Shown piece after piece: positions 1-64,000 of a DNA stretch of 64,000 bases. The stretch is from positions 258,281 through 322,280 of the forward strand of contig JACRMB010000010.1 of the NCBI GenBank assembly GCA_016235065.1. Direction: 5' to 3'. The notes below the pieces were generated by a model that made no database searches, was not told the DNA's origin, and saw nothing but the letters and a program-made list of their open reading frames with translations. A program made the translations under genes and the position numbers. The number at the start of each line of letters is the position of its first letter. Position 1 is the stretch's first letter. This DNA comes from Actinomycetota bacterium. Lineage in GTDB: Bacteria > Actinomycetota > Thermoleophilia > BMS3ABIN01.

Positions 1-3000
1 GAACCATAACTCGTTGCCGACCTCATCCCTGCAGCCGGCATACAGCCGGGTAGTAAATCGCCTTGTTCCAGGTGGACAGTAAAAACGGACCTCCATATCA
101 ACAGCCTGGCTGACTCCCAGCATCGCGTACGGCGGCGGCGGCGGACCTGGAATCACGGAAGCCGGCTCTGCATCGATCTGGTTTATTACAACTTCGCGCG
201 CACCACCATCTCCGATGTTGCGCAGGCGATACCTGACTGACAGGTTGCCGCTGAGATAGTCCTCATAGCTTCCCCAGAAAACAGATGCAATCGACAGTGC
301 CAGGCGGGGCTGTGTGCATGATGCCAGGTTGGATATACCGGATTCGTTTCCGGCATCATCCGTTGCCTTCATCGCAAAATAGACCGCTTCGCCCGAAGGA
401 ATCTCGCTCGTCATCACGCTTTCGTTAAAACCGGCGGCCTCCGGGCCAGCCGACATGCTAATGGGCTCAGCCGACGCCCAGGTCTGCTCGTTGATCGGCT
501 GCCCCGAGTAGCGGATCGAGTACAGCGCAGCCGCCCCTTCGTTTCCGTCGTCGCCTGGAGCCATCCATTCGAGTCGGATGGCGCCGTCGTCCTGCCGCTG
601 TGCTGTCAGATCCATCACGGGCGCAGGCGGTGCAGAGTCCAGTTCGCTCACTGCCATTCCATCGGGCGCCAGAAAAGAATCGGCTGCCCCGTCGCCGTTG
701 CTGTCTATCCCGATCCTGTAGCCCTCCCTTTGGCTGTCGGGACCAGTCGACAATCCGGCCACGATCCCGGGGCCGACCTCGATGCTGTTGTAATCCAGGC
801 TGGTAGTAGTTCCCTTCGCGGGATCAGAAAGTACGATTCGCAGTGGCGTCACGGCGGGAGCCGCTGCGGTGATCTCCAGGCGATAGTCCTCCAGATACCC
901 GCCGCCGGCGGCGATTATTGCCTTCTGTCCGATTTCCGGGATCGACAGATAGCTCGATCCCGGCAGGTTATTCTCGATAAGGCCGGACAGGTCTTCACCT
1001 ACGGACCCGGCCATACCTGACAGACTGGCTGTCACGGTATTGTTGATCCTGACCTCGATGCCGACAAGCCTGCCCCTGATTCCCGAGAAGCCATCCCAGT
1101 CAAGCCCCTGCCAGGCGAATGGCCTCTGCCACCTGTCGCCGGACCAGACAGGGCCCAGAGGTGGATCGGCTTCCGGCGCGCCGTTGACTTCACCCCATCG
1201 GCCAGGGAAACTGAGCCATCTCTGGCCGGGAATATCGGTCGCTGCCCCTGCCAGTGGCAGCACTCTCGGCATGGTCATCCTGCCGCCTTCGTATGTATCC
1301 GCTTCATCGATGAACATCGGCACCGGCAAACCGGAGGCCTCGACGCTGTGGCTACCCGGTTCAAAGTAGTTGGCATGCGAGCCCCGGCCCACATATATGA
1401 CCGGATGTCCATCACGGACCTCAACGTCCCGCCAGTGGCGCAACTTTCCATAGCCATGTTGTGAGACCGACACGCGGACCGGTTGCGCGCTGCCGTCCAG
1501 CTCTACCTCCACAAGCTCCCAGTCCCCCTCATGGCTGAGCAGCGGGTGATTGTTGAAGTAGTAATTGATCCAGTACTGAAGCACTGTGCGTCCCCCCATA
1601 TGGACGACCCGGCCGTATATTGCATCCTCGTAACCACCACCGGCGATGACAGCGGAGTAAGGCCGCTGGTATTGGGCCCGGACTACCCGGTCGAACGACG
1701 GATCGGGCAGGCGTGGGCCGCAGATCGCGCATTTGCCCGGCAGGTCGATGAAGGCGTTCACGCCAAAATCGCCAAGGGAATCCAGGGAAAGTGCTCCCGG
1801 CGACCTCAGCCTTTCAATACCATCCTCCATGAGCACGGCACCTGGAGCCGCCAGCATCACCCCTGCCTCCTCCGGGGCAAAATCCTCGTTATGATGGAGG
1901 ACCAGCGAGGGTGAATACTGCTCCAGCAGGCTGGTGTCTTCTGAGGCTGGAGCAAGCACCGCCGCATAAACATCCCAGTCGCCATCCCGGTTATCCTGCC
2001 AGACCACCATGTTGCCCTTGATCACAGGATTCTTCTGGTCCCCTGGCGCTGTACAGACAGGTTGCTCCATGCCGGTGGCAAGGTCTTTCAGGTAGATATT
2101 CCACTCACCAGTCCAGTGTCCCGACTCATCAGGATGGCCAGTACGGTTGTCCTGATATACGACAAGGTTGCCACTGAGGGACGGATTGACCTGATCGCCG
2201 GGTTCGTCGACCACCATGACACCAAAGGTCTCGCTGACGGCCTCGAAGATATCCCAGTCCCGGGCTATATCATTCTCCATATGCTGGTAGAGGATACGGT
2301 TGCCGCTTATTGTCGGATGCTGCCGTCCGAACCTGCTGGCTCCCGTCTCATTCACGCCACCGCCCAGCCGTGATACGTACTCCGAGATCTTTGTAGGTAT
2401 TTCGTAAGTAAAGAGGACCGGCTCATAGTATCTGCCGGCATAACCCCTTTCCCGCACCCAGACTGTCCTGTCACCGTCGATGTCCGGCCCATACCTGTAC
2501 CCGGAAAAGTTGTAGGAATCCAGTATCTTCGAACTGGCCGTGTCGAATTCGACCAGCCTGATCGTGCTGCTGCCGTTATGGCTTGTGATCGCCCTGCTTC
2601 CTGAAAGCGAAAGGGAAGAGGCGGCGCTGACAGTCACGCACTTATCGTCCCCGCCCGCCAGGGGCCGGCGGCAGACCTGGTTATTGCTGTTCTGCCAAGC
2701 GATGGCGCCGCTATCGATATCCGGTCCGGCCGTTACGCCGGCTCCGCCGACCTCAGCTGAATCGCCGCTGAATATTTCTTTCTTCACAATCCAACCCTGG
2801 ACTGAACGCCCGAGATCGTTGTATACCGCCGTGCCATCCTCGACGGCAGGCGTAATCTGATCACCCGGGCCCTGAGCCACCGGTATCTCAGTCATTGACC
2901 ACCCCCAGGAAAATGCCGGCTCACCATTGGCTCCGGCACTTCCCGTATCAGACAAATCCCAGCACGCAGCCGCAACAAATGCCAGTACCATAAGGATGTA

Positions 3001-3096
3001 CCTTAGCCTTATGGTGGCATTGATTCGACCACCCTTCCCCCTTGGAACGGCGCTATTCGGGCTACACTTATGCAGCCCCTGAATCAGCCTCAACAT
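1..3096 (-). CDS. Large secreted beta-propeller / Vps62-like / Fn3 protein (C-terminus beyond window)
   Basis: The frame is open from an ATG at 3096, with GAGG-type Shine-Dalgarno (SD) bases just upstream, to the window edge: 1032 codons, with no stop in any stretch I translated. A hydrophobic segment near residues 33-46 (ILMVLAFVAAAC) is a signal peptide or anchor. Residues about 60-400 repeat the pattern SGNLVVYQDNR...DWDVY, typical of TolB/WD40-like propeller blades. Residues about 510-580 contain HEGDWE, SQHG and GSHANYF, the signature set of Vps62-like (DUF946) domains. An Fn3-like segment (PPAPVMDLTAQ) follows near residue 820, then a CARDB-like stretch (SVRYRLRNIGDGG) close to the edge. 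Ligand and role are unknown; extracellular binding or adhesion is inference. The first 33 residues are basic and polar, so the real start could lie further in. Confidence 0.8.
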   Translation of the reverse strand, partial: MLRLIQGLHKCSPNSAVPRGKGGRINATIRLRYILMVLAFVAAACWDLSDTGSAGANGEPAFSWGWSMTEIPVAQGPGDQITPAVEDGTAVYNDLGRSVQGWIVKKEIFSGDSAEVGGAGVTAGPDIDSGAIAWQNSNNQVCRRPLAGGDDKCVTVSAASSLSLSGSRAITSHNGSSTIRLVEFDTASSKILDSYNFSGYRYGPDIDGDRTVWVRERGYAGRYYEPVLFTYEIPTKISEYVSRLGGGVNETGASRFGRQHPTISGNRILYQHMENDIARDWDIFEAVSETFGVMVVDEPGDQVNPSLSGNLVVYQDNRTGHPDESGHWTGEWNIYLKDLATGMEQPVCTAPGDQKNPVIKGNMVVWQDNRDGDWDVYAAVLAPASEDTSLLEQYSPSLVLHHNEDFAPEEAGVMLAAPGAVLMEDGIERLRSPGALSLDSLGDFGVNAFIDLPGKCAICGPRLPDPSFDRVVRAQYQRPYSAVIAGGGYEDAIYGRVVHMGGRTVLQYWINYYFNNHPLLSHEGDWELVEVELDGSAQPVRVSVSQHGYGKLRHWRDVEVRDGHPVIYVGRGSHANYFEPGSHSVEASGLPVPMFIDEADTYEGGRMTMPRVLPLAGAATDIPGQRWLSFPGRWGEVNGAPEADPPLGPVWSGDRWQRPFAWQGLDWDGFSGIRGRLVGIEVRINNTVTASLSGMAGSVGEDLSGLIENNLPGSSYLSIPEIGQKAIIAAGGGYLEDYRLEITAAAPAVTPLRIVLSDPAKGTTTSLDYNSIEVGPGIVAGLSTGPDSQREGYRIGIDSNGDGAADSFLAPDGMAVSELDSAPPAPVMDLTAQRQDDGAIRLEWMAPGDDGNEGAAALYSIRYSGQPINEQTWASAEPISMSAGPEAAGFNESVMTSEIPSGEAVYFAMKATDDAGNESGISNLASCTQPRLALSIASVFWGSYEDYLSGNLSVRYRLRNIGDGGAREVVINQIDAEPASVIPGPPPPPYAMLGVSQAVDMEVRFYCPPGTRRFTTRLYAGCRDEVGNELWF

Positions 3097-3262
3097 CGTA
3101 TCCTCACTTCCTCAGCTCGCACTATCCGCGTTTTCGCAGGCATCTATTCAGAGTTGTCACTTGTTCAATTCCGCCCTGTCTTTCAAGTCAAGCCCATGGC
3201 TCCTCCTTTCTGCCGACATGCATGATCAGTACCCGCCACCATAACAAACGGCAGGCTTCCCG

Positions 3263-3310
3263 GAATCATCCGTTGGGTGTAATTACAAATGTAAAAAGTC
3301 GTATATTTAC
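3263..3310. promoter_or_regulatory. Conserved motif block GAATCATCC-N18-TGTAAAAAGTCGTAT
   Basis: The block sits between two divergent genes. GAATCATCC (3263-3271) is followed 18 bases later by TGTAAAAAGTCGTAT (3290-3304). The same two words with a 17-base gap recur at 6105-6145, again in a divergent intergenic region. It is AT-rich in a GC-rich genome and ends in GTAAA...TTTAC. It is probably a regulator site or a special promoter; which of the flanking genes it serves is not evident. Confidence 0.4.
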
Positions 3311-3390
3311 CAACTCAGATCCCGCCTGATTCGGCCTCCTCATCTGCGAGACAGTTTAAAAACCCATCCCGGGGAAAAAATGTAATCAGG

Positions 3391-3942
3391 ATGTCAGATC
3401 AGGCAAAACAGATGACTGGTATATCGGGAAAGAAAGTCGCGGTTGTATTTGCGACAGGCTTCGAGGACTCAGAACTGACTGAGCCTGTGGCCTCCCTGAG
3501 ACAGGCCGGCGCCACGGTCACGCTTGTGGGTATGAACGAAGCAGACAAGGCCGGGATCACCGGCAAGCACGGCACTAGAGTGAATGCCGACGCGACTATC
3601 GACGAGGTCAGGGCTGAAGACTTCGACGCCCTTATGATTCCGGGCGGCAGGGGGCCGGCGCTACTGCGTGAGGACGAGCGGGTGCTCGAATTCACGCGCG
3701 AGTTCGATGCTGGTGGAAAACCGCTGGCGGCCATCTGCCACGGTCCGCAGGTGCTGGCTTCAGCCGGACTCCTCAAGGGCCGTACGGCGACCAGTTTTTT
3801 CACCGTGGGGCCCGAGGTCAAAAAAGCGGGAGCCAGATTCGTCAACAGACCGGTGGTCGTCGACGGCAATCTGATCACATCCCGGATGCCCAGGGATATC
3901 CCGGCATTCACCGAAGCGATTATGGCCGCCCTGCGAAAGTGA
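3391..3942 (+). CDS. DJ-1/PfpI family protein
   Basis: This 183-residue class I glutamine-amidotransferase-like protein belongs to the PfpI/YhbO branch (annotated as intracellular protease, deglycase or glyoxalase-like stress protein). It shows the N-terminal KKVAVVFATGFEDSEL strand-turn typical of the family, the PGGRGPALLRED loop, and the nucleophile elbow AICHGPQ, giving Cys116 next to His117. It has no signal peptide, so it is cytoplasmic. The start is uncertain: ATG 3391 has only weak SD bases, and an in-frame ATG at 3412 would also give a full domain. It lies 90 bases upstream of a sulfur-transport gene pair on the same strand. The exact biochemical activity cannot be read from sequence. 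Confidence 0.9.
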   Translation: MSDQAKQMTGISGKKVAVVFATGFEDSELTEPVASLRQAGATVTLVGMNEADKAGITGKHGTRVNADATIDEVRAEDFDALMIPGGRGPALLREDERVLEFTREFDAGGKPLAAICHGPQVLASAGLLKGRTATSFFTVGPEVKKAGARFVNRPVVVDGNLITSRMPRDIPAFTEAIMAALRK

Positions 3943-4031
3943 ATCCTTTCAGGGGCTGTCAGGTCTAATATGTATATGTTTTCAGGCTCTATGCTGGATC
4001 AGGGCGACCCGGACCGGGAAAGGAGGCAACC

Positions 4032-4565
4032 ATGGAACTTGCGGAGCAGAAAAAACATCCCAGAAAAAGGATGAACTGGATCGTCGGCGGAATCCTGCTG
4101 GGATTGCTCAACACATTTGCCGTGGCTACATATGGGGCGCTGGGAGCGTCCCGGAATTACGTGGTGGTCGATGGTTTTTTACTGCGCCTCTTCGGCTCGA
4201 ACCTCACATCCACCAACGAGTATCTCGCCCAGATGCCCACCAGGGCAGACTGGCTGCTTATGGTCAGCCTGGGCATGGTCATCGGCGGTTTTCTGGCCGC
4301 CCTTCTAACAGGCACGATCAACACCCGTTCGGTGCCAAGGCTCTGGAAAAGCCGCTTCGGTGACAGTAAGCCGAAACGCTTCGCCGCCGCTTTCGCAGGC
4401 GGTTTCCTGCTGCTGTTGGGCGCCCGCATCGCCGGCGGCTGCACCAGCGGCCTGGTTCTCAGCGGCGTGGCCCAGCTTTCCATCGCTGGCTTCATCTTCG
4501 GCGCCGCGATGTTCGCATCCGGTGTACCCGTTGCAAAACTCCTCTATCGAAAGAAGGCGTCATGA
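4032..4565 (+). CDS. YeeE/YedE family membrane protein, first half-transporter
   Basis: This 177-residue inner-membrane protein has about four hydrophobic helices and the conserved GARIAGGCTSG signature of the YeeE/YedE (DUF395) family. Known members take up thiosulfate or serve selenium and sulfur metabolism; the conserved Cys in GGCTSG is thought to relay the sulfur compound. A strong SD (AAAGGAGG) precedes ATG 4032. The stop overlaps the next start (ATGA, 4562-4565), so the two small proteins are translationally coupled and probably form one transporter, equivalent to the single long polypeptide of other species. Substrate identity is inferred from the family. Confidence 0.88.
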   Translation: MELAEQKKHPRKRMNWIVGGILLGLLNTFAVATYGALGASRNYVVVDGFLLRLFGSNLTSTNEYLAQMPTRADWLLMVSLGMVIGGFLAALLTGTINTRSVPRLWKSRFGDSKPKRFAAAFAGGFLLLLGARIAGGCTSGLVLSGVAQLSIAGFIFGAAMFASGVPVAKLLYRKKAS

Positions 4566-5209
4566 CCGCCCCCCTTATCACAATCGCGCAGGCAACCACC
4601 GATTCTATCGGCGTCGTCGGCGGTACTGACGCCCGGGCAATCATCTTCGGCCTGCTCACCGGGATCGCCTTCGGCGTGATACTTCAGAGGGTCGGCGCCT
4701 CGAGCTTCGAGATGATCGTGAACATGCTCCGGCTCAAGGACCTGACCGTCATGAAGTTCTTCTTCCTGGCGATCGGGGTCGGGTCGCTGGGCATCTATCT
4801 GACTGAATCACTGGGTGGCACCGTCCATATTGGCATCGCACCGCTCTACCTGATCGGCATAACCGTCGGCGGGCTCATCTTCGGCGTAGGCTGGGCGGTC
4901 AGCGGCTATTGCCCGGGCACATCACTGGTCGCCCTGGGCGAAGGCAAGACCGACGCCGCTGTCACGATTTTCGGAGGACTGGTGGGCGCGCTGACGCTGG
5001 CGCTGACCTGGGACTGGATCGAACCGAACCTGGTCGAGCCGCTGAACTACGGCCCCAAGAGCCTGCCGGATGTACTCGGCGTGAAACCGCTCCTGGTAGC
5101 AGTCGTTCTGACAGCCGTGATCGTTGCATTTGTGATGTATCTGGATCATCTGAAAGCAGGACCGGAAGCGACCACAGGCGAGACTCCGGGAACGGCCGCA
5201 AGCAGCTAG
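4562..5209 (+). CDS. YeeE/YedE family membrane protein, second half-transporter
   Basis: This 215-residue multi-helix membrane protein is the partner of the preceding gene and overlaps it by four bases. It carries the second family signature, SGYCPGTSLVALGEGK, whose Cys matches the second sulfur-handling site of YeeE/YedE transporters. Roughly five membrane segments are followed by a polar Ala/Thr-rich tail. The pair probably imports thiosulfate or a similar small sulfur species; no sulfurtransferase gene is adjacent, unlike many yeeE-yeeD loci. Its stop overlaps by four bases the convergent stop of the next gene, so no terminator separates them. Confidence 0.88.
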   Translation: MTAPLITIAQATTDSIGVVGGTDARAIIFGLLTGIAFGVILQRVGASSFEMIVNMLRLKDLTVMKFFFLAIGVGSLGIYLTESLGGTVHIGIAPLYLIGITVGGLIFGVGWAVSGYCPGTSLVALGEGKTDAAVTIFGGLVGALTLALTWDWIEPNLVEPLNYGPKSLPDVLGVKPLLVAVVLTAVIVAFVMYLDHLKAGPEATTGETPGTAASS

Positions 5210-5895
5210 TCCCCAAGTATTGCCAGCAATCCGGCCGCGCCGGTCTCATAACCGTTCATGGTCTCGTGGAGCACGGCCATATACAGATGCTCCCTGGCGG
5301 ATCCCTGGTCGCCCAATCTGTTATACATCCTTCCGAGCAGGTAATGCGCCCAGGGATTATCGTGCCGTAGATCGATGAATCTCAGCAGCCAGGCAACCGC
5401 CTGTTCGCACATGCCCAGCTCGGCACAGGTAAAGCCCAGCCAGTACAGGCCGTCGCCATGGCCGTAGAGGTGATAAAGCGAAGTCCACAGCTCAAGCGCG
5501 TGGATGAGATCCTCGGGACCTCGTGCTTCTTCCGTGCATATCAGCGCCTCACGATAATCTTCCTGGGCCGCCGATCTCTCGTCCTGCAATACATAGAATC
5601 CGTATGCTGATTCCGTCACCTGATCCACGCCAGCGTCGGTCAGACCGAATTGCGGGGCGACTACTCGAAAATCACACGACTTCAGGAACTCGTAGTCCGG
5701 CGGACCGGCGTCGAGGCCGTCGATGCTATAACCGACGACTCCAGCACCTTCCATCACCCACCAGTTGAATTCCGGGCGGACGTTCTCCGTCCAGCCGCTG
5801 CCGACCTTGAAATCCTCGGTCAGGACCAGAAGGCAACCCTCTTCGAAATCCAGAAACCTGGCCATCCTCATCTTTGCCATGTGCTCCCTGGTCAT
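5206..5895 (-). CDS. TPR-containing hypothetical protein
   Basis: A 229-residue cytoplasmic protein (no signal or membrane helix) of unknown function. The N-terminal half (about residues 1-95) is an unfamiliar alpha/beta region rich in Trp and acidic residues. The C-terminal half reads as tetratricopeptide helices, for example GDGLYWLGFTCAELGMCEQA followed by WAHYLLGRMYNRLGDQGSA. GGAGG lies six bases before ATG 5895. The region upstream (to 6286) contains an unusual inverted-repeat element and a conserved motif block. TPR proteins act as protein-interaction scaffolds; no partner is suggested by the neighbours. Confidence 0.7.
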   Translation of the reverse strand: MTREHMAKMRMARFLDFEEGCLLVLTEDFKVGSGWTENVRPEFNWWVMEGAGVVGYSIDGLDAGPPDYEFLKSCDFRVVAPQFGLTDAGVDQVTESAYGFYVLQDERSAAQEDYREALICTEEARGPEDLIHALELWTSLYHLYGHGDGLYWLGFTCAELGMCEQAVAWLLRFIDLRHDNPWAHYLLGRMYNRLGDQGSAREHLYMAVLHETMNGYETGAAGLLAILGD

Positions 5896-5980
5896 AATTC
5901 CTCCGTAACCGGGTTATAGTGCTGCCGGGCATCAGGACATAAAACGTCATTAGAAAGCACCAGGACTTCTACGAACAATT

Positions 5981-6072
5981 AGGGGACACCCACTGCCGAC
6001 CGTGCACGGTAGGAATTGCCAATGCCAGAAAACTGGTCAGGCAACACACGGCAAACATCAGGGTGCCCCCTT
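5981..6072. repeat. MITE-like inverted-repeat element
   Basis: AGGGGACACCC at 5981-5991 is repeated in inverse orientation as GGGTGCCCCCT at 6062-6072 with one mismatch. Inside are a 12-base palindrome ACCGTGCACGGT (about 5999-6010) and a CCAG...CTGG hairpin. The GGGGACAC ends match the ends of palindromic elements elsewhere in the window, so it may be a relic of the same small mobile repeat family. No transposase is encoded here. Confidence 0.45.
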
Positions 6073-6104
6073 TAATCAAGATTAATGGATGACGATCGTC
6101 ACAG

Positions 6105-6145
6105 AATCATCCCAAAGTATGATTTTCAATTGTAAAAAGTCGTAT
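6105..6145. promoter_or_regulatory. Second copy of the GAATCATCC-N17-TGTAAAAAGTCGTAT block
   Basis: GAATCATCC (6105-6113) and TGTAAAAAGTCGTAT (6131-6145) match the block at 3263-3304 exactly in both words, with a gap of 17 rather than 18 bases and a related AT-rich spacer. Both copies lie between divergent genes. A shared regulator site is the simplest reading. Confidence 0.4.
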
Positions 6146-6286
6146 TTTTATGGATTACCCCCTCTTGAAGAGTACTGGATTCCAGCGGCGATGATTGTCA
6201 TTTAAGAACATCAGTCGTACAATAAAAACTCCTGAACCCACTGCCCGATTGACGGCAGAGGATAGAACGAGAAAAGCTGACCGGGG

Positions 6287-8374
6287 GTGGTTGGCCTGAT
6301 CGACTTGCTGAAAAGGATTCCTCTGCCGGCAATACTGCTGGCCGCTGCCGCTGCCCTGACCAGCCTTATCCTGGTTGTAAGCCTTTATGGCGCCGACGAC
6401 TCCAGTCCGTCATCTGGCCTCACTGTTGGCGCGTCCGGCTATATCGATGACGGTCCTTTCAGTTCACCGCGCTCCGATGCCTATCCACCGCCCGTACCCC
6501 CGGAATCTCCAGCGCCACCTGCAGAGGAAGATGAGACCTGGTTCGCCGAAAGCGACGGTTCCGCAGAGGGAAGCGGCATCGATCCCGGCATCCCCACACC
6601 CCCGGTCACTCCGGGTGTGACGATCTGGCAGGACCGTAGCGATAGCGGTTACAACGCCGGCAGCGGTCAAGGCGCGATAAGCGGCAGGGTCACCGATCCC
6701 TGGGGCAACGGTATTGCCGGTGTCACAGTCAGCCTCGGAGTTGGAGGTTCACCCTGCGGTAACCCGGGAAAACCCGGGCCGGATCTGCCCCGCTGGATCA
6801 TAACCCCGGCAATAACCGACTCCATGGGTTTTTATGCTGTGACCACCATGAAATGGCACACCGGCTGGCCCTACGCAGAAGAATACAGTTTCAGCGAAAG
6901 CTACGTGCCGAATATTTTTTCCCATGAGAATGAAGGCGTGCCGCTGGAAGGCTCCTACACGGTCTACTTCAGCGGTACCGTCCATGGATATCACTCTGCG
7001 GAATGGTATAACGACATAGGGAGAAGTGAACCCTGCTCGGTACCGGTCGGAGTCTTAAGCGTTCCCGCCGGCTCTTCGGGCGTCGATGCGGTCCTCGTGC
7101 CGCAGGCCAGCATTGCCGGCAAGGTGAGCGGTCCCGGCTCTGAAAGCGCCTGGATCGCAGCGGTCCCTGCGGACGGCGCCCAGGCAGAATATGTCAATAT
7201 TGGTGAAGGCGCTTATTCATACGGCAATATCTTCTATCTTTCCAGACTGCTGCCGGGCGCTTATAAGTTGACGGCCATTCCCAACCGGCGCGGTTATTAT
7301 GATCGTCAGGAGAGGCCTGATCCGGGTACGCCGGTCTGGTTCAACGCAACCCGCAGCTGGGATGCTGCGAGCAATATCGTCCTGGGCGAGGGACAAGTCG
7401 CTACGGTAGATTTCAGATTCCCCGAAGAGGAGCCCAAACGCGCCGACACCATCTCTGGCAGCCTTCTGTTTCATGATCGCCCACCGTCTTATGGCACGGA
7501 AGTCGCCCTGGTAGAAGCATCGAATCCGGATGTCACACTGGCCCGGAAGACACTTTCTCCTTCCAACTACTCATTCTCTTTCAGCGGCCTGCGCGATGGT
7601 GAATACAAACTGAAGTGTGTTCTGCCAGGCAGCGGCCGCACATTCTGGTATATAGGAACTGTCCTTTTTTTCTATGTGGAACCGGGGCTGGATCCCAATG
7701 ATGCCGCAGCCATCTCGCCGGGTTCTGAAAACATAATCTTCAACGCCATGCCCCAGGGCGGAAATGTTAGCGGCACCATCACATTCCCTGACGGATCTCC
7801 GGTGCCGAGTGTCAACGTCCGGGCTGATGTCAAGAACGGGTATATCGAGCAATGGCCGGCAATATCGACGACCGATCGTTCAGGCAGCTATGCTTTTGAT
7901 TATAATCATGGTTATTACTACTATAGGTCCTATCTGATGCCGGGAAACTACCGGATCTGCGTTCGGGATGAGGCGGACGGATCCGAATACTGCGCCGCGG
8001 ATCTGGTCAGTGTCGGCTGGTACACTGACTCATCGGGAGTGGATATCGTTGTTCCCGCAGATTTCGGTACTCCGATGGAAGTCTCGGGCACGGTCAGAAA
8101 GCCGGATGATTCCGGTGCCGGCGGCGCGACGGTGAAGCTGATAGACTTTAATGGTTTGACGCATTTCAGCAAGCAGGCGGATAGTTCCGGATATTACCGC
8201 TTCACCAGGGCCGATGGCCTGTTGCCCGGTTACTACTACGCCTGCGCAGAGTACAGGGGCATCGATTATTGTGACTGGTCCTGGCGCCATGACGGCTTCC
8301 TGGTATGGTGGAACGTAGTCCTGGCAGACATAGATCTGAAGGTGCCTGACGAAGTCGGCGCCGACGGTTATTGA
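6287..8374 (+). CDS. Membrane-anchored surface protein with carboxypeptidase-regulatory / Cna-B-like repeats
   Basis: This 695-residue exported protein has a hydrophobic helix near residues 14-35 and then a Pro/Ser-rich stalk (about 40-105). The rest is a chain of beta-sandwich repeats of the carboxypeptidase regulatory-like type: ISGRVTDPWGNGIAGVTV, SIAGKVSGPG, NVSGTITFPDGSPVPSVNV and VSGTVRKPDDSGAGGATV, each followed by G-Y-Y/G-S-Y turns. It is Tyr- and Gly-rich. No LPXTG sorting motif is visible, so it is probably held by its N-terminal helix. The start is GTG 6287 with a poor SD, so the start is tentative. The role is likely structural or adhesive at the cell surface; the ligand is unknown. 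The next gene's upstream frame overlaps its stop. Confidence 0.75.
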   Translation: MVGLIDLLKRIPLPAILLAAAAALTSLILVVSLYGADDSSPSSGLTVGASGYIDDGPFSSPRSDAYPPPVPPESPAPPAEEDETWFAESDGSAEGSGIDPGIPTPPVTPGVTIWQDRSDSGYNAGSGQGAISGRVTDPWGNGIAGVTVSLGVGGSPCGNPGKPGPDLPRWIITPAITDSMGFYAVTTMKWHTGWPYAEEYSFSESYVPNIFSHENEGVPLEGSYTVYFSGTVHGYHSAEWYNDIGRSEPCSVPVGVLSVPAGSSGVDAVLVPQASIAGKVSGPGSESAWIAAVPADGAQAEYVNIGEGAYSYGNIFYLSRLLPGAYKLTAIPNRRGYYDRQERPDPGTPVWFNATRSWDAASNIVLGEGQVATVDFRFPEEEPKRADTISGSLLFHDRPPSYGTEVALVEASNPDVTLARKTLSPSNYSFSFSGLRDGEYKLKCVLPGSGRTFWYIGTVLFFYVEPGLDPNDAAAISPGSENIIFNAMPQGGNVSGTITFPDGSPVPSVNVRADVKNGYIEQWPAISTTDRSGSYAFDYNHGYYYYRSYLMPGNYRICVRDEADGSEYCAADLVSVGWYTDSSGVDIVVPADFGTPMEVSGTVRKPDDSGAGGATVKLIDFNGLTHFSKQADSSGYYRFTRADGLLPGYYYACAEYRGIDYCDWSWRHDGFLVWWNVVLADIDLKVPDEVGADGY

Positions 8375-8475
8375 GCACGGCCAGTACTGTGATGTGTTCC
8401 GATTTCGCCAGGCTTATGCGAAGTCTGACACCGGCTGCTATTGAAATCCCGGTCCATCCCGGCGAGAATGAGGCC

Positions 8476-8925
8476 ATGATCATCCCTGTGAAGAACAAGA
8501 AGGCGGGCGGCGTGCGGGTAAATCCCGGTTTCCTGGGTTTCCTGCTTTGTATCGCAGTCCTGGTTTTTACAGCCGGTTGCGGCGAATCATCTGATTCCGG
8601 CACCAGCACCGGCTCTACATCCGCCAGCACCTCAACCTCGAACACCTCCCAGGACCGCGCCGCCCGTCTGGCAGCCCAGTCGCAACTGCGCAATGCCCAG
8701 ATGGCGCAGGAAGAGTATTACGTGGAAAACGAGCGCTATGCGGGGACCGCCGCGGAGCTGAAGACCATCGACGAAAAGCTGAACCCCAAGCTGGAGGTCA
8801 TAAGCGGCGGCGCCAGGGGCTACGAGATGAAAATAACGGCCAACGACAGCAGCCAGACGGTCTATATCCTCCGCCAGACCGAGAGCCGGATCGAAAGAGT
8901 CGACGGGGAAGGCAATCCCTGGTAA
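8476..8925 (+). CDS. Pilin-like lipoprotein
   Basis: I chose ATG 8476 because a TGAGG SD precedes it and it places a clean type II signal peptide at the N-terminus. The frame stays open back to 8371, but that extension is not signal-like. The lipobox LVFTAGC gives lipidation at about residue 29, followed by a low-complexity Ser/Thr/Gly linker. The C-terminal part (AAQSQLRNAQMAQEEYYVEN, then YAGTAAELK) resembles the alpha-helix/beta-sheet body of type IV pilins and pseudopilins that follows their N-terminal helix. This looks like a pilin globular domain moved onto a lipid anchor. It is 149 residues long. Function unknown. Confidence 0.7.
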   Translation: MIIPVKNKKAGGVRVNPGFLGFLLCIAVLVFTAGCGESSDSGTSTGSTSASTSTSNTSQDRAARLAAQSQLRNAQMAQEEYYVENERYAGTAAELKTIDEKLNPKLEVISGGARGYEMKITANDSSQTVYILRQTESRIERVDGEGNPW

Positions 8926-8958
8926 AGACCAGCGTCTGGTCGCGGCCGGTCCCTGCCC

Positions 8959-8985
8959 CCGGCGGCGTCACTGCTTCGCCGCCGG
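8959..8985. terminator. Bidirectional GC hairpin between convergent genes
   Basis: CCGGCGGCG (8959-8967) pairs perfectly with CGCCGCCGG (8977-8985) across a nine-base loop, between the stops of the lipoprotein (+) and the glycosidase (-). A smaller hairpin GACCAG-CGT-CTGGTC lies at 8929-8943. T-tracts are weak, so intrinsic termination is likely but not certain. Confidence 0.55.
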
Positions 8986-9000
8986 TGTATCTCCCTCGCC

Positions 9001-10320
9001 CTATTTCTCCAGCCGGTACTTCTTCTTCATATCGATTATGCGGGTTACCGACTTGTTGATGTCATCTTCCTTGAGCTTCCCTGATTTCACCGCTGCCAGC
9101 AGCGCGTCGTAAGCTTCCATCTGCTTTGCCGGGGTGTGGCCGACGATGATAATGTCGTTTCCGGCGCCGACCGCAGCCACGGCGGCCTCGCCCACGCCCA
9201 TGCTACCGGTGATCGCGCCCATCTCCAGGTCATCGGAGATTATGACTCCGGTGAAGCCGAGGTTCTTCCGCAGAAGGTCGGTCACGATCGGCTTCGAAAG
9301 CGAGGCAGGGGTGCCGGTCGCATCGAGGGCGGGCACGGAGAGATGGGCCACCATGATCATCGGCGCTCCCACCTCGATGGCCCTCTTGAACGGCGGCAGC
9401 TCGCTCCCCTCGATCGCTTCGAGGCTCAGGTCCACAGTAGGCAGGGTCTCTTCTGAATCCCCGTCGGCGGAACCGTGGCCGGGAAAATGCTTGGGGCAGG
9501 AGATGGTGGTAGCGTTGTTGTAGCCTTTCACGGCCATGCCACCCAGCTCGGTCACGACTTCCGAATCGGTGCCGTAGCTGCGGCCGTCCATGATCGAGCC
9601 CCAGCCGTCGCTGACGTCGACATCCGGCGCCAGGTTGGTATTGAAGCCAAGCTTCTTGAGATCGCGCGCTGCCGATGATGCCTGCTGCTGGGCTGCGGCG
9701 CTGGCCGCTTCACCGCCCATCTCACCGATCATCGGCTCGGAATAATATGGTCCGATGTCCATGAAGCGGCGAGTGGAGCCGCCTTCCTGATCTATCGCGA
9801 TCATAAGCTTGGCTGGCGCTTTCGCCTGCGCCGCCAGAGTCTGCATGGCCGCGTTTGAGGCTGCTACCTGTTCGTGGGATTCGATGTTGCGCCCGAAGAG
9901 GATGACCGCTCCGATATGCTTTTCCTGGATGGCGCTGGTGACCTCCGGGCTGGGCTGGAGTCCCTCGTATCCGACCATCATCATCTGGCCGATCTTCTCC
10001 TCCAGCGACATGGATGCCACGATCTGATCGGTGGCGCTTGCCAGCGGCACTTCGCCCGTGGAAGTCTGGGTCTCACTGGCGGTCTCGGCTACGGGCGCAG
10101 AATTCTCAGATGCGGATGCCGAACCTTCCCTGGATTTCATCAAAAGGAAACCACCGGCGGCGGCAAGCGCAAAGACAGCGGCGATCACGAACCAGAACCA
10201 GGGGCTCCTCAACCATTTCCTGATTCCGCGCCGGTTTTGCGAGCGTCTCGAGGGATTCTTGCCGGACTTCTTCCTGTCGACGCGTCTGACGCCTTCTCTG
10301 GCCACATCTTTCTCTGCCAA
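9001..10320 (-). CDS. nagZ: GH3-family beta-N-acetylhexosaminidase-like protein, membrane-anchored
   Basis: This 439-residue protein starts at TTG 10320, preceded by GGGAGG; longer readings run into the rnpB terminator. A basic N-terminus leads to one membrane helix (WFWFVIAAVFALAAAGGFL) and a Ser/Ala/Thr-rich linker, so the catalytic domain is outside the cell. The domain has the GH3 landmarks IDQEGGSTRRF, KHFPGHG and nucleophile loop SDDLEMGAI. NagZ enzymes cleave N-acetylglucosamine from muropeptides. In place of the family's D-S-H acid/base dyad it reads DGDSEETLP, with Glu where His is expected, so activity or specificity may differ. It is convergent with the pilin-like lipoprotein. Confidence 0.82.
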   Translation of the reverse strand: MAEKDVAREGVRRVDRKKSGKNPSRRSQNRRGIRKWLRSPWFWFVIAAVFALAAAGGFLLMKSREGSASASENSAPVAETASETQTSTGEVPLASATDQIVASMSLEEKIGQMMMVGYEGLQPSPEVTSAIQEKHIGAVILFGRNIESHEQVAASNAAMQTLAAQAKAPAKLMIAIDQEGGSTRRFMDIGPYYSEPMIGEMGGEAASAAAQQQASSAARDLKKLGFNTNLAPDVDVSDGWGSIMDGRSYGTDSEVVTELGGMAVKGYNNATTISCPKHFPGHGSADGDSEETLPTVDLSLEAIEGSELPPFKRAIEVGAPMIMVAHLSVPALDATGTPASLSKPIVTDLLRKNLGFTGVIISDDLEMGAITGSMGVGEAAVAAVGAGNDIIIVGHTPAKQMEAYDALLAAVKSGKLKEDDINKSVTRIIDMKKKYRLEK

Positions 10321-10470
10321 TTCGCCTCCCGAAGAATGTGAGATTTTGCGTTTTGATCTTCCAATCGCGGACCAGGCATACCCTGCCCGGCGTCCGCAGC
10401 CGCTACCCGGGACGCCCACGATTCCGCTGATTCTAACCCGCGGGCAGGGCCGGGGTAAAGAAGGGAGGGC

Positions 10471-10507
10471 AAAAAAATACCGGGAGCCTCTCGAAAGAGA
10501 CTCCCGG
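10471..10507 (-). terminator. Intrinsic terminator of rnpB
   Basis: Reading on the minus strand, CCGGGAGTCTCT pairs with AGAGGCTCCCGG across a TTCG loop (10480-10507) and is followed by TATTTTTTT. A 12-pair stem with a T-tract directly after the RNase P RNA is a textbook intrinsic terminator. Confidence 0.9.
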
Positions 10508-10510
10508 GTT

Positions 10511-10918
10511 AGCAAGCCAGTAAGCCGGATTCTGTTCTATGCGGCCATCTATCTGGGAAGCGCGTCACCGCGCTCCTCGTGCGGCCTACCCGAGGGCCGG
10601 GCGAGCAACCCGTAAAGCCCTCCTATTTGGCCTTGCACCGGGTGGGGTTTACCTGGCAGACGTGTCACCACGCCTCCGGTGCGCTCTTACCGCACCTTTT
10701 CACCCTTACCCGCCAGCGCCGCGGAACTCCAGCCGAAGCCGGCGCCCCACGCCGCCGAGCAGGCGGTTTGCTTTCTGTGGCACTTGCCTGCGGGTTTCCC
10801 CGACTGGTCGTTAGCCAGCACCCTGCTCTGTGGTGTCCGGACTTTCCTCCCCGCCAAAATGAACCTCCGCCCTAAACGGGAGCCCAAATCTCATGGCGGA
10901 GCGGCCGCTCGGCTTGCA
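10511..10918 (-). ncRNA. rnpB: RNase P RNA (bacterial type A)
   Basis: On the minus strand the conserved 5' core GAGGAAAGTCCGG, the ACAGAGCAGGGTGCTGG block and the CTAACGACC segment are followed, about 300 bases later, by the 3' core ACAGAATCCGGCTTAC. The ends pair as P1 (GCAAGCC with GGCTTGC), which sets the boundaries at about 10918 and 10511. Its 400-base length is normal for a GC-rich type A RNase P RNA. The RNA is the catalytic subunit that matures tRNA 5' ends. A TACAAT -10 box lies at 10923-10928. Confidence 0.95.
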
Positions 10919-10922
10919 CTCT

Positions 10923-10928
10923 TATTGT
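10923..10928 (-). promoter_or_regulatory. -10 box of rnpB promoter
   Basis: Reverse strand TACAAT, ending about 4-6 bases before the inferred 5' end of RNase P RNA. A TTTAAG hexamer 17 bases upstream is a poor -35 match. Confidence 0.55.
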
Positions 10929-10947
10929 ACCAGCAGAGGGGGAGTTC

Positions 10948-11006
10948 TTAAACAGCCCGGGGGACGTAAACAGCCCGGGGGACGTCCCTGGACTTCTGGA
11001 ACCAAT
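10948..11006. repeat. Short dispersed repeat (GGGGGACGT type), two copies plus tail
   Basis: AAACAGCCCGGGGGACGT occurs twice head to tail (from about 10950), followed by CCCTGGACTTCTGGAACC. The words GGGGACGT and GAACTTC(A/T)GGAAC recur at 21606-21676. This is a family of non-coding dispersed repeats placed between genes. Confidence 0.55.
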
Positions 11007-11047
11007 GGGCGCGGGATGGTGGTGATCGCGCAGATCCTCACCGATTC

Positions 11048-12484
11048 TTATTCGAACTGCTGCCAGTACATGCGAGGTGGAGCGCCTTCAACTGCCAGTG
11101 TCACAAGCAGCGCGGTCTCGGTAGGTATGGCGACTGTCGGCAACAGCGCCGGTAAGAGGCTGATCTCCCTGGTCTCGCCCGGCTCCAGCTTGAGCCTCCA
11201 GACCGCAGCCGGAGCGCCATGAACGCCGCCCGCCGCCTCGACTTCCCCACCACCTGCAACGTCCGGAAGCATCAACTCCATCCCCGGGAAGGCCCGCAAC
11301 ACGGCGTCGACAGATTCGCCCGAGGCGTTACTGATTCTCACGGTCAGGGGTTCACCGGCATTGCTGCCGGCGACTTCCATACTCAGGGGATTATCGCCCT
11401 TCCAGCCGGAGACTGGCGCAAAGTTTGGATCGCCCAGCCAGCCTGTTTCTGCCTCGGTGACCATGGAAGCGCCGCTGCCGTCGGCGTCGATGGTCCAGAT
11501 GGAAGTCACACCGCTGTCCTTTGTCCGCTGAAAGGCGATCCTGCCGCTCTCGAGTGAATAAGAGTTGAGTCCGTCGAAGAAAAAATTGGTGGTGAGCATC
11601 TTGAAATCGCTGCCGTCGTCCGGCATGACGCAAAGCTCGGACGACATCCTGTCATCCCGGTACTTTTGCTGTTCGAAAAGGATCCTGTTGCTCAGACCCA
11701 GATAGCTGGCGCGAAAATGGAACTGGGTGTTGTTGGTGATCTGCTTTAACTTGCCGCTGCCCAGATCGAGGCTCCAGAGGTTGCTCAGCTCTCCCCGCTC
11801 TGTCAACACCAGATCTTTGCGGGCATAACTGACCGGTGGCCCGTAAGTGGAGAACAGGCGTTCGCCGCTGGTAAGACGAGTCGACTCACCGGACGCCGTA
11901 TCGACCTTATAGATGATGCCGCCCTCTGACCGCGAAGCAAAAGGTGTCGTGTTCAGTTCCGTATAGACCAGGGTGTGGTCATCCACCCAGACCGGATTCA
12001 GCAGGCCAGTCCCGCTGGCCAGGGTCTTGGCCACCCCGGATACGATATCCATCACCCTGACTTCGTTGGGGCCGTTATCTGGCATGGTTATATAGGCGAC
12101 CCTGGTGGAGTCCGGCGAAAAGGTGAGCAGGTCGACGTTTCCGGGAATATGCCAGGCGCTGCTGCCATCGGTCGCGGCGATGAAGAACCGGTGCCGCGAG
12201 ATCAGCTGGCCGGCCGCCGGCTCCACTTTCCATAGGGCAATAGTGAAAAAACGCCCGTCGTTTGTGAAAGAGAACCGCTCGCCATGCCCCTGCCACTGCA
12301 GCAGGTTCTCTCCCACACCACCGGCAGTAGTGGTCAGCATGAGGTTGCCAGTATCACCGGATCTGTAGACGTAGGCGAGCTTCTCCCCGGTTTCCCCGTC
12401 TGGCTGAGCAGCCGTCCCGCCGCAACCGGCACTGATCAATGCGAAAAGGATCAGAAGGGCTGCGAGAAAAGCCGGTGCCTTCAC
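11048..12484 (-). CDS. TolB-like beta-propeller lipoprotein
   Basis: This 478-residue exported lipoprotein starts at GTG 12484, which overlaps the upstream gene's TGA by four bases (GTGA). The reading begins with a classic signal peptide whose lipobox is LISAGC. The body contains repeated propeller strands (FSFTNDGRFFTIALW, LTFSPDSTRVAYI, SNLWSLDLGSGKLKQIT, SIWTIDADGSGASMVTEAET) typical of TolB/DPP-IV-like WD40-related blades. The last 120 residues form a separate beta-rich domain (LSMEVAGSNAGEPLTVRIS). It is the last gene of the surface-glycan run, which suggests a cell-surface role; the partner is unknown. Confidence 0.78.
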   Translation of the reverse strand: MKAPAFLAALLILFALISAGCGGTAAQPDGETGEKLAYVYRSGDTGNLMLTTTAGGVGENLLQWQGHGERFSFTNDGRFFTIALWKVEPAAGQLISRHRFFIAATDGSSAWHIPGNVDLLTFSPDSTRVAYITMPDNGPNEVRVMDIVSGVAKTLASGTGLLNPVWVDDHTLVYTELNTTPFASRSEGGIIYKVDTASGESTRLTSGERLFSTYGPPVSYARKDLVLTERGELSNLWSLDLGSGKLKQITNNTQFHFRASYLGLSNRILFEQQKYRDDRMSSELCVMPDDGSDFKMLTTNFFFDGLNSYSLESGRIAFQRTKDSGVTSIWTIDADGSGASMVTEAETGWLGDPNFAPVSGWKGDNPLSMEVAGSNAGEPLTVRISNASGESVDAVLRAFPGMELMLPDVAGGGEVEAAGGVHGAPAAVWRLKLEPGETREISLLPALLPTVAIPTETALLVTLAVEGAPPRMYWQQFE

Positions 12485-13914
12485 GAGCCCAGCCACCTGA
12501 GATGGTGCCAGGCATTGCGCATTATGGTCTTCATGGTCGCGACATCGCGCATACTGCCAAGCAGACGGAATATCGGTCCCGGCCGCAGGTACCACTCGAA
12601 GAAAGCCCGCTTGGCCGCCTTGTCGATCTCGGCGGCCGAAAGCTGTGGATACTGCACGATCGCCGAATAGTTCATGTCCAGGTCTTCCCAGCGGTCGGAA
12701 AGCAGCCAGCCGTGTTCCTGGGCCATGTCATTGAATTCCGTGCCCGGATAAGGCACCGCCACGTGAAACAGCGCCAGATTGAGCGGCAGCCGCTTGGCCA
12801 AGTCGATCGTCATCCGGATAGTCTCTTTCGTCTCCCCCGGCAGCCCGATGATGAAATAGCCCCAGGACTTGATTCCGAACCGGTCCACCAGGTTGATGGC
12901 CTTCTCGGTCTGCTCTACGGTGATCCCCTTTTTGGCGATGTCGAGCACTTCCTGGGAACCGGATTCCAGCCCGAAGGCGATCTGCCAGCAGCCAGCCCGC
13001 TTCATCCAGGCGAGCAGTTCCTCGTCGATGTGGTCGACGCGGCTGTTGCACTGCCACTTGAGCGGCAGCCCGGCGGCGACTATGCCCTTGCACAGATCGA
13101 TGACCTGCCTGCGGTTGACCGTAAAAAGGTCCGAGAGGAAGACGACGCTGTCCACGCCGAGTTCGTGCAGCCAGACCAGCTCCGCGAGGATGTCTTCCAC
13201 CGGCCGCAGACGCACCCGGTTGCCCCAGAGCGCCATCTTGCGGCAGTAGATACAGGGATAAGGGCAGCCACGCGAAGTCGTGACCATGGTGAAAGGCCCG
13301 TCGATCATCGGCATCCGGTAATGGTCGAGGGGAAGCAGGTCCTGGCGGGGCCGCGGCAGCCTGCCGAGATCCTCCAGCAGCGGCCGCTCTTCGGTCACGA
13401 CCACTTCGCCGTTGCGGCGATAGGCGATTCCCTGCACGCTATCCGGCTCCTTCCCGTCTTCCAGCACTTCGAGCAGTTCGCTTATGGTCTCTTCGACCTC
13501 GCCGAGGATGGCGAAGTCCACCGCCTCGAACTCGCCGATCGACTCCGGCATCGTGGTGACATGAGGTCCAATGGCTATCGTGACGGCCCCCAGTTCCTTC
13601 CCCAGTTCAGCCACGCGCAGGTCGTTATAGATGATGCTTGATATCAGGTAAGTGACCAGGTATTTGGGCCGCTTCTGGCGAAGGATCTCCTCAAAGCGCG
13701 GCCAGGTCATCTTCTCGCCGATACAATCGACGATCTCGACGCTGAACTTCTCGTCCACGGCGCCGGCGATGAAGGCCAGCGAGGTCTGCGGCCAGATCAT
13801 GCCCTCCCGGCTCTGGCGTCCGCAGCGACAGATCTCGCGCATGTAGACCGAACCATCCGGCGACGGCGGATTGACGATTAGGATGTCTACCGGCTCCTGG
13901 CTACGCGCGCTCAC
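12481..13914 (-). CDS. B12-binding-domain radical SAM enzyme
   Basis: This 477-residue member of the class B (cobalamin-dependent) radical SAM group starts at GTG 13914, overlapping the preceding stop by four bases. Residues about 10-140 form the Rossmann-like B12-binding-type domain (VDILIVNPPSPDG). The core has the cluster motif RGCPYPCIYC (C-x3-C-x2-C), and GLESGSQEVLDIAKKG matches the SAM-binding region. Enzymes of this type perform difficult methylations or rearrangements, often in lipid, hopanoid or natural-product pathways. Sitting between a carbamoyltransferase and a lipoprotein, it probably modifies the same surface glycan or lipid. The substrate cannot be deduced. Confidence 0.88.
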   Translation of the reverse strand: MSARSQEPVDILIVNPPSPDGSVYMREICRCGRQSREGMIWPQTSLAFIAGAVDEKFSVEIVDCIGEKMTWPRFEEILRQKRPKYLVTYLISSIIYNDLRVAELGKELGAVTIAIGPHVTTMPESIGEFEAVDFAILGEVEETISELLEVLEDGKEPDSVQGIAYRRNGEVVVTEERPLLEDLGRLPRPRQDLLPLDHYRMPMIDGPFTMVTTSRGCPYPCIYCRKMALWGNRVRLRPVEDILAELVWLHELGVDSVVFLSDLFTVNRRQVIDLCKGIVAAGLPLKWQCNSRVDHIDEELLAWMKRAGCWQIAFGLESGSQEVLDIAKKGITVEQTEKAINLVDRFGIKSWGYFIIGLPGETKETIRMTIDLAKRLPLNLALFHVAVPYPGTEFNDMAQEHGWLLSDRWEDLDMNYSAIVQYPQLSAAEIDKAAKRAFFEWYLRPGPIFRLLGSMRDVATMKTIMRNAWHHLRWLGS

Positions 13915-15644
13915 AACGCCACATCCTTCTCCGCATCCCTTGCGGCCTGGCCCGGCTCCTTGATCGTCACAAAATCCCCGATCACCAGCGCGTCAATGCC
14001 GGTGCCCAGGTAACAGTCGACTGCTTCCGCCGGCGTGTTGACGATCGGCTGGCCACGCACGTTAAAAGATGTGTTGAGCACCACCGGCACGCCGGTGTGC
14101 TTCTCGAACTCCTCTATCAGGCGGTAATAGCGCTCGTTGGTCTTCCGGGATACCGTCTGCACCCTGGCGGTGCCGTCCACGTGGGTGATCGCTTCCAGAT
14201 CATGCTTCCGCTCCGGCAGAACGTTATAGACCAGAATCATATAAGGGGATGGGTGGTCACTGTCGAAACACTCGCCCACTTTTTCCTCCAGCACCGAGGG
14301 CGCGAAAGGACGGTAGCCTTCGCGGTGCTTCACCCTCGCGTTCAAAATGTCTTTTTTCTCCTCGGCTCGCGGGTCAGAGAGGATGCTGCGGTTGCCGAGA
14401 GCCCGGGGTCCGCATTCCATCCGCCCCTGGAACCAGGCGACGATCCTGTCATCTGCCAGCAGCGCTGCCGCCTCAGCGGGCGCGTCGTCCACCCGGCGAT
14501 ATTCAACACCGGCCGCCTTAAGCGCCTGCTCGATCTCGTCGTTGCTGTAGGAAGGGCCCCAGTAGGCGTGCTCCATGCGGTAATCCCGCCCGCCGCCGCT
14601 CTTTATATGGGTCAGCAGGCAGGCGCCTACGCTGGTTCCGGGATCGTTCGCCGCCGGCTGGATGAACATCTGGCCGAACGGCCCTTCCTTCAGCAGCCGG
14701 CCGTTCATCACCGCGTTCAGGGATACCCCGCCGGCCAGGCAAATGTTGTCGCTGCCGGTCTGCTTCTTCAGATAGCGGGCAAGCGCCATGGCTGCCTCTT
14801 CCGTGACCGCCTGCAGTGCGTAGGCGATATCGGCATGGCGGTCGTCGACCTCAGATTCCGGTATCCGGTCCGGGCCGAAGATGCCGCGGAACTTGTCCGA
14901 TACCCAGTGGCCGCGCCCTTTGAGCTGCCACTCGAAATATGAGAGGTCCAGATGAAAATCACCGTTCTCCTCGTCGATTTCGATGATCTTGCGGAACTCA
15001 TCCAGCAGCGCCGGTGTGCCATAAGACGCCAGGCCCATGACCTTGCCCTCGCCGCTGGCGAACTTGAAACCCAGGTAGCCGGTGACAGCGCCGTAGAGCA
15101 TCCCCAGGGAATCCGGGAAGCTGATCTCCTTGATGACCCTGATGTCATTCCCGCTGCCGTAGCCGAGCCAGGTAGTCGTCCACTCGCCCGAAGCGTCGAT
15201 GCTCAGGATCGCCGACTCGTCAAACGGCGATGGGTAGAAAGCGCTGGCCGCATGCGCCAGATGGTGGTTCACATAATGGAACTTCGCCTTGTCGTCGCGG
15301 GTGATCCCCAGCTCGCGCCAGGCCTGCTGCTTGACCCTGAACATGGGGAAGTACCTGTCCTGCCGGCTGCGCACCAGGCTCAGCGAGCGGGGAAGGTTCC
15401 TGGTTACGTACCAGGCCTGATGCGGCAATGAGATATAAGGATTCCAGTAATAACAGACGTGGTCGAGGTCGGCGCCGGAGACGCCCGCCTCATCAAGGCA
15501 GAATCGGATAGCCCTGGCGGGAAAATCGCCCGTGTGTTTCTGGCGGGTGAAGCGCTCCTCTTCAACGCAGGCCACGAGCTGGCCGTCCCGCATGATGGCG
15601 GCGGCGGAGTCATGTGCATAACAGTTGAACGCGAGCGTGATCAA
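13911..15644 (-). CDS. Carbamoyltransferase (NodU/CmcH family)
   Basis: This 577-residue, full-length member of the NodU/CmcH/TobZ family transfers a carbamoyl group from carbamoyl phosphate to a hydroxyl of a sugar or antibiotic through a carbamoyl-adenylate. The N-terminal Kae1-like ASKHA domain shows HDSAAAI, EEERFTRQKH and the metal-site region VNHHLAHAASAF. The YrdC-like C-terminal part contains MECGPRALGNRSIL, FAPSVL and VVLNTSFN. The start is TTG 15644 with an AAGGGA SD. It is followed without a gap by the radical SAM gene and lies 84 bases after a flavin oxidoreductase, so it is probably a glycan-tailoring enzyme. Confidence 0.93.
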   Translation of the reverse strand: MITLAFNCYAHDSAAAIMRDGQLVACVEEERFTRQKHTGDFPARAIRFCLDEAGVSGADLDHVCYYWNPYISLPHQAWYVTRNLPRSLSLVRSRQDRYFPMFRVKQQAWRELGITRDDKAKFHYVNHHLAHAASAFYPSPFDESAILSIDASGEWTTTWLGYGSGNDIRVIKEISFPDSLGMLYGAVTGYLGFKFASGEGKVMGLASYGTPALLDEFRKIIEIDEENGDFHLDLSYFEWQLKGRGHWVSDKFRGIFGPDRIPESEVDDRHADIAYALQAVTEEAAMALARYLKKQTGSDNICLAGGVSLNAVMNGRLLKEGPFGQMFIQPAANDPGTSVGACLLTHIKSGGGRDYRMEHAYWGPSYSNDEIEQALKAAGVEYRRVDDAPAEAAALLADDRIVAWFQGRMECGPRALGNRSILSDPRAEEKKDILNARVKHREGYRPFAPSVLEEKVGECFDSDHPSPYMILVYNVLPERKHDLEAITHVDGTARVQTVSRKTNERYYRLIEEFEKHTGVPVVLNTSFNVRGQPIVNTPAEAVDCYLGTGIDALVIGDFVTIKEPGQAARDAEKDVAL

Positions 15645-15728
15645 ATCATTCCCTTTTGGTCTGGATTATCAGGAAGCATACGACGGCGACTGGAGAGATT
15701 TGTCATATCGTTCATCGCGCCGTGCCTG

Positions 15729-17174
15729 TCAGCCGAAATACAGCTGCTCGCTTCCAATCAGGTGAAGTGCCGCCTGGGCTTTACCCTCCATGACCCCTTC
15801 CGCAGCCTCAAAACCCATCAGCATGGCATGGTCCATGTTCACATAGGTGAACAGTCCCTGGCGGCCGCAGGTGATCAGATTTTCGATGCCGGCAAGGTGC
15901 CGCTTGGTCTCCACCAGATTGACGTCGAAATCAGTCAGATAGATCGGATAAGTGGTGCTGGCACGCTCGGTCCAGTAACCTTCGACGTGCGAACGCTCCG
16001 CCAGGCCAGCGGCCTGCAGGTCATCGATACAGTGGTCGTAAAGCCAGTCAGCCGGCTTGTCCCACAGATCGTCACCCTCGTCGCAGCTGATCTCCAGGGT
16101 CAGCGAAGTGCGGTTCCAGGGAGCTGCCATGGGCGTGAAGTTCCTCATCTCCGAGATCCGGTTGAACAGCACCCGTTTATCGGCGAAATAGATCCAGTGG
16201 TCGGTGGTCACCTTGTGCTGGTCGAGCATGATGAACAGGAATTTGGTGGAGCGGAACCTGAGGCTACTGGCGGCAGCGGACACATCCGCGGGCGCTACCG
16301 GCTCCAGCATCAACGTCAGGTCGTTTACAGGCAGCGTCGAGATCACGAAGTCCGCGGCGAGCTCCTCGCTCACGCCGTCGGCACTGACCACCACCCCGGA
16401 TGCACTTCCATCTTCCCTGAGCAGCAGCTTGTCGACGCTGGTGCCCAGCCTGACTGTACCGCCAGCCGCCTCGACATCCTCACGCATCTGTTCGCAGATG
16501 CGGCCTATCCCCCCGATCGGGTAGAAGAACTCGCTCACATATGGCGAGTGCGTGTACTCGTAGGGGTTACGGATCTGCCGCTTCTCGTTAAAGAGCCGCA
16601 TTAATGCGTCCCAGAGACTCTCGACCGCTATCCTCTGTGCCGCCCAGCGCACGGACATCTGTGTCGGCGGCACTCCCCAGACTTTTTCCGTGTATGGCCC
16701 GAAAAAATAGTTGTAAAGCTCGGCACCGAACCGGCTCTTGCACCAGGCCTCGAAGTTCTTGTCCTGAACCGGCATCAGGCGCCTGCGAGTGGCCGCGTTG
16801 AGATAACTGAAGGCGCACTTGAACAGCTGCGACGTATCCATGACCGAAAAGATGTTCTCCGCCTTGAGCGGATACTGGAAATAACGGTTATCAAAATAGA
16901 AATGGGTGGTGCGCGTCCGGCGGTCCAGAGCTCCTTCGAGCATGTCGGCCACCTGGTCGACCAGCTCATCACTACGGCTATGGAAGCGGTGCGGCCCGAA
17001 GTCGAAGATGTAGCCGTCGCGCTCGAATGTCGTCGCCAGGCCGCCGGCATACGGATTGCGGTCGACTACGGTCACTGGATAACCCTGCGCCGAGAGCTTC
17101 CAGGCAGCGGATAACCCTGTGAGGCCGGCTCCCAGGATCACTACGTGTGATTTGCTGTTTTCTTTCCCGTCCAT
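15729..17174 (-). CDS. FAD-dependent oxidoreductase, UDP-galactopyranose mutase / amine-oxidase-like
   Basis: This 481-residue flavoprotein has the N-terminal dinucleotide fold VVILGAGLTGLSAAW and the continuing VVDRNPYAGGLATTF, as in NAD(P)-binding Rossmann-like amine oxidases. The stretch FDFGPHRFHSRSDEL and the segment NYFFGPYTEKVWG recall the UDP-galactopyranose mutase and protoporphyrinogen-oxidase-like group that acts in glycan synthesis. The C-terminal FAD motif ENLITCGRQGLFTYVNMDHA is present. It is cytoplasmic, with no clear SD before ATG 17174. Context (galE, membrane glycosyltransferase, carbamoyltransferase) favours nucleotide-sugar chemistry, but the precise substrate is open. 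Confidence 0.8.
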   Translation of the reverse strand: MDGKENSKSHVVILGAGLTGLSAAWKLSAQGYPVTVVDRNPYAGGLATTFERDGYIFDFGPHRFHSRSDELVDQVADMLEGALDRRTRTTHFYFDNRYFQYPLKAENIFSVMDTSQLFKCAFSYLNAATRRRLMPVQDKNFEAWCKSRFGAELYNYFFGPYTEKVWGVPPTQMSVRWAAQRIAVESLWDALMRLFNEKRQIRNPYEYTHSPYVSEFFYPIGGIGRICEQMREDVEAAGGTVRLGTSVDKLLLREDGSASGVVVSADGVSEELAADFVISTLPVNDLTLMLEPVAPADVSAAASSLRFRSTKFLFIMLDQHKVTTDHWIYFADKRVLFNRISEMRNFTPMAAPWNRTSLTLEISCDEGDDLWDKPADWLYDHCIDDLQAAGLAERSHVEGYWTERASTTYPIYLTDFDVNLVETKRHLAGIENLITCGRQGLFTYVNMDHAMLMGFEAAEGVMEGKAQAALHLIGSEQLYFG

Positions 17175-17245
17175 ATGAAATAACTTTAGTCTGAATCGCC
17201 CCTGTTTGCACGCATTATTACTCCGTTCCCAGCTGCGTCAGGCCT

Positions 17246-17330
17246 GTTATCGCTGCCAGGACCGGCGTGCCGCATCTGTTATCGCTGCCAGGACCAGCCG
17301 TGCCGCATCTTTTATCGCCGCCGCCAGGCT
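17246..17330. repeat. Tandem repeat, about 33 bp, 2.5 copies
   Basis: Units at 17246-17277 and 17278-17310 (GTTATCGCTGCCAGGACC..., differing by two changes) are followed by a degenerate third copy that contains the stop and last codons of the gene ending at 17312. The array therefore looks grown from the gene's 3' end. Confidence 0.7.
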
Positions 17331-19099
17331 ATTATCTCGTCAGTTTCCGCGAACTTCTCCATATCCAGATAATCCGTCACATACCTGTCTACTTTATCCA
17401 GGGACTCAGGTGTAAGGTCAGAAGGCAGCTGCGCGAATTCGCCCTTGAAGAACAGCTCGGGGGTCAGCTTGTGGGCGACGATGAAGGCGACATCATATCG
17501 CTCCCTGAAACGGGCGACCGCCGCGGGATCACGGTCGAGGTCGGAAGGCTCCAGCCGCACGGGATCAGCAAGGAAATCGACGACCGGCGCGTATAAGCCC
17601 GAGAACAAAAGCTCCTTGGGCGCCCGGGCCACCATCCCTCCAAGCATGGGCTTATGAGATTCCGTCTGGAATAGCTGGGTGTAGGTCCTTTCCATCCCGG
17701 TCAGATCGTCGCCGCCTTCCCAACCCATTGGCAGGGTGATGACCGAACCGTTCGTGCCGCTTGCGGCTATCTCTGTGTAGACCGGCGGCGCGCTGTTGGA
17801 TGAGATCACATAAAGAGGCTTGAACTCGATGAAGATCCCCAACAGGATGAGGGCAACGGCCACGGGCACAGCCAGCCGGTGCCATTCACGCCCGCGGATG
17901 TAGCGGAACAGGGCGCTAAAGCCATAAGCCGCGAGGATGGAGACCGCGAGCATGACGATGACGGTGAAGCGGCCCGGTACCCTCACCGAGTTGACCAGCG
18001 GCATCTTTGTGAGCAGTAGGTATGGGCCCGGGATACTGGTCGTCTCTCTATAAATGACCACGTGAGGCCCCAGTGCCATCGACGCGAACAGCACGGCCGT
18101 GATCACCCAGAGCCAGGTATCCCGCCGGCGCCGGAAAGCCACTACCCCCACGACCGCGAACAGCAAGGGCAGCCACCCGAGGAAAGTGGTGTCAGAAATG
18201 GGCGTGAAGTCAAAAACCTCTCCAAGGAACTGCATGGTGACCGGCGGTACGAAAAACGAGAGCAGGTCCGCCGAGAGTTTGGCCACCGCAGACGGAGGAA
18301 AGGTGAAATAGTCGCCGCTCGCGGCAAGCTCCTGCTGCACAGCCAGCAACATCGGCGAGAACAATGCGGCAAACACGGCCACCGCGACGATCAGCCCGGC
18401 GAACAGCATACCCCAGCGGCGGAAGAGCTCCGGCTTCCATCCCGGCGGAAAATAAAAGAAGAAGTATACGACCGAGAAGAACAGCATGAACACCGCATAG
18501 TACTCGGTATCATAAGCCGTGACCGCCAGCGCCAGGCCGGCGAGGATGAACCAGGTCCAGGGCCGCTTGCCGCCGGCTTCCAGGGCTTCCCTCCCTTTGA
18601 TGACCAGCAGGATATAAACCGGGATCAGCATGGTCGACAGCAGTTGCGTATGGCCCAGGTGAGCCCAGCGCACGGGGCAATAGGTAAAAAGGATGCCGGC
18701 GATGAATGCCGGCAGCCGCTCGCCCAGAAGGTGATAAACCAGCCAGTAAGCCGCCAGGGCGGTCAGCAGGAAAGTCGTCATGAAGATGATGTTGTACGCG
18801 ATGGTGAGACCTGCCAGATACTGCAGAGGGATGCCGAACAGTCCCTGCACCTTGGGCATGCTGTGGAAAGTGAGGCTGACGCCCTCCGGATAAAACAGGT
18901 AATCCGTGAACAGCGGGCTCTGGCCGAGGTCGACCAGCGAATATTTCATCCACCACAGGTTCCAGACGGACATGGAACCGTCTTCCAGGCCGGCCATGGA
19001 GAATCCGCCGAAATGAAAGACCAGCGGTTCGGTCATGACCAGGGCTATCACCAGGTAAGCCAGCGTCAGGGTGATCCCCCGCCGAGCCCGTGTCTTCAT
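17312..19099 (-). CDS. Multi-pass membrane protein, probable GT-C-type glycosyltransferase
   Basis: This 595-residue integral membrane protein has roughly 10-12 hydrophobic helices, followed by a soluble C-terminal region of about 150 residues. The first large loop holds Asp-rich GLEDGSMSVWNLWWMKY and FYPEGVSLTFHSMPKVQG, the arrangement expected of GT-C enzymes that use lipid-phosphate sugars (PMT/ArnT-like), with catalytic acids near the first loop. ATG 19099 shares its A with the last base of the galE stop, giving tight translational coupling. Together with galE it probably transfers a hexose to a surface lipid or protein. Family assignment is by architecture, not a decisive motif. Confidence 0.7.
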   Translation of the reverse strand: MKTRARRGITLTLAYLVIALVMTEPLVFHFGGFSMAGLEDGSMSVWNLWWMKYSLVDLGQSPLFTDYLFYPEGVSLTFHSMPKVQGLFGIPLQYLAGLTIAYNIIFMTTFLLTALAAYWLVYHLLGERLPAFIAGILFTYCPVRWAHLGHTQLLSTMLIPVYILLVIKGREALEAGGKRPWTWFILAGLALAVTAYDTEYYAVFMLFFSVVYFFFYFPPGWKPELFRRWGMLFAGLIVAVAVFAALFSPMLLAVQQELAASGDYFTFPPSAVAKLSADLLSFFVPPVTMQFLGEVFDFTPISDTTFLGWLPLLFAVVGVVAFRRRRDTWLWVITAVLFASMALGPHVVIYRETTSIPGPYLLLTKMPLVNSVRVPGRFTVIVMLAVSILAAYGFSALFRYIRGREWHRLAVPVAVALILLGIFIEFKPLYVISSNSAPPVYTEIAASGTNGSVITLPMGWEGGDDLTGMERTYTQLFQTESHKPMLGGMVARAPKELLFSGLYAPVVDFLADPVRLEPSDLDRDPAAVARFRERYDVAFIVAHKLTPELFFKGEFAQLPSDLTPESLDKVDRYVTDYLDMEKFAETDEIIAWRRR

Positions 19100-20082
19100 C
19101 AGGTCCAACTGCTGTATCCACCCGGATGGCGGCTGTGCCATTCCCAGGCGTCGGCGATGATCTTTTCCAGTTCCGGCTGACGCTGCTGCCAGCCCAGCTC
19201 CGACTGGATCTTCCGGGAACTCGCCACCAGCCGCGCGGGGTCTCCCGGCCTGCGATCGCTTTCGCGGACCCTGATCTCCCTGCCGGAAACGCGCGCCGCG
19301 GTCTCGATCACCTCGCGGACCGAATAACCCCGGCCGTTGCCCAGGTTGAACTTCAGGCTGACATCATCCAGGTTCCTGAGCGCCAGCAAGTGGGCGGCGG
19401 CCAGGTCCTCGATGTGGATGTAGTCGCGGATGCAGGTGCCGTCGGGAGTCGGATAATCGGTGCCGAAGATCTCGACGAATTCCCGCTGCCCCAGGGCGGT
19501 CTGCAGCACCAGGGGGATCAGATGGCTTTCCGGGGTATGGTCCTCTCCCCGCTCGCGGGAAGCCCCGGCAGCGTTGAAATACCTGAGCGCCACGTGCCTG
19601 ATCCCGTAGATCCTGTCGTACCAGTCAAGCATCTTTTCGTAGATCAGCTTCGATTCGCCATAGGCGTTGGTCGGGTTTTTTGGATGGTCCTCATCGATCG
19701 TCTCGCTCACGGGATTGCCGTATACGGCACAGGAAGAGGAAAAAAGCACCTTGCCGACATCGGCGGCGGCCATCGCCTCCAGCAGTTCCAGCGGCTCACA
19801 GGTGTTGTTGCGGAAGTACTTGCCCGGATCAGCCATGGACTCTCCCGGATTCACGAAACCGGCCATATGCACGACCGCCTCCGTGCCCGATTCCTCCATG
19901 GTCTTCTTCAGGAGCTCGCGGTCGCCCACCTCGCCGACGACCAGACGGGCGTCGGGATGGACAGCCTGCTTATGGCCCATCACCAGGCTGTCATAAACAA
20001 TGACATCATCACCGGCTTCGAGCAGGTGATCGGTGAGGACACTGCCGATATAACCGGCTCCGCCTGTGATCAGTATATTCAT
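19099..20082 (-). CDS. galE: UDP-glucose 4-epimerase
   Basis: This 327-residue extended short-chain dehydrogenase interconverts UDP-glucose and UDP-galactose with bound NAD. It begins MNILITGGAGYIGS (NAD loop GxxGxxG) and has the catalytic pair in the region SSSCAVYGNP...YGESK (Tyr-x3-Lys), the sugar-binding segment RYFNAAGA and the GNGRGYSVREV loop. ATG 20082 places the dinucleotide fold at the N-terminus as in all family members. The frame runs back to ATG 20139, which has a better SD (AAGGGG) but would add 19 unrelated residues. It provides UDP-galactose, and is co-transcribed with the membrane glycosyltransferase that follows. Confidence 0.95.
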   Translation of the reverse strand: MNILITGGAGYIGSVLTDHLLEAGDDVIVYDSLVMGHKQAVHPDARLVVGEVGDRELLKKTMEESGTEAVVHMAGFVNPGESMADPGKYFRNNTCEPLELLEAMAAADVGKVLFSSSCAVYGNPVSETIDEDHPKNPTNAYGESKLIYEKMLDWYDRIYGIRHVALRYFNAAGASRERGEDHTPESHLIPLVLQTALGQREFVEIFGTDYPTPDGTCIRDYIHIEDLAAAHLLALRNLDDVSLKFNLGNGRGYSVREVIETAARVSGREIRVRESDRRPGDPARLVASSRKIQSELGWQQRQPELEKIIADAWEWHSRHPGGYSSWT

Positions 20083-20266
20083 TGCATCAGCAATGATACG
20101 AGAAAGAAAGAATTCTGTCCAAACCAGTGAGGACATCATGAGAGCGATCCCCTTCGCAAATTGTGGTCAAACGCTGCTTAAGTACTGACGATTACGTCCG
20201 ATTGGAATCCCATAGCTGTATCTGTATATAAGAATATAAATATTACTTGCATGGGGGTGCTCGCAG

Positions 20267-21577
20267 ATGTTCGATTCGATGTCAGAGCATTTAAGAAGCA
20301 TGAGACGCATTTTCCTGGTGATGATCACTTTCGGGCTGCTCATCGGTTTCGCTTTTCCGTTCGCGGTCGATCCCTTTGTCACCTGGGACCCCGAGCGGAA
20401 GCTATACTTCCGGATCACCTGCCTGGCCGCCGGCTTCGCAGTCGGGGCTTTCTGTTACTTCCTGGTCCGTATCACGCTCTTCGAACGAAACCGTCTCCTG
20501 GCAAACCAGAAGCGCGAGCTGGAAAAGGCCAAGGCTGAATGGGAGACGAGCTTCAACGCCCTGAGCGAGGGTGTGGTCGTGGTCGATGCTTCCTGCTCGA
20601 TAATCCATGCCAACCGGTCGTTCGCCACAATGCTCGGCTGCGACGAGGAAACTCTTCCAGGAAAACCCGCGGCCGAGATGGCACGAAAGCGGGGCTGGGG
20701 CGATGACTGCCTCCTTGAGAGCGCGATGCAGGATGGGGAGCACCTAAGCGGCGAGAGCACGACCAATGGCAGGATCTTCGAGCAGTCCGCCGATCCCGTC
20801 CTTGATGACATGGGCAGGATCACAGGCTGCGTCGGGGTGCTTCGCGACATGACTGACGACCGCCGCCTGCGGCAGGAGCTGATCCAGACCGCCAAGATGG
20901 CCGCGGTTGGAAGGCTTGTCTCCGGGGCCGCCCATGAGCTCAACAATCCGCTCACCGGAGTGACCGCGCTGACTGAGCTGCTTCTTCGCAGGAATCTGGA
21001 CGATGAGACCCGCTGTGACCTGGAAAAGATATCCTGCGAGGGAGCCAGGGCAGTGGATATAGTCGCCCACCTTCTTTCATTCGTCAGGAACAACCGGTCC
21101 GAGCCCGTAGCGACCGATCCCAACCAGCTGCTGTCCGATGCGCTTGCCCTGAAATCCTATGACCTCAACAAGGCGGGAGTGGAAGTCGTCACAAACCTGA
21201 CCCGCTTCCCGGTTTCCATTGTCGCCGACCCGACCCAGCTCAAGCAGGTGTTCATCAATATCATCGATAATGCGATCGACTCCCTGCGTGCCAAAGGCGG
21301 CAACAACCTGCGGCTGACGGCCTCCGTCGAACCGCGTGATCACGAGCTGCGCGTACATTTCATGGACAATGGCACGGGTGTGCCTGTCGATGTAAGAGAG
21401 CAGATCTTTGATCCATTCTTCACTACTAGAGATATAGGTCAGGGAACCGGACTGGGGCTGAGTGTCTGCTTCGGCATTATCGAAGAGCATCACGGGCGGA
21501 TCTGGCTTGAGTCAGACTGCGATACCGGCGCCCACTTCGTGATTGAAATACCGGCGGCAGCCGCGGCGGCTGCCTGA
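20267..21577 (+). CDS. Orphan PAS-domain sensor histidine kinase
   Basis: This 436-residue membrane sensor has two hydrophobic helices (about residues 14-33 and 47-67), a short coiled coil, a PAS domain (about 85-200, FNALSEGVVVVDASCSIIHA) and then the transmitter. The H-box GAAHELNNPLTG carries the phospho-accepting His. The HATPase part has the N-box NIIDNAIDSL and G-boxes DNGTGVPV and GQGTGLGLSV. The HELNNPLTG form resembles NtrB-like kinases. No response regulator is encoded in the window, so the partner is elsewhere. GGGGGTG precedes ATG 20267. The protein ends in an unusual poly-Ala tail. Confidence 0.92.
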   Translation: MFDSMSEHLRSMRRIFLVMITFGLLIGFAFPFAVDPFVTWDPERKLYFRITCLAAGFAVGAFCYFLVRITLFERNRLLANQKRELEKAKAEWETSFNALSEGVVVVDASCSIIHANRSFATMLGCDEETLPGKPAAEMARKRGWGDDCLLESAMQDGEHLSGESTTNGRIFEQSADPVLDDMGRITGCVGVLRDMTDDRRLRQELIQTAKMAAVGRLVSGAAHELNNPLTGVTALTELLLRRNLDDETRCDLEKISCEGARAVDIVAHLLSFVRNNRSEPVATDPNQLLSDALALKSYDLNKAGVEVVTNLTRFPVSIVADPTQLKQVFINIIDNAIDSLRAKGGNNLRLTASVEPRDHELRVHFMDNGTGVPVDVREQIFDPFFTTRDIGQGTGLGLSVCFGIIEEHHGRIWLESDCDTGAHFVIEIPAAAAAAA

Positions 21578-21605
21578 GCCCAGGGTGAACCCAGGGGTGA
21601 ACCAA

Positions 21606-21676
21606 GGGGACGTTGCTGAACTTCAGGAACTAACTCCACCGGTCACAGGGGATGTTTCTGAACTTCAGGAACTTAT
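21606..21676. repeat. Tandem 42-bp dispersed repeat (GGGGAYGTT...GAACTTCAGGAACT)
   Basis: GGGGACGTTGCTGAACTTCA starts at 21606, and its relative GGGGATGTTTCTGAACTTCA starts 42 bases later at 21648; both continue GGAACT. Shorter GGGTGAACC repeats precede it. The words are shared with the repeat at 10948-11006. It fills the space between two convergent genes. Confidence 0.65.
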
Positions 21677-21677
21677 G

Positions 21678-22535
21678 CTAGACGTCGGGCCCCTCGCCCT
21701 TGACCTGCTCGGGAGCCTCGAGCCTCATCCTGTTGCCGCCCCGCATCATCATGTTAACTTCGGCGCCGATCAGCACCAGGATGGCGCTGATCCACATCCA
21801 GGTCAGCAACACAACAACCGCGCCGAGCGTACCGTAGACACTCTCATAGGTGCCGAAACGATCGACGTAAAAGCCGAACCCTACCGTTGAGAGCAGCCAG
21901 GCGCCAGCGGCAAGCAGCGTTCCCGGAGTAAGAAAGCGCCAGCTGGGTCCGCCAGCGGGGCCGTAACGATAAGTAGTCTCGACACCCGCCACGGCCAGGA
22001 GGACGATCACCGGCCATCGCATCCAGTCCATGCCAACGGCAATAGTCTCGGCGAAACCCCTGTCCCCGGAAAGCGAGTCGGCAAGGGGCGGCGCCACTAT
22101 CACCATGGTGAAGGCGGAAAGGATAAAAGCCGCGGCAACCATGCTCATTACCAGCGCCCGCATGCGCACCCTCAGCCAGTTGCGCCGGTCCTCGATGCGA
22201 TAGATACGGTTGAGCGAGGTGATCAGCCCCTGGTATCCGTTGCTCATCACGTAGAGGGTACCCAGCAGGCTGACCAGGAAGATCGGCAGGCGGCCCCGGT
22301 TGAATGTCCGCTCGAGCGTCCGGTCGATGAGGCTGAGGGCGTCGGACGGCAGCACGTCCTGCAGCTGGTTGACGATCGTCTGCCCCAGGTTGTCGACCGG
22401 GATGTAGGCCATGGCGGATACGGTCAGGATCAAGACACCCATGACGGTCAGGAAGAAATTGTAGGCGAGCATGGAAGCCAGCCCCGTGCAGCCGTCAGCC
22501 CGCACCCTCATTATCAGTTTCCAGATTTTTGCCAT
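21678..22535 (-). CDS. YihY/BrkB family membrane protein
   Basis: This 285-residue inner-membrane protein has six hydrophobic segments in the YihY/UPF0761 (formerly RNase BN, BrkB) pattern. It begins with GCTGLASMLAYNFFLTVMGV and includes the LISRL-like segment SDALSLIDRTLERTF, the SNGYQGLITSLNRIYRIEDRRNW region and GAEVNMMM near the end. The family is widespread and its transport role is poorly defined; earlier RNase claims are not supported. No SD is seen before ATG 22535. It is flanked by a repeat on one side and a hairpin on the other and is probably monocistronic. Confidence 0.9.
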   Translation of the reverse strand: MAKIWKLIMRVRADGCTGLASMLAYNFFLTVMGVLILTVSAMAYIPVDNLGQTIVNQLQDVLPSDALSLIDRTLERTFNRGRLPIFLVSLLGTLYVMSNGYQGLITSLNRIYRIEDRRNWLRVRMRALVMSMVAAAFILSAFTMVIVAPPLADSLSGDRGFAETIAVGMDWMRWPVIVLLAVAGVETTYRYGPAGGPSWRFLTPGTLLAAGAWLLSTVGFGFYVDRFGTYESVYGTLGAVVVLLTWMWISAILVLIGAEVNMMMRGGNRMRLEAPEQVKGEGPDV

Positions 22536-22671
22536 CAGTTAATATTCCCCACGCAGGACGGAATTCTTGCGAAGCGGGCGTGAGCCTGGAGTCAGCGGAA
22601 CCGGAAGATCTGCCCGGCAGGACCTGTGGAGTATGGATATTGATGGCGTGAAACGCTGCTGGATATGGAAA

Positions 22672-22700
22672 GGGGCGGCGCGCCGAAGGCGCGCCGCCCC
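22672..22700. terminator. Perfect 13-bp GC hairpin
   Basis: GGGGCGGCGCGCC (22672-22684) pairs without mismatch with GGCGCGCCGCCCC (22688-22700) over a GAA loop, 85 bases after the stop of the minus-strand gene that ends at 22784. On the minus strand TTTCC follows. A second small palindrome CAAGCCC-TT-GGGCTTG lies at 22751-22766. Confidence 0.6.
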
Positions 22701-22783
22701 TGCTTCCCTTCATACAGGCTTCAGTCCTGCAGCCCGTTATCTGCTGTCATCAAGCCCTTGGGCTTGCTGTTTCCGCGGGCTTC

Positions 22784-24850
22784 CTACGAGATCTTCTGTC
22801 CCAGGATCTCGTTGAAGCTGTTACCGTAGAGCACCCGCTGTGAAACCACCAGCTTCTGGGTGCCACCGGAGGTGACGACCCTGACCGGACCACCTATCAG
22901 GGTGTGCGTAGGATCGATGTAGAAGTCCGCCTGACCTGCCGGGATTGTCAGCGTATCCTTGAGCGTTCCACCGACGTAGATCTCTACGGTCGCAGTGGTG
23001 CTGTCGGCATTCGTGACCATGATCCAGGCGCCAATGACGTTATTGGCAGTCACGTTGTCATACCACGGGAAGACATACTCTTTCCCGAGGTCGGCACTCT
23101 CCACCGCCAGAATCTCGCTGAACGTCTGGCCGTAAAGCGCCCTCTGGTTCACGACCAGGGTCGTGGCATTGGTGACGCAGCCGAAGCAGACGACCTGGAC
23201 CGGTCCGCCGAACTCACCCGGGTAGTTCTGGGGAGTAGGAACCCAGTCCTCGCCGGCCGGAACATTCTGTGCTCCCATGATCGCTCCGCCGATCCGGATC
23301 TCCACATCCGCAGGGTCAACAGCGTCCATGTTGACGACGCCGATCCAGTCGCCGATCCAGTTGTTGGCGGACCTGGCGTCATACCAGGGCAGGTAGTAGA
23401 CCTTGTCCGTCGCCGGATTGATAGTCCTCTGCACGACGAAGCTGGCCTCAGTCGTAGGCGTGGCTGGATTAGCCAGGCCGTCATAACCGGAGACAATGTA
23501 ATAGATGGTAGCTCCCGGAGTCTGACCGGTGATCGTCACCGTATGGCTGGCATGCAGGATTGTATCGTGCACTGTGGTGTAGGGACCGCCCGGAGTGGTC
23601 GACCACTGCACCTTGCTGGTGGCGGGATCGCCTGTGGTGTCCCAGGTGATCGTGCCGCCGTCAGCAGTGGGAGTCGCCACCACGTTACTGATGGTCGGCG
23701 GCGTCGTATCGATGGCTGTGCTGGTCAGTGCATATCCGGCCCCGGCTGTGAACTGCTCTGCCTGGTTTGTATTCCAGTATGCCAGGCCCCATCTCATCGT
23801 GTCAGAGCTGTATCCCAGCATGGCCGTGCCGGCAGCAGCGATGCCACCGGAGTGCTGGGTCCTGGTCAGGATGACATTGGTCTTTGTGTTGTCAGTGCCG
23901 TTGGCCAGTTCGCGGATCTTCTCGTAGTTGTTGGTTGAGCTGAACAGCATATTGAACGGTACCTGCTTTGCGTAGGCCGTATCAGCCGTGGTCTGATCGG
24001 ATACCGTGCCATTGGTCAATGTGGTGCGGATATCGATCGGGTAATACAGGGCGTCGTCTGCCGAGGCCCATGGGGTCACACCGGCGCCAGTGCCGCCAGC
24101 GGTGTTAACAGTGTTAAGACCGGCGTCTGCAGCGCAACGTACGAGTCCCTTGTCATCGGTCTCAGCCGAGCAATCGGGGCCTGTCGGCACATTCGTCGTG
24201 CTGGTGGCAACCAGGTTCGCTGTCTCGTTCTTGACGTTCGAGTAGGTATTGGTTCCCGTATTCCAGCCATAACGGCCCCACTTGAGAGCGGTGACTCCAG
24301 GCGCTGTCGTGGTGCCGAAATAATCAGCCTGGCCCATGGCGCCGTATGCCATCACCGGTGGGCTCTCCGTGTGGCCGGTCAGACAATAAGTGACTATGTC
24401 GATGTTGAATCCGGCGGCCTCGCGTTTCTGTACCCAGCTTCTGACTGCCGGGGCATTGGTGGTGTCTGCCGAGGTATACCAGGCGCCCACCAGGCGATAT
24501 GAGGTTCCCGGGATCCAGGTTCCCTGGCTTGAAAGCACGTCGACGACGACCGGAGCAAGTGCGGCGTCATCGCCTTCACCCAGGATGGTATTGTCGCTAT
24601 TGGAGTCGAGCTGCCCTTTCAGCTGAGCCGCCGTAGTGATGAAACCTGCTTCGCCATCGTCGGTCCCCACATACTGGCTCTGGACGAAACTGTCTATATA
24701 TTGCGCAACAGTCGCCCACTGACCGGATGGAGTCGCCGAGCCGCCACCAGTGAGACCAAAAGCGCCACTGACGATCACAACAGTCATCACAAGTGCCAGC
24801 ACCATCGGTGCTGAAATCATTAAAATCCGCGATTTGCGTTTCCTGCTCAT
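22784..24850 (-). CDS. Secreted rhodanese-Fn3-repeat fusion protein
   Basis: This 688-residue exported protein starts at ATG 24850, with AAGGAG nine bases upstream, and has a signal peptide ending near residue 33. Residues about 45-210 resemble a rhodanese domain: the substrate residue is probably Cys156 in DIVTYCLTGHTE, and VTALKWGRYGWN is the following family-like strand. An Fn3-type domain (about 385-470, TPPTISNVVATPTADGGTI) is followed by two copies of a domain of about 95 residues (LPWYDARSANNWIGDWIGVV and FPWYDNVTANNVIGAWIMVT), each ending VxQRxLYGxxFxEIL. Rhodaneses move sulfane sulfur; an extracellular one on a scaffold is unusual. The repeats are probably cell-surface modules. Confidence 0.8.
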   Translation of the reverse strand: MSRKRKSRILMISAPMVLALVMTVVIVSGAFGLTGGGSATPSGQWATVAQYIDSFVQSQYVGTDDGEAGFITTAAQLKGQLDSNSDNTILGEGDDAALAPVVVDVLSSQGTWIPGTSYRLVGAWYTSADTTNAPAVRSWVQKREAAGFNIDIVTYCLTGHTESPPVMAYGAMGQADYFGTTTAPGVTALKWGRYGWNTGTNTYSNVKNETANLVATSTTNVPTGPDCSAETDDKGLVRCAADAGLNTVNTAGGTGAGVTPWASADDALYYPIDIRTTLTNGTVSDQTTADTAYAKQVPFNMLFSSTNNYEKIRELANGTDNTKTNVILTRTQHSGGIAAAGTAMLGYSSDTMRWGLAYWNTNQAEQFTAGAGYALTSTAIDTTPPTISNVVATPTADGGTITWDTTGDPATSKVQWSTTPGGPYTTVHDTILHASHTVTITGQTPGATIYYIVSGYDGLANPATPTTEASFVVQRTINPATDKVYYLPWYDARSANNWIGDWIGVVNMDAVDPADVEIRIGGAIMGAQNVPAGEDWVPTPQNYPGEFGGPVQVVCFGCVTNATTLVVNQRALYGQTFSEILAVESADLGKEYVFPWYDNVTANNVIGAWIMVTNADSTTATVEIYVGGTLKDTLTIPAGQADFYIDPTHTLIGGPVRVVTSGGTQKLVVSQRVLYGNSFNEILGQKIS

Positions 24851-25394
24851 TATCTGTACTCCTTCATTTGTTAAAACTTCGAGTCTTGCGTGAAGAAATC
24901 CGTTTAGGTGCTGCGAGAAGACATCGGTTGCACGGATGTCAGGGAAGGGGTTTATAGGAAAAAGAGTGAAGAAAAGGAACCTGCTTGTGCAATAACCACC
25001 CCCTCCTGAAAGATCTTAGTTCCAAGCGGTACGTTCTGGTCGATTGCCATATCCGGGCACGAAGGGTACTAAGGGAATTGGTTTCACTGGCACCCCGCCC
25101 CCGGAGAATCTAGAACTTATCAAAGCCCGTTGTATTAGTCAAAAGAAGTATTTATTAGAGATTGGGTATTGAAATCCCTTTTTTCTCTGGTTGTGCTGAT
25201 GCGCTGTCACGTGCGTGTTCAGGGATTTATCGAGCGCTACGTCACTGAAGGAATGCTATCCTGCCCCTTCTTGCCCGCTGCGGCCTCATTCCCTATAATC
25301 CTAAAGCGGTCGCCATCGCGGCTATAGCTGTCGGATGCACCCGCGAAAGTTCGAAGAGTTTCCTCAGTTGTGGGCGGCGGCACAGACCTCTCCT
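24851..25394. other. 544-base intergenic region
   Basis: I see no gene. It is the 5' region of the rhodanese-fusion gene (minus) and the upstream region of tRNA-Leu (plus). At 24996-25030 the reverse strand reads CCGCTTGGAA...GAGGGGGT, similar to 6156-6192. I could not match it to a known riboswitch class. Confidence 0.5.
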
Positions 25395-25482
25395 GTCGGA
25401 GTGGCGGAATTGGTAGACGCGCTAGGTTGAGGGCCTAGTGAGCCAATGGCTCATGGGGGTTCAAGTCCCCCCTCCGACACCA
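25395..25482 (+). tRNA. tRNA-Leu (GAG anticodon)
   Basis: Acceptor arms GTCGGAG (25395-25401) and CTCCGAC (25472-25478) pair perfectly, followed by discriminator A and an encoded CCA. The D-loop has the GGAATTGGTAGACGC pattern of leucine tRNAs. The anticodon stem CTAGG/CCTAG frames the loop TTGAGGG, giving anticodon GAG. A long variable arm and the T-loop GGTTCAAGTCC complete an 88-base class II tRNA. It reads CUC and CUU codons. Confidence 0.96.
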
Positions 25483-25574
25483 CACTCTCCTTCGTTCTAC
25501 AAGCGGGTTCGCGGGATGTCGATTAACCCGTGTCGAAAGAATTCAGCTTCCAGTAATGAGAATGTCAGACACTC

Positions 25575-25970
25575 TCACGAGAAAAAAACAAACGCAAGAT
25601 CGATGGCTATCGCCACCAGCGAGAAGGCGAAGATGATCATGTAGTTGAGATGCTCAGGTGATTTCTCAAGCGAATTGAGCAGATAGACCAGCACCTCCCG
25701 ATCTTCATCGGTCACGGAATCCAGCCCTTCCACCTTGTCGATCAACTGATGTTCCCTGATCGCCCGTTTGCGCTTCTCGGTTATCTGATACCGGTAATAG
25801 AAGAACAGGAAATTTCCCAACACCGCGAAGTACCAGGCCGGACGGACCCAACCGGGCTGGATATGCTCGAGGATGATGATCGCCCTCAGCGCGACGGCAG
25901 TCGACAGGCCGAGGACGAACGCGCCGTATCTCTTGTAGCCGGGAGATAGTGTGATGGCCTTGTCGGTCAT
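25575..25970 (-). CDS. Small membrane protein, leaderless
   Basis: An unrecognised 131-residue protein. Two hydrophobic helices near the N-terminus (YGAFVLGLSTAVALRAIII and AWYFAVLGNFLFFYYRYQI), a charged cytoplasmic loop of about 50 residues (EKRKRAIREHQLIDKVEGLD) and a third helix near the end (IIFAFSLVAIAIDLAFVFF) suggest an inner-membrane protein. No SD is present; instead TATAAT on the minus strand ends exactly six bases before ATG 25970, so transcription probably starts at the ATG itself. It stands alone between tRNA-Leu and the MmpL gene. Function unknown. Confidence 0.75.
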   Translation of the reverse strand: MTDKAITLSPGYKRYGAFVLGLSTAVALRAIIILEHIQPGWVRPAWYFAVLGNFLFFYYRYQITEKRKRAIREHQLIDKVEGLDSVTDEDREVLVYLLNSLEKSPEHLNYMIIFAFSLVAIAIDLAFVFFS

Positions 25971-25976
25971 GTGGAT

Positions 25977-25982
25977 ATTATA
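25977..25982 (-). promoter_or_regulatory. Perfect -10 box placing the start of transcription at the ATG
   Basis: Minus-strand TATAAT at 25982-25977 with six bases (ATCCAC) before ATG 25970, the spacing expected when the transcript begins with the A of the start codon. No SD lies between. Confidence 0.65.
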
Positions 25983-26035
25983 TAACCACTGGCCATGGGC
26001 GGCGCTTCAAACGTCAATCGCAGTCTGGCGCTGGA

Positions 26036-28231
26036 TCAATTGCCACTCCCGGATTCCGCGCCTGCCGCTTCCCCATGATGCTTGCCATTAGCCGCCGCAA
26101 CCGCATTCCCATCCACATGCACTTCCGGCAGCCACCCCAGCCATTTCGGGAACCACCAGTTAGCCTTCCCCAGTATCTCCATCGTCGCCGGCACCAGGAT
26201 CATCCGCACGATGCTGGCGTCGATGAGAATGGCGACCGCCAGGCCGAAGCCGAACTCCTTGATGATGCGCTGATCGCCGAGTACGAAGCTGCCGAAGACG
26301 GTGACCATGATCGCTGCCGCGGCTGTGATCACCCGGGCGGTACGGCTCAGTCCACGGACGATGGACAGGTTGTTGTTGCCGGTCAGGTCGTACTCCTCCT
26401 TGATCCGGGACAGCAGGAATACCTCGTAGTCCATGGACAGCCCGAAGAGGATGGCGAAAAGCATCATCGGCAGGAAGCTCTCGACCGGACCCGTCGACCC
26501 CAGCCCCAGGATACTCCCGCCCCAGCCCCACTGGAAAACGGCGACCAGCACGCCATAGGCTGCGCCGATCGAGAGCATGTTCAGCAGCACGGCCTTGACC
26601 GGTATCAGGATAGAACGGAAAACCACCATGATCAGGATAAAGCTGAGTAGCAGGACCGCGCCGATGAACAGCGGCAGCCTGTCGGTCATGATCTGCGAAA
26701 GGTCATCGAATGTCGCGGTCAGGCCGCCGACATGGACCTGCAGACCGCTGCCTGCCGTCGCCGCTGGCAGCACCTCTTCACGCAGGCGATGGATCAGCTC
26801 GACCGTGCCCTGGTCCTGGGGTGAAGTCCTGGGGATGACCTGTATCATGGCCGCGCTCATCTCCGGGTTGGGAATCGCCGGGGTCACCATGGCCACGCCT
26901 TCGTCAGCCTGTAACGCCTCCCGGACCTGCTGAAGCTTCTCCAGGTCCTGCGGACCGTTTATCGATGTAGCCAGAAGCAGCGGTCCGTTATAGCCGGGGC
27001 CGAAAGCTTCTGCTTCCAGGTCATAGGCGCGGCGGGTAGTATCGCTGGTCGGCCGGGCGCTGGCGTCCGACGAACCGAGACGGATATCCAGTACGGGCAT
27101 GGCCAGTATCAGGATCATCAGCAAGCCGGCGAGGAACGCACGCCAGGGATGGCGTTCCAGGACCTTTCCCCAGCGGTACCAGACGCCTTTTTCTTCAGGC
27201 CCGGTGTACCTGCGTCCCAAACCGGGGATCCTGAGACTGTCGATCCTCTTGCCCACAAAACCCAGTACAGCCGGCAACAGGGTGATCGATGCCAGCATGG
27301 TCACCGCTACGACTACGGCCGCTCCGATGCCCAGACCCTGGATGAAGCTGATGTTGATGAGTACCATCCCCAGCAGCGAGATGACGACGGTCAGGCCGGC
27401 GAATATGACTGAACGGCCGGCAGTGTTAATAGCCGTCACAGTCGCCTGCTCCGGTCCAAGGTGATCGTCGAGCCCCTGGCGGTAACGGGTGACGATGAAG
27501 AGCGCGTAGTCGATACCGACGCCGATGCCGATCATGGAAGCCAGCTGGGTCGTGAAATCCGGCAAAGTTATTACATGGCCCAGCAGCGTCACCGAGGCTA
27601 TACCGACGCCGATGCCGAACAGGGCTGTGATGATCGGCAGCCCCATGGCCAGCACCGAGCCGAAGGCTATCAGCAATATGATGATCGCCGCCGTAAGGCC
27701 TACACCCTCGGCGCCGACCTCCGGCTCTCCGACGAACATCTGCCCGCCCAGCTCGAACTGGATATCTTTGCTGTCCTGTCCGGTGACTATGTTCCGGATA
27801 GCTCCGGTCGTTGCCTTGTCCTTATCCATCTCATGTTCGATCTGGTCGAACTGGATAACAGCGCGGGCGATATGCCCGTCGGGACTCACCTGTGATGCGC
27901 CCTCCGGCGAATACGGGCTGACGACTCCGGTGACATGTGGTATCTGGGATATCCTTCTGATAACGCTTTCAACCGACTCCTGAACAGCCGGATCACGCAC
28001 CTCGGCGCTGGACTTGAAAACCAGGTCCGCGGTCGCGCCCGAGCGTGCCGGGAAGCGGGTCTGCATCAGTTCGAGCGCCGACTGGGCGTCTGAATCCGGT
28101 ATCTTGAAATCCATCGAGAAGGCGCTCCCGGCCTCTCTCGACCAGTAGGTCATGCCGGCCAGTAGCACCGCCCAGATGATCAGTACCAGCCAGCGTTTCC
28201 TGTATGAAAAAAGCGCGATCTTCGCCAGCAT
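26036..28231 (-). CDS. MMPL-family RND transporter
   Basis: This 731-residue, complete MMPL/RND-type transporter has two homologous halves, each with one N-terminal helix, an external domain of about 150-200 residues and a bundle of five or six helices. Each half carries the proton-relay signature of the family: GIGVGIDYALFIVTRYRQ in the first and FGLSMDYEVFLLSRIKEEYD in the second, with paired Asp-Tyr. MMPL proteins use the proton gradient to export lipids or hydrophobic compounds. It starts at ATG 28231 with an AGGGGA SD and lies 42 bases after an AbrB-like regulator gene, with which it forms an operon. Its cargo is unknown. Confidence 0.93.
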   Translation of the reverse strand: MLAKIALFSYRKRWLVLIIWAVLLAGMTYWSREAGSAFSMDFKIPDSDAQSALELMQTRFPARSGATADLVFKSSAEVRDPAVQESVESVIRRISQIPHVTGVVSPYSPEGASQVSPDGHIARAVIQFDQIEHEMDKDKATTGAIRNIVTGQDSKDIQFELGGQMFVGEPEVGAEGVGLTAAIIILLIAFGSVLAMGLPIITALFGIGVGIASVTLLGHVITLPDFTTQLASMIGIGVGIDYALFIVTRYRQGLDDHLGPEQATVTAINTAGRSVIFAGLTVVISLLGMVLINISFIQGLGIGAAVVVAVTMLASITLLPAVLGFVGKRIDSLRIPGLGRRYTGPEEKGVWYRWGKVLERHPWRAFLAGLLMILILAMPVLDIRLGSSDASARPTSDTTRRAYDLEAEAFGPGYNGPLLLATSINGPQDLEKLQQVREALQADEGVAMVTPAIPNPEMSAAMIQVIPRTSPQDQGTVELIHRLREEVLPAATAGSGLQVHVGGLTATFDDLSQIMTDRLPLFIGAVLLLSFILIMVVFRSILIPVKAVLLNMLSIGAAYGVLVAVFQWGWGGSILGLGSTGPVESFLPMMLFAILFGLSMDYEVFLLSRIKEEYDLTGNNNLSIVRGLSRTARVITAAAAIMVTVFGSFVLGDQRIIKEFGFGLAVAILIDASIVRMILVPATMEILGKANWWFPKWLGWLPEVHVDGNAVAAANGKHHGEAAGAESGSGN

Positions 28232-28273
28232 CAGATTCCCCTGTATTCGTTGTTTGACCGTACAACCATCGGC

Positions 28274-28516
28274 TCAGGATTTCTTCTTGATCTGTTCCTG
28301 GACTGACTGGAAGTTCGCCTGCATCTCGCTCATGTGCTGTTCGAAAACCTCAGCCTTGGCTACGAGAAGAACGCCCTTGGCCATATCACCCATGAAGATG
28401 AGTTTGTCGCCGGGATTAAGGTCAAGCTTCTGGCGTCCCTCGACCGGGATGACGACCTGTCCCTTCTCGCCGATGGTGTTCGAGCCAAAAAAGGTGATGT
28501 TCAGGTTCGCATGCAT
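28274..28516 (-). CDS. AbrB/MazE/SpoVT-type DNA-binding protein
   Basis: An 80-residue swapped-hairpin transcription factor. The core IGEKGQVVIPVEGRQKLDLN followed by PGDKLIFMGD is the canonical SpoVT-AbrB fold, and a helical C-terminal tail (FEQHMSEMQANFQSVQEQ) probably oligomerises. GGGGAAG lies a few bases before ATG 28516. It is the first gene of an operon with the MMPL transporter and faces a perfect 18-bp palindrome 24 bases upstream, so it most likely represses its own operon until some compound requires export. The inducer is not evident. Confidence 0.92.
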   Translation of the reverse strand: MHANLNITFFGSNTIGEKGQVVIPVEGRQKLDLNPGDKLIFMGDMAKGVLLVAKAEVFEQHMSEMQANFQSVQEQIKKKS

Positions 28517-28539
28517 TTTCTTCCCCTCTATTAGGAATA

Positions 28540-28557
28540 GTTATACAAGTATAACTT
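28540..28557. promoter_or_regulatory. Palindromic operator of the abrB-like/mmpL operon
   Basis: AGTTATAC-AA-GTATAACT is a perfect 8+2+8 inverted repeat just upstream of the AbrB-like gene. It contains TATAAC, which could double as the -10 element, so binding would block transcription. The AbrB-like protein is the natural ligand. Confidence 0.65.
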
Positions 28558-28745
28558 TACTAACTTAGCACAGGAACATGTGAATCGCAAAAAATCCTGT
28601 TTGTCAGGATCTGCAAGGGTTGGAACGCTCTGATTCTGTCCGTCCGGATCGCCGGCGACAGGTGAATTCTTATGCGGGTTCGAAATCCTGCGATTCCGGG
28701 CAGAAGGGAAAAGTGAAATATCAACCTGAAGGATGGAGGCAGCCG

Positions 28746-29105
28746 ATGGGAATGTTCAAGGACATGAAGAGCATGATGCAGAACGCCAGCGAGATGTCTG
28801 AGCAGGCCAGGGAGATGCAGGAAAACGCCCTCGCCCAGCAGAAGGCAGCCACTGAGCCGGCCGACCCCAACGACCCGGACATGCAGCCGATCCAGGGTAT
28901 CACTGTCGACAAGTACGCCGAGATCACCGCCGGCCTGGTAAATAATGGCATCATGGGCATCGAAGCGGTCAACGCCTATGCCGAATCCATGGGTGTGCCC
29001 GCCGGCGCCTGGCAGGAAGTCCAGAACGGCTGGGTCGCCCGCATGGGCCAGAGCATGGCGGTGCGCACCCGCTACGGAAACCTCTATAACGAATTCATAA
29101 AATAG
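28746..29105 (+). CDS. Hypothetical helical protein
   Basis: A 119-residue protein I do not recognise. ATG 28746 follows GGAGG by a good distance; the frame is open further upstream to 28620 but without protein-like composition. Residues about 5-40 are a Met/Gln/Glu-rich amphipathic or coiled-coil helix, then a Pro/Asp linker, then a compact helical domain (ITVDKYAEITAGLVNNGIMG, ending RTRYGNLYNEFIK). No signal or membrane segment. It is followed after nine bases by a membrane protein gene, and the two look like one operon. Confidence 0.7.
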   Translation: MGMFKDMKSMMQNASEMSEQAREMQENALAQQKAATEPADPNDPDMQPIQGITVDKYAEITAGLVNNGIMGIEAVNAYAESMGVPAGAWQEVQNGWVARMGQSMAVRTRYGNLYNEFIK

Positions 29106-29114
29106 GACGAGGCC

Positions 29115-29687
29115 ATGTACCTGATGAAGTTCGGCGCCTGGCTATCCGTCGCCGTCGGCATTATCCTGGCCGTCATGGCGATCATCGTGCCGGAGGCGAC
29201 GGTGGGCCTTATCATCGGCTCGCTCGCCTGCTTTACCGCGGCGGCCGTCGATTTCTGGTTCGTCCGGTATTTTTCTCCGGTGATGAAGAACCTGCCGCGG
29301 CCCGAAGGTATCGGTAAAGACGAGGATATCACCAGTCTTCGCGGCTCGCTGCGGATGAGCAAGGCCATGCGCCAGCAGGGCATCGCCAAAATGGAGAGTG
29401 CAACTACCACGCTCAAGGAGATGAACCGGGCTAACCGCCTGCGCGAGTATGGCGACAAAGCCCGGGTGGAAGTGCTGGCGATCAGGGATACAGGAGCGCT
29501 GATCGACTTTGATCCCATTCTGGAATTCGACCTGAGAGTCGAGCCCGGTGAAGGGGAGCCGTATCAGGTCTCAGACTACCGGCAGGTCGTCTCCAAGATA
29601 ATCCTGCCACGGATCACCACAGGAGAGATCTACAAAGCCTTCACCGACCCGGAAGACCGGAACAGCCTGTATATAAACTGGCAGTAG
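29115..29687 (+). CDS. Two-helix membrane protein with cytoplasmic beta domain
   Basis: A 190-residue protein. Two adjacent N-terminal membrane helices (LSVAVGIILAVMAIIVPEAT and LIIGSLACFTAAAVDFWFVR) are followed by a helical linker and a C-terminal beta-rich domain (ARVEVLAIRDTGALIDFDPI, then LPRITTGEIYKAFTDPEDRN). The V-L-x-I-x-D-T-G and D-P-x-D-x-N pattern occurs in many actinobacterial proteins of unknown function, where it may be a small OB-like or regulatory domain. It lies nine bases after the helical protein gene, and a partnership between the two is likely. Function unknown. Confidence 0.7.
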   Translation: MYLMKFGAWLSVAVGIILAVMAIIVPEATVGLIIGSLACFTAAAVDFWFVRYFSPVMKNLPRPEGIGKDEDITSLRGSLRMSKAMRQQGIAKMESATTTLKEMNRANRLREYGDKARVEVLAIRDTGALIDFDPILEFDLRVEPGEGEPYQVSDYRQVVSKIILPRITTGEIYKAFTDPEDRNSLYINWQ

Positions 29688-29694
29688 ATATAAG

Positions 29695-29859
29695 TCAGGT
29701 ACCGCTGCGGAAAACAAGCCCCGCCAGGCCCACAAGGATAGCTACCCCCGCGCCCAGCAGCCATATGGCCTTCGGCTTCTGTTCCATGGCGCTCCACATG
29801 AATCCGCCGATGCACACAAGCCCTGCAAGCAGACCTACAAGGAAAATAATCAAGGACAT
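29695..29859 (-). CDS. Small two-helix membrane protein (54 aa)
   Basis: A short gene: ATG 29859, preceded by GGGAG at five bases, encodes 54 residues ending at TGA 29695. The peptide consists of two membrane helices (SLIIFLVGLLAGLVCIGGF and WLLGAGVAILVGLAGLVF) joined by a short positive loop (EQKPK), with a short polar tail. Codon use and the clean SD support a real gene. It is convergent with the two-gene operon to its left, and its stop lies seven bases beyond that operon's last stop. Function unknown. Confidence 0.7.
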   Translation of the reverse strand: MSLIIFLVGLLAGLVCIGGFMWSAMEQKPKAIWLLGAGVAILVGLAGLVFRSGT

Positions 29860-29934
29860 GGTTGCTCCCATTTACGACCAATCTGGTTACCATCGTTGAC
29901 CGATATCGCCTTATTGGCTATCCTAGAACTATAC

Positions 29935-30192
29935 ATGAGCGAAAATACTTGTCCATATTGTAGAGAGAAAATCGATAAGCCGTCACCCGACCGGTTCACA
30001 GCTTGCCCCCTGTGCGGATACAGATCCGCCCGCCTCGCGTCGGAACCAAACGCCTGCATCATAATCGACAGCAGGCTGCCTGACCTGATGGACAAATTCC
30101 AGGAACTGCAGAGTGAGGATTCCGACTCAGCCATACTCATAGACCGGCGCGTCGGTCAGATGCCCATAGCCGGGACTGACCGCCGCCGTTAG
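29935..30192 (+). CDS. Small zinc-ribbon protein
   Basis: An 85-residue cytoplasmic protein. The N-terminus has two knuckles, TCPYC and ACPLCGY, about 20 residues apart, which should bind one zinc ion. The C-terminal half (IIIDSRLPDLMDKFQELQSE, then ILIDRRVGQ) is an unrecognised alpha/beta segment. There is no SD before ATG 29935; a TATCCT element 10 bases upstream suggests a very short leader. An in-frame upstream start at 29896 is less protein-like. Function unknown; it is the first of three consecutive small Cys-rich genes. Confidence 0.65.
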   Translation: MSENTCPYCREKIDKPSPDRFTACPLCGYRSARLASEPNACIIIDSRLPDLMDKFQELQSEDSDSAILIDRRVGQMPIAGTDRRR

Positions 30193-30307
30193 ACCCCCTT
30201 CCCTCGCCCGATTTCTGACTTTATTCTAAACCAGCTGTCAAATACCTTTTTACGTCTGATACCGAAAATGCAGGATTTAGACGTCCCTGAACGGATTGTA
30301 CTCTGAG

Positions 30308-30514
30308 ATGAAGATCTGGCCCGGCAACATGAATACCTGCCCCGACTGGGTCGTGGGCGAATTCTGCATCATATCCCTCAAGGAAGAATACCTGCGCCAC
30401 TCCTGCCGCGTCTGCGCCCTGGCGAACGAATGCTGGCCTGGCATCCACGAAGGCTCCATCCATTCCATGCAGAGCGGCCAGTCCGTGGTCCGCAAGGAGA
30501 AGAAAGAAGCCTGA
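30308..30514 (+). CDS. Small Cys-rich protein
   Basis: A 68-residue protein from ATG 30308, with a weak SD. Five Cys residues are arranged as C-x8-C, then a spacer, then CRVC and C-W (TCPDWVVGEFC, SCRVCALANECW), suitable for a metal or small Fe-S site. The C-terminus is basic and disordered (RKEKKEA). There is no signal peptide. It has no recognisable family. The Cys spacing and codon use make it a plausible gene, but its size keeps confidence moderate. Confidence 0.5.
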   Translation: MKIWPGNMNTCPDWVVGEFCIISLKEEYLRHSCRVCALANECWPGIHEGSIHSMQSGQSVVRKEKKEA

Positions 30515-31022
30515 GAACCGGCCGCTCAGTCCACGGCGGTGCACCTGCCTGACCGGTGGTTTTAACACGCTTTTTCCGCTTAACCTCGATTAACGCCTGC
30601 TTAACTTCATCTTAATCTTCGTCTGGTACTATTCTAATTGGCTGTTGACCTTCAGCCTCCCCAAGCAGGAGGGCCTGCAAAGTAAAGGTGACTCCAGCAG
30701 GTTTTGTGGGCCTTCCTGCGCCCGCTTTTTTGAAAGGTCCGGAACGGTTCTTCTACCTTCTACCAACCGGCCCGGACCCGGCGTCCAGAGCAGCTGCCTG
30801 GAGCAGCTTTGGACACAGGGCCGACTCAGCCTCAGGGCTGGCTTCAGCCACAAGGCAAAGGATTTTTCCCGACTCCATCGAAACCGTTAGCAGGTTTCGA
30901 CCTCCCCGGATTCCTGTTATGTAACCTTATCCTAAAGTTCCGGTTTTTCGTGTCGATATTTTTGCTACTGTTCCGCCCATCGGACTGGCTGATGGGCACG
31001 GGGGGAGGAAATGGAGGTCAGT
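30515..31022. other. 508-base intergenic region with several strong hairpins
   Basis: I find no convincing gene. The plus strand can form a long hairpin at 30665-30719 followed by T6, then GGTCCGG...CCGGACC with an inner GGTT/AACC stem at about 30736-30782, then GTCCA...TGGAC at about 30791-30815. The density of stems exceeds what I see in other gaps of this window. Part may be a small RNA, part the leader of the zinc-ribbon gene at 31023. Confidence 0.5.
30633..30731 (+). ncRNA. Candidate small RNA ending in an intrinsic terminator
   Basis: A TACTAT -10-like element at 30627-30632 is followed by about 30 bases, then an 11-pair stem GCAGGAGGGCC / GGCCTTCCTGC (30665-30675 with 30709-30719, one G-T pair), and T6 at 30726-30731. 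This is promoter-RNA-terminator geometry without an open frame. No known family is matched by eye. Confidence 0.35.
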
Positions 31023-31202
31023 ATGGGTTACTGCGACGTATGTCAATCCGCCGGCTCGGTAAACAGATACGGTTTTTGTGAGATCTGCGGCACCGGCCAC
31101 CACGAGGAATCCTCTGTCAGGGTACTTGACCTGGCGAAGGCGGTCGAGAAGGCGGAAATGGACGGACTTCGCATCACGGACAAGGTATCAGCGACCGGAT
31201 AG
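31023..31202 (+). CDS. Small double-CxxC zinc-ribbon protein
   Basis: A 59-residue protein from ATG 31023 with GGAGG seven bases upstream; an in-frame codon at 31011 lies inside that SD and is rejected. It opens with GYCDVCQ and GFCEICGTG, two CxxC knuckles 15 residues apart, a minimal zinc ribbon, followed by a helical acidic tail (VLDLAKAVEKAEMDGLRIT). It is probably a small adaptor or nucleic-acid-binding protein. A strong hairpin terminator follows at 31294-31320. Confidence 0.65.
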   Translation: MGYCDVCQSAGSVNRYGFCEICGTGHHEESSVRVLDLAKAVEKAEMDGLRITDKVSATG

Positions 31203-31293
31203 GGAGGCTGCCGGGGCGCTTTATCTCCGATCAGGAGTACTCCGAGGGAAGATGCTGACTTTTCGGAGCTTCTCAGATTTGGAGGATGAAACA

Positions 31294-31320
31294 GGGGGGC
31301 GGCCCTTCGGGCCGCCCCCC
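31294..31320. terminator. Bidirectional 12-bp GC hairpin
   Basis: GGGGGGCGGCCC (31294-31305) pairs with GGGCCGCCCCCC (31309-31320) around a TTC loop, between the zinc-ribbon gene (+) and glnA (-). On the glnA strand CTGTTTC follows; on the plus strand TCGTTATTG. It serves both convergent genes. Confidence 0.75.
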
Positions 31321-31346
31321 TCGTTATTGCTGTTTACTATTAGAGA

Positions 31347-32669
31347 TTAGAGGATCGAGAGGTACCGGTCCATCTCCCACTGGGTCAGCTGCACGCGATA
31401 GTCGTTCCATTCCTTCTTCTTGAGCTCGATGAAACGGTTATAGATGTGGTCGCCAAGAGCCTTCTTCAGCAGCTCGCTGCCTTCGGCATACTTGATTGCC
31501 TCTCCCAGACTATCGGGAAGAGTGTCTATTCCCATCTCGGCGCGCTCGGCGTCGGAAAGGTCGTACAGGTTCATCTCCATCGGCTTCTCCAGCTTGTAGC
31601 CCTTCTCTATCCCCTCGAGGCCGGCGTGGAGCATGACCGCGAAAGTCAGATAGGGGTTGCATGCGGGGTCCGGGCTGCGGAACTCACAACGGGTGGCCTT
31701 CTCCTGGCCGGGATGATACATCGGCACGCGGATCAGGGCAGAGCGGTTACGGCGTGACCAGGCCTTGTAGACCGGCGCTTCGTAGCCGGGAACCAGGCGC
31801 TTGTATGAATTCACCCACTGGGCGAAGACAGAACTGATATCACTGGCGTGCTCGAGCAGGCCGGCGATGTAGCTCTTGGCGGTGCCGCTGAGGAAGAACT
31901 CGTCGTCGGCATCGAAGAATGCGTTGTCGTCGCCCTTGAACAGTGACTGGTGCGTGTGCATCCCGCTGCCGTTCTCACCGAAGATCGGCTTCGGCATGAA
32001 GGTCGCGTAGACACCATACTCGGCGGCGACTTCCTTGACGACCAGGCGATAGGTCATTGCGTCGTCAGCGATCTTGAGGGCGTCATTGTAGCGGATGTCG
32101 ATCTCGTGCTGGCTGGGGCCGACTTCGTGGTGGCTGTACTCCACGTCGATTCCCATCTGCTCCAGAGCCATCACCGTGTCGCGGCGCAGGTCGCTGGCGA
32201 CATCAAGCGGCGTCAGGTCGAAATAGCCGCCCTTGTCTAGCACCTCGGTGCCATCGGAATCCTTGAAGTAGAAGAACTCGAGTTCCGGGCCGACGTAGAA
32301 GTGGTCGAAGCCCATCTCAGCGGCGCGCTTGAGGGCGCGCTTGAGCTGGTAGCGGGGATCTCCCTCGTACGGCTGGCCGTCGGGGGTGAGGACGTCGCAG
32401 ATCATGCGGGCGACCTTGTGCTCCTCGCCGCGCCAGGGAAGGATCTTGAAAGTGGACGGATCCGGCATGGCGATCATGTCGCTCTCTTCGATGTCCTGGT
32501 AGCCGGTGATCGAGGAGCCGTCGAAACCCATGCCGTTGTTGAGCGCCGTCTCGATCTCTGAGGCTGTGACTGCAAAACTCTTGAGCGTTCCCACCACATC
32601 CGTGAACCACAAGCGGATGAACCTTATATCCTGGTCCTTTACTGCCTTGATTACCTGATCCTTGTCCAT
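31347..32669 (-). CDS. glnA: Glutamine synthetase, type I
   Basis: This 440-residue enzyme makes glutamine from glutamate, ammonia and ATP; it forms cytoplasmic dodecamers. Landmarks include the N-terminal FTDVVGTLKSF beta-grasp, the latch GFDGSSITGYQDIEESDM, the catalytic EVGPSQHEID and the ammonium/ATP loops (NGSGMHTHQSL, RIPMYHPG, CEFRSPDPACNPYL). The length matches the GSI-alpha class. A Tyr is present in NLYDL, the position adenylylated in GSI-beta, but the GSI-beta insertion appears absent. The Arg used for feedback control in Bacillus (xRIEESD) is Asp here. AAGGAGG lies 11 bases before ATG 32669. The upstream region contains TGTACA-type sites shared with the amt genes, indicating nitrogen control. 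Confidence 0.97.
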   Translation of the reverse strand: MDKDQVIKAVKDQDIRFIRLWFTDVVGTLKSFAVTASEIETALNNGMGFDGSSITGYQDIEESDMIAMPDPSTFKILPWRGEEHKVARMICDVLTPDGQPYEGDPRYQLKRALKRAAEMGFDHFYVGPELEFFYFKDSDGTEVLDKGGYFDLTPLDVASDLRRDTVMALEQMGIDVEYSHHEVGPSQHEIDIRYNDALKIADDAMTYRLVVKEVAAEYGVYATFMPKPIFGENGSGMHTHQSLFKGDDNAFFDADDEFFLSGTAKSYIAGLLEHASDISSVFAQWVNSYKRLVPGYEAPVYKAWSRRNRSALIRVPMYHPGQEKATRCEFRSPDPACNPYLTFAVMLHAGLEGIEKGYKLEKPMEMNLYDLSDAERAEMGIDTLPDSLGEAIKYAEGSELLKKALGDHIYNRFIELKKKEWNDYRVQLTQWEMDRYLSIL

Positions 32670-32740
32670 CGTCTCTCATTCCTCCTTAGGGGTTTATAAG
32701 CTTAAGTTACAAAGAATATACGAACTGATGCCCAATATGA

Positions 32741-32753
32741 TACATGTGGCTAA
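32741..32753. promoter_or_regulatory. TACATGTGGCTAA site upstream of glnA
   Basis: The 13-base word TACATGTGGCTAA lies 72 bases from the glnA start and is repeated exactly, in the same orientation relative to the gene, at 34658-34670 upstream of amt1. It resembles half of the TTGTACA sites found before the other nitrogen operons. Confidence 0.5.
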
Positions 32754-32814
32754 AGTTTATACCGGGGAATCCGGCAATTGATTATCCGTGCGTATATAAA
32801 AGTTACGGTTTTCG

Positions 32815-32830
32815 TTGTACGTGTGTACAA
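32815..32830. promoter_or_regulatory. TTGTAC-GTGT-GTACAA palindrome upstream of glnA
   Basis: A perfect 6+4+6 inverted repeat about 150 bases before the glnA ATG. The half-site TTGTAC recurs several times before amt1-glnK1 and glnK2-amt2, so it is a likely operator for a nitrogen regulator. It does not fit the GlnR or TnrA consensus I know. Confidence 0.55.
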
Positions 32831-32866
32831 ATCTAAGCCACATCACCCACGGCAACACCGTGAACA

Positions 32867-32915
32867 CCAGTGGGACACATTACTTAATTGGTAATTAAGT
32901 AATGTGTCCCACTGG
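32867..32915. repeat. Perfect 23-bp inverted repeat
   Basis: CCAGTGGGACACATTACTTA and on to 32889 is matched base for base by 32893-32915 across a three-base GGT loop. It starts eight bases from the end of glnK1. The GTGGGACAC outer part belongs to the same GGGACAC repeat family seen at 5981, 40942 and 42350. It may act as terminator for amt1-glnK1, although no T-tract follows. Confidence 0.85.
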
Positions 32916-32922
32916 GTGGATC

Positions 32923-33276
32923 TTATATGGCTGTTTCTCCCCGTTCGCCGGTCCTTACGCGGATCACGTCGGCTACTGGTATCAGGAAGATTTTGCCATC
33001 GCCGATGTCGCCGGTCCGAGCCGCATTCAACAGTGACTCGACGATAATCTCTGCTTCCTGGCTGGGCACTACGATCTCCAGCATCAGTTTCGGCAGCAGG
33101 TTCACCTTGGTCTCAAGACCGCGGTAGTGTTCGATGTGGCCCATCTGGCGGCCATGACCTTTGACTTCCCAGATGGTCATGCCGACGATGTCGATGTCCT
33201 CCATCGCCTTCTGCACATCGTAGAGGCGCTCACCCTTGAAGACACACTGGATCATTGTGAATTCTGTGGTTTCCAA
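32923..33276 (-). CDS. glnK: P-II nitrogen regulatory protein, copy 1
   Basis: This 117-residue trimeric signal protein binds ATP/ADP and 2-oxoglutarate and closes its cognate Amt channel when nitrogen is plentiful. It starts at TTG 33276 directly after the amt1 stop, with GAGGAG inside the end of amt1. The T-loop is GHGRQMGHIEHYRGLETKV, and the B-loop GDIGDGKIFLIPV binds nucleotide. By alignment with E. coli GlnB, Tyr46 is kept but Tyr51, the uridylylation or adenylylation site, is Thr. Control must therefore be by ligands alone or by another site. The N-terminus is five residues longer than usual. Confidence 0.95.
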   Translation of the reverse strand: METTEFTMIQCVFKGERLYDVQKAMEDIDIVGMTIWEVKGHGRQMGHIEHYRGLETKVNLLPKLMLEIVVPSQEAEIIVESLLNAARTGDIGDGKIFLIPVADVIRVRTGERGETAI

Positions 33277-34500
33277 TCAGATCAACTCCTCGGGATAGGC
33301 CTTGCCGGAATGGATGGTCAGGTCGGAGCCGAGCAGTTCCTGTTGCGGCGAGAGCCTGATGCCGTAGGTCTTCTTGATGATGTAATAGGTCACGCTGGAG
33401 AAGACCAGGGCTATGGCGATGCAGATCAGGGTCCCGGCCAGCTGGGAGAAGAAGTTCACTCCGCCGATGCCGCCGAGGGCTTCGTAGCCGAAGATGCCGG
33501 CGGCGATCCCGCCCCAGGCTCCGCATAGCCCGTGCAGCGGCCATACGCCGAGGACATCGTCGATCCGGAGTTTCTCGTTCGCCCAGAGGAATCCCTTGAC
33601 GAAGATCAGGCCGGCCACGGCGCCTACGGCGAGCGCGGCCAGGGGATGCATGATGTCGGAGCCGGCGCAGACTGCAACCAGTCCGGCGAGGGCGCCGTTA
33701 TAGACGAAGACACTATCCCGTTTGGAGACCAGCACGGCGGAGAGCAGGCCGCCGCCCATGGCCAGCAGAGAGTTGGCAGCGACCAGCCCGGAAATGTTGG
33801 GCAGAGTTGCCGCGGAAGCGACGTTGAATCCAAACCAGCCAACCATCAGCAGCCAGCTGCCGAGGGCGACGAAGGGCACGCTATGGATCTGGAGTGGGCG
33901 GCTGTCGCCATTGACATATCTTCCCATGCGCGAACCGAGAAGCAGGATGCCGGGCAGCGCCAGCCAGCCTCCCATCGCATGGACGACGACCGAGCCGGCG
34001 TAATCGTGAAAACCGGCGCCGAATATGCCCGCGAGCCAGCCGTCAGGCGAACCCAGTTCGTTGAAGCGTCCCCAGACGAGTCCTTCGAAAAGTGGATAGG
34101 CGAAAGCGACGAAAACCGCGCCCGCCAGGACTTGCGGACCGAACTTCATCCGCTCGGCCACGCCGCCGCTGATGATGGCGGGGATGACCGCGGCGAAACA
34201 GAGCAGGAAGAAGAAGTGCGCCAGGTCATAGCCTGAGTCATCTGAAATCAGGTCGGTTGCCTTGCCGAAGAAGGTTATGCCGTAGGCGATCGGGAAGCCG
34301 ACCAGGAAATAGACAACTGTGGAAACCGCCCAGTCGGTGGGGATCTTGGTCAGGGCGTTGACTATGTTCTTCTTCCTGACGCTTCCGGCTTCGAGGAAGG
34401 CGAAGCCTGCGTGCATCGAGAAGATCAGCACAGCTCCCCACAGCAGGAAGAAGACATTCCCGGCGCTGACATATGCGGTAAGACTTTCTGGTACGTTCAT
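33277..34500 (-). CDS. amt: Ammonium transporter, copy 1
   Basis: This 407-residue Amt/Mep/Rh channel has about 11 membrane helices and no cleavable signal. The pore His pair is visible as VVHAMGGW and WPLHGLCG, and the external recruitment region WAVSTVVYF is typical. ATG 34500 has GGAG six bases upstream; the open frame extends further upstream but is not protein-like. The C-terminal tail (YGIRLSPQQELLGSDL) is the usual regulatory segment that contacts P-II. It is immediately followed by its glnK. The 379-base upstream region carries four TGTACA-type sites. Confidence 0.95.
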   Translation of the reverse strand: MNVPESLTAYVSAGNVFFLLWGAVLIFSMHAGFAFLEAGSVRKKNIVNALTKIPTDWAVSTVVYFLVGFPIAYGITFFGKATDLISDDSGYDLAHFFFLLCFAAVIPAIISGGVAERMKFGPQVLAGAVFVAFAYPLFEGLVWGRFNELGSPDGWLAGIFGAGFHDYAGSVVVHAMGGWLALPGILLLGSRMGRYVNGDSRPLQIHSVPFVALGSWLLMVGWFGFNVASAATLPNISGLVAANSLLAMGGGLLSAVLVSKRDSVFVYNGALAGLVAVCAGSDIMHPLAALAVGAVAGLIFVKGFLWANEKLRIDDVLGVWPLHGLCGAWGGIAAGIFGYEALGGIGGVNFFSQLAGTLICIAIALVFSSVTYYIIKKTYGIRLSPQQELLGSDLTIHSGKAYPEELI

Positions 34501-34879
34501 GGGCCACTCCGTTGTCTGCTCCGACGCCTGAACACCAAATATGTGCAAATGTACAAACTCAGACGCCTGAAGTTTCTCCAAATGAATGAGGCCGATTGTA
34601 CAAAGGAGTGGCCTGGTAGTATTTATCCTCCTGTATACAAAGAAATTTTTTGTCTTGTACATGTGGCTAATCAGAAGGTCTGCCAGTTTGGTTCGTAAAA
34701 GTGGCTTTGAGCAAGGCAATCCCTGTGCTGGTGCGGCTTAACGGTTCTTCATATTCGGTTCACTCCATCTTCATACAGGGAGGGCACAATATTAATAACA
34801 GCAGGCCCGAGCGAGCCGCGGGATAGCGGTGAATATGGAAAACATTCCATGAGGGCCATGATTCAAGGAGAAAAACACC
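34501..34879. promoter_or_regulatory. Control region of amt1-glnK1 with TGTACA sites
   Basis: No gene is seen. TGTACA-type words lie at 34550-34555, 34596-34603 (TTGTACAA), 34632-34639 (TGTATACA, a palindrome) and 34655-34670 (TTGTACATGTGGCTAA). The last shares 13 bases with the glnA site. This density of a 6-8 base word in a GC-rich genome argues for a cooperative operator. The divergent small secreted-protein gene at 34880 may share it. Confidence 0.55.
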
Positions 34880-35080
34880 GTGAGAAAGTTAGCGCTGGTT
34901 TTGATCATAATGATAGTTTCCTCGCTGGGATCACCGTTTGTGTCTTCAGCGTTCGCCAAGGACAAGACCGATGAGGTAACTGTCGAGTGTAAGTGCCCAA
35001 ACGGCAACCATTTTGGCCATTGCAATGACAAGAGACATCACAAGGGTGGAGAGTGTGAGCACGAAGGTACTGACGACTGA
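34880..35080 (+). CDS. Small secreted Cys/His-rich protein
   Basis: A 66-residue protein starting at GTG 34880 with AAGGAG nine bases upstream. A clear signal peptide (RKLALVLIIMIVSSLG, cleavage probably near SSAFA) is followed by a mature part of about 40 residues with four Cys and six His (ECKCPNGNHFGHCNDKRHH, then GGECEHEG), suggesting a metal-binding or disulfide-rich peptide outside the membrane. It sits inside the nitrogen island, divergent from amt1 and ahead of a strong terminator. No family is recognised; metal binding is inference. Confidence 0.65.
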   Translation: MRKLALVLIIMIVSSLGSPFVSSAFAKDKTDEVTVECKCPNGNHFGHCNDKRHHKGGECEHEGTDD

Positions 35081-35116
35081 GCCTTAGCTGTTCTTTAAGT
35101 CAGTCAAAGAATGAAA

Positions 35117-35153
35117 CAATAGAGGGGCGCGCCGAAGGCGCGCCCCTCTATTG
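35117..35153. terminator. 17-bp perfect hairpin, bidirectional terminator
   Basis: CAATAGAGGGGCGCGCC (35117-35133) pairs completely with GGCGCGCCCCTCTATTG (35137-35153) around GAA, followed on the plus strand by TTCTTAT. It lies between the small secreted-protein gene (+) and amt2 (-). Confidence 0.85.
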
Positions 35154-35163
35154 TTCTTATACG

Positions 35164-35240
35164 CTGCGTTTTCTGTTCTTCGTTCCTGCTGTGTTTTCTT
35201 TCTTCGTTCCTGCTGCGTTTTCTTTTCTTCGTTCCTGTAG
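35164..35240. repeat. Tandem repeat, about 25 bp, three copies
   Basis: Three successive units of the form CTGYGTTTTCT-TTCTTCGTTC lie just past the terminator and 40 bases before the amt2 stop. Non-coding, pyrimidine-rich on the plus strand. Confidence 0.7.
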
Positions 35241-35279
35241 GAGCCTTCTGTCCTGCACTCACACAGGATTATTTGTGTC

Positions 35280-36767
35280 CTATGTTCCCGCCGGAGTCGG
35301 TTTGCCGGTTGTGACAGGTGCCACCGGAGTGCGCAGGCGGTCGGCGATGGTCGCGCCGTCACTGCCGTCATCGGGGCCGACGAAGTGCTCAGGATAGCCC
35401 CACATCCCATGCTCGGCGAAGTCTGAACCCATGAGTTCCTGCTCCGGGGTCAAACGGATGCCGACTGCGGCTTTCAGTCCGTAGAAGACGATGCCTGAGG
35501 CAACCAGTACGAAAGCGAATACCGCGCCGATACCCAGAGCCTGTACGCCCAGCTGATGCATACCGCCACCGTAGAACAGTCCAGGGGAACCAACGCCCAG
35601 CTTTTCCACCAGGTCCGGGGTGGCGAAGAGGCCGACGGCCATCGTGCCCCAGATTCCTGAGATGCCGTGGCAGGACAGGGCGCCGATCGGATCGTCGATC
35701 CTGATGCGGTCGATGGCGAGGACCATGACGACCATCAGGCCACCGGCGATAGCGCCGATGATGACAGCCGCCCAGGGCTCGACGAAGCCGGAGCCGGCGG
35801 TGATCGCGACAAGTGCTGCGATGGCGCCATTCGCCGTCATGCCGATGTCAGGCTTGCCCATGATGAGCCAGGCCATCGCCATGGCAGCCAGCACGCCCGC
35901 CGCCGCCGCCATATTGGTGGTCACGGCTACGTCAGTGAAGCTCAGGTCCATGGCGTTCAGAGTGCTGCCGGGGTTGAATCCGAACCAGCCGAGCCAGAGG
36001 ATGACTACACCCAGCAGGGCCATCGGCATGCTGTGGCCGGGAATCGGGCGTGGTTTGCCTTCACGCGAGTACTTTCCTATCCTCGGCCCCAGGGCCAGGG
36101 CGCCGACCAGGGCCGAAGTCGCGCCGACCAGGTGGACGACCGTCGAACCTGCGAAATCCTGCATACCCAGCTCTGCCAGCCAGCCGCCGCCCCAGATCCA
36201 GTGGCCCACGACCGGATAGATAATGGCCGAAAAGACGATGCCAAATACGAAATAGACCACCATCTTGGTGCGCTCGAGCAGGGCGCCGTAAACGATGGCC
36301 AGCGACACGGCCGCGAAGGCGAACTCGAACAGGAACTTGGCGTTGATAGCGACGTTACTGTAAGCCAGTGAGGCGAACACGGTGTTGGTGTCGTCCGGCG
36401 CCACGTTCAGGAACCAGCCGCTGGATCCGGCGAAACCGGAACCGGTGCCGAAAGCGATGGCAAAGCCGACGGCCCAGAAGACCAGGGCGGACAGTGACAG
36501 GTTCACCAGGATCTTCCAGGCGATGTGCCCGGCGTTCTTGGCCCGCGTAAAACCGACCTCGAGCGTGAAGAATCCCGCCTGCATGAAGAAGACCAGGAAA
36601 GCGGCCAGCATCACCCAGACGGTGTCGATCGCGATGGACTCGGCCGATACTTCCGCATCCTGAGCGAACGCTAGCGACGGCAACATGAGCACAAGTGCTG
36701 TGGCGATCGAGACCGCGCCCATCATCAGTAACTTTCTCCAACCAAATATGCTTCTAAGTAAATCCAT
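35280..36767 (-). CDS. amt: Ammonium transporter, copy 2
   Basis: This 495-residue Amt channel has an N-terminal signal or extra helix (KLLMMGAVSIATALVLMLPS, ALAFAQ-type cleavage), then the 11-helix core starting DTVWVMLAAFLVFFMQAGF. Pore histidines are in STVVHLVGATSAL and LSCHGISGIWG. The C-terminal regulatory segment VGIRLTPEQELMGSD is followed by an extra acidic/Pro-Thr tail of about 40 residues. AAGGAGGG precedes ATG 36767. It lies 30 bases after its own P-II gene, the reverse of the usual amt-then-glnK order of copies 1 and 3. Confidence 0.95.
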   Translation of the reverse strand: MDLLRSIFGWRKLLMMGAVSIATALVLMLPSLAFAQDAEVSAESIAIDTVWVMLAAFLVFFMQAGFFTLEVGFTRAKNAGHIAWKILVNLSLSALVFWAVGFAIAFGTGSGFAGSSGWFLNVAPDDTNTVFASLAYSNVAINAKFLFEFAFAAVSLAIVYGALLERTKMVVYFVFGIVFSAIIYPVVGHWIWGGGWLAELGMQDFAGSTVVHLVGATSALVGALALGPRIGKYSREGKPRPIPGHSMPMALLGVVILWLGWFGFNPGSTLNAMDLSFTDVAVTTNMAAAAGVLAAMAMAWLIMGKPDIGMTANGAIAALVAITAGSGFVEPWAAVIIGAIAGGLMVVMVLAIDRIRIDDPIGALSCHGISGIWGTMAVGLFATPDLVEKLGVGSPGLFYGGGMHQLGVQALGIGAVFAFVLVASGIVFYGLKAAVGIRLTPEQELMGSDFAEHGMWGYPEHFVGPDDGSDGATIADRLRTPVAPVTTGKPTPAGT

Positions 36768-36797
36768 GATTTTTCCCTCCTTAAGATTGAGCGCGGT

Positions 36798-37136
36798 TTA
36801 CAGGACCTCGGAACCGGTCTCGCCGGTCCTTATCCTCATGGCGAACTCAACCGGGGTTACGAATATTTTGCCGTCGCCGATATCACCGGTTCGGGCTGCC
36901 TCCCCGATAGTTGCGACTACCTTGTCTACTATCTCGTCCTCAACCACCGTCTCGACTTTGACCTTCGGCCGCAGGTTGATCGTGACCCTGGCGCCGCGAT
37001 AGGTCTCCGTATAACCCTTCTGGCGGCCGAAACCCTTGATTTCGGTAAAACTCATGCCCTCAACTCCGAGTGAATCCAGGGCGTCACGCACTTCCTCCAC
37101 CTTTTCATGCCGGATGAATGCCTCTACTTTCTTCAT
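36798..37136 (-). CDS. glnK: P-II nitrogen regulatory protein, copy 2
   Basis: This 112-residue P-II protein starts at ATG 37136 with AGGAGGTG upstream; the frame is open further but only KKVEAFIRHEKVEEVR onward is P-II-like. The T-loop is GFGRQKGYTETYRGARVTI, with Tyr46 present and Val in place of Tyr51, so the classical modification site is missing. The B-loop ARTGDIGDGKIFVTPV is intact. It precedes amt2 by 30 bases in the same operon and presumably gates it. The promoter region has four TGTACA words. Confidence 0.95.
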   Translation of the reverse strand: MKKVEAFIRHEKVEEVRDALDSLGVEGMSFTEIKGFGRQKGYTETYRGARVTINLRPKVKVETVVEDEIVDKVVATIGEAARTGDIGDGKIFVTPVEFAMRIRTGETGSEVL

Positions 37137-37356
37137 GCTGCTCACCTCCTGTGTATCGCGAATGGACAAGCCGGTTGCCGCCGGACTTGTACTTTTGTCT
37201 TTGTACACTTTGGAGTTTAGACAGCGGCAGATTTTTGTTCGTTAGACAAAGGGAGCAATTTTGCAGGAATAGTTTGTACATGTGTGAAAGCCCGCGCAGG
37301 ATTTAATGTGTGCTCGATTGAAAGGTGTGATCTGTGCACGGGCGTGTACAATGTAA
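37137..37356. promoter_or_regulatory. Control region of glnK2-amt2 with TGTACA sites
   Basis: TTGTAC at 37187-37192, TTGTACA at 37201-37207, TTGTACATGTG at 37274-37284 and TGTACAA at 37344-37350. The third extends the match to the glnA and amt1 sites (TGTACATGTG). The region otherwise shows no gene. Confidence 0.55.
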
Positions 37357-37387
37357 AGGGACCCCGTCTGCGGCAACAGAGGGGTCC
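37357..37387. terminator. Hairpin terminator of the amt3-glnK3-transporter operon
   Basis: GGGACCCC (37357-37364) pairs with GGGGTCCC (37380-37387), and inside it TCTG pairs with CAGA. On the minus strand TTTACATTG follows. It separates the upstream operon from the glnK2 promoter. Confidence 0.65.
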
Positions 37388-37411
37388 CTCAGGAGGGGTG
37401 TCTTCTATATG

Positions 37412-37540
37412 GCCGCGCCCGGTTTTTGCTTTCGTCGCGCCGGGATGCCGCTTAACGCGCCGCCCGGATGTCGCTTTTCGCGCCGCCCGGATTTTGCTTT
37501 CGCGCCGCCCGGATTTTGCTTTCGTGCCGCCCGTGCCTCG
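37412..37540. repeat. Tandem repeat, about 22 bp, five to six copies
   Basis: Units of the form CGCGCCGCCCGGATTTTGCT-TT (exact at 37479-37500 and 37501-37522, a 23-base variant at 37456-37478, more degenerate on both sides) run up to the stop codon of the transporter gene at 37544. Spacers between copies are absent, so this is a minisatellite and not a CRISPR. Confidence 0.8.
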
Positions 37541-37543
37541 CGA

Positions 37544-38854
37544 CTAGTAGTAACGCAACCAGACATACAGCGTGCAGATGACCATCGATTCCAGCATCAG
37601 CGGCAGGCCGTAAAGGGTGAACCGTTTGAAACTGATGTGATGGCCATGCTTCTCGCCGATGCCGGAAGCGATCACATTGGCGCTGGCGCCGATCAGGGTA
37701 CCGTTGCCGCCCAGGCAGGCGCCTAGGGCCAGCGACCACCACACCGGCATCAGCCCTTCCTGATGTAGAAGCGCCGTGCCCTCCTGCCCCGGCCACATCC
37801 CCTGGGCCATGTCGACAACCATCGAATTCATCGTGGCGACATAGGGGATGTTGTCGACGATCGCCGAAGCGAACGCAGAGAACCAGAGTGTGAACATGGA
37901 AGTGGCAAACAGGCTGCCTCTGGTCAGGTCCAGCATCTCTTCAGATAATTGCTCGATCACTCCTGTCCGCACCAGCGCTCCAACCATGACGAAGAGACCG
38001 GCGAAGAACAGTATGGTCGGCCATTCGACTCCGCGCAGGATCTCCCGCGGATCCTGGCGGCCCCAGAGCGTAAGCAGGGCGGCGCCGCTCATGGCGATCG
38101 TGGCAGGTTTCAGCCCGAGTGAGCTGTGAAAGACAAAGCCGAGGATAGTCAGGGCGAGCACGAAAAGGCTCTTCTTCATCAGTGAGGAATCGGTGATCGA
38201 ACCCCGGTGGTCCATGCTCATGATCTGGTCTCGCTGTTCGGCGGTGGTAGTGAAGTGGCGCCGGAATATCAGCCTGATGGTGATCAGGTAGACCACCATG
38301 ATCAGGACGATCACCGGTAAAAGGTTATAGATGAAATCCATGAAGGTCAGCTCGGCGCGGCTGGCGATCATGATGTTGGGCGGATCACCGATGAGCGTGG
38401 CGGCGCCGCCGATGTTAGACGCTATCGCTTCCGTTATCAGGAAGGGGATGGCATCGACTTTCAGGGTCGAGGCGATGACGATGGTAACCGGAGCGATCAG
38501 CAGAATCGTGGTTACGTTGTCGAGAAACGCCGACAGGACCGCGGTTATCAAAGTCAGCAGAATCATGATGCGGAGCGGATGGCCTTTCGCCAGCCTGGCG
38601 GCCCAGACCGCCAGCCATTCGAAGAGCCCGGTCTTCATGGCGATGTTGACGATGATCATCATCCCCATCAGCAGGAAGATGACGTTGAAGTCGATGCCGA
38701 GGTCCTGGGAGAAGAAGCTTCCCCGCTGTTCGATTATCCCCAGCAACATCATAATCGATGCCGCAGCCAGGGCCACGACTGTCTTGTGGACTTTCTCCGT
38801 GGCGATCAGAACGAACGAGCCAAGGAATATGCCTGATACGAGGATAGCCTGCAT
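37544..38854 (-). CDS. ArsB/NhaD-type ion transporter
   Basis: This 436-residue membrane protein has about 11-12 helices and belongs to the ion-transporter (IT) superfamily that includes NhaD sodium/proton antiporters, ArsB and the P protein. The two pseudo-symmetric signatures are present: FLDNVTTILLIAPVTI with NIGGAATLIGDPPNIMIAS in the first half, and VDNIPYVATMNSMV with GGNGTLIGASANVIASG in the second. It follows glnK3 by 85 bases on the same strand and is probably co-transcribed with amt3-glnK3. Sodium/proton exchange to balance ammonium entry is one possibility, but the substrate is not determined. It has a weak SD at ATG 38854. Confidence 0.85.
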   Translation of the reverse strand: MQAILVSGIFLGSFVLIATEKVHKTVVALAAASIMMLLGIIEQRGSFFSQDLGIDFNVIFLLMGMMIIVNIAMKTGLFEWLAVWAARLAKGHPLRIMILLTLITAVLSAFLDNVTTILLIAPVTIVIASTLKVDAIPFLITEAIASNIGGAATLIGDPPNIMIASRAELTFMDFIYNLLPVIVLIMVVYLITIRLIFRRHFTTTAEQRDQIMSMDHRGSITDSSLMKKSLFVLALTILGFVFHSSLGLKPATIAMSGAALLTLWGRQDPREILRGVEWPTILFFAGLFVMVGALVRTGVIEQLSEEMLDLTRGSLFATSMFTLWFSAFASAIVDNIPYVATMNSMVVDMAQGMWPGQEGTALLHQEGLMPVWWSLALGACLGGNGTLIGASANVIASGIGEKHGHHISFKRFTLYGLPLMLESMVICTLYVWLRYY

Positions 38855-38939
38855 TTGTTGAATCCGTTCTTTGTGGGGGTCGCCCGAGATTGCCCCGGGC
38901 GGCCCCCGAATTGCTATCTGAGTGTGACTTTCAGATCAC

Positions 38940-39278
38940 TTACAGGGCGTCATCGCCGCTGTTGCCGGTCCTGATAGCGACTGCCTCTTCGATGTTGGAC
39001 ACGAAGATCTTGCCATCGCCGATCTCGCCGGTCTTTGCTTCCGCGCGGATCGTTTCCACGACCATCGGAGCCATGGCGTCCGTGACGACTATCGAGAGCA
39101 TGAGCTTGGGATTGAGGAAAACCTCTCGTTTGCTACCTCTCCAGGTCTCCGTGTATCCCTTCTGCTTGCCGAACCCTTTGACTTCAAGGACAGTCATGCC
39201 CTGCACACCGGCTTCGTTCAGCTTGGTCTTGATGTCATCGAGCTTGATATGCCTGATTATGGCTTCTATCTTTTTCAT
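38940..39278 (-). CDS. glnK: P-II nitrogen regulatory protein, copy 3
   Basis: This 112-residue P-II protein starts at ATG 39278, overlapping the amt3 stop by four bases (ATGA), so the two are translationally coupled. The T-loop reads GFGKQKGYTETWRGSKREV: Trp replaces Tyr46 and Arg replaces Tyr51, so neither tyrosine used for covalent modification is present. The nucleotide-binding B-loop KTGEIGDGKIFVSNI is retained. It is the most divergent of the three Amt-linked P-II proteins and presumably responds only to ATP/ADP and 2-oxoglutarate. Confidence 0.95.
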   Translation of the reverse strand: MKKIEAIIRHIKLDDIKTKLNEAGVQGMTVLEVKGFGKQKGYTETWRGSKREVFLNPKLMLSIVVTDAMAPMVVETIRAEAKTGEIGDGKIFVSNIEEAVAIRTGNSGDDAL

Positions 39279-40924
39279 TCCGTCACCACCTTGGTGCTCG
39301 GCTTGACCGTGGCGACAGGTGTGTGGGAACCGCCAGTCGCGTGTGAGACGGGATCAGGCAGCGAGAAGTCCGGGTAGGCCAGGACGCCGATCTCGGGCAG
39401 ATCCAGGCCCTGGATCTCATCTTCCGCGGAGACCCTGATGCCAAGCGTGGCGTCCAGCACCTTGAAGAAGACGTAGCTTCCACCGAAGGCCAGCACTATC
39501 ACCGCGCCGGCGCCCAGCAGCTGCGCGGCCATCTGACCGCCGCCGCCGTAGAGCAGGCCGGTTACGTTACTGGCGATGCCGTTGAAGCCGGCGCCGTAGG
39601 TGCCGTCGGCAAAGATGCCGAGAGCCAGCACGCCCCAGAGCCCGTTGACTCCGTGCACCGCGACGGCGCCGACGGGATCGTCCACTTTCATGACGCGCTC
39701 GATGAAGAGCACCGCACCGACGACCAGGAAGCCGCCGATAGTGCCGATCAGAAGTGCAGCCCATGGCGCCACGAATGCACAGGGAGCGGTGATCGCTACC
39801 AGACCCGCCAGAGTGCCATTGGCGGTCATCGAGATATCCGGCTTGCCGAATACCTTCCACATGGTGAACATCGCGGTCAGTCCGCCGGCAGCCGCGGCCA
39901 GGAAGGTGTTGGCGATGATCACCGACAGCCTCAGGTCGCCACCGGAAAGGGTGCTGGCGCCGTTAAAGCCGATCCAGCCGAAGGCGAGGATGAGCGTTCC
40001 CAGAACCGCCATCGGGATGTGATGGCCAGGGATGGCATTGGGGCTGCCGTCCTTGTTGAACTTGCCGATGCGCGGACCGAGGACGATGGCGCCAGCCAGT
40101 GCCGTCAGGCCGCCCATGGCATGCACGACCGAAGAGCCAGCAAAGTCGAGATAGCCGTTACCCCAGCCGAGGTTGTTTCCCAGCTGGGCCAGCCAGCCTC
40201 CGCCCCATACCCAGTTGCCGAACAGCGGGTAGAGGAACATGGACATGAAGAATCCGAAGATGATGAATGACGAGAACTTCCAGCGCTCGGCCATGGAACC
40301 GGTCGGGATGGTCGCGGCTGTATCCATGAAGACCATCTGGAACAGGAAGAACGCCAGGATGCCTACATCATAAAGACCATTGCCGAAGAGGCCGCTGGTG
40401 CCGAAGATGCCCCAGCCCTTGGTTATCTCCACCATGCCGTCGAGGTTGGCGATCCCGCCCAGCGTCGCCAGATGGCCAAGACCGCCGAACATTATCGGGA
40501 AACCGACTGTGAAAAAGCCGATGACACCGATGAGGAAGACCACGAAATTCATCGACATGGTATGGGCCGCATTCTTGGCCCTGGTGAAACCTGCCTCGAC
40601 CAGCGCAAAACCGGCCTGCATGAAGAAGACCAGGGCAAAACCCATGATCAGCCATACATAGTTGAGGGATACCTTGCTGTGACCGACTTCCTCGGCCAGG
40701 CTCTCAACAGTTGGATCTTCACCTGCCAGCGTCGATGCCAGGTCGGCAGATGTGCCTGTGGCGGCGCCGTTGGGATCGGTGGCGATAACCTCAGTCTCTT
40801 CGACTGCCACCGCTGCGGTGTCATCGGTTGCTGCCGGCTCCTCCTCCGCGAAGGCGACGCCGCCCAGCGAGAAAAAAACCAGCAACATCGCCACGATGAG
40901 AAATATCTTTGTAGCTCTGCTCAT
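39275..40924 (-). CDS. amt: Ammonium transporter, copy 3, with long acidic N-terminal extension
   Basis: This 549-residue Amt channel, about 100-150 residues longer than usual, starts at ATG 40924 with AGGAGGAG upstream. It has a signal peptide (KIFLIVAMLLVFFSLGGVAFA), then about 65 Ala/Glu/Thr/Asp-rich residues, then the channel core from SLNYVWLIMGFALVFFMQAG. Pore histidines are in SSVVHAMGGLTAL and VAVHGVNGLWG. The C-terminus has the regulatory GIRVSAEDEIQGLDLPE and a Thr/Val-rich tail. The acidic extension should lie outside the membrane; its purpose is unknown. It is followed by glnK3 with overlap. Confidence 0.95.
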   Translation of the reverse strand: MSRATKIFLIVAMLLVFFSLGGVAFAEEEPAATDDTAAVAVEETEVIATDPNGAATGTSADLASTLAGEDPTVESLAEEVGHSKVSLNYVWLIMGFALVFFMQAGFALVEAGFTRAKNAAHTMSMNFVVFLIGVIGFFTVGFPIMFGGLGHLATLGGIANLDGMVEITKGWGIFGTSGLFGNGLYDVGILAFFLFQMVFMDTAATIPTGSMAERWKFSSFIIFGFFMSMFLYPLFGNWVWGGGWLAQLGNNLGWGNGYLDFAGSSVVHAMGGLTALAGAIVLGPRIGKFNKDGSPNAIPGHHIPMAVLGTLILAFGWIGFNGASTLSGGDLRLSVIIANTFLAAAAGGLTAMFTMWKVFGKPDISMTANGTLAGLVAITAPCAFVAPWAALLIGTIGGFLVVGAVLFIERVMKVDDPVGAVAVHGVNGLWGVLALGIFADGTYGAGFNGIASNVTGLLYGGGGQMAAQLLGAGAVIVLAFGGSYVFFKVLDATLGIRVSAEDEIQGLDLPEIGVLAYPDFSLPDPVSHATGGSHTPVATVKPSTKVVTE

Positions 40925-40941
40925 AACTCCTCCTGATGGTT

Positions 40942-41012
40942 CCCCGGGGGACATGATCATTCGTGTCCCCGGACTAATAAGGTTTTAAGGACTCGATGAA
41001 ATCGCGTCCCCG
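40942..41012. repeat. REPIN-like doublet, copy 1
   Basis: A first imperfect palindrome CCGGGGGACATGATCATTCG continuing TGTCCCCGG (to 40972) is joined by a 19-base spacer containing AAGGTTTTA to a second palindrome GGACTCGAT-GAA-ATCGCGTCC (40989-41009). The same arrangement occurs after nifH at 42384-42459, so it is a composite mobile repeat rather than a terminator alone. Confidence 0.7.
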
Positions 41013-41296
41013 GCCAGTCGGCTGCGTCGAATGCCTTTCCGCTCACCTCCTTGTCGTATGTGGCAGCCTTGGCAAAATGATAGCCAGAGGACAAACGGCA
41101 ATCGCTATCCGGGGGGATAAAAAAGAGGGCGGTTTGTTATACGGAACTGATTTATACAGTTGACTTCACGGTTTTATTTAGACAGATGGCGAAGCTGTGC
41201 GGGAAGGCGTTATCCATACAACCAAAGAGCCGGAACCATCGCGCGAAGATCACCCGGAACCACGGGCAGAGGATATCCATGACAATCCATAAGCCG

Positions 41297-41374
41297 CCGA
41301 CTTGCCCTGCCGACTTGCCCTGCCGCGTTGACCTGCCGTCTTGACATGCCGCCTTGCTCTGCCACCTTCCCCTC
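41297..41374. repeat. 13-bp tandem repeat, six copies
   Basis: Units CCGACTTGCCCTG (twice exact), CCGCGTTGACCTG, CCGTCTTGACATG, CCGCCTTGCTCTG and a degenerate sixth lie 145-220 bases upstream of nifH. Non-coding; probably a slippage-prone minisatellite in the nif leader. Confidence 0.8.
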
Positions 41375-41436
41375 CCCTATGAGTACGCCCACACCCGGTT
41401 CTTCCCCGCGTATCAACGCGGCACCTCAAAGTTTAG

Positions 41437-42345
<909 letters not shown>

Positions 42346-42349
42346 TATG

Positions 42350-42376
42350 CCCCGGGGACATGATCATTCGTGTCCC
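42350..42376. repeat. Single palindromic GGGGACAC element
   Basis: CCCCGGGGACATGATCATTC followed by GTGTCCC, matching the first hairpin of the doublets. It starts five bases after the nifH stop and could attenuate transcription into the downstream nif genes. Confidence 0.65.
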
Positions 42377-42383
42377 AAGTTAT

Positions 42384-42459
42384 TCCCCGGGGACATGATC
42401 ATTCGTGTCCCCGGTCTAGCAAGGTTTTACGAACGGGGACACGATTTCATCGTGTCCCC
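42384..42459. repeat. REPIN-like doublet, copy 2
   Basis: The hairpin at 42387-42414 is nearly identical to the one at 40945-40972. The 19-base spacer (42413-42431) matches copy 1 at 15 positions. The second hairpin GGGGACACGAT-TTC-ATCGTGTCCCC (42435-42459) has the loop orientation inverted relative to copy 1 (TTC against GAA). It sits between nifH and nifI1. Confidence 0.75.
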
Positions 42460-42479
42460 CTGGCAAGGGAGGTAATCCC

Positions 42480-42797
42480 ATGGAAATGGTACGGGCCATA
42501 CTTCGGCCCAGCAACATAGACAAGGTCGTCTGCGCCCTGGAGGAGTCCGGTTTCTTCTCCATGACCAGGATGGACGTTTTCGGACGCGGCAAGCAGAAGG
42601 GGATCAAGGTCGGCGAAGTGCAGTACGACGAGCTGCCCAAGACCATGCTCATGTTCGTGGTCAACAGCCGCGATACCCAGCGCCTGATCGATACGATCAC
42701 GAAGGTCGCGAACACCGGCAACATCGGTGACGGCAAGATCTTTATCTCGCCGGTGGATGCCGTCTATACGATCCGCACCGGCGATTCGGGACTCTAG
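42480..42797 (+). CDS. nifI1: Nitrogenase-specific P-II protein NifI1
   Basis: This 105-residue P-II family member belongs to the NifI1 (GlnB-like, nif-embedded) subfamily that, with NifI2, binds NifDK and shuts off nitrogenase when ammonium is present. The fold is kept (MVRAILRPSNIDKVVCAL and GNIGDGKIFISPVDAV), but the T-loop is short and altered (FGRGKQKGIKVGEVQYDEL), as is diagnostic for this subfamily. GGGAGG precedes ATG 42480. Its place between nifH and nifI2-nifD is exactly that of methanogens and Clostridium-type operons. Confidence 0.96.
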   Translation: MEMVRAILRPSNIDKVVCALEESGFFSMTRMDVFGRGKQKGIKVGEVQYDELPKTMLMFVVNSRDTQRLIDTITKVANTGNIGDGKIFISPVDAVYTIRTGDSGL

Positions 42798-42806
42798 GGA
42801 GAGACA

Positions 42807-43175
42807 ATGAAAGAGATAACGGCGATCATCAGGACTAACAAGATTCAAAGGACCAAGGAGGCTCTGGTCGAAGCCGGTTACCCTTCGATGACGGTTAAGG
42901 AAGTCCTCGGCCGCGGCAAGCAGCGCGGCCTTCAGCAGGAGTTCTGCCTCGACATCCCCGAACCCGACGACGGGGAATTGCTGCCCAGGGTCAGCTTTAT
43001 CCCCAAGCGGCTCCTGACCCTTGTAGTGGACGACGAGGATGTGGACACCCTGGTCGTCCTGATCACTAAAGTAAACCAGACCGGCAACGTCGGCGACGGC
43101 AAGATCATCGTTTCGCCGGTATCAAACGCCGTCCGTGTGAGGACGAGCGAGGCCGGCCACGTGGCGCTAAGTTGA
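42807..43175 (+). CDS. nifI2: Nitrogenase-specific P-II protein NifI2
   Basis: This 122-residue NifI2 protein is the partner of NifI1. The T-loop is longer (LGRGKQRGLQQEFCLDIPEP, then a DDGELLPRVSF insertion), as in archaeal NifI2, where it contacts dinitrogenase and releases on 2-oxoglutarate binding. The nucleotide loop TGNVGDGKIIVSPV is present. It starts nine bases after nifI1 and ends nine bases before nifD, with clean SDs (GGGAGAGA and GAGGAGA). It allows rapid post-translational switch-off without DraT/DraG. Confidence 0.96.
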   Translation: MKEITAIIRTNKIQRTKEALVEAGYPSMTVKEVLGRGKQRGLQQEFCLDIPEPDDGELLPRVSFIPKRLLTLVVDDEDVDTLVVLITKVNQTGNVGDGKIIVSPVSNAVRVRTSEAGHVALS

Positions 43176-43184
43176 GGAGACAGG

Positions 43185-44795
43185 ATGGCTGAACCAGTGA
43201 AAGACATCAAGGAACTATGCGAACTGAAAGACAGGATAGTCGAGTCACTGCCGGCGAAGGTCGGCAAGAACCGGGCCAAACACATCCAGGTCAAGGGCTG
43301 CGAAGACCAGCCGGCGATCGACGCCAATGCCAAGACTATCCCCGGGATAATAACAACCAGGGGTTGTGCCTTCGCCGGCGCCAAGGGAGTCGTGCTCGGC
43401 CCGATCAAGGATGTCGTCAACCTCGTCCACGGCCCCGTCGGTTGTTCATATTATTCATGGCTGACCCGGCGCAACTTCGCCAGGCCTGAAGAAGGAGGCC
43501 GCAGCTTCCTGCAATATTGCTGCACCACCGATATGCAGGAGGGTGACATCGTCTTCGGCGGCGAGAAGAAGCTGATGCAGGCTATCCGTGAGGTCAAGGA
43601 GATCCTCGACCCGGAAGCGATCGTGGTCACCGCCACCTGCCCCGTCGGACTGATCGGCGACGACATCGCCAGCGTCTCCAGGCAGGCTGAAGAGGAGCTG
43701 GGGATCAAGGTCTTTTCCGCGAACTGCGAGGGCTACAAGGGAGTCAGCCAGTCGGTCGGGCACCACATCGCCTGCAACTCGCTGATGGAGCATGTGGTCG
43801 GCACAGAAGAGCTCGAGGACCCGACTCCATTCGACATCAACATCTTCGGCGAGTACAACATCGGCGGCGACCTCTGGAGCATCAAACCGATGCTGGAGGA
43901 GATCGGCTACCGCATCGTCTCGACTTACACGGGCGACGCATCCATCCACGATATCGCCCGCGCCCCCCACGCAAAACTGAACCTGCTCATGTGCCACCGT
44001 TCCATCAACTATGCCACGCGCATGTTTCACGATCGTTACGGGCTGCCATGGCTGAAGGTCAACTACGTCGGCGTCGAGGAGACGGCTAATTCCCTCAGGG
44101 AGATGGCCCGGTTCTTCGGCGACGAGGAGCTGTCGGAAAGGACAGAGGCGGTCATCGCCGCCGAGATGGCGCGGATCGGCCCCGAACTGGAGCATTTCCG
44201 CAGCCGGCTCGACGGCAAAAAGATCATGCTGTTCGTGGGCGGTTCGCGCGCCCACCATTTCCAGAAGCTTTCCGAGGAGCTGGGCATGAATGTAGTGATG
44301 GCGGGTTACGAGTTCGCCCATCGCGATGATTATGAGGGCAGGAAGATCCTCGCCGAGATGAAGAAGGGCGGCATGAGCAAGGTGGTCCAGGATATCCAGT
44401 ACGAGCTGGAACTCGGCTTCACCCCGGCGTTCACAGAAGCGGAGCTGGAACAGAAGAAGCAGGAACTGTCGGAGCACCTGCTCGATTACGAAGGCATGAT
44501 CCCGCAAATGCGGGAGGGCTCGCTGATCATCGACGACCTCAACCATCATGAGACGGAGATCGTCATCCGCGAACTCGAGCCCGACGTATTCTGCTCCGGC
44601 ATCAAGGACAAGTACGTCGTGGAGAAGATGGGCGTGCCCTCGCGACAGCTCCACTCCTACGATTACAGCGGGCCGTACACCGGTTTTGACGGGGCGCTCA
44701 TGTTTGCCAGGGACATCGACATGGCCGTGAGTACCCCGACAACAGGACATATCACTCCACCCTGGAGAAACACGGAGGCTGACTGCGATGCTTGA
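43185..44795 (+). CDS. nifD: Nitrogenase molybdenum-iron protein alpha chain
   Basis: This 536-residue subunit carries the active-site cofactor. P-cluster ligands are Cys61 (RGCAFAG), Cys87 (HGPVGCSYYSW) and Cys152 (TATCPVGLIGDD). Cofactor ligands are the Cys in LLMCHRSINY and the His in RQLHSYDYSGPY; the Gln and His of GVSQSVGHH that shape the N2 site, and the Val and Arg equivalents in KGVVLGP and LTRR, are also present. An insertion of about 50 residues before LIIDDLNHHE matches the clostridial/archaeal Mo-nitrogenase group; Azotobacter NifD lacks it. It overlaps nifK by eight bases. The cofactor contacts favour Mo rather than V or Fe enzyme. Confidence 0.98.
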   Translation: MAEPVKDIKELCELKDRIVESLPAKVGKNRAKHIQVKGCEDQPAIDANAKTIPGIITTRGCAFAGAKGVVLGPIKDVVNLVHGPVGCSYYSWLTRRNFARPEEGGRSFLQYCCTTDMQEGDIVFGGEKKLMQAIREVKEILDPEAIVVTATCPVGLIGDDIASVSRQAEEELGIKVFSANCEGYKGVSQSVGHHIACNSLMEHVVGTEELEDPTPFDINIFGEYNIGGDLWSIKPMLEEIGYRIVSTYTGDASIHDIARAPHAKLNLLMCHRSINYATRMFHDRYGLPWLKVNYVGVEETANSLREMARFFGDEELSERTEAVIAAEMARIGPELEHFRSRLDGKKIMLFVGGSRAHHFQKLSEELGMNVVMAGYEFAHRDDYEGRKILAEMKKGGMSKVVQDIQYELELGFTPAFTEAELEQKKQELSEHLLDYEGMIPQMREGSLIIDDLNHHETEIVIRELEPDVFCSGIKDKYVVEKMGVPSRQLHSYDYSGPYTGFDGALMFARDIDMAVSTPTTGHITPPWRNTEADCDA

Positions 44796-46167
44796 TTCCA
44801 CCCCCATTCAATCTGCTGAGAGAAAAGGGGTCAAGATCAACCCCGCCAATATCTGCCAGCCCATCGGCGCCGCCATGGCGGCCGCCGGCATCAGGAACTG
44901 CATGCCCCACAGCCACGGTTCGCAGGGCTGCTCATCTTATCTGAGGACCCAGATCACGCGCCACTACCGCGAACCGGTGATGGGGACCAGCAGTTCCTTT
45001 TCTGAGGACACTGCCGTCTTCGGCGGCGGCGGCAACCTCAAGCAGGCGATCAGGAACATCGTCTCCATTTACAGGCCTGAGGTCATCGCCATCCATACGA
45101 CCTGTGTCGCCGAGACAATCGGCGACGACGTCAGGAGCATCGTCGAAGGAATGGAACGCGAAGGCGATATCCCCGAGGACGTGCGGGTGATCGCCGCCAG
45201 CACCCCCAGTTATGTGGGCACCCACATCCTCGGCTACGCCCGCATGGTCGAGGCCATGGTCAACGGCTTCGCAAAGCGGAAGGACGGCACCCCGCGCACG
45301 CGGCTCAACGTCATCCCCGGTTTCAACGCCGAGCCTGGCGATATCCGTGAGCTCAAGCGGATCCTTGGGATAATGGACATCGACCACATCGTCTTTCCGG
45401 ACACTACCGGTGTCTTTGACGCCCCCATGACTGGTGAATCCAGGCTGTATCCTCAAGGAGGCACCACCGTCTCCGATCTGGAAGACACCGGCAACTCCCT
45501 GGCCACCTTCGTCATCTGCCGGGATTCCGGAACGCTGGCGGCGGCGGCCCTGGAGAAGGAATTCCAGGTGCCGGCGGTGCTGCTGCCGACGCCGATCGGC
45601 ATCAGGAATGTCGACAGGCTGGTGATGAACCTCGCCGCTGCGGCCGGGATGACCGTACCGTTCGAGCTGGAGGAAGAGCGTGGCCGCCTGGTCGACATGA
45701 TGCACGACGCCCATCCGCACTTCCACGGCAAGAAGGTGGCTATCGCCGGTGACCCCGATATCGCTGCCGGTCTAACCAGCCTCGTGACCGATATGGGGAT
45801 GGAGCCTTTGCACGTGCTCTCCGGCACCAGAAGCGCCACCTTTGAAAAAGAGACGCGGGAGCTCCTTACCGACGATTTCCCTGACGCGAACATCATCAAC
45901 GGCGGCGACCTGTTCACCCTGCATCAAGCGATCAAGAACCGGCCGGTGGATCTGATCCTGGGGAACACCCACACAAAATATATTGCCAGGGCCGAGGATG
46001 TGCCGCTGGTCAGGGTCGGTTTCCCCATATCTGACCGCGCTAACCTGCACCACTTCCCGGTCATGGGTTACGCCGGCGCCGCCAGGATGGTCGAACGGAT
46101 CGGCAACACGCTGCTCGACCGGGTGGACCGGGATGCGCCCGACGAGCGATTCGAGCTGATGCTCTAG
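44788..46167 (+). CDS. nifK: Nitrogenase molybdenum-iron protein beta chain
   Basis: This 459-residue protein is the beta subunit of dinitrogenase. P-cluster ligands are Cys23 (NICQPIGA), Cys48 (HGSQGCSSYL) and Cys106 (HTTCVAETIGDD), with the auxiliary Ser in STPSYVGTH. It lacks the 50-residue N-terminal arm of Azotobacter NifK, like the clostridial protein (458 residues), which agrees with the insertion seen in NifD. It starts inside the end of nifD (eight-base overlap), ensuring equal translation, and abuts nifE with no spacer. Confidence 0.98.
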   Translation: MLDSTPIQSAERKGVKINPANICQPIGAAMAAAGIRNCMPHSHGSQGCSSYLRTQITRHYREPVMGTSSSFSEDTAVFGGGGNLKQAIRNIVSIYRPEVIAIHTTCVAETIGDDVRSIVEGMEREGDIPEDVRVIAASTPSYVGTHILGYARMVEAMVNGFAKRKDGTPRTRLNVIPGFNAEPGDIRELKRILGIMDIDHIVFPDTTGVFDAPMTGESRLYPQGGTTVSDLEDTGNSLATFVICRDSGTLAAAALEKEFQVPAVLLPTPIGIRNVDRLVMNLAAAAGMTVPFELEEERGRLVDMMHDAHPHFHGKKVAIAGDPDIAAGLTSLVTDMGMEPLHVLSGTRSATFEKETRELLTDDFPDANIINGGDLFTLHQAIKNRPVDLILGNTHTKYIARAEDVPLVRVGFPISDRANLHHFPVMGYAGAARMVERIGNTLLDRVDRDAPDERFELML

Positions 46168-47757
46168 ATGGGCCGCGAACAGATACAGGATCCAGTAACG
46201 TTCGGCCCTGGTGACATCTCGTGCGGCCGAAAAAATATCACGCCCGCCCACGGTGATATAGGGCTCGACGTCATCGCCGGCAGGGAGCGCCACATCTGCC
46301 GCAAGGCCGGCGCAGTCAGCGAGGCTGGCGCAGTCAGCGAGGCTGGCGCGAGCGGAGCAGCCGGTGCAGTAATCGAGGCTCCGTCGCCAGGCATCTCATG
46401 CGACACCGACAGCGTCGCCGGAGCGGTCAGCCAGCGAGCCTGCGTCTTCTGCGGCGCCCGCGTGGTGATCAATCCCATCGCGGACGCGCTGCATCTAATC
46501 CATGGACCCATCGGCTGTTCGGCCTACACCTGGGATATCCGGGGCAGCCTCTCTTCCGGCCCTGAGCTGCACCGGCTGAGCTTTTCCACCGACCTGCGGG
46601 AATACGACGTCATCTTCGGCGGCGAGAAGAAACTGTACGCGGCTCTGACCGAGCTGATTGCGAAGCACAGCCCGAAAGGCGCCTTCGTATATTCGACCTG
46701 CATCGTCGGGATCATCGGCGACGATCTCAAGGCTGTCTGCTCGAAGGTCGCTGGAGAAACCGGCATCCCGGTGATCCCTGTGCAGTCAGAAGGTTTCAGA
46801 GGCAACAAGAACGCTGGTTACAAGGCGGCCTGCGAGGCACTGTTCAAGCTGATCGGCGGCGGCAGTGAGAAAGGGAGCAGACAAAATGGCAGCGGGCCAC
46901 GCGGTCTTACGCGCATTGGGCAGGCCGTCCGCATCAAGACGCCCGTCCCGCTTTCCATCAACATCCTGGGAGATTTCAACCTCGCCGGCGAGCTGTGGAT
47001 CATCCGTGATTACCTCGACCGCATGGGTATCAGCGTAGTCGCCAACATAAGCGGCGACTCCCGGGTGGAACAGGTGGCAAAGGCACACACGGCGGCGCTG
47101 AACGTGGTCCAGTGTTCCGGTTCCATGACCCATCTCGCCAGGATGATGAAGGCACATTACGGCATCCCCTATATCCGGGTCTCCTATCTGGGCCTGGATG
47201 ATATGAGCGGCAGCCTCCGCGCGATCGCCACCTTTTTCAACGATCCGGACGTCATCGAGAGGACCGAACGGCTGATCGGGGAAGAGACCGCTGCCGTCGC
47301 GCCCGAAATCGAGTTCTACCGTGAAAAGCTCAAAGGGAAAAAAGCAGCAGTGTACGTCGGCGGCGCTTTCAAGGCGGTGTCGCTGATCAAGTCGTTCCGG
47401 GCGCTTGGCATGGAAGTAGCCGTCGTCGGCTCCCAGACCGGCAAACAGAAAGACTACGAGGAGATCCGCGGCGAGGCTGATGGCGGCACGGTCATCATCG
47501 ACGACGCCAACCCCCTGGAACTGGCCCAGCTCATGGAGAACCTCGGCGTCGACATCTTCGTCGGCGGGGTCAAGGAACGGCCGGTGGCGTACAAGCTGGG
47601 CGTGGCATTCTGCGACCATAACCACGAACGCAAGAAGCCGCTCGAAGGTTACACGGGCATGCTGAATTTCGCCCGCGAGGTCTACAGCTCCATAGCCAGC
47701 CCCGTATGGGACTGGGTGCCGCGCCCGCGGCTGGCAGAGGAGGCCGGCCATGGCTAA
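46168..47757 (+). CDS. nifE: FeMo-cofactor assembly scaffold subunit NifE, with repeat-bearing N-terminal extension
   Basis: This 529-residue protein is half of the NifEN scaffold on which the iron-sulfur cofactor core from NifB matures with Mo and homocitrate. Cluster cysteines appear in RACVFCGA, HGPIGCSAYTWD and YSTCIVGIIGDD, with the cofactor-site Cys in NVVQCSGSMTH. The first 90 residues include a Cys-bearing segment (DISCGRKNITPA, HICRKAGA) and an Ala/Gly/Glu/Val repeat encoded by an 18-bp tandem repeat (46309-46344); this extension is longer than in typical NifE. ATG 46168 directly follows the nifK stop. It overlaps nifN by eight bases. Confidence 0.96.
   Translation: MGREQIQDPVTFGPGDISCGRKNITPAHGDIGLDVIAGRERHICRKAGAVSEAGAVSEAGASGAAGAVIEAPSPGISCDTDSVAGAVSQRACVFCGARVVINPIADALHLIHGPIGCSAYTWDIRGSLSSGPELHRLSFSTDLREYDVIFGGEKKLYAALTELIAKHSPKGAFVYSTCIVGIIGDDLKAVCSKVAGETGIPVIPVQSEGFRGNKNAGYKAACEALFKLIGGGSEKGSRQNGSGPRGLTRIGQAVRIKTPVPLSINILGDFNLAGELWIIRDYLDRMGISVVANISGDSRVEQVAKAHTAALNVVQCSGSMTHLARMMKAHYGIPYIRVSYLGLDDMSGSLRAIATFFNDPDVIERTERLIGEETAAVAPEIEFYREKLKGKKAAVYVGGAFKAVSLIKSFRALGMEVAVVGSQTGKQKDYEEIRGEADGGTVIIDDANPLELAQLMENLGVDIFVGGVKERPVAYKLGVAFCDHNHERKKPLEGYTGMLNFAREVYSSIASPVWDWVPRPRLAEEAGHG
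46309..46362 (+). repeat. In-frame 18-bp tandem repeat in nifE
   Basis: GGCGCAGTCAGCGAGGCT occurs twice exactly (46309-46326 and 46327-46344), followed by a degenerate third unit. It encodes (G)AVSEA repeats in the N-terminal extension. The 18-base unit keeps the frame whatever the copy number. Confidence 0.85.
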
Positions 47758-49168
47758 GAGCTTTGTCTCGACCACCAATCCCTGCAGGCTCTGCCGGCCC
47801 CTTGGCGCCTGCCTCGCCTTCAGGGGTGTGGAGGATTCGATGGTCCTTCTGCACGGGTCACAGGGATGCAGCACCTACATGCGCCGCTACATCTCCAGCC
47901 ATTTTCGGGAGCCGGTCGATATCGCCTCCTCCGCCCTGAGCGAGAACCAGGCGGTCTACGGCGGAGCCGCCAACCTGAAGCAGGGGATCAGAAACGTCGT
48001 GGCCAAATACTCGCCCGCGATCCTGGGCGTCGCCACTACATGCCTGGCGGAAACCATCGGCGACGATGTCAGGATGACGATCAGCGAGCTGATGGATGAG
48101 GAGCCGGCGTTGAGAGAGATCACGATCGTGCCGGTCTCCACGCCAAGCTACAACGGCGGCCACATGGACGGCTTCAACGACGCCTGCGTCGCCATCCTCG
48201 AGAGTCTTGCCGGGAACGGAAATGAGAACCCCGCCGGGAACAGGGACAAGATCCCTGCCGGAACCAGTTATGAGAATCTTGCCGAGAGCAGGGACGAGCG
48301 GGGGGAGATGAACCTTTTCCCTGGGTTCGTCTCCCCCGCCGATCTTCGCTACCTGAAAGAAGTGATGGCGTCTTTCGGCATTAGACCGATGGTCCTGCCG
48401 GACATCTCGGACACGCTGGATGGCGTAATCGACGGCTCGCTGAGCCGGATACCCTCCGGCGGCGCCCGGCTAGACAGAATCCGGCATTCCCACTCGGCGC
48501 CGGCTTCGATCGAATTCGGCCGGACGTCTCCTGAGAGCCAGTCCCCGGCGCTGTTCCTTGAGAAGCGTTTCGGCGTGAAGGCCGATCGGCTCCCGATACC
48601 GATCGGCATCAGGTACAGCGACCTCTTTTTCGAATCCCTCGAACGGCTGACCGGCAGGCCGACCCCCGATAATCACCGGAATGAACGGGGCCGGCTGGTG
48701 GACGCCATGGTCGACGCCCACAAATATCTGTTCGGCAAGCGAGCTGTCATCTATGGTGACGCCGATTTCGTCATCGCCATGACTTCGTTCCTGGTGGACT
48801 TGGGCATCCAGCCGGTCGTCTGCGCCAGCGGCGGTGGCGGCGCCGATTATCTCGCCGAACTGGAAGCGCTCACGGATCACCTGGAAGAAATGCCGGCCCT
48901 GCTGGCCGGGACAGATTTCGAAGACATCCGCGAGCAGGCGCGGAAAGCGGCCGCGGACCTGCTCATCGGCAGCAGCAAGGGCAACCATATCGCCCGCGAA
49001 CTGGGCATCCCGCTGGTCCGGGCCGGCTACCCGATCCACGACCGTTTCGGCGGCCAGCGGATACTCCATACCGGCTACCGCGGCGCTCTGAACCTGCTGG
49101 ACCTGCTAACCAACACGATAATCGCCGGGGAGGAGGCCGTACTTGGCCATGGATACAGCTATATGTAA
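47750..49168 (+). CDS. nifN: FeMo-cofactor assembly scaffold subunit NifN
   Basis: This 472-residue protein is homologous to NifK and the partner of NifE. Conserved motifs are NPCRLCRPLGACLAF, HGSQGCSTYMRRY and ATTCLAETIGDD, followed by STPSYNGGHMDGF. The middle, near residues 155-185, contains a hydrophilic insertion (NENPAGNRDKIPAG, then SYENLAESRDERG) encoded by a 24-bp minisatellite. The C-terminal half is a normal NifN fold (LPIPIGIRYSDLFF, SSKGNHIARELGIPLVRAGY). It begins within the end of nifE. Together they form the heterotetramer that receives the NifB cluster. Confidence 0.95.
   Translation: MAKSFVSTTNPCRLCRPLGACLAFRGVEDSMVLLHGSQGCSTYMRRYISSHFREPVDIASSALSENQAVYGGAANLKQGIRNVVAKYSPAILGVATTCLAETIGDDVRMTISELMDEEPALREITIVPVSTPSYNGGHMDGFNDACVAILESLAGNGNENPAGNRDKIPAGTSYENLAESRDERGEMNLFPGFVSPADLRYLKEVMASFGIRPMVLPDISDTLDGVIDGSLSRIPSGGARLDRIRHSHSAPASIEFGRTSPESQSPALFLEKRFGVKADRLPIPIGIRYSDLFFESLERLTGRPTPDNHRNERGRLVDAMVDAHKYLFGKRAVIYGDADFVIAMTSFLVDLGIQPVVCASGGGGADYLAELEALTDHLEEMPALLAGTDFEDIREQARKAAADLLIGSSKGNHIARELGIPLVRAGYPIHDRFGGQRILHTGYRGALNLLDLLTNTIIAGEEAVLGHGYSYM
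48212..48301 (+). repeat. In-frame 24-bp minisatellite in nifN
   Basis: Three diverged 24-base units (48212-48235, 48236-48259, 48260-48283) and a partial fourth, each of the form GGGAACAGGGACAAGATCCC plus TGCC, encode repeats like GNRDKIPA. The unit length preserves the frame. It probably forms a flexible surface loop. Confidence 0.75.
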
Positions 49169-49189
49169 CGGGGAAGGCGGGCAGCCGGT

Positions 49190-49927
49190 ATGAGCGAACC
49201 GGCTGTTATCGCGATCTGCTTCTTCTTCATCGCCATGCTCTATTCGGCTGTCGGGCATGCCGGGGCATCTGCATATCTGGCGACTATGGCTTTGCTCGAA
49301 TTCTCTCCTGATGAGATGAAGCCGGCCGCCCTCGCACTGAACGTCCTCGTGGCGGCGATCACGAGCATCCGGTTCTATCGGGCGGGATATTTTTCCTGGC
49401 GGCTGCTGTGGCCCTTTGCCGCCGCATCCATCCCGCTGGCTTACATCGGAGGCGGCTTGACCGTCAGCGCGGATTCGTACCGGCTCCTGGTCGGAGCCGC
49501 CCTGATCTTCGCGGCTATCCACCTCCTGGCACGCTATCGCGCCAGCCATGACGACATTCCCGGCGTGCGTACTCCCGGGCTGCCGGCATCGATGACCGCC
49601 GGCGGGATCATCGGTCTTGCTTCAGGCTTGACCGGCGTCGGAGGCGGCATCTTTCTCAGCCCAGTGCTGCTGCTGCGCAGGTGGGCAGGCTTAAGGCAGA
49701 CATCAGCCGCCGCAGCCGTCTTTATCCTCGCAAATTCCGCGGCCGGCCTGGCTGGCCATCTTCAGAATGGAGGAAGCTTCCCGTCAAATATGCCGGTCTG
49801 GGCCCTGGCGGTCATTGCCGGCGGTTTTCTTGGATCGTGGCTCGGAGCAACCAGGTTCAACAATCGGGCGCTCAGGATGCTCCTTGGCTTAGTTCTTGTT
49901 CTTGCTGGCTTAAGGATGGTGGCATAG
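49190..49927 (+). CDS. TSUP (TauE/SafE) family transporter in the nif operon
   Basis: This 245-residue membrane protein has about eight hydrophobic helices in two halves, with the family signatures YSAVGHAGASAYLATM and GLASGLTGVGGGIFLSPVLL (the G-x-G-G-G motif). TSUP proteins move sulfite, sulfoacetate or other small organic or sulfur anions; specificity is not predictable. It starts 21 bases after nifN and ends two bases before nifB, so it is firmly inside the operon. Possible roles are uptake or release of a sulfur species or an oxyanion linked to cofactor synthesis; this is inference only. Confidence 0.88.
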   Translation: MSEPAVIAICFFFIAMLYSAVGHAGASAYLATMALLEFSPDEMKPAALALNVLVAAITSIRFYRAGYFSWRLLWPFAAASIPLAYIGGGLTVSADSYRLLVGAALIFAAIHLLARYRASHDDIPGVRTPGLPASMTAGGIIGLASGLTGVGGGIFLSPVLLLRRWAGLRQTSAAAAVFILANSAAGLAGHLQNGGSFPSNMPVWALAVIAGGFLGSWLGATRFNNRALRMLLGLVLVLAGLRMVA

Positions 49928-49929
49928 AG

Positions 49930-50817
49930 ATGAAAATCATCACGGATATCAGCAATCACCCCTGTTTCAACAGCAACGTGAGGCACACGCACGGGCGGGT
50001 ACACCTGCCGGTGGCCCCGCGCTGCAACGTCAAGTGCAACTACTGCAACCGGCTGTTCGACTGCGCCAACGAAGGCAGGCCGGGAGTCACCAGCAGGGTG
50101 ATGCGGCCGAAAGAGTCCCTCGCCTATCTTTCCGCGGCGATGGCGGCCAACCAGATCTCGGTCGCGGGCATAGCAGGTCCGGGCGATCCGCTGGCGAACC
50201 CTGAGCAGACCTTCAACACCTTCGGCCTGGTCAAACGGAAATACCCGCAGCTGCTTCGCTGCCTGTCCACAAACGGGCTTTCCGCCATCACCTACATCAG
50301 GGAGATAATCCACTACGCAAGCCATGTGACCCTGACTGTCAATGCAGTCGATGCTGAAGTCGGTTCAAGGATCTACAAGTGGATCAAACTCGGGGACCGC
50401 ATCCATACCGGGGCAGACGCTGCCGGCATAATGCTGGAGCGGCAGCTGGAAGCCATCCGTCACCTGAAACGCGCCGGCGTTATCGTCAAGGTGAACACCG
50501 TGGTCATCCCCGGCATCAACGAAGCCCACATCGAGGATATCGCCATGGTTATGGAGCAGCTGTCAGTAGATATGTATAACGCGATGCCCCTGTACCCGGT
50601 GAAGGGCACCCCTTTTGGGGATATTCCCGAGCCTTCCACTGCTGATATCGCGATCTTGCGCAAACGCGCTTCGGCGCACCTCCCCCAGATGAACCACTGC
50701 GCCCGTTGCAGAGCCGACGCAGCCGGGCTGATCGGCGCTGACTTCGATCAGCAGCCTGCCGCTCCCACTCAGGAACCTGCAGCCAGATGCAGTGCGGCTT
50801 CACGACCTGCCTGCTAG
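49930..50817 (+). CDS. nifB: FeMo-cofactor core synthase NifB
   Basis: This 295-residue radical SAM enzyme fuses two 4Fe-4S clusters and inserts a carbide to make NifB-co, the common precursor of all nitrogenase cofactors. The radical SAM cysteines are Cys32, Cys36 and Cys39 (RCNVKCNYC). Further NifB hallmarks are the N-terminal NHPCF, the GIAGPGDPLANP loop and the C-terminal NHCARCRADAAGLIG for the substrate clusters. It lacks the NifX-like domain of proteobacterial NifB, like archaeal forms. ATG 49930 lies two bases after the TSUP stop. A disordered Ala/Pro tail ends the protein. It is the last gene of the operon. Confidence 0.97.
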   Translation: MKIITDISNHPCFNSNVRHTHGRVHLPVAPRCNVKCNYCNRLFDCANEGRPGVTSRVMRPKESLAYLSAAMAANQISVAGIAGPGDPLANPEQTFNTFGLVKRKYPQLLRCLSTNGLSAITYIREIIHYASHVTLTVNAVDAEVGSRIYKWIKLGDRIHTGADAAGIMLERQLEAIRHLKRAGVIVKVNTVVIPGINEAHIEDIAMVMEQLSVDMYNAMPLYPVKGTPFGDIPEPSTADIAILRKRASAHLPQMNHCARCRADAAGLIGADFDQQPAAPTQEPAARCSAASRPAC

Positions 50818-50922
50818 TCTGGTTTATCCCCGCTGCTTCTCAGGAATGTATAAGCCTCAATCCGGGTATCAGGTCTAATCAGAGGTCTTTCCAGCAACAG
50901 GACTCTGAATAAGGGGCGGCAT

Positions 50923-53628
50923 ATGACGTTACGCAAGAAGACTTTGTTGATAATCAGTCTTACCATGGCAGCTCTTCTTGCAGTTTTTTACCTGATCTCC
51001 TCAGCTGTGCTGCTTAATGGCTTCGAGGAGATCGAGGCCCAGGAGACCCGGCAGGATGTCCAGCGGACCATCGACTCGCTTGTCGACGATATGGCAGCCC
51101 TTGAGAATTCGACCCGGGACTGGGCGGTATGGGATGACACTTACGCGTTCATCAGCGACGGCAATGCCGAATACGTAAAGACCATCGAGACGAGCTTCGT
51201 CAACAACCAGGTTAACATGATGATGTTCGTTGACAGCTCCACCAATATCGTGTTCGCGGAAGCTTTCGACCTCGCCGCCGAAGAAAAAGTGGAGCTGCCC
51301 GAGAGCTGGCGCTTACTGATCGGCGAGGAAATGAGGCTTCTCAGCGACCCCGATCACACGGACGCGGTGACAGGTCTGGTCATGATGCCCGAGGGTCCGA
51401 TGCTGATCACCGCTCACCCGATCCTGACCAGCGAGGGAACCGGGCCGGCGAAGGGAACGGTCATCTGGGGCCGGTACCTGGACGAGTCGCAGGTGGATCG
51501 GCTGGCCGAGATCACGAACCTTTCCCTTGCTGCTTTCCGTCTTGATGATCCTTCGCTGCCAGACGATTTCCGTCAGGCTTTGAATTCAATCGACGAACAG
51601 AACCAGTATTTTGTCGAGCTGCTGGATTCTGACAATATAGCTGGCTATGCCGTGCTCGAGGATATCAGGGGCGCGCCGGTGCTGATCCTGCGGGTAGATA
51701 CACACAGGGCCATCTACCACCAGGGTTTGTCCACCATGCATTATTTTGTGGCATTTATTTTCGCCGCCAGCCTCATCATCGGCGTCACGACGACGTCCTT
51801 GCTTGAAGTGACGGTCTTTTCAAGGATGTCTCGCATCAGTGATGACGTCCGCAAAATCGGCTCCCGCAAGGATGCGACCGCCCGGGTGAGCATCAGCGGC
51901 GGGGACGAACTGACAAGTCTTGCCGGAGGCATCAACACGATGCTGTCGGCGCTGGAGGAATCCCAACGAGACCTGCGCGCGGCCCACGACGAGCTCGAGG
52001 CCAGGGTCCAGGAGCGTACGGTCGAGCTGCGCGACAAGGTCGCCGTACTGCAGACCCTTACCGAGATCGACAGCGAGGTGATGGGCGCTACCCGCTCACA
52101 GTCGATTCTGAACCTTGTCTGCCACCGTGCCGCCGAGCTGCTTCGGGCTCCCAAGGGACTGATCGTGCTCAGTGGCGATGGTGACGAAGGGCATGTCGCC
52201 GCCAGCGTCGGCCTCGAATATGAAGCAGGAGTCGAGGAAGAGATCACGCCATACATGAACGCCGACGGCCTCGACAATATCGATCTCTACCATAACGGGG
52301 CCTTCGCGGTGAATAATATCGCCGAGACCATGCCTCACATGAGGGAGTTCCGCATCAGGGAAAATATAAGATCCCTTGCGGTGGCGCCGCTGGTTACTGA
52401 AGGGCGGATGCTCGGCGCGCTCCTGGTGTTCGATACGGTCAAACGCAAGTGGAGCCCCGATGAAGTGCAGGTCATGGGCCTGCTCTCCGTGCAGGCGGCA
52501 ATCGCCCTTGACGAAGCCAGGCTATTCGAAGAGGAACAGTCCCGCCGCGAAGAACTGGCTGTGCTTTACGGACTATCCCGGGAGCTTGCCGATGCACCCC
52601 CGGAACTCGACCGGATCCTCGATCTGGTGGCAAAACACACGGTCGAGACTACCCATGTCACCTTTGCCGGCATAGCACTGGTGGATGAAAAAGAAGAGCT
52701 CGTCATACGCGCGGCTCATCCGGTCCGTTCGCTCGATTGCGATCTGCTGACCGACAGCCGCCAGGCAATGCAGCAGAATTTCTGTCATGTCTGCCTGCAG
52801 CTTTATGCGCCGATCGTGATCCGTGACGATTCTGCCGACCTGAGCCCGCGTGAACGCGAGATGCTCTTTCCAGACGACACCCACACGCTCTGCCTGGTGC
52901 CGTTGCGCGCCGGCGATCGTGCCCTGGGCCTGCTGATGCTCGGCGAAGCCCGGGGTGAGAAGCGGGAGCCGTTCACGCCGGAGAAGATGCGGCTCGCCCA
53001 CAGCATCGCCGACCAGACCGCCAGCTCCCTGGTGCGCGCCGAGCTGTTCACCCAGCTCGAGCATTCTTATCTGGAGACGGTCCTGTCCCTCGCTGGCGCG
53101 GTCGAGGCGAAGGATACCTATACTGCGGACCATGCCGAGAGCCTGGCCAGAATGGCATTGGCTATCGGCAGCAAGGCGGGTATGAGCGAGAAGGAACTGG
53201 AAGCTCTTCACTTCGGTGCAATCCTCCATGACGTCGGCAAGATCGGCGTTCCGGATTCCGTCCTTCAGAAACCTGGAAAGCTGGATGATGACGAATGGCG
53301 GCTGATGAAAAAACATCCGGACATCGGCGCGCGGATACTTTCGCCGGTGCCTCGCCTGGCTGGCGCCGCCAGCATCGTTCGCCATCACCATGAACGCTTT
53401 GACGGCAGCGGCTATCCCGACGGCCTCGCCGGGGAGGATATCCCGCTCGGCGCGCGTATCCTCACCGTCGTCGATTCCTACAGCGCCATGGTCGACGATC
53501 GTGTATACAAGGAAGCCTTCTCAAAGGATGAAGCCATCGCGGAGCTCAGGCGCTGCGCCGGCTCACAGTTCGATCCGCAGATCGTGGAGTTCTTCCTGGA
53601 GAAGACAGCAGACGGCGCGCCAGGATAA
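50923..53628 (+). CDS. CHASE4-HAMP-GAF-GAF-HD-GYP sensor, probable c-di-GMP phosphodiesterase
   Basis: A 901-residue protein. A membrane helix (about 7-29), a periplasmic CHASE4-like domain (about 35-260, with NSTRDWAVWDDTYAF), a second helix (about 278-300), HAMP, a short coiled coil, two GAF domains (about 390-535 and 560-710) and a C-terminal HD-GYP domain. The catalytic motifs are complete: AILHDVGKIGVPD, HHHERFDGSGYPDGLAGED and the ARILTVVDSYSAM helix. HD-GYP enzymes hydrolyse c-di-GMP. The external ligand is unknown. It starts 105 bases after nifB but without clear coupling, and is followed by a paralogue at 53725. Confidence 0.92.
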   Translation: MTLRKKTLLIISLTMAALLAVFYLISSAVLLNGFEEIEAQETRQDVQRTIDSLVDDMAALENSTRDWAVWDDTYAFISDGNAEYVKTIETSFVNNQVNMMMFVDSSTNIVFAEAFDLAAEEKVELPESWRLLIGEEMRLLSDPDHTDAVTGLVMMPEGPMLITAHPILTSEGTGPAKGTVIWGRYLDESQVDRLAEITNLSLAAFRLDDPSLPDDFRQALNSIDEQNQYFVELLDSDNIAGYAVLEDIRGAPVLILRVDTHRAIYHQGLSTMHYFVAFIFAASLIIGVTTTSLLEVTVFSRMSRISDDVRKIGSRKDATARVSISGGDELTSLAGGINTMLSALEESQRDLRAAHDELEARVQERTVELRDKVAVLQTLTEIDSEVMGATRSQSILNLVCHRAAELLRAPKGLIVLSGDGDEGHVAASVGLEYEAGVEEEITPYMNADGLDNIDLYHNGAFAVNNIAETMPHMREFRIRENIRSLAVAPLVTEGRMLGALLVFDTVKRKWSPDEVQVMGLLSVQAAIALDEARLFEEEQSRREELAVLYGLSRELADAPPELDRILDLVAKHTVETTHVTFAGIALVDEKEELVIRAAHPVRSLDCDLLTDSRQAMQQNFCHVCLQLYAPIVIRDDSADLSPREREMLFPDDTHTLCLVPLRAGDRALGLLMLGEARGEKREPFTPEKMRLAHSIADQTASSLVRAELFTQLEHSYLETVLSLAGAVEAKDTYTADHAESLARMALAIGSKAGMSEKELEALHFGAILHDVGKIGVPDSVLQKPGKLDDDEWRLMKKHPDIGARILSPVPRLAGAASIVRHHHERFDGSGYPDGLAGEDIPLGARILTVVDSYSAMVDDRVYKEAFSKDEAIAELRRCAGSQFDPQIVEFFLEKTADGAPG

Positions 53629-53724
53629 GCCCGGATTCCACCAGATAAATTAAAGGGAAAGACGCAGGCTCCGAGTACCTAATCCAGCAGAGGCGCAAAA
53701 CCATATTGATGGGAGCCTGCCGCT

Positions 53725-55515
53725 ATCAGGAAGTTCAGCTTACTTGCAAAATACTCCATCCTCTCGCTGATCGTAACCGCGGGGGTCTCACTTTTCGTGG
53801 CCTGGGGCCTGCAGCGCAATCAGGAAGCCAGGATCATCGAGATCGAGGCTGACAGCGCCGCCGATCAGGTAGATACCGTGCTGGCGTCCCACCTGCTCCC
53901 ATCCGACTTCAACCAGCCGCTCAGCCCTGAAAGGTACCGGCAGATCGATGAGATAATACGCACGGATATCGTGCACGAACACGTGGTGCGCGTGAAACTG
54001 TGGAACCGGGAAGGCAAGCTGATCTATTCGGATGCCGGTGACGGCGAGATGGTCGGCGAGACCCCGGAGATGTCACACGAACTCGAGGAAGCGCTCGACG
54101 GTGAGATGGCCACGGAGATCTCCGATCTCGAAAAAGAGGAGAACGCCACGGAGGCCGAGCGGTTCGAGCATCTGCTGGAAGTGTATGCTCCAGTCCGGCT
54201 CGACGGGTCAGACCAGATCGTCGGAGCCTTCGAGGCTTATCACCACCTTGGCGTGCTCGAGCCCGGTATCGCCGACATGCGGCGCTTCGTAGCCTTCAGC
54301 ATTGGCGCCGGTGCGGTGATCATATATTTTTCTCTGTTCGGGATAGTCCGTGGAGCCTCCCGGCAGCTGGTAAGACGCAGCCGGGAGAACAGACGGCTGT
54401 TCGAAGAGGAAAAGACCCGCCGGTCAGAGCTGTCAGCGCTGTATGGCCTTTCCCGTTCCCTGGTCAATGCCCCGCCAGAGGAAGGTGAATCCCTCGGCAT
54501 CATCGTCAGGAATGCCGTCGATACCCTGCATGTGACTTTCGCCTGCGCCTTCCTGCTGGAAGGAGACAGCGTGGTCCAGCGAACCGCACATCCAATCCGT
54601 TATCTCGGGCGTGACCTGAAGGTCGAACAATGTTACCTCAACGAACACTGCCCCAGTCTGCTGCAGGCGGCGCTGGCGGATGAGCCGGTTCTGATCCGCC
54701 GGGATGCAGCTGCCGGTCTGTCCAGCCAAGAGCGGCATATGCTCTACCTGGACCTGGCGCAGACGATCTGCCTTGTTCCTGTCAAGGCGGGTGAGCTTCC
54801 GCTGGGCATCCTGCTCCTGGGCGAATCGCGCAGTGACATCCGTGAGCCGTTCACGCCGGAGAAGCTGCGCCTCTGCGGCAGCATCGCCGACCAGGCGGCC
54901 AGCTCCCTGCAACGCGCCAGTCTCTTCAGCGACCTGGAGAAAGCATATCTGGAAACAGTGCTTACCCTGGCGAACGCCGTCGAGGCCAAGGACACTTACA
55001 CCAAGAACCACGCCGAGAACGTATCGCATATGGCGGTGGAGGTCGGCAAGGCAATGGGGCTCGACGACAACCTGCTGGAGGACCTAAAATATGGTGGCGT
55101 GCTCCACGATGTGGGCAAGATCGGCGTCCCCGATGCCGTCCTGAAAAAACCGGGCAAACTCGATGACGAGGAGTGGATCCTGATGCGAGCTCATGCCGCG
55201 CTCGGCTCTGACATCCTCAAACCGGTGCACCGCCTCGCCGGAGCGGCAAATGTGGTGCGCCATCACCATGAACGCTACGACGGCCATGGTTATCCTGACG
55301 AGATCGCGGGAGAAACTATCCCGATCACTGCGCGCATCCTCACGACGGTTGACTCATATAGCGCCATTGTCGACCGGCGGCCGTACAAGCAGGCACGCAG
55401 CCACGCGGAAGCTGTTAAAGAGCTGAAGCGCTGCGCCGGCACCCAGTTCGATCCCGATGTAGTGAGGACATTCATCGGGCTCTTCGAAAGCGGCGCACTC
55501 ACCCCGGACGAATAA
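53725..55515 (+). CDS. GAF-HD-GYP membrane sensor with a probable ATC start
   Basis: About 596 residues if begun at ATC 53725. The first ATG/GTG/TTG in frame is GTG 53797, but that cuts away IRKFSLLAKYSILSLIVTAG, a basic residue cluster plus a membrane helix that every such sensor needs, and the only stop-free codon between TGA 53707 and there with an SD (GGGAG, nine bases) is ATC. The rest is a small periplasmic domain, a second helix near residue 195, one GAF domain and HD-GYP (VLHDVGKIGVPD, HHHERYDGHGYPDEIAGE). It is closely related to the C-terminal half of the preceding gene. Probable c-di-GMP phosphodiesterase. Confidence 0.85.
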   Translation: MRKFSLLAKYSILSLIVTAGVSLFVAWGLQRNQEARIIEIEADSAADQVDTVLASHLLPSDFNQPLSPERYRQIDEIIRTDIVHEHVVRVKLWNREGKLIYSDAGDGEMVGETPEMSHELEEALDGEMATEISDLEKEENATEAERFEHLLEVYAPVRLDGSDQIVGAFEAYHHLGVLEPGIADMRRFVAFSIGAGAVIIYFSLFGIVRGASRQLVRRSRENRRLFEEEKTRRSELSALYGLSRSLVNAPPEEGESLGIIVRNAVDTLHVTFACAFLLEGDSVVQRTAHPIRYLGRDLKVEQCYLNEHCPSLLQAALADEPVLIRRDAAAGLSSQERHMLYLDLAQTICLVPVKAGELPLGILLLGESRSDIREPFTPEKLRLCGSIADQAASSLQRASLFSDLEKAYLETVLTLANAVEAKDTYTKNHAENVSHMAVEVGKAMGLDDNLLEDLKYGGVLHDVGKIGVPDAVLKKPGKLDDEEWILMRAHAALGSDILKPVHRLAGAANVVRHHHERYDGHGYPDEIAGETIPITARILTTVDSYSAIVDRRPYKQARSHAEAVKELKRCAGTQFDPDVVRTFIGLFESGALTPDE

Positions 55516-55519
55516 ATCT

Positions 55520-55537
55520 CTGGCCATGCATGGCCAG
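55520..55537. repeat. 18-bp perfect palindrome
   Basis: CTGGCCATGCATGGCCAG is fully self-complementary and lies just after the HD-GYP stop. No T-tract follows; it may be a protein-binding site or weak terminator. Confidence 0.5.
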
Positions 55538-55587
55538 CCAGCACTGAGCTGGTTTCAAAACCCGGATTAATGGTATTATTAGAGCCA

Positions 55588-55603
55588 TACTACATGCATA
55601 GGA
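55588..55603. promoter_or_regulatory. BlaI-box-like site upstream of the BlaI-family gene
   Basis: TACTACATGCATAGGA matches 12 of 16 positions of the staphylococcal-type MecI/BlaI dyad (TACTACATATGTAGTA), with a perfect left half. It sits 22 bases before the regulator's ATG, next to TATTAT (a possible -10), as expected for autorepression. Confidence 0.55.
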
Positions 55604-55624
55604 ATCAACCCCCCGGAGAGTCAA

Positions 55625-56038
55625 ATGGCCAAAGAGAGAAAAACCTACTGGTATCGTGACAGCATGAGTGCGACCAATCTGACATCTGCGGAAGCAGAGA
55701 TCATGCGCGTGGTCTGGGATGCCGGCGAGCCGGTAACTGTCAGGGACGTCTACGAATCGCTGCTCAAGCAGCGGAAGCTCGCCTACACGACCGTGATGAG
55801 CATTATGGGCAAGCTGACCAAGAAAGGCTTTCTGCTCCAGGATAAAAGCGGCACCGCCTATATCTACTCCGCCGCTTTCACCGATGAGGAGGTGGCCGGC
55901 AATATCATCGATTCCGTCGTCAATAAGGTCCTCGATGGCGCGGCGGCGCCGCTGATATCTCGCCTGCTCGGCTCCAGGAAGAAGCTGACAGCAGAAGAAG
56001 TGGAAAAACTGGAGGAGTTACTAAAAAAGAAGAAGTAG
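55625..56038 (+). CDS. BlaI/MecI/CopY-family repressor
   Basis: This 137-residue winged-helix repressor has recognition region LTSAEAEIMRVVWDAGEPVT, followed by VRDVYESLLKQRKLAYTTVM, the canonical BlaI/MecI DNA-binding core. The C-terminal half is a dimerising and helical tail. In known systems a BlaR1-type protease cuts the repressor within this tail after sensing a signal. GGAGAG precedes ATG 55625. The gene is followed after 26 bases by an M56 peptidase gene, the standard partner, and preceded by a BlaI-box-like dyad. Confidence 0.94.
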   Translation: MAKERKTYWYRDSMSATNLTSAEAEIMRVVWDAGEPVTVRDVYESLLKQRKLAYTTVMSIMGKLTKKGFLLQDKSGTAYIYSAAFTDEEVAGNIIDSVVNKVLDGAAAPLISRLLGSRKKLTAEEVEKLEELLKKKK

Positions 56039-56064
56039 GATGAATCTCGGTCAATCGGGGTTTT

Positions 56065-57144
56065 ATGCTTGACTCGTGGCAACGCATCGTTTTCTTTCAC
56101 CTCCAGCCGGCGATCATCGACGGGATGCTGTCCCTGGCGGGCGTGCTACTGCTCCTGCGGATTTTCCGCGTCCGCAACCCTTCCATAAGGTCATTCTTCC
56201 TCTTCATCCCTCTGGTGCGGCCACTGATCATCCTCCTGGAGGGCAGCGCCCGTGCGAACCGGCTTACATTTCCAAACAGTTATGTCGCCCTGCGTTTTCC
56301 TGATCCGCTGAATCTCATCCCCCTGAGCGACATAGTCGGACAGAACGATTTCTCGGTCGTTTCGCGTCTCATCGTGGCGCTGATCATCGTCTTCCTGATC
56401 ATTGCCCTGGCGTTCCTCGGCTTTCGCTGGGCGAGTTTTGCCCTCTTCTACCGGCGCATGCGGGTCCAGTCGTTGCAGGTCGAGGTACCCGAAAGGGCGG
56501 CTGAGACTCTACGGAGCCTGGTTCTGGACCTGTCTCGCCAGGTCGGCATGGCTCGCCCTCCCGAGATCCTTTTCACTGAAGACGGCTGGATGACACCTTG
56601 CGCCATCGGCTGGCGCCGGCCCGCATTGATAATCGACCCGGCGCTTGCCTTCGATCTTGATCCGGACGAGCTGCGCGCTGTTCTGGCCCATGAAATGAGC
56701 CATATATACCGCCGTGACGGCCTCTGGCACTGGATATCCGTCCTGCTTCGCGACATCCAGTCTTTCAGCCCTTTTTCGCACATGAGCATCTTCAGATTGG
56801 GCCTGGAACGGGAAAAAGCCTGCGACCGCGAAGCTGTCGAATCGTTTCGGCTCCCGCCGCGGCTTCTTGCATCCTGCCTGGTCAAGGTCGCAAGACTGAG
56901 GCTGGTCAAAGAGTCGAAACCGCTTCCCGGTTATGGACTCGGCTTCATGAGTGGTGGCCGCCTGCTGGAGGACCGTCTCAACTACCTGCTCGACATGGAA
57001 AGCGACCTTGTTTCCGGAAAACCGGGGCGTCATAACATCGGCAAAGCAAGAAAAGCGGTTCTGCTGGCCATCTGGATACCCCTGGTCACGATCCAGCTGT
57101 ACATCTGCGCCTGGATCGGCGATTACATCCTGGTCATCAAATAA
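56065..57144 (+). CDS. BlaR1-like M56 membrane metallopeptidase without sensor domain
   Basis: A 359-residue protein. Three N-terminal membrane helices, a cytoplasmic zinc peptidase region with HEMSH (His209-Glu210-His213, in LRAVLAHEMSHIYRRDG) and the third-ligand Glu in EKACDREAVESF, and a final membrane helix (KAVLLAIWIPLVTIQLYICA) at the very C-terminus. The penicillin-binding sensor domain of true BlaR1 is absent, so the signal is something other than a beta-lactam. It could cleave the BlaI-type repressor, the leader of the downstream peptide, or both. The SD is weak. It is 31 bases upstream of the peptide gene. Confidence 0.92.
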   Translation: MLDSWQRIVFFHLQPAIIDGMLSLAGVLLLLRIFRVRNPSIRSFFLFIPLVRPLIILLEGSARANRLTFPNSYVALRFPDPLNLIPLSDIVGQNDFSVVSRLIVALIIVFLIIALAFLGFRWASFALFYRRMRVQSLQVEVPERAAETLRSLVLDLSRQVGMARPPEILFTEDGWMTPCAIGWRRPALIIDPALAFDLDPDELRAVLAHEMSHIYRRDGLWHWISVLLRDIQSFSPFSHMSIFRLGLEREKACDREAVESFRLPPRLLASCLVKVARLRLVKESKPLPGYGLGFMSGGRLLEDRLNYLLDMESDLVSGKPGRHNIGKARKAVLLAIWIPLVTIQLYICAWIGDYILVIK

Positions 57145-57175
57145 AAAACCGAGATCGAGGGAGGTGATTAGCCAG

Positions 57176-57337
57176 ATGAAGTCGGTCAATGAAGACGGCA
57201 AGCTATGGAGCAGCAGGAAGAACGGCAGCATCAGCGGCATCGTCGGCCCCAGCTGCTGCTGGGTTATCGGATGTTGCTGGTACTGGTATGGAATGGCCTC
57301 CAAGGAGGCGGCAAAGCCTGACACCGCAAACGCCTGA
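57176..57337 (+). CDS. Candidate RiPP precursor peptide (53 aa, CC...CCWYWY)
   Basis: A 53-residue peptide from ATG 57176 with an unusually strong SD (AGGGAGGTGA), which suggests high expression. The first 26 residues are a polar, leader-like segment (MKSVNEDGKLWSSRKNG). Residues 27-39 read CCWVIGCCWYWYG: two adjacent Cys pairs and four aromatics in 13 residues. A small Ala/Lys/Asp-rich tail follows. It lies 11 bases before a radical SAM/SPASM gene, the standard partner of sactipeptide and ranthipeptide precursors. Thioether links from the four Cys are the expected modification. I do not recognise it as a known precursor family. Confidence 0.75.
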   Translation: MKSVNEDGKLWSSRKNGSISGIVGPSCCWVIGCCWYWYGMASKEAAKPDTANA

Positions 57338-57348
57338 AAGCCGAAAGC

Positions 57349-58710
57349 ATGTTTCTGACCAGAAGACTGGTGCGTTATAAGGAAGCAGACGGAGAGATCT
57401 GGCTCAACGCTCTCACCGGGGCTGTCGACCGGCTGAGCGGCGAGGAAGTGAGCCTCGTCGACCGGACCCTCAGCCGCGAAGGCGGCCAAATCGATTCGCC
57501 GTTGCTGAGACAGCTGAAGTCTCGCGGCTATCTCTACATTGATAAAGCGGAGGAAGCAGCCGCCTTCGACCGACTGGTCGAAGAGCAACGGCAGGACCAG
57601 GGCAGCAGACCCACAAACCTGATCATATGTCCCACTTTTTCGTGCAATCTGCGCTGCGTTTATTGCTTCCAGCGACTGCCTCATCAGCGATTCTCCAGCA
57701 AGGCGATGAACCTGGATTCACTCTCGCTCGCCCTGGAAGCCTTCCAGCTGATACGTGAAAAGGAGCCCGGCCGACAGTATTCGCTGGGACTCTTCGGCGG
57801 CGAGCCTCTGCTGCTTGCAAACCACGAGGTAGTGCGCCAGGTCATGGAACATGCGAAGTCAGAATCACTGCCGTTGATGATCGTCAGCAATGGTGTCAGT
57901 GTGCCTGGTTTTATCACCATCCTCGAGGAATATGCCGACAGCATCATGGCCGTGCAGTTGACGATCGACGGCCCCGAGGATGTCCACGACGCACGGCGGC
58001 CATCAGCCGGTCGACAGGGCACCTTCCAGGATGTGGCCGCCGCGGCTGACCTGCTCCTGGAAAGGGGCATCAAAGTTGTACTCAGGGCTAACGTGGACAG
58101 GAAGAACCTGGGATCACTGCCTGAATTGACCGGTATCGTGCAAGACCGGGGCTGGGCGGCTAACCCCGCGTTCACATGCAGCCTCGCTCCAGTGAAAGAC
58201 CACCTTGGATCCGGGACTATCCCCAATGTGACACCCGATGCCGAACTGCTTACGACCCTGCTCGACGTCTACGATGAGAATCCCGAAACGGAAGTGCTCT
58301 TTGGATTCCAGGGGCTGCAGATGCTGACACCCGTCGCCGGCCTGATTTGTGGCGAGCGAACGACCTCTCCGAGGGTCTATCATTGCGAGGCGAACTACGG
58401 GGGCTACTGGGTCGCCAGTCCCGACGGCTACCTGTATGCCTGCCCTGAATCGATCGGGCAGCCTCATCTGGCGATTGGACGCTTTGAACCCGAACTGGAG
58501 ATCTGGGACAGCGCCAGGGATGAATGGGCCGGTCGCGACATCGCTACGCTAATTCGATGCAGTGATTGTGCGGTTGGCCCACTGTGCGGAGGCGGCTGTA
58601 CCTATGCTTCCCTGGCTCGCGACCGTGAAGAAAGGCAACCCGACTGTGATCCCGGCCTGGAGGAGGCCATCGGCGTATTCCTCCGCAGACGAGTCATCAC
58701 TTCCTGCTGA
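57349..58710 (+). CDS. Radical SAM/SPASM peptide maturase
   Basis: This 453-residue enzyme has an N-terminal domain (about 1-85, YKEADGEIWLNALTGAVDRL) that looks like the small winged or RRE-like region of peptide-modifying radical SAM enzymes. The radical SAM core has Cys99, Cys103 and Cys106 (CNLRCVYCFQ) and LFGGEPLL. The SPASM domain fits the full seven-Cys rule: C...GYLYAC, then CSDCAVGPLCGGGC (C-x2-C-x5-C-x3-C), then a last Cys in QPDC, giving two auxiliary clusters. Such enzymes install thioether or carbon-carbon crosslinks in ribosomal peptides. The SD is weak compared with that of the peptide gene. Confidence 0.93.
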   Translation: MFLTRRLVRYKEADGEIWLNALTGAVDRLSGEEVSLVDRTLSREGGQIDSPLLRQLKSRGYLYIDKAEEAAAFDRLVEEQRQDQGSRPTNLIICPTFSCNLRCVYCFQRLPHQRFSSKAMNLDSLSLALEAFQLIREKEPGRQYSLGLFGGEPLLLANHEVVRQVMEHAKSESLPLMIVSNGVSVPGFITILEEYADSIMAVQLTIDGPEDVHDARRPSAGRQGTFQDVAAAADLLLERGIKVVLRANVDRKNLGSLPELTGIVQDRGWAANPAFTCSLAPVKDHLGSGTIPNVTPDAELLTTLLDVYDENPETEVLFGFQGLQMLTPVAGLICGERTTSPRVYHCEANYGGYWVASPDGYLYACPESIGQPHLAIGRFEPELEIWDSARDEWAGRDIATLIRCSDCAVGPLCGGGCTYASLARDREERQPDCDPGLEEAIGVFLRRRVITSC

Positions 58711-58755
58711 GAAGTCCCTGCCTGATATCGATAAATGAAGGAAAATGCGGTATAT

Positions 58756-58771
58756 TACTATAACTGTAGTA
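58756..58771. promoter_or_regulatory. BlaI-box-like dyad upstream of the GGDEF/HD-GYP gene
   Basis: TACTATAACTGTAGTA matches 13 of 16 positions of the MecI/BlaI operator and has dyad symmetry (TACTA/TAGTA). It overlaps TACTAT (58770-58775), the likely -10 element of the gene starting at 58785, so binding should block transcription. Confidence 0.6.
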
Positions 58772-58784
58772 CTATGAGATTATT

Positions 58785-60770
58785 ATGAATATACAGCTCG
58801 AAGCAATAGAGAACCTATACCAGATAATCATGCATAGAACCGGCGATGCCGTCCTGTGCCTCGATACTGGCGATGGCCACGTCCTCCACGCCAACAAGTG
58901 GGCCGAGAAGCTGACAGGCCTGAGCGCCGGTGACTGCGTGGTCTCCCCAGAGCCATCCGTGAACCTGGCGCTGCCGGGCTGGCTGCGGGACGCCGTTTCC
59001 GAGGCCAGGAACCGGAAGGTCGTGCGCACCTGCGCGATCTGGGAATCGCCTGAATTCGGCAGTGGGAAGAACCGGCTGCTGGAGATCTTCATCACGAGGA
59101 TGAACAGCGGCGAATCGCGCCTCGCCATCCTGGTCAGGACTTTGAACAGCGACAGGATGGTGGAAAAAAAGCTGTGGCGGCGGAATCACGAACTCCATCT
59201 TCTCAATCACGCCAGCCGCATGGTGAGCCGCTCACTCAATCCAAGGGAAGTCGCCAGTATCGCCCTTGAGCTGTCACTTGACCTGTTCGACGCCCGATGT
59301 GGCATCGGCTACCTGGCCGACCCGGAAAAAAGCGCTCTCGTCCCGGTGGCTGCGCATGGTGTGTCGGAGACCCTTGACCTGCGCGAGCTCGGTTTCGGTG
59401 GCGGGCAGCCACCGGTCACAGCGTTCAACGCTGGTGATACGGTCTTTTGTACCGGCCGCCTTCCGGACGGTCAACTGATCAATGAGGAGGGACTCAGCAC
59501 CGTGACTATCCCCCTGCAGACAAACAATGCCGTACTGGGAGTCCTGGAGCTGGCCGGCGACAGCGACGAGAGCCCGGGAATGGATTATAACGCTGATTTA
59601 TTCACCTCATTCGGCTTTCAGGTCGGCATCGCGCTGGAAAATGCACTTCTGCACAAGAAAGTGGAAGACGCCTCGCGGCTCGACGGCCTCACAGGCATCC
59701 ATACCCGCCGCTATGTTGAAACCCTGCTGGAGGATTGTCTTAAGCGTGGCAAACGCTATGGCGAGAAGTTCGCGACGCTGATGATCGATATCGACCGGTT
59801 CAAGCCCATCAACGACTTTCATGGACACGAGATCGGTGACCAGGTCCTCAAACAGGTAGTTGAAGTATTCCGCCAGGAGGTTCGAGACACGGACTATCTG
59901 GGCCGCTGGGGAGGCGAAGAATTCCTGATAATCCTCACCCAGGTCGGCTGGCAGGAGGCACTCAATATCGCCGAACGGATACGTCTGCGTGTCGCTGCAC
60001 TCAGCTTCATGAAGATCAGCGGCTCGGAACTGCCAATAACAGTCTGCGTCGGTGTAGCCTGCTACCCCGACCACTCAGACTCCGCAGACAGCCTGGTGCG
60101 TTGTGCAGATGACGCCATGCGGTACGCAAAGCGGAAAGGACGCAACCGGACGCATCTGTTCAGAGAGGATGCGGTCGGCGTCACTGAAGAAGATATCCGC
60201 CAGGAAATCGACTGGGGCGCGGGGATGGAGACGATCCGGGCACTGGCCGCGGCTCTCGACGCCAAGGACAGCTATACGGCAAGCCATTCCGAGTCTGTCA
60301 AAATGTTATCGGTCAAGATCGCGGTACAGATGCAGCTGGACACCCAGCAGAGCGAGGTCCTTGAGTGGGCGGGCCTGCTGCACGACATCGGCAAGGTTGC
60401 GATCCCCGACTCGATCCTGAACAAACCCGGCTCGCTCGAGCCCGATGAATGGGCGATAATACGCGAACATCCGCGCATGGGCGTCCTGATCCTGAAAGAA
60501 GCACCGCAGCTTTCCAGCATCATCCCGGTAGTCCTCCACCATCACGAGAACTTTGATGGCAGCGGCTATCCGATGAAGATCGCCGGCGAAGATATTCCGT
60601 TACTGGCGAGGATTCTGCGTGTTGCCGATGCGTTCATGGCGATGACCTCGAATAGGCCTTATCGCAAATCCCTGTCGACTCAGGAAGCGTGGTTCGAGAT
60701 AGAATCAGCCAGCGGCAGGCTGTTCGACCCTTTGATAGTCAGTGCGCTTGCGGGGATCGTCGCTTCATAG
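58785..60770 (+). CDS. PAS-GAF-GGDEF-HD-GYP c-di-GMP turnover protein
   Basis: A 661-residue cytoplasmic protein. A PAS-like domain (about 10-110, TGDAVLCLDTGDGHVLHANK), GAF (about 140-285), GGDEF (about 290-460, with active-site RWGGEEFLII and the DIDRFKPINDFHGHEIGD region) and HD-GYP (about 480-655, LLHDIGKVAIPD, HHHENFDGSGYPMKIAGED). Both catalytic motifs are intact, so it may make and degrade c-di-GMP depending on its sensors. ATG 58785 has no SD and follows a -10-like TACTAT by nine bases, implying a very short leader. The BlaI-like dyad before it suggests co-regulation with the peptide operon. Confidence 0.93.
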   Translation: MNIQLEAIENLYQIIMHRTGDAVLCLDTGDGHVLHANKWAEKLTGLSAGDCVVSPEPSVNLALPGWLRDAVSEARNRKVVRTCAIWESPEFGSGKNRLLEIFITRMNSGESRLAILVRTLNSDRMVEKKLWRRNHELHLLNHASRMVSRSLNPREVASIALELSLDLFDARCGIGYLADPEKSALVPVAAHGVSETLDLRELGFGGGQPPVTAFNAGDTVFCTGRLPDGQLINEEGLSTVTIPLQTNNAVLGVLELAGDSDESPGMDYNADLFTSFGFQVGIALENALLHKKVEDASRLDGLTGIHTRRYVETLLEDCLKRGKRYGEKFATLMIDIDRFKPINDFHGHEIGDQVLKQVVEVFRQEVRDTDYLGRWGGEEFLIILTQVGWQEALNIAERIRLRVAALSFMKISGSELPITVCVGVACYPDHSDSADSLVRCADDAMRYAKRKGRNRTHLFREDAVGVTEEDIRQEIDWGAGMETIRALAAALDAKDSYTASHSESVKMLSVKIAVQMQLDTQQSEVLEWAGLLHDIGKVAIPDSILNKPGSLEPDEWAIIREHPRMGVLILKEAPQLSSIIPVVLHHHENFDGSGYPMKIAGEDIPLLARILRVADAFMAMTSNRPYRKSLSTQEAWFEIESASGRLFDPLIVSALAGIVAS

Positions 60771-60822
60771 GTGATTCCGGCGTAGCCCAAGGGGCGAGCC
60801 CTTTCGTGGACCTCATTTACTT

Positions 60823-61452
60823 CTAGTCAAACGCCGCCGGACGGCATTCATCGCCCAGGTGCGCCCGCACTTCAGCGAGGTGCTTCTCGTTCGTTCGCTG
60901 TGTCGACAAGGGTGGCAGCTCGTCGAAGCTGAAAAAACCAGCATCGATTGTCTCGTCGCTCGGGCGGGTCTCTCCACCGGTAATATCGCAGAGGAAGATG
61001 ATCTTGTAGGCATGGAAGAACTCCAGTGGCCGGCCGCCGCGGTTGGCGTCGAACACGGCCACGACATTGCGCGGAACGACCTCGAAGCCACTTTCCTCCC
61101 AGACCTCGCGGGCGACCATCTCTGAGGGTATATCCCCCACGTCGGCCCATCCTCCCGGCATGGCCCAGCGCTCATCCAGCCGCTCCTGCACCAGCAGGAT
61201 CTTCCCGTCACGGACTACGGCTCCGCGCACATCGATCTTGGCGGTCGCGTAACCCGGCTGGGCGGAGAAGTTCTCGACCATTCTTTCAATAGATTCGCCC
61301 GTCTGGCTGGCGACGATCTCAGCAGCGATCTCGTTCAGCCTCGTATAGCGCTGCGTCTCGTAATCAGTCTCGGCGAAGGTCAGACCTGTCTGGCACAGAC
61401 CCTGGATCTCCCTCGCCCACTCCAGCCACTGTGGCATTCTTTCTGGTTCCAT
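60823..61452 (-). CDS. Nudix hydrolase with N-terminal helical domain
   Basis: This 209-residue protein belongs to the group with an N-terminal domain annotated as hydrolase of X-linked nucleoside diphosphate. Residues about 1-65 are helical (LEWAREIQGLCQTGLTF), then the Nudix fold with box GGWADVGDIPSEMVAREVWE-ESGF (Asp instead of the usual Glu after the second Gly, with REVWEE intact for metal binding). Probable substrates are ADP-ribose or related nucleotides. I chose ATG 61452 (MEPERMPQ) with GAGAGG upstream; a longer frame overlaps the methyltransferase gene. It lies 14 bases after that gene in the same operon. Confidence 0.9.
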   Translation of the reverse strand: MEPERMPQWLEWAREIQGLCQTGLTFAETDYETQRYTRLNEIAAEIVASQTGESIERMVENFSAQPGYATAKIDVRGAVVRDGKILLVQERLDERWAMPGGWADVGDIPSEMVAREVWEESGFEVVPRNVVAVFDANRGGRPLEFFHAYKIIFLCDITGGETRPSDETIDAGFFSFDELPPLSTQRTNEKHLAEVRAHLGDECRPAAFD

Positions 61453-61466
61453 CTGCAACCTCTCGT

Positions 61467-62270
61467 TCAGGATTTGACGGCGGCCATGATGATTGTCCAC
61501 CATCTGAGAACCAGCTCGCCGTCTGTCTCAGTGGCCATGAAACCGCCGAGGTCATTGTCGAGATCCGCTCTCAGCAGCCGGATGATCTCGGCCCTGTCCT
61601 CCGGATCTTCGATCTTTTCCAGCTTCAGGATAAAATCAACCGGCAGACCCGTTGTATAAGGCTTCAACACGCTGGTGACATGGAAATCCCCCTTCTGCAG
61701 CAGCGAGCTGAGTTCCGCAGGCGTGTAAGCGAGCACATGCGATGGATCGAAGCGTCTCTCCAGCTGCTCCCGTTTTTTCCTGACCGTCTCGTCCTCCGGG
61801 CCGTAGACGTCCTCCATGACGAACCGGCCGCCCGTCTTCAGGACGCGGGATATCTCCGCCAGCGCCTTCCCGGGTACGGGGAAATGATGGAACGCAAGCC
61901 GGCAGGTCACCAGATCGAAGCTCCCGTCCGGGAAGGGCAGATCCGAGACGGCTGCCTCTACAAACTCGATGTTTTCCAGCCCTGCCGCCTCTACGCGATC
62001 TCGGGCTTTTTCCAGCATCTCCGGGGTGACATCGGCCCCCACGACCCTTGCCGCTGAAGCCGCGATCATCTGGGCCAGAAGCCCGGTTCCCGTCGCCAGG
62101 TCCAGGGCGCTTTCCCCAGGCTGTGGATCCGCCAGCTCAAGAAGGGGGCGGTAGTATTGCTCTTCTGAGAAGACGTTCAACTCGGCGTAGCGGTCTACCC
62201 TGCGGCCGAAGACTTCCCTGGCCGTTTCCGGCCCGGCGTTTTTGTCGTTATTACCTGAACTGAAGCTCAT
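61467..62270 (-). CDS. Class I SAM-dependent methyltransferase
   Basis: This 267-residue cytoplasmic enzyme has motif I LDLATGTGLLAQMI, motif II GADVTPEMLEKAR, the acidic post-motif SDLPFPDGSFDLVTCRLAFHHF and RVLKTGGRFVMEDVYG, the UbiE/Methyltransf_11 pattern. Family members methylate small molecules such as quinones or lipids, and the substrate is not evident. The C-terminal 80 residues (DILKLEKIEDPEDR-like) are variable. It is followed after 14 bases by the Nudix gene, and is divergent from the DUF362 gene. Confidence 0.93.
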   Translation of the reverse strand: MSFSSGNNDKNAGPETAREVFGRRVDRYAELNVFSEEQYYRPLLELADPQPGESALDLATGTGLLAQMIAASAARVVGADVTPEMLEKARDRVEAAGLENIEFVEAAVSDLPFPDGSFDLVTCRLAFHHFPVPGKALAEISRVLKTGGRFVMEDVYGPEDETVRKKREQLERRFDPSHVLAYTPAELSSLLQKGDFHVTSVLKPYTTGLPVDFILKLEKIEDPEDRAEIIRLLRADLDNDLGGFMATETDGELVLRWWTIIMAAVKS

Positions 62271-62381
62271 TACTTCTCCTGCATGCCTTCCTGGCGGGGA
62301 TTTCTGCCCCGGGATTGTCGTAATATATTATCAAGCCCGCGCGGGAATTCCTTATATATCCAGCCCGCTCGAGAATCCCCC

Positions 62382-63539
62382 ATGGGAGGAGCAGCCATCC
62401 AGGACAATCCGTCAACCAGGGTCGCCGTCACCAGATGCGCCGATTACGATGACGCAAGGGTCCGCGCGGCAGTCATGGAGTCGCTCATGGCGATCGGAGG
62501 GCTCGCTGACATCATCAGACCCGGCGACCGGGTGCTGCTCAAGGCCAACCTGCTGGCCCCGTCGGACCCATCCGCTTCGGTGACGACCCACCCCGCCGTC
62601 GTACGGGCGGCCATCGAGGCGGTGAAGGAAGCGGGCGGTATTCCCACCGTCGCCGATTCGCCCGGCTACTTTTATGCCGGCGGCAAGTGCCGGGCGCTGA
62701 CCGTCTGCGGCCTCAAGGACGTAGCCGACGAGCTGGGCGTCGACTCGCTCCAGTTCGAAGCCATGGAGAACCCGTTCGTTAAAACGCCCGTTCCAGGCGG
62801 TGTTTATCTTGATTCGATCTATGCCGCCCGGCTGGCGCTGGAATCGGATGTCATCATCACCCTGCCCAAACTGAAGACCCATGCCAGCACCTGGTATACG
62901 GGCGCCGTCAAGAACATGTTCGGGGCCGTGGCCACACGAACCCGAAAGTACGCTCACACCCTGGCGACCTACGAGCGCTTCAGCACTTCAGTCGTCGACA
63001 TCTTCTCGGTGCTGCGACCGCAGCTGGCGATCATGGACGCTGTCGTCGGCATGGAAGGCGAGGGGCCGCGGCATGGGACCCCGAAACATGCCGGGCTCAT
63101 CCTCGCATCGAAGGACCCGGTTGCCCTCGACGCCGTGGCTTCGAAGATCATCGGTTTCGATCCCATGGAGATCTTTACGACCAGGAATGCCACCACCCGC
63201 GGACTTGGCAACGGCAGGCTGGAGGAGATCGAAGTGCTGGGCGAGCGCATCGCTGATGTGGCGGTGGATTTTGAAAAACCCAGCGGCCGCCGGATAAACA
63301 TGCCGCCGCTGGTCATGAAGGTCGCCGACCGCCTGTTGAAAGTCCGCCCTGAGTGCGTTCAGGAAACCTGTGACAAGTGCGGTATCTGCGCCAAATGCTG
63401 CCCGGTTGATGCTATCTCGATGAATCCCTTCCCCGAGATCGACCGGGAAAAGTGCATCGAGTGTTTCTGCTGCAACGAGATGTGCCCCACAGGCGCGATG
63501 GAGATCAAAAAGAATTGGCTGGCGCGGCGAATCGCCTAG
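62382..63539 (+). CDS. DUF362 protein with two 4Fe-4S clusters
   Basis: A 385-residue protein. The DUF362 domain (about 20-300, with LLKANLLAPSDPSASVTTHP, DVIITLPKLKTHAST and KDPVALDAVASKIIG) is followed by a bacterial-type ferredoxin of two clusters: CDKCGICAKCCPVDAI and CIECFCCNEMCPTGAM. DUF362 proteins are common in anaerobes; their reaction is unknown, but electron transfer is likely. The start is uncertain: ATG 62382 has no SD, while GGGAGGA just inside the gene could serve a later non-ATG start. It ends at a bidirectional hairpin shared with the last gene. Confidence 0.88.
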   Translation: MGGAAIQDNPSTRVAVTRCADYDDARVRAAVMESLMAIGGLADIIRPGDRVLLKANLLAPSDPSASVTTHPAVVRAAIEAVKEAGGIPTVADSPGYFYAGGKCRALTVCGLKDVADELGVDSLQFEAMENPFVKTPVPGGVYLDSIYAARLALESDVIITLPKLKTHASTWYTGAVKNMFGAVATRTRKYAHTLATYERFSTSVVDIFSVLRPQLAIMDAVVGMEGEGPRHGTPKHAGLILASKDPVALDAVASKIIGFDPMEIFTTRNATTRGLGNGRLEEIEVLGERIADVAVDFEKPSGRRINMPPLVMKVADRLLKVRPECVQETCDKCGICAKCCPVDAISMNPFPEIDREKCIECFCCNEMCPTGAMEIKKNWLARRIA

Positions 63540-63611
63540 ACCTAGCCTGTCATGCTGGATCCATGGCGGGAGTATACCCGTTTTTCGTGACTCCCGATGT
63601 GACCTGACGCA

Positions 63612-63641
63612 TAAAAAAAGGACGGCCCCGAAGGGCCGCCC
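63612..63641 (-). terminator. Intrinsic terminator between convergent genes
   Basis: On the minus strand CGGCCC pairs with GGGCCG in a GC stem (63620-63641), followed by CCTTTTTTTATG. The T7 tract serves the minus-strand gene; the plus strand lacks a comparable tract. Confidence 0.75.
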
Positions 63642-63684
63642 TGTATCTATTCCTATCCAGGTCGAACAACGCTCATATCCGCGA

Positions 63685-64000
63685 TTACATCGTGGAGATC
63701 AGCCACTTCCCGTCGCGCTGGTTAAGTTGCAGCGTGTCGGACTCCGTCTGCTCGTTACCATTTTCCTTGGTGGTCACCTCGACCTTGACGGTAGCCTTGT
63801 CACCGTCGACTTTCTCTTCGAGGATCTTGTAGCTGACGACTTCTCCGAGGGCGGATTCCGCCTTGCAGGCGTCGACGAGTTCCTGCTTGTTGATGGTGAC
63901 GCCGGATGACTCAAAAGCCGCCAAATCCATGTAGTCGATCATCTTCTCACAGTCTTTGTCCTGGGCCGCTTTGATGAAGCCTTCTACTGCCGCGCTGGGT
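63685..64000 (-). CDS. DUF4878-like protein, N-terminus beyond window
   Basis: The frame is open from the window edge to the stop at 63685, giving 104 residues. The reading AAVEGFIKAAQDKDCEKMID is followed by YMDLAAFESSG and strands YKILEEKVDGDKATVKVEV and LNQRDGKWLISTM, the NTF2-like arrangement of DUF4878/lipoprotein domains found in exported actinobacterial proteins. An internal ATG at 63942 is probably not the start because the domain clearly begins before it. The signal peptide or lipobox would be outside the window. Function unknown. Confidence 0.75.
   Translation of the reverse strand, partial: PSAAVEGFIKAAQDKDCEKMIDYMDLAAFESSGVTINKQELVDACKAESALGEVVSYKILEEKVDGDKATVKVEVTTKENGNEQTESDTLQLNQRDGKWLISTM

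What the first reader, a model, noticed from the sequence alone, without database searches (positions are those of the whole stretch)
58740..58790. BlaI-type operator predicted to control a c-di-GMP enzyme
TACTATAACTGTAGTA (58756-58771) matches the classic BlaI/MecI dyad at 13 of 16 positions and overlaps the probable -10 of the GGDEF/HD-GYP gene. A second match (12 of 16) lies before the BlaI-type gene. Two such sites flanking one small cluster are unlikely by chance and would make c-di-GMP turnover part of a BlaI regulon, which I have not seen described.
Basis: partly seen in the sequence, partly recalled or inferred. Interest (0 to 1): 0.6.

Follow-up and report, generated by a model that had tools for sequence, protein, structure and literature searches.

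The report
BlaI operator controlling c-di-GMP enzyme
The palindrome is very probably a genuine binding site for the neighbouring BlaI-type repressor, a kind best known from antibiotic resistance, and here it appears to switch a c-di-GMP signalling enzyme together with an uncharacterised peptide-making gene cluster, a link I found in no published work.

Summary
TACTATAACTGTAGTA (58756-58771) is the only perfect TACTA-N6-TAGTA in the 2.37 Mb genome and overlaps the predicted -10 of a GAF-GGDEF-HD-GYP gene. A second dyad precedes blaI. Across 19 family genomes the four perfect TACTAYN4RTAGTA sites all lie in this cluster. In 20 clusters from distant families the dyad is concentrated upstream of cluster genes (12 sites in 6.8 kb against 3 in 279 kb). 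The genome's other BlaI has operators with the same half-sites spaced one base wider (N5), so the GGDEF site (N4) most likely belongs to the window's BlaI. A relative (G015) keeps promoter and operator before a decayed remnant of the GGDEF gene.

Best reading: a BlaI/M56 circuit controls this operon and, in one family, a second promoter for c-di-GMP turnover. Binding, inducer and peptide chemistry are inferred. The GGDEF coupling is confined to one family and is lost in parts of it.

The parts
55588..55603 (.). BlaI operator O1 (TACTACATGCATAGGA), ends 21 bp before blaI, autoregulatory
   Evidence: orthologous blaI promoters carry TACTATGTAAATAGTA, TACTATTTAGATAGTA, TACTATACAAATAATA
55625..56038 (+). 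blaI (BlaI-1), repressor, 137 aa, Penicillinase_R PF03965
   Evidence: 102.6 bits, cut-off 22.6; closest solved structures 2g9w, MecI, BlaI
56065..57144 (+). M56 (BlaR1-like) membrane metalloprotease, 359 aa, HEMSH motif, no penicillin-binding sensor domain
   Evidence: (PF05569, 78.1 bits)
57176..57337 (+). 53-aa Cys/Trp-rich peptide (MKSVNEDGKLW...SCCWVIGCCWYW...), putative RiPP precursor, preceded by GGAGGTGA
57349..58710 (+). radical SAM/SPASM peptide maturase, 453 aa, CNLRCVYC
58728..58756 (+). predicted promoter of the GGDEF-HD gene (TCGATA-17-TATATT)
58756..58771 (.). BlaI operator O2, dyad 1 (TACTATAACTGTAGTA), the only perfect TACTA-N6-TAGTA in the genome
58770..58785 (.). O2 dyad 2 (TACTATGAGATTATTA); its 14-bp core abuts that of dyad 1 exactly; weaker right half
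58785..60770 (+). GAF-GGDEF-HD-GYP c-di-GMP enzyme, 661 aa; GGEEF, I-site RxxD, HDIGK and HHE..DG.GYP all intact

Best explanation
BlaI-1 represses two promoters: its own, which drives blaI, the M56 protease, the peptide and the radical-SAM maturase, and the promoter of the adjacent GAF-GGDEF-HD-GYP gene. It binds ACTAY-N4-RTAGT dyads that overlap or directly follow the -10. By analogy with BlaR1/BlaI, the M56 membrane protease cleaves BlaI-1 when it is activated. The signal is unlikely to be a beta-lactam sensed as in BlaR1, because there is no penicillin-binding sensor domain; the modified Cys/Trp-rich peptide or a membrane disturbance is the likeliest candidate. Derepression would then raise both the peptide pathway and c-di-GMP synthesis/degradation capacity. 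Shown by computation: operators, their conservation, gene content and catalytic motifs. Inferred: binding, proteolysis, inducer, peptide modification and direction of the c-di-GMP change.
For: The site is unique in 2.37 Mb, although the genome has 20 GGDEF matches. The four perfect TACTAYN4RTAGTA sites in 19 family genomes are all in this cluster, in genomes with the orthologous blaI. Orthologous blaI promoters carry the dyad. In G015 the dyad TACTATTCTTGTAGTA follows a TTGACA-17-TATAAT promoter behind rSAM, with a GGDEF remnant downstream (GDALVRCADDAMQLAK against ADSLVRCADDAMRYAK). In G017 the GGDEF-HD ortholog (56% over the retained part) is also directly behind rSAM. Across 20 distant clusters 12 sites lie in 6.8 kb upstream of cluster genes against 3 in 279 kb elsewhere; shuffled upstream regions gave a mean of 0.83 and a maximum of 4 in 500. 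The paralog BlaI-2 uses N5 spacing at its own promoter here and in nine relatives, and at nearby abutting tandems, a natural control for specificity. Abutting double dyads resemble the four-protomer arrangement reported for C. thermocellum BlaI (PMC8457756).
Against: No binding or expression data exist. O1 in this genome has an imperfect right half. The GGDEF gene is absent or decayed in G015 and G008 although the operator persists, so its benefit is not universal. In more distant clusters nearby GGDEF/HD-GYP genes lack the dyad. The window promoter's -35 is weak.
Confidence: 0.83

Rival explanations
1. The GGDEF operator is bound by the second BlaI (BlaI-2, contig C5) or by both repressors, so c-di-GMP answers to a different signal.
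For: BlaI-2 recognises nearly the same half-sites, ACTAY/RTAGT.
Against: BlaI-2 operators are consistently N5 where recognisable; the GGDEF and blaI-1 sites are N4. Family genomes with BlaI-2 but without BlaI-1 have no perfect 16-base N4 site.
Confidence: 0.07
2. The operator is real but the GGDEF gene is a passenger: its regulation has no physiological role, or the promoter's original target was another element.
For: G015 and G008 keep promoter and operator without a GGDEF gene; G017 has rSAM fused to the HD-GYP half, if not an assembly error.
Against: G015 has a GGDEF remnant downstream; the window gene has all catalytic motifs intact; the two genomes with the gene hold it in the same position.
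Confidence: 0.08
3. Chance palindrome in an AT-rich intergenic stretch.
For: Sites with one mismatch occur about 1-2 times per genome by background.
Against: Perfect sites: 4 in 19 genomes, all in the cluster; strong enrichment at cluster promoters in other families; 0.12 expected against 3 seen in the window.
Confidence: 0.02

Closest known systems
Staphylococcal BlaI/BlaR1 and MecI/MecR1
   Same: Penicillinase_R repressor next to an M56 membrane metalloprotease; autoregulatory dyad, 13/16 match at O2; BlaR1 cleaves BlaI directly (PMC9834060).
   Different: No penicillin-binding sensor on the M56 protein, no beta-lactamase or PBP in the cluster; targets are a modified-peptide operon and a c-di-GMP enzyme.
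[quoted passage not shown]
   Same: Small autoregulatory regulons, half-sites GTCTAT/GACTAT, paired inverted repeats for four protomers, one genome with two BlaI proteins.
   Different: The main text mentions no diguanylate cyclase, GGDEF or radical SAM; the reported spacing is 5 nt, not the 4 nt (between pentamer half-sites) of BlaI-1.
Radical SAM/SPASM RiPP maturases (TIGR04463, CefB NF038107, Clo7bot TIGR04334, PapB NF047865)
   Same: CxxxCxxC radical SAM core, SPASM domain, short Cys-rich peptide gene next door.
   Different: Scores are far below every curated equivalog cut-off (best 116.5 against 525 bits); the peptide matches no NCBIfam model.
CopY/CopR copper repressors
   Same: Same repressor superfamily; 16-base operator, often duplicated (PMC7253601).
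   Different: CopY equivalog cut-off not reached (73.8 against 121.95 bits); the partner is a protease; no copper export gene in the cluster.

Membership tests
BlaI/MecI repressor family (PF03965) | Penicillinase_R domain above the curated cut-off | tested here: met
   102.6 bits against 22.6
BlaI/MecI repressor family (PF03965) | BlaI-type dyad at its own promoter, conserved in orthologs | tested here: met
   O1 here imperfect; perfect or near-perfect in G017, G015, G008; degenerate in G009
BlaI/MecI repressor family (PF03965) | Dimeric binding to the operator | not testable with these tools
   Needs EMSA or footprinting
BlaR1/MecR1 beta-lactam sensors | M56 metalloprotease with HEXXH | tested here: met
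   PF05569 78.1 bits against 31, HEMSH at 209
BlaR1/MecR1 beta-lactam sensors | C-terminal penicillin-binding sensor domain; BlaR1 equivalog cut-off | tested here: not met
   359 aa, no sensor domain in Pfam; NF000326 32.1 against 400 bits
Radical SAM/SPASM RiPP pathway | Radical SAM core plus SPASM domain | tested here: met
   PF04055 53 bits; TIGR04085 SPASM 44.6 against 27; CNLRCVYC cysteines and C-terminal cysteines invariant in 14 homologs
Radical SAM/SPASM RiPP pathway | Adjacent conserved precursor peptide | tested here: met
   15 homologous peptides beside the enzymes, invariant W11, C27, C28
Radical SAM/SPASM RiPP pathway | Peptide is post-translationally modified | not testable with these tools
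   Needs co-expression and mass spectrometry
Radical SAM/SPASM RiPP pathway | Membership of a named maturase equivalog (TIGR04463, NF038107, TIGR04334, NF047865) | tested here: not met
   All far below cut-off
Bifunctional GGDEF/HD-GYP c-di-GMP enzyme | Intact GG(D/E)EF, I-site, HD and GYP motifs | tested here: met
   GGEEF 376, RDTD I-site 367, HDIGK 533, HHENFDGSGYP 586

The most novel reading that the evidence does not exclude
BlaI, M56 protease, Cys/Trp-rich peptide and radical-SAM enzyme form a self-contained peptide-sensing circuit: the modified peptide activates the sensorless M56 protease, which cleaves BlaI and thereby couples peptide maturation to c-di-GMP turnover.
Probability: 0.3. 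Interest if true: 0.8.

Novelty: new variant of a known kind. Interest (0 to 1): 0.57.

Why it matters
BlaI-type repressors are known mainly from antibiotic and copper resistance. Here one appears to govern an uncharacterised modified-peptide operon spread through the phylum and, in one family, a c-di-GMP enzyme. If true, it gives BlaI/M56 pairs without a beta-lactam sensor a testable role and adds a transcriptional entry point into c-di-GMP signalling. Two paralogs in one genome that seem to be told apart by a single base of operator spacing are also a clean test case for how this family keeps its regulons separate.

Tried and rejected
Chance was rejected by whole-genome and family scans. The second BlaI as owner of the site was tested and disfavoured on spacing. 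A third regulon member, a secreted S8 subtilase with CarboxypepD_reg repeats (G000:C10:334550), has a perfect 14-base core behind TTGACA-18-TATTAT, but no close homolog in nine relatives, so conservation could not be tested; background for such cores is about one per genome, so I leave it as a candidate. HD-GYP/GGDEF genes also lie near clusters of other families (L093, L095, L097, L100, L101, L109), but without the dyad, so I do not claim a general link. The first genome-contig scan with a single protein found nothing; the second, with an alignment, gave mostly distant radical-SAM proteins. Literature searches for BlaI with c-di-GMP, GGDEF, or radical SAM/RiPP found no such link; only open-licence papers were searched, and the 'diguanylate cyclase' search was uninformative because it listed 200 papers with the prefix 'blai' in only one to three places each, probably other words or names.

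Full report
Observation. The sequence TACTATAACTGTAGTA lies exactly at 58756-58771 and ends 13 bp before the ATG of a 661-aa GAF-GGDEF-HD-GYP protein. It matches the staphylococcal dyad at 13 of 16 positions and has no equal in the window. The second site, before blaI at 55588-55603, matches at 12 of 16. With TACTA-N6-TAGTA and at most one mismatch, three sites occur in 64 kb, all in this cluster, against 0.12 expected. In the whole 2.37 Mb genome the GGDEF site is the only perfect one.

Context. Upstream of the site is an operon: blaI (55625-56038), an M56 membrane metalloprotease without sensor domain (56065-57144), a 53-aa peptide (57176-57337) and a radical SAM/SPASM enzyme (57349-58710), with gaps of 26, 31 and 11 bp. 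The GGDEF-HD gene follows 74 bp later with its own predicted promoter, TCGATA-17-TATATT. Its catalytic and product-inhibition motifs are intact. With no clear terminator between rSAM and GGDEF, read-through from the blaI promoter is also possible; that too would place the gene under BlaI.

The operon elsewhere. Relatives of the maturase occur in 30 of 396 sampled genomes of the phylum (named relatives are Actinomycetota MAGs such as Thermoleophilia bacterium B_ACT_02 and Candidatus Geothermocultor). Of 20 such loci outside the window's family, 19 hold an M56 gene and 15 a blaI gene nearby, and at least 13 carry a recognisable homologous peptide, consensus MKSLNxDxxLW...CCWxxxxCWxW. The enzymes stay far below all curated NCBIfam RiPP-maturase cut-offs and the peptides match none. 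I read this as an uncharacterised RiPP-type pathway; modification is inferred.

Operator conservation. In these 20 clusters, TACTA-N6-TAGTA sites (at most one mismatch) number 12 in 6.8 kb upstream of cluster genes and 3 in 279 kb elsewhere; shuffling gave a mean of 0.83 and a maximum of 4 in 500. Some clusters are close relatives of each other, and two of the sites overlap, so the 12 are not all independent. Within the window's family, orthologous blaI genes in G017, G015 and G008 carry TACTATGTAAATAGTA, TACTATTTAGATAGTA and TACTATACAAATAATA at the equivalent position, and G009 a degenerate AACTATACTTTTAGTC. All four perfect TACTAYN4RTAGTA sites in 19 family genomes are in this cluster.

The GGDEF promoter in relatives. 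G017 holds the GGDEF-HD ortholog directly behind rSAM, although a deletion or assembly error has fused the two in frame and removed the intergenic region. G015 has blaI, M56, peptide and rSAM, then TTGACA-17-TATAAT followed by TACTATTCTTGTAGTACTAT, and about 190 bp further on a fragment GDALVRCADDAMQLAK that matches the window protein's ADSLVRCADDAMRYAK. I take this as a decayed GGDEF gene behind a surviving operator. G008 has lost M56, peptide, rSAM and GGDEF but keeps promoter and a slightly altered dyad. So the coupling is ancestral to these genera (or was transferred between them) and is being lost in some.

Which BlaI. The genome has a second BlaI (contig C5). Its promoter, and those of its orthologs in nine relatives, carry ACTAY-N5-RTAGT. 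Four perfect N5 sites exist in the genome, three of them within 4 kb of that gene, including two that abut. The window's sites are N4. At the GGDEF promoter two N4 dyads also abut: [ACTATAACTGTAGT][ACTATGAGATTATT], period 14, against [ACTACGTACAATAGT][ACTACACGATATAGT], period 15, for BlaI-2. Paired inverted repeats for four protomers are what DAP-seq and scanning found for C. thermocellum BlaI proteins (PMC8457756). The second N4 dyad here has a weak right half.

Mechanism. BlaR1 cleaves BlaI directly in S. aureus (PMC9834060). I infer the same for this M56/BlaI-1 pair, with a signal that is unlikely to be a beta-lactam, since the penicillin-binding sensor is missing. The peptide itself is the most economical candidate, but nothing here tests it. 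Because the target has both GGDEF and HD-GYP domains, the direction of the c-di-GMP change cannot be predicted.

Novelty. No open-access paper found links BlaI with GGDEF/c-di-GMP control or with a radical-SAM peptide operon. The parts are known kinds; the combination is a new variant.

Noticed in passing
57176-57337: Cys/Trp-rich 53-aa peptide of an apparently undescribed RiPP precursor family (MKSLNxDxxLW...CCWxxxxCWxW), conserved beside radical-SAM/SPASM enzymes across the phylum.
   Followed up: partly
L059:12551 (G000:C10:334550, about 12.3 kb beyond the window end): Candidate third BlaI-1 target: CACTATGATTATAGTA behind TTGACA-18-TATTAT, in front of a secreted S8 subtilase with about ten CarboxypepD_reg repeats, cut by the contig end.
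   Followed up: partly
L067:8443-12052 (G000:C5): Second BlaI with an M48/M56-type protease and its own N5 operators, including an abutting pair at C5:37022-37051 before a small lipoprotein-like gene and a Fer4_5 membrane protein.
   Followed up: partly
L058:2590-4491: In G017 the radical-SAM gene is fused in frame to the HD-GYP half of the GGDEF-HD gene; deletion or assembly error not resolved.
   Followed up: partly
50923-53628 and 53797-55515: Two further HD-GYP genes directly upstream of blaI with intact motifs and no dyad of their own; HD-GYP/GGDEF genes also lie within several kb of clusters L093, L095, L097, L100, L101 and L109.
   Followed up: partly
G001, G002, G003, G004, G006, G010, G012: The exact 14-mer ACTATTGACATAGT recurs once in each of seven relatives in which no BlaI-1 ortholog was found; context not examined.
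   Followed up: no
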